This document shows, in pieces, positions 1 to 27,047 of a stretch of DNA of 27,047 nucleotides. Within the stretch, counting starts at the first letter, position 1; every line of letters begins with the position of its first letter. The position numbers and the translations under genes were made by a program. The notes under the pieces were generated by a model, which saw nothing but the letters and a program-made list of their open reading frames with translations, was not told the DNA's origin and made no database searches. Source of the stretch: a virus. The DNA lies in the IMG/VR virus record IMGVR_UViG_3300042146_000143, positions 1 to 27,047 of that record; one strand, given 5' to 3'.

Positions 1-2
1 TG

Positions 3-3000
3 GTGGGAGCCGTCGCGATCAAGGTGCGCCCTGACGCGGGCGGCTTCCGCGAGGACACGCAGAAGCAGATCAAGAAGGAACTGCGCGACGTCAAGGCCAA
101 GGTCGAGGTCGAGGCCGAGCTTAATGAGGGCAAGGTCGAGCAGGACGCCGAGAAGCTTGAGAAGAAGCTTGAAGGCAAGACGGTCACCTGGAACGTCAAG
201 CTCGACCATGACTCCGTCCGGGCCGCCCAGAAGCAGTTCGACTCCATGCTGGCCCCGACCAAGAAGATCGAGTTCGATCTCAACGACGAGGGCAGCATCA
301 AGCAGGCCCAGAAGGACTTGGAGGATCTGGCCAAAAAGGCCAAGGTCAGGATCACCTACGCCCAGGACGAGAAGGGCTACAACGAGGTCCTGGCCAAGAT
401 CGCAGAGATCCGCCGGCAGAAGCTCGAAAAGACCATCAATTTCAAGACCAGCAAGAAGAAGCTGGACGAGCTTGAAAAAGAGATGAAGCTCAACATCGCC
501 AAGCTAGGCGGTGACGAAGTTGAGATCAAGGCACGGTCCACCATCAAGTTCGAGTACGACGAGAACCGCGCCGCGCTGGAGGAGACTCTCGCCAAGATCG
601 ACGCGGAGCTGGCCAAGTTCAAGGACCAGACCTTCTACGTCTCCGCCGACGAGGCCTCCCTGATTGCCGCCCGTACGGCCGTCAAGGAAGCCATCGACAA
701 CCTTCCGGTGAAGTTTCGGTACGACAACAACAAGGCCGGCCTGGAAAAGGCGATCAAGGAGATCGACGCCGAGCTGGACAAGGTCCGCACCAAGCTTGAG
801 ATCGAAGCCCTGCTGGACGAGGAGAGCCTGCTGGCAGCCCGGGCCAAGCTGGTGGCGGATCTGAAGGACGTCCAGGAGACCATCGAGATCTCTTACAACC
901 ACGACCGGGCCTCCATGCAGAAGGTCCTTGACGAGATCGACAAGGCGATGGCCTCGATCGACGAGGTCAAGATCGAAGTCGGCGTGAACCCGTTCGAGCT
1001 GGCGTGGCGCCGCGCCGACATCGAGGCGGCCATGGCCAAAATCCCCGTCACGTTCGAGTACGACCGGAACGTGGCCGGCCTGAAGAAGGCCATCGCGGAG
1101 ATTGATGCCGAGCTGGCCAAGCATGCCAAGGCCAAGATCGAGACCACCCTTGATCCCGCGAGCCTGATCTTTGCCAAGGCGCGGCTGGAAGAAGAGCTGA
1201 GCCACCAGAAGGTCCACTTTGAGTATGAGCTGGACGACCTCTCCTCACTCAAGGCAGCCCGGGCCAGGATCCTCGCCCTCCTCCCGGTCGAGCACAAGAT
1301 CCACATCACCTCCGAACTCAACGAAGCCGCCCTGCTAGCGGCTCTGGCCGAGGTCGATGCCATGATCAAGGCAGCCACGCCGGAGGTTAAGGTCAAGGTC
1401 AAGCCCGAGGTCTCGCACCCGGACTACCTCAAGGCACTCCTCGCCATCAAGACCCTGGCCAAGAACCAGACCGTCGGGATCTTCGTCAAGCTCAACAACG
1501 CCAGCGTCCTGCTGGCCGCTGCCAAGCTCACCGGCCTGCGGGCCGCCAGCCGCTGGACTGAGGGCTTCGCCCGGTCCATCGGCACGCTTGACCGCAACCT
1601 GCCGATCCTGGCAGCCGCCGTCATCGGGATCAACACCCTGACCTCCGGCGTTATCTCGCTGACTGCCAGCGCCTTCTCCCTGGGCAACGACCTGGGCATG
1701 GTCATCCGCATGGCCGCCCTGCTGGCCCCGACCCTGATCCTCGGATTCGCCGCGGTGCAGACCGTCCTGACTGGCGTGTTCAAGGACTTTGGTGCCGCCG
1801 TAAACGGCGACGAAAAGGCCATCGCAAAACTGACCGAGTCAGGCAAGAAGGCCGCCGCCAACATGCGGGTCATCTTCCAGGACATCCGCGAGACCGTGTC
1901 GAAGAACTTCTGGGCCGAAGCAAGCGACAACATGCTGCGGTTCACCGAGACCGCCCTGCCCGCAGTGCGGGACGGGATGGCCAAGCTCGCCACCTCCATG
2001 GGTGGAGTCTTCGGCAGCATCGTGGACGCCACCTCCAAGTTTGCCCAGGAGGACGGCTTCCTGGTCTTCTTCACGAATCTGACCCGCGGATTCGACAACG
2101 TCAGGGACGGCATGGGTCCGTTCATGTCCGCGTTCCTCAACCTCTCCTCGCTCGGCTCAACCATCTTCCCCCGGATGGGCAAGGCCTTCGAGGCCATGTC
2201 CCGCAAGTTCGACACCTGGGTCACTGGGCTGGCCGCCGACGGCACCTTCAACCGCTGGATCGACCAGGGTGTCCAGGGGATCAAGGATCTCTGGGGCGCC
2301 GGCGTCTCACTGATCGGCGTCTGGAAAAACATCGGCCAGGCGGCCCAGGGCGCGGGTGCACTCACCCTGCACTCGTTCGCCCAGATGATGGCCAAGCTGG
2401 AGGAGGTCACCTCCGGCTTCCGCTTCCAGACCAATCTTTCGCGGATCTTCCAGGGAGCCCGGGACGCGTCCGATTCCTTCCATGCGGCCCTCGGCAAACT
2501 CGGCCCTGCCATGGATGTTTTCTCGGTCACGATGGGCAATGCCCTTTCCAACTCGGGTAAGGCCCTGGCCGCGTTCATCGGCGTGCTCGGCGACATCATG
2601 TCCAGCCCCAACCTCGACAAAGGCATGGCAGCTTTCCTCGGCGGGGTCAAAAACATGTTCGAGGAGCTGCGCCCGGCCGCCGCCCCGCTCTCGGAAATTC
2701 TCCGGACCTTCGGCGAACTCCTGGGTGCAGTGGCCCGCGATTCAGGACCTCTGTTCCGGAATTTGTTCCAGAATCTGGCGACCGTTTTCTCTGCGGCCTT
2801 CCAGGCCCTGGAGCCCTTCCTGCCCGCCCTGATCCAAATCGGCACGAGCATCATCAACATCGTGGGCCCAGCCATGACCGACATCGCAAGGACCCTTATT
2901 CCGGCCTTTGCCTCCGGCCTGCAGGACCTCGGTGACGGGATGATCCCGATCATCAAATTCCTGTCGGACATCGCCGTCGGGGTAGCGGAGTGGGTCACCA

Positions 3001-5207
3001 GCATGCCGCTCCCCTGGATCGCCGCCATCGCCACCGGGGTCCTCACGCTGGGTAGTGCCATGTCGTTCGCGGCGGGGGTCCTCCCGGTCGTAAACGCCGC
3101 CCTGAAGATCTTCGGCTCAACGGCTGCCCTCACGGGCCTCCAGATGCAGCTGATGGTCCCGGTCATCGGCATCGCGCTGGCCGCCATCACCGGCCTGGCC
3201 ATCGGCGGTATCGCCTCCCTGGCAACAGGCATGTCGAGCGGAACCCCGTACGCCAACGAATACGCCACCGCACTGCGTGAAGATGCCAAGGCGGCAGCGG
3301 AGCTGGGTCACGCCACGACCGAGTCCACGACCAGGCTGGCGATCCACAAGCTTGCGACCGACGGCGTATATGAGGCCGCGCACAAGCTGGGCATCGGCAC
3401 CGCGGAGGTTACAGACGCCGTCCTCAAGGGCGGGGTCCCCCTGGAGAAGCTCCGGGGCAAACTCAAGGGGCTCAACGGTGCCTACGAGGATGCGGTGGCG
3501 GGGCAGATCCAACACAACACGAGCCTGTCAGAGTACGCCAACATATCCGAGTTCCAGATGGCACCCTCGGTTGAGGAGAACAAGAAGAACCTCGACATCC
3601 TCACCAAGGGTGTCGATGACAACTCGGGCAGCCTCGTCTTGAGCAAGCAGCGGATGGAAGAGGAGGCCGAGGCGAACAGGGTGGCAGGCCTCGAAGCCTT
3701 TGGCCATGCCGAAAAGGTGGACTACCTGACCGAAGCGCTCAAGAAGCAGGTCAGCCACGTCGGCGCCGCAGCCGCGGCCACGGACGTCCTCACGGATGCC
3801 TTCTCCTCCAGCTCGGCCAAGGTCGATGCGATGCGGAAGACCTTCGACATCCTGCTCGGAAAGGACGCCAAACAGTCGGCGGCCGAAACTCTGGGCGCCT
3901 ACGTCACCGGGTTTGAGGATCTCAAGGAGTCGGTCACCCCGCTTGCCGGCAAGATGCAGGAGCTGGGCGATGCTGTCTACGGCGAGAACGGATTCCTGAA
4001 CGTCGCCGGCGGCAACAAGGCCGTCATGCAGGTCAACCAGGCGCTGGTGGACGAAGTCAACAACGTCTGGGCCGGGGCCAAGGCGACCTACGACGCCGCC
4101 ATCAAGCAGGGCGACACCGCCACGACGGCCTTCCAGAAGGCCCAGGACTTCATCAACCAGCACAGGGGCGACTACAACGCCCTGGCCGAGGCCTCCGGCG
4201 TGAGCGCCGATCTGGTCCAGGGCCAGTGGGAGGCGGTCTTCGGCCACCCGTGGGTCCTGCAGGTCAGCCTCCAGGGCGCCACCGAGGCAGCCACCCGTGC
4301 CCAGGAAATGATCACCGCCCTGAAGGGCCAGTTCGACGGGCAGAGGTTCACGGCCTGGCTCGACGCCAACCCTGACGAAGCCATGAAGGCCATTCAGGAT
4401 CCGGTGGCGGCAGCGACCGACTACGTCAACCATGAATGGAAAGCCAAGCTCGAAGCCACACCGAAAGAAGCCCAGGACGCGATCGCGGCGCTGCTGGACC
4501 AGACCGGCAAGGAATGGGTCCATGGCGACTTCCAGTCCATCCTGAAGGTCGCCCAGGGCGTCCCGGGTCTGGCCGAAGCCATACTGGCAATCAACAACGG
4601 CACTACCAACAACGGCACGGGCTTCACGGCCATCATCTACGCCGCGGTCAACCATATCTCCCTCAAGCTCGCGGAGCTGGAGCTGGCCGCCCTGGCCGGC
4701 GACCGCACCGCCAAGATCGCCGTGGCGATCGAGTACGGCGACATGCCGGCCCTCGACCCGCGCACGGGCCTCCCGGTCCAGCGCAACGGTTCCATCCTGG
4801 ACGGCCGGGGCCGTGGCCTGCACGGATTCAGCTCGGAAATCAAGCGGTTCGCCAACGGCGGCATCGAGCGGCACGTCGCTCAGATCGCCTCCGGCCGCGG
4901 ACCCGTGAGGGTGTGGGGTGAGCGCGAGACTCACGGGGAGGCATACATCCCGTATGCCCAGTCCAAGCGTCCGCGCTCTCTGGCCATCCTCACGCAGGTG
5001 GCCAAGGACTTCGGCTACTCGCTGTCCAAGGCCACCGAGTTCGCCAACGGCGGGCTGGCCGGCCACACCGGTCCCACCACCACGAACAACGCGAGTGTCA
5101 CCATCGGCACCCTCGTCACCACGGATGCCGACGCGGCAGTCCGGAAGATTCGCATCTCCCAGCAGGACGCACTCGCTGTCGCCGGGATCACCCTGAACGG
5201 AGCATAA
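3..5207 (+). CDS. Tape measure protein (5' end at window edge)
   Basis: Long rod protein that sets tail length and is ejected with the DNA. It is 1,734 residues as seen. A GTG stands at position 3, but the window opens with TGGTG, so the true start may be an ATG one base outside; treat the 5' end as partial. Residues 1-480 are charged and helical. They contain at least five repeats of about 55 residues, each with an F/I-x-Y-D/N/E core near residues 183, 238, 297, 351 and 406. Hydrophobic stretches lie near 530-593, 1001-1034 and 1050-1075, as is usual for this family. The C-terminus carries a GEAYIP motif (about 1645) followed by Lys/Arg-rich sequence, which is common at the end of actinophage tape measures. 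It is the first gene of the tail block and is followed after 2 bases by the distal-tail gene. At roughly 1.5 angstrom per residue the tail would be about 260 nm (inference). Confidence 0.93.
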   Translation: MGAVAIKVRPDAGGFREDTQKQIKKELRDVKAKVEVEAELNEGKVEQDAEKLEKKLEGKTVTWNVKLDHDSVRAAQKQFDSMLAPTKKIEFDLNDEGSIKQAQKDLEDLAKKAKVRITYAQDEKGYNEVLAKIAEIRRQKLEKTINFKTSKKKLDELEKEMKLNIAKLGGDEVEIKARSTIKFEYDENRAALEETLAKIDAELAKFKDQTFYVSADEASLIAARTAVKEAIDNLPVKFRYDNNKAGLEKAIKEIDAELDKVRTKLEIEALLDEESLLAARAKLVADLKDVQETIEISYNHDRASMQKVLDEIDKAMASIDEVKIEVGVNPFELAWRRADIEAAMAKIPVTFEYDRNVAGLKKAIAEIDAELAKHAKAKIETTLDPASLIFAKARLEEELSHQKVHFEYELDDLSSLKAARARILALLPVEHKIHITSELNEAALLAALAEVDAMIKAATPEVKVKVKPEVSHPDYLKALLAIKTLAKNQTVGIFVKLNNASVLLAAAKLTGLRAASRWTEGFARSIGTLDRNLPILAAAVIGINTLTSGVISLTASAFSLGNDLGMVIRMAALLAPTLILGFAAVQTVLTGVFKDFGAAVNGDEKAIAKLTESGKKAAANMRVIFQDIRETVSKNFWAEASDNMLRFTETALPAVRDGMAKLATSMGGVFGSIVDATSKFAQEDGFLVFFTNLTRGFDNVRDGMGPFMSAFLNLSSLGSTIFPRMGKAFEAMSRKFDTWVTGLAADGTFNRWIDQGVQGIKDLWGAGVSLIGVWKNIGQAAQGAGALTLHSFAQMMAKLEEVTSGFRFQTNLSRIFQGARDASDSFHAALGKLGPAMDVFSVTMGNALSNSGKALAAFIGVLGDIMSSPNLDKGMAAFLGGVKNMFEELRPAAAPLSEILRTFGELLGAVARDSGPLFRNLFQNLATVFSAAFQALEPFLPALIQIGTSIINIVGPAMTDIARTLIPAFASGLQDLGDGMIPIIKFLSDIAVGVAEWVTSMPLPWIAAIATGVLTLGSAMSFAAGVLPVVNAALKIFGSTAALTGLQMQLMVPVIGIALAAITGLAIGGIASLATGMSSGTPYANEYATALREDAKAAAELGHATTESTTRLAIHKLATDGVYEAAHKLGIGTAEVTDAVLKGGVPLEKLRGKLKGLNGAYEDAVAGQIQHNTSLSEYANISEFQMAPSVEENKKNLDILTKGVDDNSGSLVLSKQRMEEEAEANRVAGLEAFGHAEKVDYLTEALKKQVSHVGAAAAATDVLTDAFSSSSAKVDAMRKTFDILLGKDAKQSAAETLGAYVTGFEDLKESVTPLAGKMQELGDAVYGENGFLNVAGGNKAVMQVNQALVDEVNNVWAGAKATYDAAIKQGDTATTAFQKAQDFINQHRGDYNALAEASGVSADLVQGQWEAVFGHPWVLQVSLQGATEAATRAQEMITALKGQFDGQRFTAWLDANPDEAMKAIQDPVAAATDYVNHEWKAKLEATPKEAQDAIAALLDQTGKEWVHGDFQSILKVAQGVPGLAEAILAINNGTTNNGTGFTAIIYAAVNHISLKLAELELAALAGDRTAKIAVAIEYGDMPALDPRTGLPVQRNGSILDGRGRGLHGFSSEIKRFANGGIERHVAQIASGRGPVRVWGERETHGEAYIPYAQSKRPRSLAILTQVAKDFGYSLSKATEFANGGLAGHTGPTTTNNASVTIGTLVTTDADAAVRKIRISQQDALAVAGITLNGA

Positions 5208-5209
5208 GC

Positions 5210-6148
5210 ATGGCACTTGTATTTGCCACGCCCTATTCCCCCGTGGCCCCGCCACGGACATGGCTGGGGCTGCAGATGACATGGACCGGCTGGGACGGAT
5301 CAGTGTGGGGCCTGACCTCGGCGGCCGAGGGCGCGGTCATGATGGCCGGCGTGCGTGGCCTGACCATGCCGCCGGTCGTGCACTACTCCACCGCGTACGC
5401 GAGTGTCCCCGGCGCCACCTGGCGCGGCCACACCGTGGACGCCCGGGAGGTGTTCTGGCCGATCCAGATCTACCACGACCTGAACTCCCAGGCCTGGATC
5501 GACCGGGACCGTGCGTTCTGGAAGACCATGCGGCCGGAGAAGAAGGGCGTCTGGACCGTGCGGCACCCCTCCGGTGCCGAACGGCATCTGGATCTGCGCT
5601 TCTCCAACGACGGTGACGTCGCCTACGAACACGACCCCGTGCTGCGCGGGTGGTCCAACTACGGGATCACCCTCACGGCCGAGCAGCCTTTCTGGCGGGC
5701 CACTCCCATCAAACGGGAGTGGTCGGCCGGAGGGGCCCTGCCCTTCTACCCGGCCGGCGAAGGAGAGACGTTCGTCATCTCGCCCTCCACGACACTGGAC
5801 TCCTCGGCCATGCCGAACCCCGGCGACGTGGACGCCTACCCGGTGTGGGAAGTGCACGGTCCGACCACCACCGCTCAGGTGGGGGTGGCCGGCCGCAACA
5901 TCACCATACCGTTCGCCGTCGGGGAGAACCAGGTCCTGGTCATCGACACCGCACCGACGGCGCAGGCCGCCACCCTCTATGACGTGGCCGGCGGAGTGCG
6001 TTCCAACGCGGTGGACAAGACGGTGGAGCTTGGTACCGCGAACTTCGTTCCGGTGCCTGCCGACTCGGTCACCACCACCACACTCTCCATCTCCGGGTCC
6101 GGCAAGGTCTCCCTGATCCTCACCCCGCTCTACCTCAGGGCGTGGTGA
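5210..6148 (+). CDS. Distal tail (Dit-like) minor tail protein
   Basis: Predicted structural protein at the tail tip, 312 residues. It sits directly after the tape measure gene, the standard place for the distal-tail protein that joins tube and baseplate. The sequence is rich in Trp and beta-type segments. An FWPI...H motif near residues 83-90 and a WR/TPIKREW stretch near 163-171 separate an N-terminal half from a C-terminal beta domain, as in actinophage Dit-like proteins. The ATG at 5210 lies 2 bases after the tape measure stop, so translation is probably coupled. The stop (TGA, 6146-6148) overlaps the next start by one base. Assignment rests on position and general look, not on a catalytic motif. 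Confidence 0.78.
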   Translation: MALVFATPYSPVAPPRTWLGLQMTWTGWDGSVWGLTSAAEGAVMMAGVRGLTMPPVVHYSTAYASVPGATWRGHTVDAREVFWPIQIYHDLNSQAWIDRDRAFWKTMRPEKKGVWTVRHPSGAERHLDLRFSNDGDVAYEHDPVLRGWSNYGITLTAEQPFWRATPIKREWSAGGALPFYPAGEGETFVISPSTTLDSSAMPNPGDVDAYPVWEVHGPTTTAQVGVAGRNITIPFAVGENQVLVIDTAPTAQAATLYDVAGGVRSNAVDKTVELGTANFVPVPADSVTTTTLSISGSGKVSLILTPLYLRAW

Positions 6149-7296
6149 TGGAGAACCCCTTTGTCCTCATGATCTACAACAAGGACTTCGAGTTCCAGGG
6201 CTACCTTGGCAACCCCATCAACCTGGCGGTCACGCCCCGGTTCAACGAGACCGGGACGGCGACCGTCGAGATCGACCTGGACCACCGCCTGGCCCCGGCC
6301 ATCCTGGCCGAGGGGTCCCGTATCGTCATCAGCAAGGACGGCACGTTCGTCCTGTCCGGAAGGATCTACCAGAAGAACGCCGAAGGCCCGGCGGTCAAGG
6401 GCACCCTGAAGTTCTTCGTCAAGTCCGACTTCCGCACCATGCACCAGGTGCTGGGCTGGCCCCTCCCGGGCTCGGCGCTGGCCGACCAGGGCAACGGCGC
6501 CTATGACATCACCGGCAACGCCGAGGCGGCGCTCAAGACGATCGTCCAGGCGAACATGGTCAGCCGGCTGGGCCTGCCCATCACAGTGGCCGCCTCCGCC
6601 GGCCGCGGGGCCACGCTCCCGGCCGGCATTGACATACGCTTCCACCCGCTCTACGAAAAGCTCTTTCCCGCCATTGAACAGGCCGGGCTGGGCGTGACCT
6701 TTGAGCAGTCCGGCGCCGGCATCGTGATGGATGTCTTCGAGCCGCCGGTCTACCCGTTCGTCCTCTCCGAGGAGTCCGGGGTGCTGCAGTGGTGGTCCTG
6801 GTCCGCCTCCGACGCGACAGCCACCCGCGTGATCTCGGAGGGCAACGGTGAGGCCACCGACTCCGTCCTCTACGCCCAGGCCACCGACGCCGACCTTGAA
6901 ACCGCCTACAACGACGCCATCGAGGTGCACCGCCGCGGCAGCAACGGATCCAGCAGTGAGGATACCGACGCGGAGCGGCTGGTCAACCTGGCCGCGGACG
7001 CCGCAGAAGCCCTGGCCGAGAACGCCCCGAAGGCCGGCTTCGCCGTCCGGCTGTCCGAGACCGGAACGTTCCGCTACGGCGAGGACAACCTGGTCGTCGG
7101 GGCCCTGGTCACCATCTCGGTGGGCGGTGTCACCCGCACCGACTATCTGCGCGAAGTCACCATGACCTACAGCCGTGACCGCGGCGTTGAGGTAACGCCC
7201 GTTGTCGGCGACATCCAGGACAACCCAGACCGCGTGATCGCATCTTTCCTGGCTCGACTCAAGAAGTCGATCAATGACCTGAAAGCGAGTAAGTAA
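6148..7296 (+). CDS. Gp37-like minor tail protein (tail-tip / Tal-like)
   Basis: Predicted tail-tip protein, 382 residues from the ATG at 6148. Two in-frame GTGs lie at 6142 and 6145, but the ATG fits the TGATG coupling used throughout this phage. The N-terminus (NPFVLMIYNKDFEFQGYLGN, then a stretch on binding and orientation with 'RFNETGTATVEIDLDH') follows the pattern of the siphovirus ReqiPepy6 Gp37-like family, found just behind Dit in actinophages. These proteins form the hub from which fibres extend. Its place between Dit and the first fibre agrees. No peptidase or lysozyme motif is visible, so a wall-degrading tail lysin role is not supported. The stop TAA overlaps the next ATG by one base. 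Confidence 0.8.
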   Translation: MENPFVLMIYNKDFEFQGYLGNPINLAVTPRFNETGTATVEIDLDHRLAPAILAEGSRIVISKDGTFVLSGRIYQKNAEGPAVKGTLKFFVKSDFRTMHQVLGWPLPGSALADQGNGAYDITGNAEAALKTIVQANMVSRLGLPITVAASAGRGATLPAGIDIRFHPLYEKLFPAIEQAGLGVTFEQSGAGIVMDVFEPPVYPFVLSEESGVLQWWSWSASDATATRVISEGNGEATDSVLYAQATDADLETAYNDAIEVHRRGSNGSSSEDTDAERLVNLAADAAEALAENAPKAGFAVRLSETGTFRYGEDNLVVGALVTISVGGVTRTDYLREVTMTYSRDRGVEVTPVVGDIQDNPDRVIASFLARLKKSINDLKASK

Positions 7297-8276
7297 TGGC
7301 CATCATTTCAGTTGGCTACGACGGGGCAGTAACTGAGTCCCAATGGTCAGAAATGATCAAGAAGATCGGCTCCTCGGAGTACGGCGTGGTGGGCATCAAC
7401 GACTGGAAGGTCACCACCGTCACCGCGGCGGACCGCACCATCTCCATCGCCCCCGGCAAGGGCTGGGGCCACGGCGTGTTCGACGAGAACACCGCCGCCG
7501 TGCAGATCCAGCTCGACACCATCTCCTCCGGATCCCGCTGGGATCTGATCGTGATGAGGCGTGACTGGACCGGGGTGGGCGGCGTCTCCACCTTCACCAA
7601 GGTCAACGGCACCTCCGCCCGGGAGATCCCGGTGGGCCGCACCACCGGCCCCGGCGTCATCGACGAACAGCCCATCGCGCTGGTCCAGGTGACGGCTGGC
7701 CAGACCGCCCCCTCCTCCATCCTTGACCTCAGGGTCTGGGCCGGCAACACCGGCCTGGTCACCGACAACTGGGTGGCCCTGACCTACCTGGACTCCCTCG
7801 GCACCAGCGTCTACACCAACAACGACGGCAAGAAGTTCCAGCGTGTCATCGGGGCTGACGGCAACCCGCTGTGGACCTCGACCGCACCCGACGGCTACGT
7901 CCCGATCTTCGGCAACGGAAGCACCCTCTCCGGCGGTATTCCAGCCCTCGGGGCCAGCTTCCTGGTGCAGGCCGGGACCACCGTGCAGCACTTCGACCTT
8001 GCCGGGTATTCCCGCATCACCTTCCCCAAGCAGTTCCCCAACGGTCTGCTCTTCGTCGCCGGCTTCAACGGCGATGACTACTCCACCGGCGGGTCCATGA
8101 CCTTCGCCAGCGCCGGCCACATCTGGGGCTCCGAGGGCTACGGCAACAAGACCTCCTGGGTCTACTGCGGCCGGGCCCAGGACGCCTCCGATGACGGGGC
8201 CGGATCGCTGGTCTACAACCGCACCTGGTGCGCCGGCCGCATCCACCGCATCAACTGGCTCGCAATCGGATGGTAA
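7296..8276 (+). CDS. Tail fibre protein with Gp53-like C-terminal domain
   Basis: Minor tail or fibre protein, 326 residues, probably in host-surface contact. The N-terminal third (residues about 1-150) resembles the baseplate-attachment part of actinophage fibres, with a VMRRDW segment and an 'IALVQVTAGQTAPSSILDLR' stretch often seen in such proteins. The C-terminal 100 residues hold an ITFPKQFPNGLLFV segment and end in INWLAIGW. This matches the general plan of Gp53-like C-terminal fibre domains (ITFP..FP ... W.AIGY). The start ATG overlaps the preceding TAA by one base. Receptor type cannot be told from sequence. Confidence 0.8.
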   Translation: MAIISVGYDGAVTESQWSEMIKKIGSSEYGVVGINDWKVTTVTAADRTISIAPGKGWGHGVFDENTAAVQIQLDTISSGSRWDLIVMRRDWTGVGGVSTFTKVNGTSAREIPVGRTTGPGVIDEQPIALVQVTAGQTAPSSILDLRVWAGNTGLVTDNWVALTYLDSLGTSVYTNNDGKKFQRVIGADGNPLWTSTAPDGYVPIFGNGSTLSGGIPALGASFLVQAGTTVQHFDLAGYSRITFPKQFPNGLLFVAGFNGDDYSTGGSMTFASAGHIWGSEGYGNKTSWVYCGRAQDASDDGAGSLVYNRTWCAGRIHRINWLAIGW

Positions 8277-8288
8277 CGGAGAGAGACC

Positions 8289-8762
8289 ATGACACTTTAC
8301 CCCTTTGAAATGCAGATCGCGGTGGACGCCAACAACCCCGACACCGTGGTCCAGGAAGGCCTGGTCACCATCAGTGACCCAGCCGACGCCGGCAACACCC
8401 CGATCGCCCTGCTCGACCCGGCCGGGATCACCATGGCCAACCCCATCGAGTCCAGCGCGCAGGGATTCATCCCCGCGTTCCAGGCCACCATCCCGCACGT
8501 CAAGTGGTCCGACGGGACGTACGCCGGCTACCTCAGCTCCTACAAGGGGCTGCTGGATGAGGCGATCGCCGCCCGTGAGGCGGCCGAGGCCGCCCTGATC
8601 GTCGGTGTGCCCAACGGCGGTGAGACCGGCCAGCACCTCATGAAGGCCTCCGCCACCAACGGGCACACCTACTGGGGCACCCCGATCGTCATCATCGGCC
8701 CCGAGGATGACTGGCCCACAGGGCTGCCCGAGGGCACCCTGGTCGTCCGTTCGGAGACCTGA
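8289..8762 (+). CDS. Small minor tail / fibre-associated protein
   Basis: A 157-residue protein between two fibre genes. Residues 1-65 are beta-like (YPFEMQIAVDANNPDTV...). A short Ala/Glu-rich helix follows near residues 85-105 (LLDEAIAAREAAEAA). The C-terminus ends in a WPTGLPEGTLVVRSE segment, and similar tails occur in many actinophage tail appendage proteins. A GGAGAGAG ribosome site lies 5-12 bases before the ATG. This is the first tail gene in the block with a real gap before it. Role: likely a fibre linker or adaptor, inferred from position; no enzymatic motif. Confidence 0.65.
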   Translation: MTLYPFEMQIAVDANNPDTVVQEGLVTISDPADAGNTPIALLDPAGITMANPIESSAQGFIPAFQATIPHVKWSDGTYAGYLSSYKGLLDEAIAAREAAEAALIVGVPNGGETGQHLMKASATNGHTYWGTPIVIIGPEDDWPTGLPEGTLVVRSET

Positions 8763-10480
8763 TGGCTGATGTAACCAACTACTGGCCAGACCCTGACTTC
8801 AGGACCAGCACCCGTGACGGCATCGTCAACTTCAACGTCTTCCCCAACCCCACCCCGACGGTGGACCTCACCCATTGGGCCGCCGTGTCCGGCGGGTCCA
8901 TCACGCGCACGGCCGACGCTGCGCTGTTCCCCGAGAACGGCTACGGCTGCCGGGTGGTGAACGGTGTGACGCTTACGGGAGCCAACACGGTCAGCCCCGG
9001 TCAGGACTGGAACTTCACCGGCAAGATCAGGGCATCCGAGGCGATGACCATCACCATGTCAGGGGCCATGCTCACCGCTGGCCAGACGTTCTCAATCCGG
9101 CTGGCGGGCTGGGGCAGCTTCGGCTGGGGCGAGGAAGTCACCTGGGAGGAAGGGGCCAGCAAGGCCTTCGAGGCTGACGAGGAGTGCCTGTTCCGCATCT
9201 ACTGCGGCGAGAGCAGCTCCGTCGTGGGCCCGGTCCACCAGGTTCTCCTGACCCTGTCGGGGACAGGCACGTTCGACGTGGACGGCATTACGCAGACCGT
9301 CGGCGTGGATGACGGCTTCGGCGATGACGACCCCTACCAGCTCATTCCCGATGCGCCGCTGTTCTTCAGCGGCGACTTCCCGGATGACGAGAACTTCACC
9401 TATTCCTGGTACGGCACGCCGCACGACTCGCCGTCCCTGCAGCAGGCTGCCGTCCCGAAGTACGCGGGCAACACCACCTATGACTACTACTGGTCAGAGG
9501 AAGCGCCCTTCACCCCGGACTCCGCCTTCCGGTACACCGCCCCCGACGAGGAGAGTCGGCTCGCCCTCCGCTCGCCCATCATGTTTGGGGCCAACCCCCT
9601 GTTTCTGAGCGACGGGACCAACCCGGACATCCGGGGCCTGGACCTTGCGCCCGGCAACTATGTGGTGTCCTTCGACTACGTTCAGGACTACACCTCGTAC
9701 TTCTACGGCTATGAGGAGCCGGACTGGGGCAGTAACTGCTACTTCTCGATCTACGACCGGGACCCGGCACTGAGCTACCCCGCCAACCGGCTGCAGTACA
9801 TGCCGCTGAACGGCTTCACGCCGTACCGCAAGCGGTTCTCCGCGCCCTTCACGGTCACCTCGACCTCACGCATCGAGATCCAGTGGGACGCCCCGCTGAA
9901 CTGGCTGACCGGTGACATCTACGTCACCAACGTGGCGATCAACAGCGTCGAGAACATCTACCACCACTACGACGGTCTGGACCTGGAGGCCTCCGGGAAC
10001 TATGACCTGATGGCCTTGGGTGTGGAGGCCGGCAAGTCCTACCACATCAACGTGGAGTACTACGACCCCTGCGTCGGCACGGTGGAGTACAAGGTGGGCG
10101 CCGGGTCATGGACCACGCTGGCCGAGAGCTACATCGGCGCCCAGACCGAGCCGGACTACGCGCTGGGCGACTACTACGCCTTCACCGTCCCGGCTGACGC
10201 CACCGAGGTCCGGCTGAGCCTGTCGGATCCCGCCATGAACATCGGCACGTTCGATCTCTTCGACGCCCCGCCCGAGTTCTTCGACGGGGACACCCCGGAC
10301 GGCGGCGGCTACACCTACGCCTGGTCCGGGACGCCCTACGAGTCGGCATCCATCCGCTCCGACGCAGCAGCAAGCAGCATCAACGCCAAGGTCTTTGTTG
10401 GCGGCACCGCCATCACAGTTACCGAAATGCGTGCCGTGGTGGGCGGAACCCTTATCCCCATCACAGAAGCCGGAGCCTAG
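8762..10480 (+). CDS. Large tail adhesin with carbohydrate-binding-like modules
   Basis: A 572-residue tail protein, start coupled by TGATG to the previous gene. It is low in Lys and rich in Asp, Tyr, Gly and Trp, typical of secreted-type beta-sandwich adhesins. Visible order: a beta domain (about 15-185, containing a WNFTGKI... segment), a first short module (about 195-224, FFSGDFPDD then YSWYGTPHDS), a second beta domain (about 270-400), a third (about 410-500), and a second short module (about 503-531, FFDGDTPDG then YAWSGTPYES). The C-terminal 35 residues are a hydrophobic Val/Gly stretch. The same short module occurs in the protein at 14301-14987. Probably binds host wall polysaccharide; this is inference from domain style. 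Confidence 0.72.
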   Translation: MADVTNYWPDPDFRTSTRDGIVNFNVFPNPTPTVDLTHWAAVSGGSITRTADAALFPENGYGCRVVNGVTLTGANTVSPGQDWNFTGKIRASEAMTITMSGAMLTAGQTFSIRLAGWGSFGWGEEVTWEEGASKAFEADEECLFRIYCGESSSVVGPVHQVLLTLSGTGTFDVDGITQTVGVDDGFGDDDPYQLIPDAPLFFSGDFPDDENFTYSWYGTPHDSPSLQQAAVPKYAGNTTYDYYWSEEAPFTPDSAFRYTAPDEESRLALRSPIMFGANPLFLSDGTNPDIRGLDLAPGNYVVSFDYVQDYTSYFYGYEEPDWGSNCYFSIYDRDPALSYPANRLQYMPLNGFTPYRKRFSAPFTVTSTSRIEIQWDAPLNWLTGDIYVTNVAINSVENIYHHYDGLDLEASGNYDLMALGVEAGKSYHINVEYYDPCVGTVEYKVGAGSWTTLAESYIGAQTEPDYALGDYYAFTVPADATEVRLSLSDPAMNIGTFDLFDAPPEFFDGDTPDGGGYTYAWSGTPYESASIRSDAAASSINAKVFVGGTAITVTEMRAVVGGTLIPITEAGA

Positions 10481-10481
10481 A

Positions 10482-10910
10482 ATGTCCGCTCACAAGTCGC
10501 AGCCGCCGGTGATCATGTTCCGCGAACCGGTCATCATCAACGTGGCGCAGGTTGCCACCAACTTCGCGGCGGCGACCTCCGGCCTGCTGGCCGCACTGGG
10601 CGCCAGCCCCACCGTCATCACCGGCCAGATCGGCCCCATCCTCGCCGTTGCCGTCGGCTCCATCCTGGTGCTCGGCGGCCTCCTGGGCGCCATCACCGTC
10701 CTGATGGGCATGTGGTGGCTGGAACGGGTTGCCCTGATGATCGTGGGGCTCGGCTGGATCTGCCTGCTGCCGGCCACCCTGACCTTCGCCTTCCAGGGCA
10801 GGGGCACAGGCACCATCTGGATCATCGTGGCCCTGATCTTCGCCGCCCTCGGTGACGTGTTCAAAAGGTACCGAAGGATCGACTGGGCGTATCTCGACCC
10901 AACGAAGTGA
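10482..10910 (+). CDS. Small membrane protein of the lysis region (3-4 TM)
   Basis: A 142-residue membrane protein. The chosen ATG at 10482 lies just after the TAG of the adhesin gene (10478-10480); an upstream in-frame start at 10395 would add 29 residues read out of frame from that gene. Hydrophobic segments lie near residues 45-70, 75-100 and 106-125, with a possible fourth near 20-38. The C-terminus is basic (FKRYRRIDW), suggesting a cytoplasmic tail. It heads the lysis cassette and could be a holin, antiholin or another envelope protein; the sequence alone does not say which. Confidence 0.7.
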   Translation: MSAHKSQPPVIMFREPVIINVAQVATNFAAATSGLLAALGASPTVITGQIGPILAVAVGSILVLGGLLGAITVLMGMWWLERVALMIVGLGWICLLPATLTFAFQGRGTGTIWIIVALIFAALGDVFKRYRRIDWAYLDPTK

Positions 10911-10917
10911 GAAGGCT

Positions 10918-11211
10918 ATGACACCCGAACTGATCACCGCGATCATCGGCGTGGGAGGGCTCGCCGCCATCATTCCGAAAGTCATTGACGGGCTGGCCGC
11001 ATGGCGTTCCGGCCGTGCGACCGCCGAGAAGGCGAAGAACCGCAACCTGCTCGAACGCCTGGCTGACGCCGAGAAGCGCTCCGAGAATGAGGCGGACTTC
11101 CGCCGCGCCCTGGAGGAGTACGCCGGAGCCCTCCGGCTCCTGCTCATCGAGACCGGATTCGACATCCGTCAGCTCCCGCCGTGGCCCGTCCGCCACGCCC
11201 GCAAGTCCTGA
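10918..11211 (+). CDS. Small protein with N-terminal TM and coiled coil
   Basis: A 97-residue protein starting at the ATG at 10918, 7 bases after the previous stop and preceded by GAAGG. Residues 3-25 form one membrane segment (ELITAIIGVGGLAAIIPKVI). Residues 35-75 form a charged, heptad-like helix (KAKNRNLLERLADAEKRSEN...). The C-terminal tail is Pro/Arg-rich. One N-terminal anchor plus an amphipathic coiled coil is common among small lysis-cassette proteins of actinophages, sometimes labelled holin-like. Its TGA is followed at once by an intrinsic terminator, so it closes the tail transcription unit. Confidence 0.7.
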   Translation: MTPELITAIIGVGGLAAIIPKVIDGLAAWRSGRATAEKAKNRNLLERLADAEKRSENEADFRRALEEYAGALRLLLIETGFDIRQLPPWPVRHARKS

Positions 11212-11233
11212 AGGCCCCCACGGGGCCTTTTTT
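11211..11233 (+). terminator. Intrinsic terminator before the endolysin
   Basis: An 8-bp perfect stem (AAGGCCCC / GGGGCCTT) with a 3-base loop is followed by a T run (TTTTTT to 11233). The left arm begins on the last base of the preceding stop codon. It would end or attenuate tail-operon transcription just before the endolysin gene. Confidence 0.85.
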
Positions 11234-11258
11234 ATTTCCCCTGGAAGGAACACCCAGC

Positions 11259-12095
11259 ATGTTCATCAACGAATCCCTGACCGCGAAGGGCTACACGCCC
11301 GCGGCCAAGGTCCCGCAGGTCTACGGCGGGCCCCGCATCATCGACGGCATCATCATCCACCACTGGGGTGAGCGCGGCCAGACCCACGCCGGAGTGGTCA
11401 ATTTCTTTGTCAACGGCCCCGGCACCACCTCCGCCCACTTCGTGTGCTCAGGCGAGGGCGGAACCCACTGTCTGGTCTCCCCCAAGGATGCCGCGTGGCA
11501 CGCCGGCAACGGTGAAGGCAACCGCACCAAGATCGGCATCGAGCTGCGCCCGGAGGCCAGCGAGAACGACTACTTTGAGGCGGCAGCCCTGATCGCGTGG
11601 CTGCGGAAAGAGTACAACCACCCGCTTCCGCTCAGCCCGCACCGGCAGTGGCAGGCCACCGCCTGCCCGGGCATCTGGGACCTGGCAAAGCTTGACGCCA
11701 TCGCCCGGGGACAGTCCCTCCCGGCACCCTCTGTACAGCCCCAGAGCGCCCCTGTGGCGCCCTCTCCGGCCCCGGCCGACCTTGGCCTCAACCAGGTCCG
11801 TGTGGACCCCGGAGACACGCTCTCAGGGATCGCTGTGCAGTTCGGGGTGGACCTCGGCGCCCTCATCGCAGAGAACGGAATCACCGAGCCGGACAAGATC
11901 TACCCCGGCATGATCCTGAACCTGCCCATGGTACCGGCATCCTACGACTACCCCGCCCAGTGCATCGTGGACCCGGGCGACACCCTCTCGGGCATCGCCG
12001 CGCAGTTCGGCGTCCCCATGCAGCAGATCATCGCTGCCAACCCCGGCATCAACCCCGACCTGATCTTCCCCGGTCAGGTGCTGAACCTGCGCTAA
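11259..12095 (+). CDS. Endolysin: N-acetylmuramoyl-L-alanine amidase with two LysM domains
   Basis: Peptidoglycan hydrolase for host lysis, cutting the bond between N-acetylmuramate and the L-alanine of the stem peptide. It is 278 residues from ATG 11259, which has GGAAGGA 9-15 bases upstream. Residues 20-150 are an Amidase_2/PGRP-type zinc amidase. Likely zinc ligands are a His of the IIIHHWG motif (34/35), His128 and Cys136 (HRQWQATACPG). GIELRPEA near 93-100 supplies the usual core strand. A Pro/Ala linker (155-175) leads to two LysM wall-binding repeats at about 180-223 and 235-278, each with a DPGDTLSGIA core and ending in LNL. There is no signal peptide, so export needs a holin. It lies after a terminator and before the holin candidate. 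Confidence 0.96.
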   Translation: MFINESLTAKGYTPAAKVPQVYGGPRIIDGIIIHHWGERGQTHAGVVNFFVNGPGTTSAHFVCSGEGGTHCLVSPKDAAWHAGNGEGNRTKIGIELRPEASENDYFEAAALIAWLRKEYNHPLPLSPHRQWQATACPGIWDLAKLDAIARGQSLPAPSVQPQSAPVAPSPAPADLGLNQVRVDPGDTLSGIAVQFGVDLGALIAENGITEPDKIYPGMILNLPMVPASYDYPAQCIVDPGDTLSGIAAQFGVPMQQIIAANPGINPDLIFPGQVLNLR

Positions 12096-12104
12096 GGAGC
12101 GACC

Positions 12105-12371
12105 ATGGGCGACCATGAATCAGTACCCATCTCCATCATCCCCGACGCCCTGGAGCGTGCCACCCGCACGCTCTGGCAGGGCTTCCTCGTGGACGGCCTC
12201 GCCGTCTCCGGCGCGGCCCTGCTCATCCTCCTTGCGGACGCCGACCTGACCTCGCCGCTGTTCTGGCAGGCCGCAGGCATCATGGTGGCCAAGTCCATCC
12301 TGGTCGCGTTCGCCTCCTTCCTGGCACGGCTGAAGTCCACGCCAAAGGAGTCCACCCCCAATGTCCCTTGA
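12105..12371 (+). CDS. Holin candidate (two TM helices)
   Basis: An 88-residue membrane protein whose ATG at 12105 lies 9 bases after the endolysin stop, preceded by AAGGAG. Two hydrophobic helices (about 30-47 and 52-74) are joined by a short acidic turn (ADADLTS). The N-terminus is polar and the C-terminus basic ([10 protein letters not shown]). Size, topology and place next to the endolysin fit a class II-type holin that opens the membrane for the amidase. The last 11 bases overlap the next gene. The two membrane proteins before the endolysin are rival holin candidates. Confidence 0.78.
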
Positions 12372-14304
12372 AAACCCCTGCACGGTCACAGGGACCCTGA
12401 CCGACGCCAGCGGCCATCCGCTGGTGGGTGTGATCACCTTCACCCCCGACACGTCCATCATCACCACGGCAGCCACGGTGCTGACCAGCCACCCGGTCCA
12501 GGTTGCCCTGGACCCGGCCGGCAGCTTCACCGTGGAGCTGCAGTCCAACGACGACGTCGATGTGGCACCGGCGGAGTTCACCTACCGGGTGGACTTCGAG
12601 GTCTATGACCGGTACCGCGAGTACCGCTACATGGCCCCGTTCAGCTTCGCTGCGGCAGCCAACACCACCGTGGACCTGCGCAACGTCATCCCGCTGGTGC
12701 CCAACACCGGCGTCCCGATCACGGCCGGTCCCGCCGGACCTGAAGGCCCGGAAGGGCCCATGGGGCCCGCCGGTGCAGACGGGGCGCCGGGTCCTGCCGG
12801 CCCTGCAGGTGCTGACGGACTCGACGGTTTGGACGGACTGCCAGGTGCGCCCGGAGCCGATGGCGCTGACGGGGCAGACGGTGCGACGGGGCCTGCCGGC
12901 CCTGCCGGCCCGCAGGGCCCCGCAGGTCCCGCCGGCGCCGACGGCGAGGACGGGGCGCCAGGAGCCACAGGAGCAACGGGCGCCACAGGCCCAGCCGGTC
13001 CAGCCGGCCCGGCTGGAGAAGACGGAGCGGACGGAGCCACGGGTGCTACGGGTGCTACGGGTGCTACGGGCCCCGCCGGTCCCGAGGGACCCCAGGGGCC
13101 GGCCGGACCCACCGGCCCTGCAGGGGCCGACGGTGAGGACGGAGCGACAGGAGCCACGGGCGCCACAGGCCCCGCCGGTCCCGTCGTCCCCCTCAATGAT
13201 CTGACCGATGTCGATACGACCGGCGTGGCCAACAGCTACGTGCTGACCTACAACTCGGGCACCAGCACCTGGGTGGCATCCGCCGCCCAGGGCGGCTCCA
13301 TCACGACCTCCGCGAAGACAGCGAACTACACGCTGACAACCTCGGACCAGCTGGTCACCTTCAGCGGATCCAACCTCACGGCTACCGTGCCGGACCCCAC
13401 GACCTGCTCAGGCACGGTGCTGAGGGTGAAGAACCTCAACACCTCCAACCTGACGGTCGTCAGTGCAGGTTCCTCGAAGACCATCGACGGCGCGGCTTCC
13501 GTGCTGGTGCTCCAGTACCGCACGCTGGAGCTGGTGTCCAACGGCACGACCTGGCACAGCCTGGCCGGCAATGACCTGACACCGACAAGCAACGCCGCCC
13601 AGGTCACCACCACGATCGCATCCAGCGAGCCGGCCTTCTGGGTCAAGTCGGAAGGCTCCAACCGCCCGGCCTTCCGGGCGACAGTGAACAGCGGCTCGGG
13701 CGCAATCTTCCAGGGCGGCCAGTTCATTGGCGGCGGCTTCTACACCATGTTCAATGTCAACGCCGGCGGCACCATCACGCGGTTGAGCAACAGCGATTTT
13801 ACGATCGCCACCTCCTCGTCCAACCCGCAGGACAACATCGTGGCAGGCACGTACGGGCTGGTTGTCGAAACCGGCGCGGGGCTGCTGTTCCAGAAGAAGA
13901 ACAACACGGGCTCCTACTGGCCCGCATGGAACTTCCATCCGGTGGGCTTCACGTCCAATCTCCGCACCGAAACCGCCAACTACACGGTGGACTGCAGGGA
14001 CTCGGTCATCATCGGCAACGGGTCGAGCATCACGATCACCCTGCCGGACCCGACGTCCACCGGAATCACCGGCCGCAAGTTCGAGATCAAGAACACCCAC
14101 AGCACAGCACTGACCGTCGTCTCGGCCGGCTCATCAAAGACCATCGACGGCCAGGCCAGTACAGTTCTGACTCAGTGGGACAAGATGACCGTGGTCACCA
14201 ACGGCACCCAGTGGCTGATCGTCGAGGGCAAGAAGTCCACCACCGTATCTGCAACCGCACCCACCAACCCCGTCGAGGGTGACGTCTGGTTCGATATCTC
14301 GTGA
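12361..14304 (+). CDS. Collagen-like tail fibre / host-contact protein
   Basis: A 647-residue structural protein with AAAGGAG 9-15 bases before its ATG. Domains: an N-terminal beta domain (1-120) like a baseplate-anchoring or transthyretin-type fold; a collagen-like Gly-X-Y tract (about 123-274, roughly 50 triplets, many GPAGP, GATGA and GADGE) which should trimerise into a thin stalk; then a C-terminal beta-rich head. The head holds a module seen twice, at about 316-400 and 535-622. Each copy contains TANYT, a TVPDP/TLPDP segment, [13 protein letters not shown] and a final NGT-W. Between them is a Ser/Thr/Asn/Gly-rich linker with [13 protein letters not shown]. It lies after the lysis genes rather than with the main tail block, so it may be an accessory adhesin. 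Confidence 0.85.
12727..13182 (+). repeat. Collagen-like Gly-X-Y coding repeats
   Basis: Stretch of about 50 near-uninterrupted GGN-NNN-NNN triplets. It includes a perfect 9-base unit (GGGTGCTAC) present three times in tandem at 13041-13067, which would be prone to slippage and copy-number change without altering frame. Confidence 0.9.
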
Positions 14305-14987
14305 CGACCCGGTACAACCTCGTGATCAACCCGTCCTTCGAGGTGGGCGTGACCGGCTGGACGAATGCGACCAGGAACAGCGCGTCATCCTATCCCGGAG
14401 CTAACTACGCCGGCGGGAGCGTCGGTACGTGGAACGCGTCTGGCGGCGCCGCCAAGTCAGCCAACATCGCCGTCACGGAAGGGCTGGACTATGCGGCCTC
14501 GGCGTGGTGCACGAAGATCACCGGCTCTGCCCGGTTGTGTGCGATCTCGCTGCACTTCTTTGACAGCGGCGGCGCGGAGCTTGACGCCCCCACCACGACA
14601 CTCACGGCGCTCACCACGAGCGGCGTCCCGGAACGGCGAAGCCACATCAGGACAGCCCCCACCGGGGCGGTGAATGCCCAGGTCTGGTACGAGCGTGACA
14701 GCTCCCTGCAGGCCTTCGATGCCGTCATGCTGGAGCAGTCCAGCTCCGTCGGGGATTACTTCGACGGGAGCTGGGCCCCGAAGGGCTACGCCACGTCGTG
14801 GAGCGGCACGCCCCACGCCTCCTCGTCCACGCTCGTCGACGCCCCCGCCGGATCCGTCTGGCTCAAGGTGCGGGAGTCCGGCGTCTACGTCCCCAGGACG
14901 GCCATGCCCAAGGCCCGCGTCGGCGGCGCGTGGGTGGCCGCCAACCCAAAGCGCTGGAACGGCTCAGCCTGGGTAGACCTTGCTTAA
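14301..14987 (+). CDS. Carbohydrate-binding-like tail protein
   Basis: A 228-residue protein with a GTG start that overlaps the previous TGA by four bases (GTGA). The N-terminal domain (about 3-150) opens with [15 protein letters not shown], a pattern typical of CBM4/9-like jelly-roll domains in phage tail proteins, and includes a VMLEQ segment near 145 that often closes such domains. A short module follows (about 152-176, YFDGSWAP then SWSGTPHAS), matching two copies in the 572-residue adhesin. The C-terminus ends in an RVGGAWV...[10 protein letters not shown] tail. It probably binds surface glycan; this is inferred from fold style. It is the last rightward gene, followed by a strong terminator. 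Confidence 0.78.
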
Positions 14988-14994
14988 AAACGAA

Positions 14995-15039
14995 AACCCC
15001 CTCTCGGTAAACCGCTACATTGCGGCCCGGGAGGGGGTT
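14995..15039. terminator. Bidirectional terminator between converging operons
   Basis: Nine-base perfect arms (AACCCCCTC at 14995-15003, GAGGGGGTT at 15031-15039) enclose a region with its own small hairpin (CCGC/GCGG, 15012-15025). T-rich sequence follows on the plus strand (CTCTTTTGTTT) and on the minus strand (TTTCGTTTTT). It lies between the last rightward stop (14987) and the last leftward stop (15049), so it can end both transcripts. Confidence 0.85.
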
Positions 15040-15048
15040 CTCTTTTGT

Positions 15049-15348
15049 TTAACAGCGGGAGTAGACGTCCAGCCGCCTGGCATAGCCGGCTTCGGGGTGG
15101 TCACCCCAGAGGAGCAGGGCTTCGACCCAGAGGGTGACCGCCTCGGCTTCCATCCGCTGCGCCGGCAGCTGGACATGCCAGCGCTCGGCGGTGCCCGTCT
15201 TGGTCTTGATGTACGCGACCACCTCGGTGTAGTCACGGGTGGCGGCTTCGGCGGTGATGAACCAGGACACGTCCTTGCTGCCCGGCGGGGCGTCCATCAC
15301 CACCGCCCATACTTCAGCTGCGGGCACTTGCCCCTGGTGTAATTCCAT
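15049..15348 (-). CDS. Hypothetical protein, last gene of leftward operon
   Basis: A 99-residue soluble protein of unknown function with an ATG start. The first half reads as a beta-alpha fold (VWAVVMDAPPGSKDVSWF, then TRDYTEVVAYIKTKT). The second half is an amphipathic helix with Trp and Leu. No known motif is seen. It begins 3 bases after the stop of the preceding gene and ends just before the shared terminator. Confidence 0.7.
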   Translation of the reverse strand: MELHQGQVPAAEVWAVVMDAPPGSKDVSWFITAEAATRDYTEVVAYIKTKTGTAERWHVQLPAQRMEAEAVTLWVEALLLWGDHPEAGYARRLDVYSRC

Positions 15349-15351
15349 GCG

Positions 15352-15675
15352 CTATCCAATCAGGGGTTTGGGCTTGAAGTCCGGGCACTGCTCGGGCTTC
15401 AGGAAGTACTCGGTGTACTTCCCGCAGGTGATGCACTTGAGGGAGTGCCGGCACCAGTAGCGCCAGTCCCTGGGACCTTCATCCCGGCGGGCGAAGCTGT
15501 AGTAGATGGGGTACCACTTGCAGCCCTGCTTGGCCTGGTAGTTGTGGTTGAGCACAACGGCGGTGATGTGCTCCCGGCCAACCTTGCCCTTGCACCACCT
15601 GGCCGTGCTCTTCTTGGTGTTCCGCTGGCGGGAGACCTCCTCGCGGAGTTCATCTTTGCGCTTCTCGTAGGCCAC
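15352..15675 (-). CDS. Hypothetical basic protein with Cys/His cluster
   Basis: A 107-residue protein with a GTG start that overlaps the previous gene by 26 bases. The N-terminal 30 residues are highly charged (RKDELREEVSRQRNTKK). The C-terminal half has C-R-H-S-L-K-C-I-T-C-G-K and a final EQCPDF, which could bind zinc (CxxHxLxCxxC). A nucleic-acid-binding role is possible but only inferred. No family is recognised. Confidence 0.68.
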   Translation of the reverse strand: MAYEKRKDELREEVSRQRNTKKSTARWCKGKVGREHITAVVLNHNYQAKQGCKWYPIYYSFARRDEGPRDWRYWCRHSLKCITCGKYTEYFLKPEQCPDFKPKPLIG

Positions 15676-15898
15676 GGGGAATCAGGGGCTTCCTTCCTTT
15701 ATGGATGAGCACTCGCCAAGGCACACCATTGACACCCACGATCATGTTGCTCCACTCAACGTTGCGATAGGCGGCCTCCACTTGGTGCAGGGTATGCACC
15801 TTGCGGATGTCGCGGCGCCGGATGTAGTCATAGTCCAGGATGCGCCCATGCTCCGCGTATTCCTGGCAGGGCCACTCCGGACAGTCTTTGATCTTCAT
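15650..15898 (-). CDS. Hypothetical protein
   Basis: An 82-residue protein read from ATG 15898. A longer reading to 16018 would add 40 residues that are out-of-frame sequence from the membrane protein gene, so it is rejected. The protein opens MKIKDCPEWPCQEYAEHGRIL and has a basic middle (YIRRRDIRKVH) and tail. Two early cysteines are noted. No family is recognised. It starts 5 bases after the stop of the membrane protein gene and overlaps the next gene by 26 bases. Confidence 0.65.
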   Translation of the reverse strand: MKIKDCPEWPCQEYAEHGRILDYDYIRRRDIRKVHTLHQVEAAYRNVEWSNMIVGVNGVPWRVLIHKGRKPLIPRGLREAQR

Positions 15899-15903
15899 TG
15901 CCC

Positions 15904-16098
15904 TTACTCTACGACGAACAAGGCTTTCGCGATGAGCAGCAGACCAGCCAGGGGGAAGGCGTTGCTCAGGCCGAAGTTCAGCGCGGGGAACGCCTGCGGC
16001 ACCAGCAGCCACAGGCACAGCGCCAGGATGATGACCCAGGCAATCAGCGCCAGGAGGTTGAGGGCGAGTGCGCCCAGCGTCTTTGCGATCAGGTTCAT
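15904..16098 (-). CDS. Small two-helix membrane protein
   Basis: A 64-residue very hydrophobic protein. Helix 1 (about 8-33, ALALNLLALIAWVIILALCL) and helix 2 (about 46-63) are joined by an Ala/Pro/Phe/Asn loop. Its ATG overlaps the stop of the sigma-like gene by four bases. It could act at the host membrane early in infection (for example superinfection control). Function unknown; a holin role is less likely because it lies in the early operon. Confidence 0.72.
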   Translation of the reverse strand: MNLIAKTLGALALNLLALIAWVIILALCLWLLVPQAFPALNFGLSNAFPLAGLLLIAKALFVVE

Positions 16099-16631
16099 GG
16101 TTCGATCTCTCCGGCCTGCAGGCGCAGGCCCGTGTTCAGGCGTGTGGTGATGGCCGAGACGCCGCGCGACTCTGCCACCTGCTCGTTCTTGGTGAGCGGT
16201 TCCTTCAGTGCGAACTTCTTGTAGATGGCCGCCCGCTGCCCCCTGGACAGCCTGCCCAGGGCCTCGGTGAGATCCGCCCGGGCATCAACGTCCTTGCAGT
16301 CCTCGGGGCTGCACCACACGACATCCTCCAGGTACCGGCGGACCATGCCCGGGGTGTACAGGAAGGCCCCGTGGGCATACATGTACTTGATCCGTTCCCG
16401 CATGCAGTACGCCCGGGCGGCGCGGCGGGCATAGTACTTGAACAGGTAGGCGTCGGCGTTCTCATACTGGTGCCAGTTCTTCATGACGTGTTCCCAGACG
16501 GCCTGGGCCACGTCCTCCATGGAGTAGATGTGGCTGCGCTTCCACTCCTGGCCGGCGACCTGGTTGACCATCGGCTCCAGCTGCAGATACAGGTCAGTGT
16601 CCAAGGGTGCAGTTACCTCATCCGTCATCAT
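16095..16631 (-). CDS. Sigma-70-family-like protein (region 2 and region 4)
   Basis: A 178-residue protein from ATG 16631 (a second ATG follows at once), with AAGGA about 6 bases upstream. Residues 35-83 resemble sigma region 2 (SMEDVAQAVWEHVMKNW, then YLFKYYARRAARAY). Residues 118-170 resemble region 4: an acidic start, a LSRGQRAAIYKKFAL helix, then a helix-turn-helix (KNEQVAESRGVSAITTRL). The layout matches small ECF-type sigma factors. If active, it could redirect host RNA polymerase to late phage promoters. It lies near the end of the early operon, which would suit a middle-to-late switch. It might instead be only an HTH protein. Four-base overlap with the next gene. Confidence 0.62.
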   Translation of the reverse strand: MMTDEVTAPLDTDLYLQLEPMVNQVAGQEWKRSHIYSMEDVAQAVWEHVMKNWHQYENADAYLFKYYARRAARAYCMRERIKYMYAHGAFLYTPGMVRRYLEDVVWCSPEDCKDVDARADLTEALGRLSRGQRAAIYKKFALKEPLTKNEQVAESRGVSAITTRLNTGLRLQAGEIEP

Positions 16632-17428
16632 GAATTGATCCTTTGCTGCCGGGTGGTGGTGGCTTCCTGCAGTTTGGTGCTGCCCCGCACCCAGGCCCCG
16701 CACTTGTCGCAGCTGTACAGCCGGTAGCTGGTGACGTTGGCGAAGACCGTGCCGTCCCGGGTCAGCTTGGTCCCGCCGCAGGCCCAGCAGGAATGCTCGG
16801 CGCCGTCCATCTGGCCGATGTGCGGGACGTTGGTCAGCCACGGCAGCAGGTAGTGGTAGAGCTTCTCCGTCAGCCGCACGTCCTGCTTGGCGTACGTGGC
16901 CATCTTGGCCCAGGCTTTGTCATCGCCGGCCATGCACTTGACCCACAGCTCGAAGCCCTCGTGGGAGGTCTTCCGGCCCAGGCCCAGCTGCTGGGACAGG
17001 AAATCCAGCTTGTTGGATGCGAATTTGAATTGCCTCTTCGCGACCCTCATCAGGTCGATCTGCTTGTAGGGACGCGGCGGGTTCAGGCCCGCCAGCAGGA
17101 ACTCCCGCTGCATGTGCGGAATGTCGAAGGAGATCCCGTTGTAGGTGACCACGATGTCGGCCGCGGAGAGCAGCTCGTGGGCGGTGAGGATCATGTCCTC
17201 ATGGCCGCCGACATGGTCGGAGCGGAACCAGGTCTCCTTGTCGCCCAGCCATTTGTAGGCGAAGCCGAACACCTGCCCGGGGCGGATGATCTGGGACAGG
17301 CCCACGTTCTGGTCCCACAGGCCCCAGGTGTAGACCTCGTGCGGCATGGTCTCGATGTCAAAGAACAACACCCTGACGTTGTGCTTGGGCTTGGCCACCT
17401 TGCGGATGGCCGCTGCCAGCTCAGACAT
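16628..17428 (-). CDS. DEDDy 3'-5' exonuclease (RNase H-like) with zinc ribbon
   Basis: A 266-residue nuclease of the DnaQ/PolB exonuclease superfamily, removing nucleotides from DNA 3' ends. The start at 17428 is chosen because the ATG overlaps the previous gene's end by 8 bases. Motif I is FFDIET (Asp24, Glu26), motif II VVTYNGISFD (Asp102) and motif III YAKQD (Tyr179, Asp183), giving the full DEDDy set. The C-terminus adds a zinc ribbon: Cys214-x2-Cys217 and Cys240-x2-Cys243. It may act as a separate proofreading or end-processing enzyme. No polymerase gene is in the window, so its partner is unknown. Confidence 0.88.
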   Translation of the reverse strand: MSELAAAIRKVAKPKHNVRVLFFDIETMPHEVYTWGLWDQNVGLSQIIRPGQVFGFAYKWLGDKETWFRSDHVGGHEDMILTAHELLSAADIVVTYNGISFDIPHMQREFLLAGLNPPRPYKQIDLMRVAKRQFKFASNKLDFLSQQLGLGRKTSHEGFELWVKCMAGDDKAWAKMATYAKQDVRLTEKLYHYLLPWLTNVPHIGQMDGAEHSCWACGGTKLTRDGTVFANVTSYRLYSCDKCGAWVRGSTKLQEATTTRQQRINS

Positions 17429-17726
17429 CCAGGATCCGCCAGCTGGAGGCAATGGTCTCCACCGTGCGCTCCATCAGGACAGGCCAGTATTCCTCCGGGA
17501 TGCTCAGCTTCTCCAGCCACCTGCGCTTGTACACCAGCTCACTGCGGGCTTCGCTCTCGCTGTCGTAAAGAATGTCGTCAACCCTGCCGTCCGAGTAGGC
17601 GATGCCGTACTCCGTGGCGGTCCTCAGGACCGGCTTCGGCTTCTGTGAACCGTCCTTGGTGCCGTACTGCACCACCTGGTCGATCCAGATCTCGCCGTCC
17701 ACCTTGTTGCCGTACTGGTCACTCAC
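17421..17726 (-). CDS. Hypothetical protein
   Basis: A 101-residue acidic protein with a GTG start in a GTGA overlap with the previous stop. It has an alternating beta-like N-terminus (GEIWIDQVVQYG, then EYGIAYSDGRVDDIL) and a helical C-terminus with Trp, Arg and Glu. No recognised family. It immediately precedes, and overlaps, the exonuclease gene, so the two are translated together. Confidence 0.7.
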   Translation of the reverse strand: MSDQYGNKVDGEIWIDQVVQYGTKDGSQKPKPVLRTATEYGIAYSDGRVDDILYDSESEARSELVYKRRWLEKLSIPEEYWPVLMERTVETIASSWRILDV

Positions 17727-17968
17727 AGGGCCACCTTCCCCATCTTCAGCTTCTCCCTGAACGCCTGGACCTGCTTGCGGTCAATGTCGTAGCCCAGCTC
17801 GCGCAGGGCTGCCGCCACCTGCACATGCGGGTATCCGGCGGGGTCCTCGATGATCTTCCGGAACGTTTCCCGGTTGGCCTCCGTCATGCCGTCGTAGGCG
17901 GCGGCCACGGGGTTGTAGCGCCCCATCGGCGGGCCGATCAGGTCCGCCAGGTCAGTCACGGCGCTCAT
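17723..17968 (-). CDS. Hypothetical small protein, possible HTH-type fold
   Basis: An 81-residue protein from ATG 17968, which overlaps the preceding stop by 4 bases (ATGA). The longer reading to 18034 adds an out-of-frame Arg-rich leader and is rejected. The C-terminal half (HVQVAAALRELGYDIDRKQ, then VQAFREKLKMGK) could form a helix-turn-helix-like pair with basic residues. DNA binding is only a guess. Confidence 0.65.
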   Translation of the reverse strand: MSAVTDLADLIGPPMGRYNPVAAAYDGMTEANRETFRKIIEDPAGYPHVQVAAALRELGYDIDRKQVQAFREKLKMGKVAL

Positions 17969-18189
17969 TCGGACACCACCTTGTAGGCGCCCTTTGCGGC
18001 GATGATGCCGGCGGCCAGCTTGTCGCTGGTCCACGGCTCCAGGATGCCGCCCAGCGCCCAGCCCAGCTCACCCTCCAGGTCCCGGGTGCGGAACGCCGCG
18101 TTGATGGGGAGGCCGTCAGCCCCGATCAGCAGGACGGCGCTGCCCTCGGGGAGGTCGTGCAGTTCCTCGCTCAGTTCCACCTCGCTCAT
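17965..18189 (-). CDS. Hypothetical small acidic protein
   Basis: A 74-residue protein. Two ATGs are possible: 18195 and 18189. I chose 18189 because it gives the ATGA overlap used by most neighbours; the other adds two residues. The sequence is acidic at the N-terminus (SEVELSEELHDLPEG) with a hydrophobic Gly/Ala core (GELGWALGGIL). No known family is seen. Confidence 0.65.
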   Translation of the reverse strand: MSEVELSEELHDLPEGSAVLLIGADGLPINAAFRTRDLEGELGWALGGILEPWTSDKLAAGIIAAKGAYKVVSE

Positions 18190-18884
18190 TCCCATCCGTC
18201 CATTTCAAAGGGGTCCTGCCCGGGGATGACGTGGTCCAGGAGCATGCTCATGGCGATGGCCACCGGCTCCTCCAGGTCCTCCAGGGACCCGTCATTGAGG
18301 ATGGTGACCTGCTCACCGAGCAGGCCGATCATCTGCTCCGAGGCATGGACGTCGTCAGGGTGCTGGCTGGGCCGCGCGACCCGCCACACCGAAGAGCACT
18401 CCGCCACCAGCGCATGCCCCCACCCGTCGTAGACGCCGCCGTCGGACAGGTCGAAGATGAAGTCGGCCTCGTTCTCGAACCGGACGTCGGTGAAGACAAC
18501 GCGATCAGCGCCGGACTTCTCCAGCTCCCGGTGGGCCACCTTCACCCAGAAGTCCTCGTCCAGCTCGCGGATAACCTCGGTGCCGAAGCGCTGCCACAGC
18601 CGGCGGACCTCGTCCCCGAACAAGCACTTCTTGATCTCGGCCTCCGTCAGGCCCATCTCGTCGTACAGCTCGGAGAGGTTGATGGTGAGGAAGGTGCTGG
18701 TGCATTCCTCGCAGTCGCAGTACACGCCCTGGGACTCGTAGCCCACGATGGGATCCAGCGCCCGGACCATCCGCTTGATGGGGTCAGCGAAGGCCATCTT
18801 GGTGAAGCCGTAGTCCCGGACCAGGATGTCCGCGACGGCATCCTTCCCTGCTCCTCGATAGCCACTTAAACCAACGACAATCAA
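18186..18884 (-). CDS. Deoxynucleoside monophosphate kinase, 5' end rebuilt by HNH insertion
   Basis: Phosphorylates deoxynucleoside monophosphates for DNA synthesis. It is 232 residues from a TTG at 18884. P-loop GYRGAGKD lies at 8-15; RRLWQRFGTEVIRE (94-107) and VFTDVRFENEADF (130-142) are typical of phage dNMP kinases. Cys56, Cys58 and Cys61 (CDCEEC) may bind metal. The TTG has AAAGGGG 6 bases upstream and overlaps the HNH stop as TTGA. An in-frame reading continues to 18983, but that part is out-of-frame HNH coding. The first codons are AT-richer than the rest and recode the same residues (IVVGLSG) as a remnant start at 19451, so the native start was cut off by the HNH insertion. Confidence 0.86.
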   Translation of the reverse strand: MIVVGLSGYRGAGKDAVADILVRDYGFTKMAFADPIKRMVRALDPIVGYESQGVYCDCEECTSTFLTINLSELYDEMGLTEAEIKKCLFGDEVRRLWQRFGTEVIRELDEDFWVKVAHRELEKSGADRVVFTDVRFENEADFIFDLSDGGVYDGWGHALVAECSSVWRVARPSQHPDDVHASEQMIGLLGEQVTILNDGSLEDLEEPVAIAMSMLLDHVIPGQDPFEMDGWE

Positions 18885-19387
18885 GTAATTCCCCTTTGGT
18901 AGTTTTCGAGATAGGCGATCAACTCTCGCAATCGCTCGACGCTTTCTTGCACTAATCCCAGGGTTAGGTTGCAGCTTTGGCACAGGAGGCCCCGGACCTC
19001 CCCCGTCTCGTGGTCGTGGTCAACAGCCAAGTTATTTCGCAGCGTCTCCGGCCGCTTGCATGCGGCGCAGACCCCGCCCTGCTCAGCAAATTTGGTGTCG
19101 TACCACTCGGCAGTGACCCCATACTTCCGCTTCAGCTTCACGTTCCTGTCAGATGCCGCCACGCGCTCCGGGTACTTGTCCTTATAGCGCTTCGTATAGG
19201 TGCGCTGCCGGCCCGCATCGTGGGTGCGGTGCCTGCTCTGCTTCCTTGATTCAAGGGTGCAGGGCTTGCATCCAGAGGTGAGACCGGTTGGAGTCCTTGG
19301 GTCCGCGTAGAACTCATCCACAGGCTTCCATTGCCTGCATTTGCCGCACTGCTTCTTGCCGTCTATAATTACCGATGCCTTAGCCAT
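18881..19387 (-). CDS. HNH endonuclease (endonuclease VII-like), homing type
   Basis: A 168-residue free-standing HNH nuclease, probably a homing endonuclease. The N-terminus has paired CxxC (Cys14/17 and Cys40/43) like a zinc ribbon, followed by a basic linker. The catalytic part is of the recombination endonuclease VII type: Cys107/110, then VDHDHETGEVRG (122-133), then Cys136-x2-Cys139-Asn140. The final helix (ERLRELIAYLENY) closes the fold. Its ATG (19387) overlaps the TAA of a 23-codon remnant ORF; the ribosome site is weak, so it probably depends on coupling. The last 100 bases are AT-richer than the surroundings. The stop overlaps the rebuilt kinase TTG. It is embedded in the kinase 5' end. 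Confidence 0.92.
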   Translation of the reverse strand: MAKASVIIDGKKQCGKCRQWKPVDEFYADPRTPTGLTSGCKPCTLESRKQSRHRTHDAGRQRTYTKRYKDKYPERVAASDRNVKLKRKYGVTAEWYDTKFAEQGGVCAACKRPETLRNNLAVDHDHETGEVRGLLCQSCNLTLGLVQESVERLRELIAYLENYQRGIT

Positions 19388-19451
19388 GCACGGAGATTAA
19401 TCCCAACCCGTGACAAATTGAATAGCCGCCGCTCAGGCCAACAACGATCAT
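19380..19451 (-). pseudogene. Remnant 5' end of the kinase gene (23-residue leader ORF)
   Basis: Starts at ATG 19451, overlapping the upstream TGA as ATGA, the operon's usual junction. Codons 1-8 read M-I-V-V-G-L-S-G, identical to the first eight of the kinase at 18884 but with different synonymous codons (for example GGC-CTG-AGC against GGT-TTA-AGT). After codon 8 the match ends and 15 unrelated codons run to a TAA overlapping the HNH start. It is the original kinase start left by the HNH insertion, and may now be a leader that couples HNH translation. Confidence 0.85.
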
Positions 19452-19681
19452 TCCTTTGCCTCCCACTTGGCGCCTACGCCACTGTCATCGAAGTACACGG
19501 TGATGGTGCCCTTGCGGGGGTTGAAGCCCTCCCTGCGGGCCCTGTCGATGGCCAGGCGGGTGGCGTACTTGACCCCGTCGTTCAGGTCCTTGGTCTGCAT
19601 GTAGGCATGGAAGGCCGGCTGCCCTGGCAGGTTGTCGTAGTTGTGGAAGGGGACTCCCGTGGGAAGGCCTGGGTCTTTCAT
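19448..19681 (-). CDS. Hypothetical protein
   Basis: A 77-residue protein with ATG in a four-base overlap with the previous stop. It contains YMQTKDLNDGVKYATRLAID and a C-terminal beta segment (GTITVYFDDSGVG). No recognised family. Its stop overlaps the original kinase start at 19451, showing it was once directly followed by the kinase gene. Confidence 0.7.
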   Translation of the reverse strand: MKDPGLPTGVPFHNYDNLPGQPAFHAYMQTKDLNDGVKYATRLAIDRARREGFNPRKGTITVYFDDSGVGAKWEAKE

Positions 19682-19935
19682 TCTGACTCCATGTCGTAAT
19701 CGCTGATGTGGAGGACTCTGCCGTGGCTCAGCTTGGCTGACCGGTACAGGGTGTGGAAGAGGTTGGCGCTGCCGGTCCTGATGGCACCGCTGGTGACGTA
19801 GGCGTTGCGGAACCGCAGCCCCTCCAGGGCCAGCAGGTTCATGCAGTCCCGGACGTCGCCGGCAGGGAACCAGTCGAAGTTCTTGGGATCCTCATTTGCG
19901 CCGATAATGAGAAGATCCCAGCCCGGCTTTGTCAC
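19678..19935 (-). CDS. Hypothetical protein
   Basis: An 85-residue protein starting with GTG (19935) in a GTGA overlap with the preceding small gene. It has a beta-alpha look: WDLLIIGAN near 6-14, an acidic DVRDCMNLLALEG helix near 27-39 and a GRVLHISDYD strand near the end. No known motif; function unknown. Confidence 0.7.
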   Translation of the reverse strand: MTKPGWDLLIIGANEDPKNFDWFPAGDVRDCMNLLALEGLRFRNAYVTSGAIRTGSANLFHTLYRSAKLSHGRVLHISDYDMESE

Positions 19936-20084
19936 GGCGCACCGCCCCAGAGCGGCTGCGCCATCCTGCGCCAGTCAACATCGGCAGGTGGGGCTCCAAG
20001 GATGAACCGCTGCGGCGTGAGCAGGAACCTGCGGATAATGGCCTGCTCCCTGAGCACCTTCTTGCGGATAACGGCGTTGCGCAT
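19932..20084 (-). CDS. Small basic protein (50 residues)
   Basis: A short gene filling what would otherwise be a gap of about 150 bases. ATG 20084 overlaps the upstream TAA by one base (TAATG) and its TGA overlaps the next GTG by four bases, so it fits the operon's junction pattern at both ends. The N-terminus is basic and helical (VIRKKVLREQAIIRRFLL) and the C-terminus has Trp and Pro (DWRRMAQPLWGGAP). Function unknown; binding to nucleic acid or a partner protein is possible. Confidence 0.68.
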   Translation of the reverse strand: MRNAVIRKKVLREQAIIRRFLLTPQRFILGAPPADVDWRRMAQPLWGGAP

Positions 20085-20593
20085 TACTCGTCGTCCAGCT
20101 CGTCGTTGATGGGACCGAACTCGCCGCGTGCCAGGGGCAGTGCGTCCTTGGGGCCCAGGGTCATCCGGTCCGTGGCCACGGAGACGGGCATGACCTTGAT
20201 GGGATACCTGTCGTCGTCCCAGCCCTTGGGGCCGCGGGCTGCATAGTGGGTGGGCTCGGCGACCTCCACCACCCGGCAGACCCGCCCCTTCTTGTACTGG
20301 CCGATGTCCACCAGCAGCCTGACGCTGTCTCCTACTTTCACCTTCGCCATCGCTTCCTCGCGCCGCTGCGCGTAGATCTCGGCGGCTATCTCAGCCGCCA
20401 CACCAAACTCATGGATGAGCTGGTTGCCGTTGTTGACCAGGTCGTGCATGGCCTTCATGGCCCGTGGCTTGAGCCACACCACCCTGCCGATGCCGGTGGG
20501 GATGTCGTTGACGTAGAGCACCACGATGAACCGCTGCGGGACCCTGGTGGCCAGCAGGTGCGCCTCGTAGGTGACCTTGATCCTGTCCCTCAC
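20084..20593 (-). CDS. Hypothetical protein with SH3/KOW-like C-terminal part
   Basis: A 169-residue protein with a GTG start in a GTGA overlap with the primase stop. Residues 1-80 have a beta-rich start (HLLATRVPQRFIVVLYV) followed by a helix. Residues 83-135 begin MAKVKVGDSVRLLVD and continue KGRVCRVVEV, like a KOW or SH3-type small barrel. The C-terminus is acidic (ELDDE). The internal Met at residue 82 could be a second start for the barrel alone. Function unknown. Confidence 0.68.
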   Translation of the reverse strand: MRDRIKVTYEAHLLATRVPQRFIVVLYVNDIPTGIGRVVWLKPRAMKAMHDLVNNGNQLIHEFGVAAEIAAEIYAQRREEAMAKVKVGDSVRLLVDIGQYKKGRVCRVVEVAEPTHYAARGPKGWDDDRYPIKVMPVSVATDRMTLGPKDALPLARGEFGPINDELDDE

Positions 20594-21252
20594 AGCCTCA
20601 CCGCCCCGAGGTAGTCACGCAGGGCCTCACGGCCGAACTCCGAGTAGTAGCTATTGCAGTCATGTCCCTCAGGGAGGAGCCGTACGTCCGGGCCGGGAAC
20701 CTTCTGTGCGATCTTGGCGGCGAACTTGCGCCCGGCCCCCTGGTCGTCGTTGTCTGCGCAGATGAGGACCGAGGTGTACCCCTCGAACAGCAGCTCGAAG
20801 TGGCTCTTCCAGGCCGAGGCCCCCGGGATCCCGACGGCGGGGATCCCGGCCTGGACCAGGGTGATGCAGTCCATCTCGCCCTCCGTGATGGCAATGGTTT
20901 CCTCGGACTCGAAGAACGCCGGTGTGTTGAAGATGGTCAGCTCCGTCTGGTGGTGCTGCCAGTACTTGGGCCCCTGCTCCCGCTGGGGCGGCCGGCGGAA
21001 CCGCAGCGCCACCGGCCCGTTGGGGGTGTTGTAGGGGATGGAGATCATCCCTTTGGCTTCCTCATCCAATACGGCGGGGCGCACGACGGCTCCCAGCTGG
21101 AACCGGTCGATGGTCTCCAGGCTGAAGTGCCGCTCCTGCATCAGATATGCGAGCAGCGGGGCGCCGTCCGGGCTTTTCAGCTGGTCGTTGTAGCTCAGCA
21201 CCCGCTCGATTAAAGATTGTTTCTCCGAATGCGATGGCACCGGCAAAGTCAA
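20590..21252 (-). CDS. DNA primase, TOPRIM catalytic part (frame-shifted from zinc part)
   Basis: DnaG-type primase core, making RNA primers at the replication fork. Residues 15-60 resemble the primase N-terminal core (YNDQLKSPDGAPLLAYLMQE, then SLETIDRFQLG). TOPRIM motifs are ITEGEMD (Glu124, Asp128) and ICADNDDQG (Asp167, Asp169). It lies one base out of frame with the zinc-finger part upstream. The only usual start is a TTG at 21252 with GAGGGAAGG just before it; the first 10 residues look like out-of-frame sequence. It may be made by independent initiation, or as a fusion through a +1 frameshift around 21215-21235, or the break may be a sequencing or mutational indel. Ends in a GTGA overlap. 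Confidence 0.82.
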   Translation of the reverse strand: MTLPVPSHSEKQSLIERVLSYNDQLKSPDGAPLLAYLMQERHFSLETIDRFQLGAVVRPAVLDEEAKGMISIPYNTPNGPVALRFRRPPQREQGPKYWQHHQTELTIFNTPAFFESEETIAITEGEMDCITLVQAGIPAVGIPGASAWKSHFELLFEGYTSVLICADNDDQGAGRKFAAKIAQKVPGPDVRLLPEGHDCNSYYSEFGREALRDYLGAVRL

Positions 21253-21484
21253 GGCCTTCCCTCAGCTGAATAAGATCCACCGCATCCCCACTGAAATCGC
21301 AAGCGAAACAATGAAGCCGGCCGGTGGTCCGGTTGACGGTGGCCGAGGGGGTCCTGTCCTCATGGCTCCCGGTGGGGCACTGGATCTTCACCCAGCCGCT
21401 GCCCCTGTCCGGGACAGCCCTGCCGCTGTAGTGCTCGACGACCTCGGCGATGTCGAACCGCTTATTGCTCGGGGGCGAACTCAC
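21062..21484 (-). CDS. DNA primase, CHC2 zinc-finger part
   Basis: N-terminal DnaG-type zinc-binding domain that recognises the template for priming. The GTG start at 21484 overlaps the previous gene by 23 bases. A CHC2 motif is clear: Cys36, His41, Cys59 and Cys62 (CPTGSHEDRTPS, then LHCFACDFSGDAVD). The primase-like reading runs to about residue 88 (EGLDFAGAIAFGE). After that this frame turns into Ala/Arg/Pro/Gly-rich sequence ending at 21062, while the matching primase core carries on in the next frame. So only about 88 residues here look functional, and the full enzyme needs the downstream ORF. Confidence 0.78.
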   Translation of the reverse strand: MSSPPSNKRFDIAEVVEHYSGRAVPDRGSGWVKIQCPTGSHEDRTPSATVNRTTGRLHCFACDFSGDAVDLIQLREGLDFAGAIAFGETIFNRAGAELQRPAEKPGRRPAARISDAGAALQPGDHRPVPAGSRRAPRRIG

Positions 21485-21674
21485 CCAGGTAACCGTTCTC
21501 TTGGATGTTCTCCATGAGCCGGAAGTACAGGCCGGAGATCTCCTCGACCACGGGCTCGGGCGGGTTGCCCAGCGCTGTCTTGTACTCCTGGGCGATGTTG
21601 ATCAGCTCGACCAGCTTCCGCATCTCAGCGATGGAGAGGGTGACCTGCACCGTCAGTTCAGAGAAGTCGATCAC
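21462..21674 (-). CDS. Hypothetical acidic protein
   Basis: A 70-residue protein from GTG 21674, which overlaps the preceding stop (GTGA) and has GGAGGAG 3-9 bases upstream. A longer reading to 21713 would add 13 out-of-frame residues. It begins with a beta segment (FSELTVQVTLS), then two helices (EMRKLVELINIAQEYK and VEEISGLYFRLMENIQ). It looks like a small helical protein; function unknown. Confidence 0.66.
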   Translation of the reverse strand: MIDFSELTVQVTLSIAEMRKLVELINIAQEYKTALGNPPEPVVEEISGLYFRLMENIQENGYLGEFAPEQ

Positions 21675-21943
21675 TTCTCCTCCTTGGTGTACGCGGCGTG
21701 GATCCGCTCCCATGAGTCCGTGAAGCTGCGCAGCACGTAGGCCTCCAGGAACGGCTTGGGAACGAACCAGCCGGACAGGCCGGCGGCGAGGAAGTGGCCC
21801 GCCGCGATCGGCCCCCAGGCGTTGGGGAACAGTGCGTAGCAGAAGTGCGCCACCAGGGTGATCACACCCAGCACCGCCAGCAGGGCGGCCACGCCCAGCC
21901 AGAAGATCTGCCAGCCCCGGAACAGGGAGAGCCGCTCGATCAT
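21671..21943 (-). CDS. Small membrane protein (2 TM)
   Basis: A 90-residue protein from ATG 21943, in an ATGA overlap with the previous gene. Two hydrophobic segments are clear: about 10-37 (GWQIFWLGVAALLAVLGVIT...) and 45-62 (GPIAAGHFLAAGLSGWFV). The C-terminus is polar and charged (RSFTDSWERIHAAYTKEEK). Role unknown; early phage membrane proteins can act on host envelope functions. Confidence 0.7.
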   Translation of the reverse strand: MIERLSLFRGWQIFWLGVAALLAVLGVITLVAHFCYALFPNAWGPIAAGHFLAAGLSGWFVPKPFLEAYVLRSFTDSWERIHAAYTKEEK

Positions 21944-22293
21944 GACCAGCCCTTGGGATGGCCGGTGAGCCTGGCGCCGGTGCGGCCCTTGAGGATGTTG
22001 TAGACGGATGTCTTGGTCAGCCCGAAGGTGGCCGCGATCTGCGCGGGCGGGAGCTTCTGCTCCCAGTAGGCTGAGTAGATCTCCAGGGTGCGCTGCTGCC
22101 GTTCGGTCAGCGGCCGGCTGCGCGGCAGCCCGGTGACATGGTTCCAGTGGTAGCCGCGCTTGATGCCGGACACCGTTGCCTGGGAGATGACATGGTCCCG
22201 GGCGATGTCCGACTGCTTCTCGCCGGCACACACCCGCTCATAGATGTCCAGGGCATCCTCAGGAGTGAGGACGCGGGGATTGCTGTTGCCCAT
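21940..22293 (-). CDS. DNA-binding protein with two helix-turn-helix motifs
   Basis: A 117-residue basic protein. The first HTH is at about 11-43 (GEKQSDIARDHVISQATVSG), followed by a YHWNH segment; the second is at about 62-104 (LPPAQIAATFGLTKTSVYNI). This tandem arrangement resembles both transposase-type HTH domains and small phage regulators. ATG 22293 abuts the previous TAA (22294-22296) without a gap. It may bind phage DNA for regulation or replication; target unknown. Confidence 0.78.
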   Translation of the reverse strand: MGNSNPRVLTPEDALDIYERVCAGEKQSDIARDHVISQATVSGIKRGYHWNHVTGLPRSRPLTERQQRTLEIYSAYWEQKLPPAQIAATFGLTKTSVYNILKGRTGARLTGHPKGWS

Positions 22294-22677
22294 TTATTCC
22301 TTGCCTTTCACATGTAGGCGGTCGCCCCTCAGGAGGGCCACCAGTTCCGAAACGGTGGTCACCACGTACTGCTCCATCGGGTCGGTGGTGCCCTTGCGCT
22401 TGGCGATCACGATGCCGGCCAGGGCCTTGTCGTTGAAGCGCTCGGCTTCCGCCTCGCCCACCCACTCACTGGCGAAGAACTGGCCGCCCCGGTCCTTGCA
22501 TTCGATGACGATCTTGTGCTCCCCCAGGCGGACGTTGGCGATGTCGCCGCGGTCTTTCGACCCGGTTTTCACACGCCTGTCAATGCGGGTATCCTGCAGT
22601 GCTTCGGCCAGGCCGTCGGCTATCAGCCGCTCGAACTTGGCCCCCGCAGCCTTGGCCGAAGCCCTATTCCGTGTCAT
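22294..22677 (-). CDS. Holliday-junction-resolvase-like nuclease (PD-(D/E)XK)
   Basis: A 127-residue nuclease-like protein that would cut branched DNA during recombination or before packaging. The start ATG 22677 excludes 54 out-of-frame residues. Candidate active-site residues are Glu16 (KFERLIA), Asp45 (DRGDIANVR) and the Glu59-x-Lys61 pair (IVIECKDR), the Hjc/archaeal-resolvase-like layout. The N-terminus is basic (TRNRASAKAAGAK). The final third is a helix-strand region with a VIAKRKG strand. It overlaps the preceding gene by 14 bases. Confidence 0.75.
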   Translation of the reverse strand: MTRNRASAKAAGAKFERLIADGLAEALQDTRIDRRVKTGSKDRGDIANVRLGEHKIVIECKDRGGQFFASEWVGEAEAERFNDKALAGIVIAKRKGTTDPMEQYVVTTVSELVALLRGDRLHVKGKE

Positions 22678-22912
22678 CAGGGGTGGGCGTGAGAGCCTGG
22701 AGGGCGTCCACCGCCTTCGCTGCCCAGCGCAGAATCTCCTGGGCGTTGACCGCCGTCTCGGCGTCCACCATGTCCCTGGCCAGGACGCTGGCGTCGATGG
22801 CCGCGCCGGCCACGTAGCCAAGGGCCATGACCTCATCAATGTCCATGGTCAGTGAGACCCTGGTGACCGGGGTGCCCGGCCTGATCTCATGGATGAAGGT
22901 TGTGTCGCTCAT
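22664..22912 (-). CDS. Hypothetical protein
   Basis: An 82-residue acidic protein from ATG 22912, with AAGGAG 5-10 bases upstream. It has a beta-like N-terminus (TRVSLTMDIDEVMALG) followed by Ala-rich helices (AGAAIDASVLARDMVDAETA and EILRWAAKAVDALQAL). No known family. It is one of the few genes here with a clear classical ribosome site, 8 bases after the helicase stop. Confidence 0.68.
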   Translation of the reverse strand: MSDTTFIHEIRPGTPVTRVSLTMDIDEVMALGYVAGAAIDASVLARDMVDAETAVNAQEILRWAAKAVDALQALTPTPDDTE

Positions 22913-22920
22913 TCGGCTCC

Positions 22921-23718
22921 TTAGCCTTGGAAGTGCATGCGTGCGAGGTCTGTGTACAGGGGAAGGTGCCACTCGGCGCGGGGGTCAGCCTTACCAGTGC
23001 GGTTCTTCACCGGACACAGGAAGGTCTGGTCGCCGCGGCGGTGCATCGTGATGATCGTCTCCGGGCTTTTGTCGATCTTTCCCCTGATGCCGGAGCGTGG
23101 AATCGCACGGTCACCGTTGGTGTACTCGCCGGTGGTGTGGTGGAGCGTGATGATGGCGGCCTTGGTGTCCCTGCAGAGACTGTGCAGGAAGTCGCAGTTC
23201 CCCTGCAGGGCCTGGAACTCATCGCCCTCCCCCGCGTAGAGATTCGCGAGGTTGTCCATCACAAAAACCTCCGGGTAGATTCCATGTTTCGTGCTGTAGG
23301 CCTCGAACTCCCGGTGGATGTCCTCCCCCGAGGGGGAGGCGTCGTAGGAGAACTCCATGTGGGAGGTGGCGGCCCGGACCTGGGCCTCGTAACCGGCGAT
23401 CGTTCCCCTGCGGACATCACGTTCAATGTCGCTGGTCTCGAAACCGGTGGCGATGGCTGCCGCCCTCACCCACATGGTTGACTCGTCCGTGTCGGCCGAG
23501 TGGTAGAGCACCTTGTTCACCTGGCCCAGGTCATTGCCCCGCTGGAGCAATGCCTGGACGACAGCTGACTTGCCGGTGCCGGGCGCAGCCGTGACCAGGG
23601 TGAGCTGGCCCTTGCGGATGAAGACCTCGTTGGCGTTGAGGACATGGAATGGGCTGAACAGAGGTGTCCCGCTGCCGGTGTTTTTCCTGCGCCCTTGGTT
23701 AAGCGTGAGGATTGGCAG
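22921..23718 (-). CDS. DnaB-like replicative helicase / RecA-fold ATPase, non-canonical start
   Basis: ATP-driven helicase of the DnaB family. Read from CTG 23718 it is 265 residues. Walker A AAPGTGKS at 44-51, Walker B VFVMDN at 151-156, TLHHT at 191-195, and KNRTG at 238-242 (the DnaB-type KNR-G element) support this. The oddity is the start. In frame there is no ATG, GTG or TTG between the TGA at 23728-23730 and a TTG at 23550 that lies after Walker A. CTG 23718 follows a GGAGGG only about two bases away, which is close; ATC 23712 would have better spacing. It is in the same frame as the upstream zinc protein, separated only by that TGA. The N-terminal boundary is therefore uncertain. Confidence 0.82.
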   Translation of the reverse strand: MPILTLNQGRRKNTGSGTPLFSPFHVLNANEVFIRKGQLTLVTAAPGTGKSAVVQALLQRGNDLGQVNKVLYHSADTDESTMWVRAAAIATGFETSDIERDVRRGTIAGYEAQVRAATSHMEFSYDASPSGEDIHREFEAYSTKHGIYPEVFVMDNLANLYAGEGDEFQALQGNCDFLHSLCRDTKAAIITLHHTTGEYTNGDRAIPRSGIRGKIDKSPETIITMHRRGDQTFLCPVKNRTGKADPRAEWHLPLYTDLARMHFQG

Positions 23719-23727
23719 TCCCTCCGT

Positions 23728-24030
23728 TCAGAGTTCATTGAGGATGTTCACGAAGTCGGTCCACTTCCCCTGTGCGCCGCAGCGCGAGCACATCATGGTC
23801 CGGCCAAGCTGGCCGGAGACCGTGACGTACGCCGCCCATACGGCGCAGCAGGGGTAGTAGTACGGCGGCGGGCTCTCCGGCCGGGCCGGACAGTCGTGGT
23901 ACGACACCGCGATGAACTCTGCCTGTCCGTCGTGCGTGAAGTCCCCCGACTCGTGCTGGCTGTGGCCGCACTCGACTGGGAAGTCCAAGGATTCCAGGAG
24001 CGACAGGTCCACCGAGATGTCGGGGTTCAT
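23728..24030 (-). CDS. Small zinc-binding protein
   Basis: A 100-residue protein, start coupled by TGATG to the Ala-rich gene. Many Cys/His residues suggest zinc binding: Cys21/His23, Cys47, Cys61/62 and the C-terminal Cys81-x2-Cys84 (MCSRCGAQGKW). The rest has Tyr/Pro-rich (ESPPPYYYPCC) and acidic segments. It stops (TGA) immediately before the helicase and is in the same frame, so it could be a natural N-terminal partner domain, as zinc domains often sit with helicases or primases. Separate protein or read-through product: not decided. Confidence 0.72.
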   Translation of the reverse strand: MNPDISVDLSLLESLDFPVECGHSQHESGDFTHDGQAEFIAVSYHDCPARPESPPPYYYPCCAVWAAYVTVSGQLGRTMMCSRCGAQGKWTDFVNILNEL

Positions 24031-24557
24031 CACCTGATAAATTTCCAAAGCTTGTGCGACCCCGCGGCCAGGCCGGGGTGGTTCACGTCGTCGGTCTTGG
24101 TCATGTGGTCGGTGGCTTCCTTCGGGCGGGGATCCGCCCAGGCCTGCCACGGTCCCTTGGCCGAAGAGCCGGAGATCAGCTTGGCCGGCATGCCTGCCAC
24201 CATCGGGGCGCCGGGGGTGGCGCCGGCCGCGGAGGAGGCGGGCTGCGCCGCCTGCAGGGCTGCCAGCTGCTGCTGCAGCGCCGCGACGTTGGGGTCCACG
24301 GCCGGGGCTGCGGGCTCCGGAGCGGTGAAGGCTCCGGTGTCCTGCGGCGCGTCCACACCACGGGCACCCAGGATGGAGCCCATATTGAAGTGGGCGGTGA
24401 AGGCCTCGTTCGCCCGGGCCAGGTCGGCAAAGGTGGTGTTGGCCTGCAGCTCGGCGAGCTGCTGCGCCAGCTCGGAGGTGCTGTTGGAGCGGATGACCAC
24501 CCACGGGGCGTTGGCGCCAGGCGCCTTGAGCGTGGTGGTAAGTGGTGCTTCGGTCAT
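24030..24557 (-). CDS. Ala-rich early protein beside the exonuclease
   Basis: A 175-residue protein from ATG 24557, with GAAGGAAG about 10 bases upstream; an ATG nine codons earlier (24584) is less well placed. The N-terminal part (ANAPWVVIRSNSTSELAQQL) and a C-terminal SSAKGPWQAWADPRP segment are separated by an Ala/Pro/Gln-rich linker with a coiled coil (VAALQQQLAALQAAQ). I recall this layout (PWVV-R near the start, AKGPW near the end) from other actinophage early genes. A single-stranded-DNA-binding or recombination role is possible given the neighbouring nuclease, but no firm domain is seen. Confidence 0.68.
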   Translation of the reverse strand: MTEAPLTTTLKAPGANAPWVVIRSNSTSELAQQLAELQANTTFADLARANEAFTAHFNMGSILGARGVDAPQDTGAFTAPEPAAPAVDPNVAALQQQLAALQAAQPASSAAGATPGAPMVAGMPAKLISGSSAKGPWQAWADPRPKEATDHMTKTDDVNHPGLAAGSHKLWKFIR

Positions 24558-24601
24558 AAGTATGGAGCTTCCTTCGCTAGTCATAAGATGGACAATCAGG
24601 T

Positions 24602-24628
24602 CAAAAAAATAAGACCAGTCAGTTGGTC
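24602..24628 (-). terminator. Short internal terminator or attenuator
   Basis: On the minus strand a 5-bp stem (GACCA/TGGTC, 6-base loop) overlaps the exonuclease stop region and is followed by TTATTTTTTT. The stem is short, so termination would be partial. It lies between the YqaJ exonuclease and the Ala-rich gene and could lower expression of downstream genes. Confidence 0.5.
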
Positions 24629-25614
24629 ACCAGGTAGGGCTTGCCGCCCCGCTTGGATTGCCGCCGTGCGACGACGACCGGTTTGCCGGGGTCCCCGCTG
24701 GAGACCACCGCCCGCCGGCCCTTGCCCATGATCTCCAGGATCAGGCTCTTCATCCGCAGCGCCTCGGCGAGGGCGGCCTTCTCGGCCGCCAGCGCCTGGC
24801 GGAACTCCAGCGCCACCTCCACGCTCACCTCAACATCGAAGTTCTCGATGTCAGGATGCCGGGAGCGGAGAAGATCGTAGGTGTCCGACCCGCCGTCGAT
24901 GGGCGGCGGGGTTCCCTCCGGGGTCCGCTGCCCCGGCAGGCTGTTGTAGAACTCCTCGACGGCCTCAAGCATTTCGGTGCCGCCGATGGAGTACCACTCC
25001 TCATTGCCGGTCTGCATAGACACCACCGGCTTGCTCGGATCCCTCGGGACCAGGAACTCACGGTAATCCCCCAATGAGATCAGCACCGCAAGGTAGCCAT
25101 AGTCGAAGCCGAAGGCCTCCATATACCACCGCAACTGCGCCACGTACTTGACCGGGCACAGGTCATTCTCCCAGCCGTAGCCGGCCATGGAGGTCTTGAT
25201 CTCCAGGATGGCCTCGGGCTCACCGAGCAGTTCTTCGCCGTCGTCCATGGTGTAGACAGGGGCGAGAATCCTGTCGGGGTTTGCGCCGTGCCACGGCCGG
25301 TCCTGGTGGACCCAGGAGCCGGAGAGTTCCACGGCAAACTCAGGATGGTTGTCGGCGAACTTCGCCGCCACGGGTTCTTCGAGCCTGTGACCCCATTCAA
25401 AAAGGGGATTCGGCTCCTCGTCGTCCCGGCGTTCAAGGAAGCCGGCCTTCCGGTACCAGCACACGTACCGGGATTCAAAACTGTTGACCTGCATGATGGA
25501 CCCGACCTCGGATCCGCCGATCACCTTCGCCCTGGCCTGATGCCATTCGGGGGATCCGTCCACGAACCGTCCCACCAGGACGGCTGTGCCAAGCCGGGCC
25601 GCCTGCTGCCCCAT
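24619..25614 (-). CDS. YqaJ-like recombination exonuclease (PD-(D/E)XK)
   Basis: A 331-residue exonuclease of the YqaJ/lambda-exonuclease type that would resect double-strand ends for recombination. Motifs: GSPEWHQARAKVIGGSEVG (20-38), FEWGHRLEEP (72-81, with the conserved Gly and Glu), NPDRIL (112-117, Asp114), LEIKTS (137-142, Glu138 and Lys140) and a Gln160 in KYVAQLRWYM. The C-terminal helix (ALEFRQALAAEKAALAEAL) is coiled-coil-like. ATG 25614 is preferred; a TTG at 25638 would overlap the previous gene by 13 bases. No RecT/Beta-type annealing gene with recognisable motifs is adjacent; the Ala-rich gene fills that place. Confidence 0.87.
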   Translation of the reverse strand: MGQQAARLGTAVLVGRFVDGSPEWHQARAKVIGGSEVGSIMQVNSFESRYVCWYRKAGFLERRDDEEPNPLFEWGHRLEEPVAAKFADNHPEFAVELSGSWVHQDRPWHGANPDRILAPVYTMDDGEELLGEPEAILEIKTSMAGYGWENDLCPVKYVAQLRWYMEAFGFDYGYLAVLISLGDYREFLVPRDPSKPVVSMQTGNEEWYSIGGTEMLEAVEEFYNSLPGQRTPEGTPPPIDGGSDTYDLLRSRHPDIENFDVEVSVEVALEFRQALAAEKAALAEALRMKSLILEIMGKGRRAVVSSGDPGKPVVVARRQSKRGGKPYLVTN

Positions 25615-25625
25615 GGGCTCCGCGG

Positions 25626-25994
25626 CTACCGCGACCAAGTCTCGCCGGCCTCATCTTCCAGCAGGCACCAGATGGTGCCCTTGGCAGGATCGTCTGAAAA
25701 TTTCAGGTGCACCACATTGTCGTCCTCGTACAGGTCCGCGAAGAACTGGCAGTACGACCGGAACCCCAGCGCCCTGGCCACCAGATGCGCGGCCATCAGC
25801 CTGTCGTCGTCAACCTCGGCATAGCCGGTGAGGTGGACCTCCGCATGGATCTCGTCCTCCACCCGGTTGACCAGGACGTACGGAGCGTCATAGATGTTCT
25901 TGAACACGCCGTCATAGTCATCCGCAACTGCCGTCAAGACTCCGATGTCTTCCGTCAGCGGGCGGGATTCCCCGCCCGGTACTGCTGCTTCCAT
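25626..25994 (-). CDS. Hypothetical acidic early protein
   Basis: A 122-residue acidic protein from ATG 25994, with AGGGGGA about 5 bases upstream; an in-frame upstream start at 26012 is less well placed. It has beta-rich segments (YDAPYVLVNRVED, then IHAEVHLTGYAEVDD), then a FRSYCQFFADLY helix and a TIWCLLEDEAGETW strand. It is the first gene after the main leftward promoter region, so it is likely made early. Acidic early proteins can be DNA mimics or host-takeover factors, but nothing specific is recognised. Confidence 0.7.
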   Translation of the reverse strand: MEAAVPGGESRPLTEDIGVLTAVADDYDGVFKNIYDAPYVLVNRVEDEIHAEVHLTGYAEVDDDRLMAAHLVARALGFRSYCQFFADLYEDDNVVHLKFSDDPAKGTIWCLLEDEAGETWSR

Positions 25995-26051
25995 TTGTCC
26001 CCCTACAGGCAAAAGGTAGTGTGGTGCAACTTCGCTGGTGTAGGTCCCGTC

Positions 26052-26079
26052 ATAATGATAACAGAATCTGTAACATCAA
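26052..26079 (-). promoter_or_regulatory. Candidate leftward early promoter with palindromic operator
   Basis: On the minus strand a -35-like TTGATG (26074-26079) and a -10-like CATTAT (26052-26057) are 16 bases apart. Between them lies an inverted repeat, ACAGA-A-TCTGT (26061-26071), a plausible repressor site. It stands about 57 bases upstream of the ATG at 25994, in a 187-base AT-richer gap between two leftward genes. Confidence 0.45.
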
Positions 26080-26181
26080 TCTTGCCTTCCAGTCACTGGA
26101 TTAAACCACAGGCCTGCGACAATCCTGAGCAAATCTTGCGCAATGATGTGACAGGGCAGCCCCCAGCCGCTGCGTCACGCC

Positions 26182-26616
26182 TCAGTTGGCAGGGCGGCGG
26201 ATGATCCAGTCATCCTGCTCTGCATTTTTCGGCACGTAGAAGAACCCACCCTTGCTGCTGGCGCTGTTCGGCGGGGCATCCTTGTGGTACGAAACAACGA
26301 GGCCGTTGGCCTCCAGATCACGCAGCCACTGTCCCAGCCGCGTCTCCTCCTCGGGGCGCAGTTTCGCGCCCTTTTTCTGCTTGACGATGGCGCGGAACCT
26401 TTCCATGATGGCGACAGCCTTGTGCTCGTCGGCGATTTCCCAAGGAAGAATATCCTTGTACGTGGCGAGTGGTTCGGTGTAGCCGGCTCGCATGAGGGCT
26501 TTCCATACGGCAGACTCGGAGACCTGGTAGGTCTCCGCGATCTTCCGCTGGGTCCAGCCGTTCACGCGCAGGCGCCGCAGTGTGGCGCTGTCCGGGAGCT
26601 TCCTGGTGGCTGGCAT
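26182..26616 (-). CDS. HTH DNA-binding protein, first gene of the leftward region
   Basis: A 144-residue basic protein from ATG 26616 with GGAGG 9 bases upstream. The longer frame to 26709 adds an out-of-frame leader. The N-terminus has a helix-turn-helix (residues about 10-37, LRRLRVNGWTQRKIAETYQV, then SESAVWKALMRAG). A central helical part follows (AIMERFRAIVKQKKGAKLRP), and then a winged-helix-like C-terminus (RLGQWLRDLEANGLVVSYH, then GGFFYVPKN). Its place just upstream of the early promoter and palindrome makes it a candidate regulator of that promoter; this is inference. Confidence 0.75.
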   Translation of the reverse strand: MPATRKLPDSATLRRLRVNGWTQRKIAETYQVSESAVWKALMRAGYTEPLATYKDILPWEIADEHKAVAIMERFRAIVKQKKGAKLRPEEETRLGQWLRDLEANGLVVSYHKDAPPNSASSKGGFFYVPKNAEQDDWIIRRPAN

Positions 26617-27047
26617 TGGTGTGAGCCTCCGATCTCTGTGGTGGGTCTTGGGCTTATACTCCGCCCACCTGCCCATGCTACATCTAAGACCAGACATTCG
26701 GCCAGCCATGGCCGCCGGACTTGTCGCACCGGTGTGCTAGGGCGGCCCCGTGCAGTGGTCCCCGGCCATCCAATCCATCGTCATAAGAACAACTATAACC
26801 GGCTGTCCGCCGGTTTCGCGGGGGTTGACTGGTGGGGTATTGTCCGATGTCATGACCATCAGCAAGGAATGGCCCGGGCCGGCAGGCCGGGCACACGAAA
26901 GGGCCCGACACGCGCAACACGCGGGCCGGGCCCTTAATCCAGCTGTTGATCGACGGCCGCTGCTACCGTTTGAACCAGGGAAGCCCCGGACCTGCAAGTC
27001 CGAGACTCCCAGCGAGACAAGCACCCCGTCCCTGAGCTTGCTGTCCC
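26617..27047. other. Gene-free right end with several hairpins
   Basis: About 430 bases with no convincing gene on either strand; the open frames present lack a sensible start and have shadow-like composition. Seen here: a TATAAG (minus strand, 26653-26658), a possible -10 for the HTH gene 37 bases away with a poor -35; hairpins at 26797-26815, 26872-26892 and 26899-26935; and a plus-strand TTGACT near 26825 without a good -10. A control region or genome-end region is likely. Confidence 0.6.
26899..26935. terminator. Strong hairpin, terminator-like
   Basis: Nine-base perfect arms (AAGGGCCCG / CGGGCCCTT) with an inner CGCG/CGCG stem form a very stable hairpin. T runs are short on both strands (TT on plus, TTT on minus), so it may be a weak terminator or a structural element rather than a classical terminator. 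Confidence 0.5.

Follow-up and report, generated by a model that had tools for sequence, protein, structure and literature searches.

The window, i.e., the whole stretch of 27,047 nucleotides analysed here, is a 27 kb IMG/VR virus record in which the larger tail-side open reading frames occupy the plus strand, while the minus strand encodes a primase, small genes, an HNH endonuclease gene, a dNMP kinase, and the exonuclease subunit of a DNA polymerase. A phage collection searched with the DNA of the window contained no similar record. Between a gene termed up1 and the kinase, the minus strand is organized as a series of coding overlaps (Table 1). The TGA of up1 overlaps the ATG at 19451 of a leader ORF (ATGA), with GGGAGG at 19464-19459 upstream of this start, the leader TAA overlaps the start of the HNH gene (ATGGCTAA), and the HNH TGA overlaps the kinase TTG at 18884 (TTGA), which is preceded, after a gap of 6 nt, by the AAAGGGG contained in the HNH 3' end.

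Table 1. Features of the minus strand around the HNH gene, in positions of the window.
Feature	Position	Strand	Basis
up1 (upstream gene), 77 aa, function unassigned	19448..19681	-	ORF list; conserved in syntenic relatives
Leader ORF, 23 codons: apparent old kinase start, then unrelated sequence, end overlapping HNH start	19380..19451	-	sequence
First (ATG) copy of the eight kinase start codons, old/native-like	19428..19451	-	16/24 to 18/24 identity to HNH-free relatives
Endo VII-like HNH endonuclease gene, 168 aa	18881..19387	-	PF02945, PHROG 2633, motif
AAAGGGG, likely kinase ribosome-binding site within HNH 3' end	18891..18897	-	sequence; putative function
dNMP kinase gene, 232 aa, TTG start, intact	18186..18884	-	PHROG 139 (1.4e-39), Pfam DNMK, alignment to relatives
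Kinase codons 1-15, foreign-looking replacement start and P-loop region	18840..18884	-	GC3 break

The translation of the leader is MIVVGLSGGYSICHGLGLISVHG, which opens with MIVVGLSGGYS and ends at the TAA, and that of the kinase is the TTG codon followed by IVVGLSGYRGAGKD; the first eight residues, start included, are common to both. The upstream copy reads ATGATCGTTGTTGGCCTGAGCGGC and the downstream copy (18884-18861) reads TTGATTGTCGTTGGTTTAAGTGGC, the 24 bases being identical at 17 positions and different at seven. The AT-rich sequence at the present TTG start is TTGATTGTCGTTGGTTTAAGT, and the ATG-type start, considered as joined to up1, has the sequence ATGATCGTTGTTGGC. Apart from the start codon, which also differs, five of the seven sense codons have changed through six base substitutions, and all six are synonymous, an outcome with a probability of about 0.001 if one copy had drifted neutrally. 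Exclusively synonymous changes after the start codon are what would be expected of two sequences that diverged while each belonged to a working kinase and that came to lie side by side later, which is the simpler interpretation. An earlier note on this DNA had described a duplicated kinase start around a complete HNH gene, with silent changes except in the start codon, as well as three coupled junctions (ATGGCTAA, TTGA, and the AAAGGGG in the HNH end), and both descriptions are confirmed in the sequence.

The HNH gene is intact, and its product matches Pfam Endonuclease_7 (PF02945) with an E value of 1.4e-24 and PHROG 2633 with 2.4e-39. The catalytic motif CX2C-DHDH-R-CX2C-N (DHHRN), present as CAACKRPETLRNNLAVDHDHETGEVRGLLCQSCN, occupies residues 107-140 of 168 and is thus C-terminal, a placement shared with the endonuclease clade and not with the resolvase clade; the solved structures of Hpy99I and T4 Endo VII match the motif part only. 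With these motif features, the protein is a putative free-standing homing endonuclease of the Endo VII (DHHRN) type, predicted to cut and to home, and it probably targets the 5' end of the adjoining kinase gene. Membership of the WHO/HO intein-zinc-finger family was rejected, the protein belonging to the Endo VII family. A group I or group II intron was rejected as well, no Rfam match being obtained up to E 1 in 17000-21500, and it is also disfavoured because the 507-base HNH gene accounts for almost the whole distance of about 570 bases that separates the copies. An intein was discarded in view of the different frames of HNH and kinase and of the stops between them. Moreover, RNA structure at both starts was no better than in shuffled sequences (z -0.9 and 0.3).

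The two copies differ in codon usage. The GC3 of the kinase is 0.31 in codons 2-14 versus 0.92 in the remainder, and the best change points lie at codons 12-16, with none of 2000 permutations equalling the best. Over codons 2-15, GC3 is 0.29 in the window versus 0.64-0.71 in six HNH-free syntenic relatives, while the leader copy has a GC3 of 0.60 across the 10 codons that follow its start, and the HNH gene, at 0.72, stays below its neighbours (0.84-0.91). AT-rich gene starts are common and, thus, part of the dip in the kinase is normal. The kinase of one relative (L356) has an ATG start, ATGATCGTTATTGGCCTC, which resembles the leader. Given the low GC3 of the TTG copy, the high values in relatives, the 0.60 of the leader, and its resemblance to L356, the TTG copy, as far as roughly the end of the P-loop, appears to belong to an incoming segment, and the ATG copy has a native appearance. 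The SGGYS of the leader had no matching P-loop spelling among the kinases compared, and no donor with the HNH gene beside a TTG kinase was found.

Close relatives were located via the exonuclease, the scan with the kinase as a single protein yielding only relatives at about 30%. Eight syntenic contigs share the order primase, up3, small genes, up1, and then the kinase or another gene, and several of them reach the exonuclease. The kinase of the window is intact and 48-53% identical to those of HNH-free relatives, and the present HNH gene is absent from all eight contigs. One small gene or more separates up1 from the intact kinase wherever the latter is seen, and other small genes follow up1 in nearly all eight. 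An exact empty site for the kinase was not found among these relatives, none of which is close enough. Kinase TTG starts overlapping an upstream TGA occur without HNH in L258, L219, L355, and L358, and in several syntenic relatives the TTG or GTG of the kinase overlaps the preceding stop; therefore, the insertion did not create the TTG start. Thus, the interpretation in the earlier note stands in part. Its proposal that the HNH gene came with a foreign kinase start is supported by the GC3 break, by codon use unlike that of HNH-free relatives, and by the second case described below; the HNH-free arrangement that it predicted, with up1 joined directly by ATGA to an intact kinase, occurs in none of the eight syntenic relatives examined, and TTG starts are also present in the four HNH-free kinases named above.

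Two of the syntenic relatives deserve mention for their contents at this position. In L216 (4097-4300), a kinase match without the first 26 or so residues, P-loop included, is located shortly after up1, and this shortened kinase is possibly a scar at the same site. In L438 (3200-3657), a different HNH gene (HNH_3, PF13392) directly follows up1 and, therefore, the interval between up1 and the kinase attracts unrelated HNH genes.

A second case was found in another gene, namely the tail-tube gene (Pfam PF25595) of IMG/VR 3300036832_000756 (L099), where an Endo VII HNH gene opens with MARIIPNE as an in-frame fusion to the native tail-tube start and the full-length tail-tube gene restarts downstream as ATGGCACGCATCATTCCCAACGAA, silently different. 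The native junction in about 60 HNH-free relatives is GGAAGGCTGACCG-ATGGC or close to it, with codons that are mostly ATC ATC CCG. The upstream copy of L099 retains this junction and these codons, and the downstream copy carries ATT CCC and GAA. The nucleases of the present locus and of L099 are 43% identical over 110 residues and reside in unrelated genes and, therefore, they represent independent insertions. A more closely related HNH (52%) occurs in L270 as an ordinary, free-standing gene placed immediately in front of this tail gene, which is the form expected of a donor. Its start, MDKLAIPKDE, has ATCCCGAA in common with the tail gene, which suggests that the left junction of L099 may have formed at this short match.

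Non-Endo VII HNH genes (phrog_1271-like) are situated between up99 and the tail tube gene in L153 (1430-1952) and L184 (1434-1952), and the tail gene of L184 opens with TTG and has a heavily rewritten start. At codon 6 of the tail-tube gene, CCG is present in none of the four HNH-linked sequences versus 32 of the 43 HNH-free ones (Fisher p 0.008, with no correction for positions or phylogeny); this allele association is the sole hint, and a weak one, of resistance to a linked nuclease. The downstream start of L099 also matches its close relative L153 and, thus, phylogeny may explain the pattern in L099.

How often such structures occur was surveyed across 105 HNH loci drawn from publicly available viral contigs and from phage genomes, with L099 entered as L149, by comparing the start of the gene after each HNH gene with every start upstream of it. 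The shared prefix comprises eight residues in the present locus and in L099 alone and four or fewer in all the other loci, and among about 10,900 cross-locus pairs, prefixes of at least six residues were confined to pairs from one locus and pairs of homologous tail genes. The shared eight-residue start is, hence, well above chance. The succession of old start, HNH gene, and new start is rare (two of about 105 loci), each instance being known from a single metagenome contig. An unrestricted scan for duplicated peptides near HNH genes was swamped by noise and gave no further case except the tandem HNH of L350, an Arthrobacter humicola contig in which two Endo VII catalytic domains lie close together. 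In L246, three Endo VII-like ORFs are grouped within 10.7 kb of one phage contig. The Endo VII gene abutting DNA polymerase I in Kaylissa (L148) was rejected as a further case, as it has no duplicated start, and the annotated Endo VII genes of T7-like phages and cyanophages (L261-L268) are located between intact genes, the survey with these loci giving no further start duplication.

The present locus is likely to result from the homing of a free-standing endonuclease, by which the 5' end of the target gene was exchanged and the old 5' end of the recipient stayed behind upstream. In the donor, the HNH gene would have been located directly upstream of a diverged kinase whose ribosome site lay within the HNH 3' end. 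On the right side, recombination would have taken place inside the recipient kinase, near codons 12-16, so that this kinase gained about the first 15 codons of the donor and stayed intact; on the left side, the cut old kinase start of the recipient (about 8-11 codons) would have been joined to the sequence just upstream of the HNH gene. The HNH gene would then be read from the old start, or be translationally coupled to it, and the kinase would be read from the ribosome site in the HNH gene, with a new start that presumably resists the enzyme.

The opposite polarity, in which the native kinase is the one with the TTG start and the ATG copy represents a kinase-start fragment of another phage, brought with or before the HNH gene by illegitimate recombination, appears unlikely. 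Stop-overlapping TTG starts are indeed common in HNH-free relatives, and these carry other genes after up1, as this explanation would have it; nevertheless, the codon-use break affects the TTG copy and not the ATG copy, the latter directly follows up1 with a good Shine-Dalgarno sequence, and in L099 it is clearly the upstream copy that is native. Chimeric assembly of HNH-carrying and HNH-free strains, which the single metagenome contigs behind both cases could suggest, is very unlikely, since the copies have short exact words in common and no overlap of assembly length, the coding overlaps ATGA, ATGGCTAA, and TTGA follow each other in order, and the same structure with intact genes recurs on two different contigs.

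The least probable explanation is that insertion of the HNH gene caused a target-site duplication of the kinase start, the copies of which diverged later. It would account for the 24-27 bases duplicated in both cases, but every change after the start is synonymous even though the kinase does not depend on the leader for its coding sequence (p about 0.001 under one-sided drift); moreover, the GC3 change runs beyond the duplicated bases, to about codon 14.

More tentatively, phages might carry natural cleave-and-rescue elements, in which a nuclease is placed upstream of an essential gene together with a silently rewritten, cut-resistant 5' end and is translated from the old start of the recipient. 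The present locus would show how a free-standing homing endonuclease can settle at the beginning of a needed gene and leave it functional, because it supplies a silently different start. The scar, consisting of old start, nuclease, and new start, would mark the target, the junction, and the direction of transfer and would make the targets of uncharacterised phage HNH genes predictable, and the element would be a natural counterpart to gene drives with recoded rescue.

Among known systems, F-CphI is an Endo VII-motif homing endonuclease (PMC6083498) that resembles the present protein in its C-terminal catalytic motif, similar size, and free-standing nature; the identity to F-CphI and the DHHRN homing endonucleases is 38% over 93% of the query. 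However, F-CphI is located near psbA, where an intron prevents self-cleavage (PMC6083498), whereas the present locus has no Rfam intron. The free-standing homing endonuclease genes of T4 and the gene-splitting insertions of T4 MobA and Aeh1 MobE (PMC2988022) also place HNH genes within or beside essential genes with translational overlaps, but these insertions split a gene into two needed parts, whereas the kinase gene downstream of the present HNH is complete. Synthetic home-and-rescue gene drives likewise link a nuclease to a rescue copy of its target (PMC7968924), although they are engineered and CRISPR-based, while recoding for resistance is presumed here. The open-access literature, as far as its incomplete coverage extends, yielded no report of a phage nuclease preceded by the old start of a gene and followed by a silently altered one.

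A further parallel is provided by the yeast WHO elements, in which the target end (the 3' end of FBA1) is replaced by a resistant version and the old end is left beside the element (PMC7282813). As in WHO, the endonuclease gene adjoins its target, a diverged end appears to have replaced the original one, as the silent differences and the GC3 break suggest, and the old end of the recipient, here the leader at 19451-19428, is left as a fragment beside the nuclease, the native junction being seen directly in L099 only. Cleavage resistance has been demonstrated for WHO (PMC7282813), whereas we infer it at the present locus. Moreover, WHO elements act at the 3' end and leave fragments of about 400 bp that serve as homology (PMC7282813), whereas the present locus belongs to a phage and combines an unrelated nuclease with a change at the 5' end and a remnant 8-11 codons long. 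Thus, by analogy, the present locus could be regarded as a 5' mirror of the WHO plan, which would work like a WHO element and is not one.
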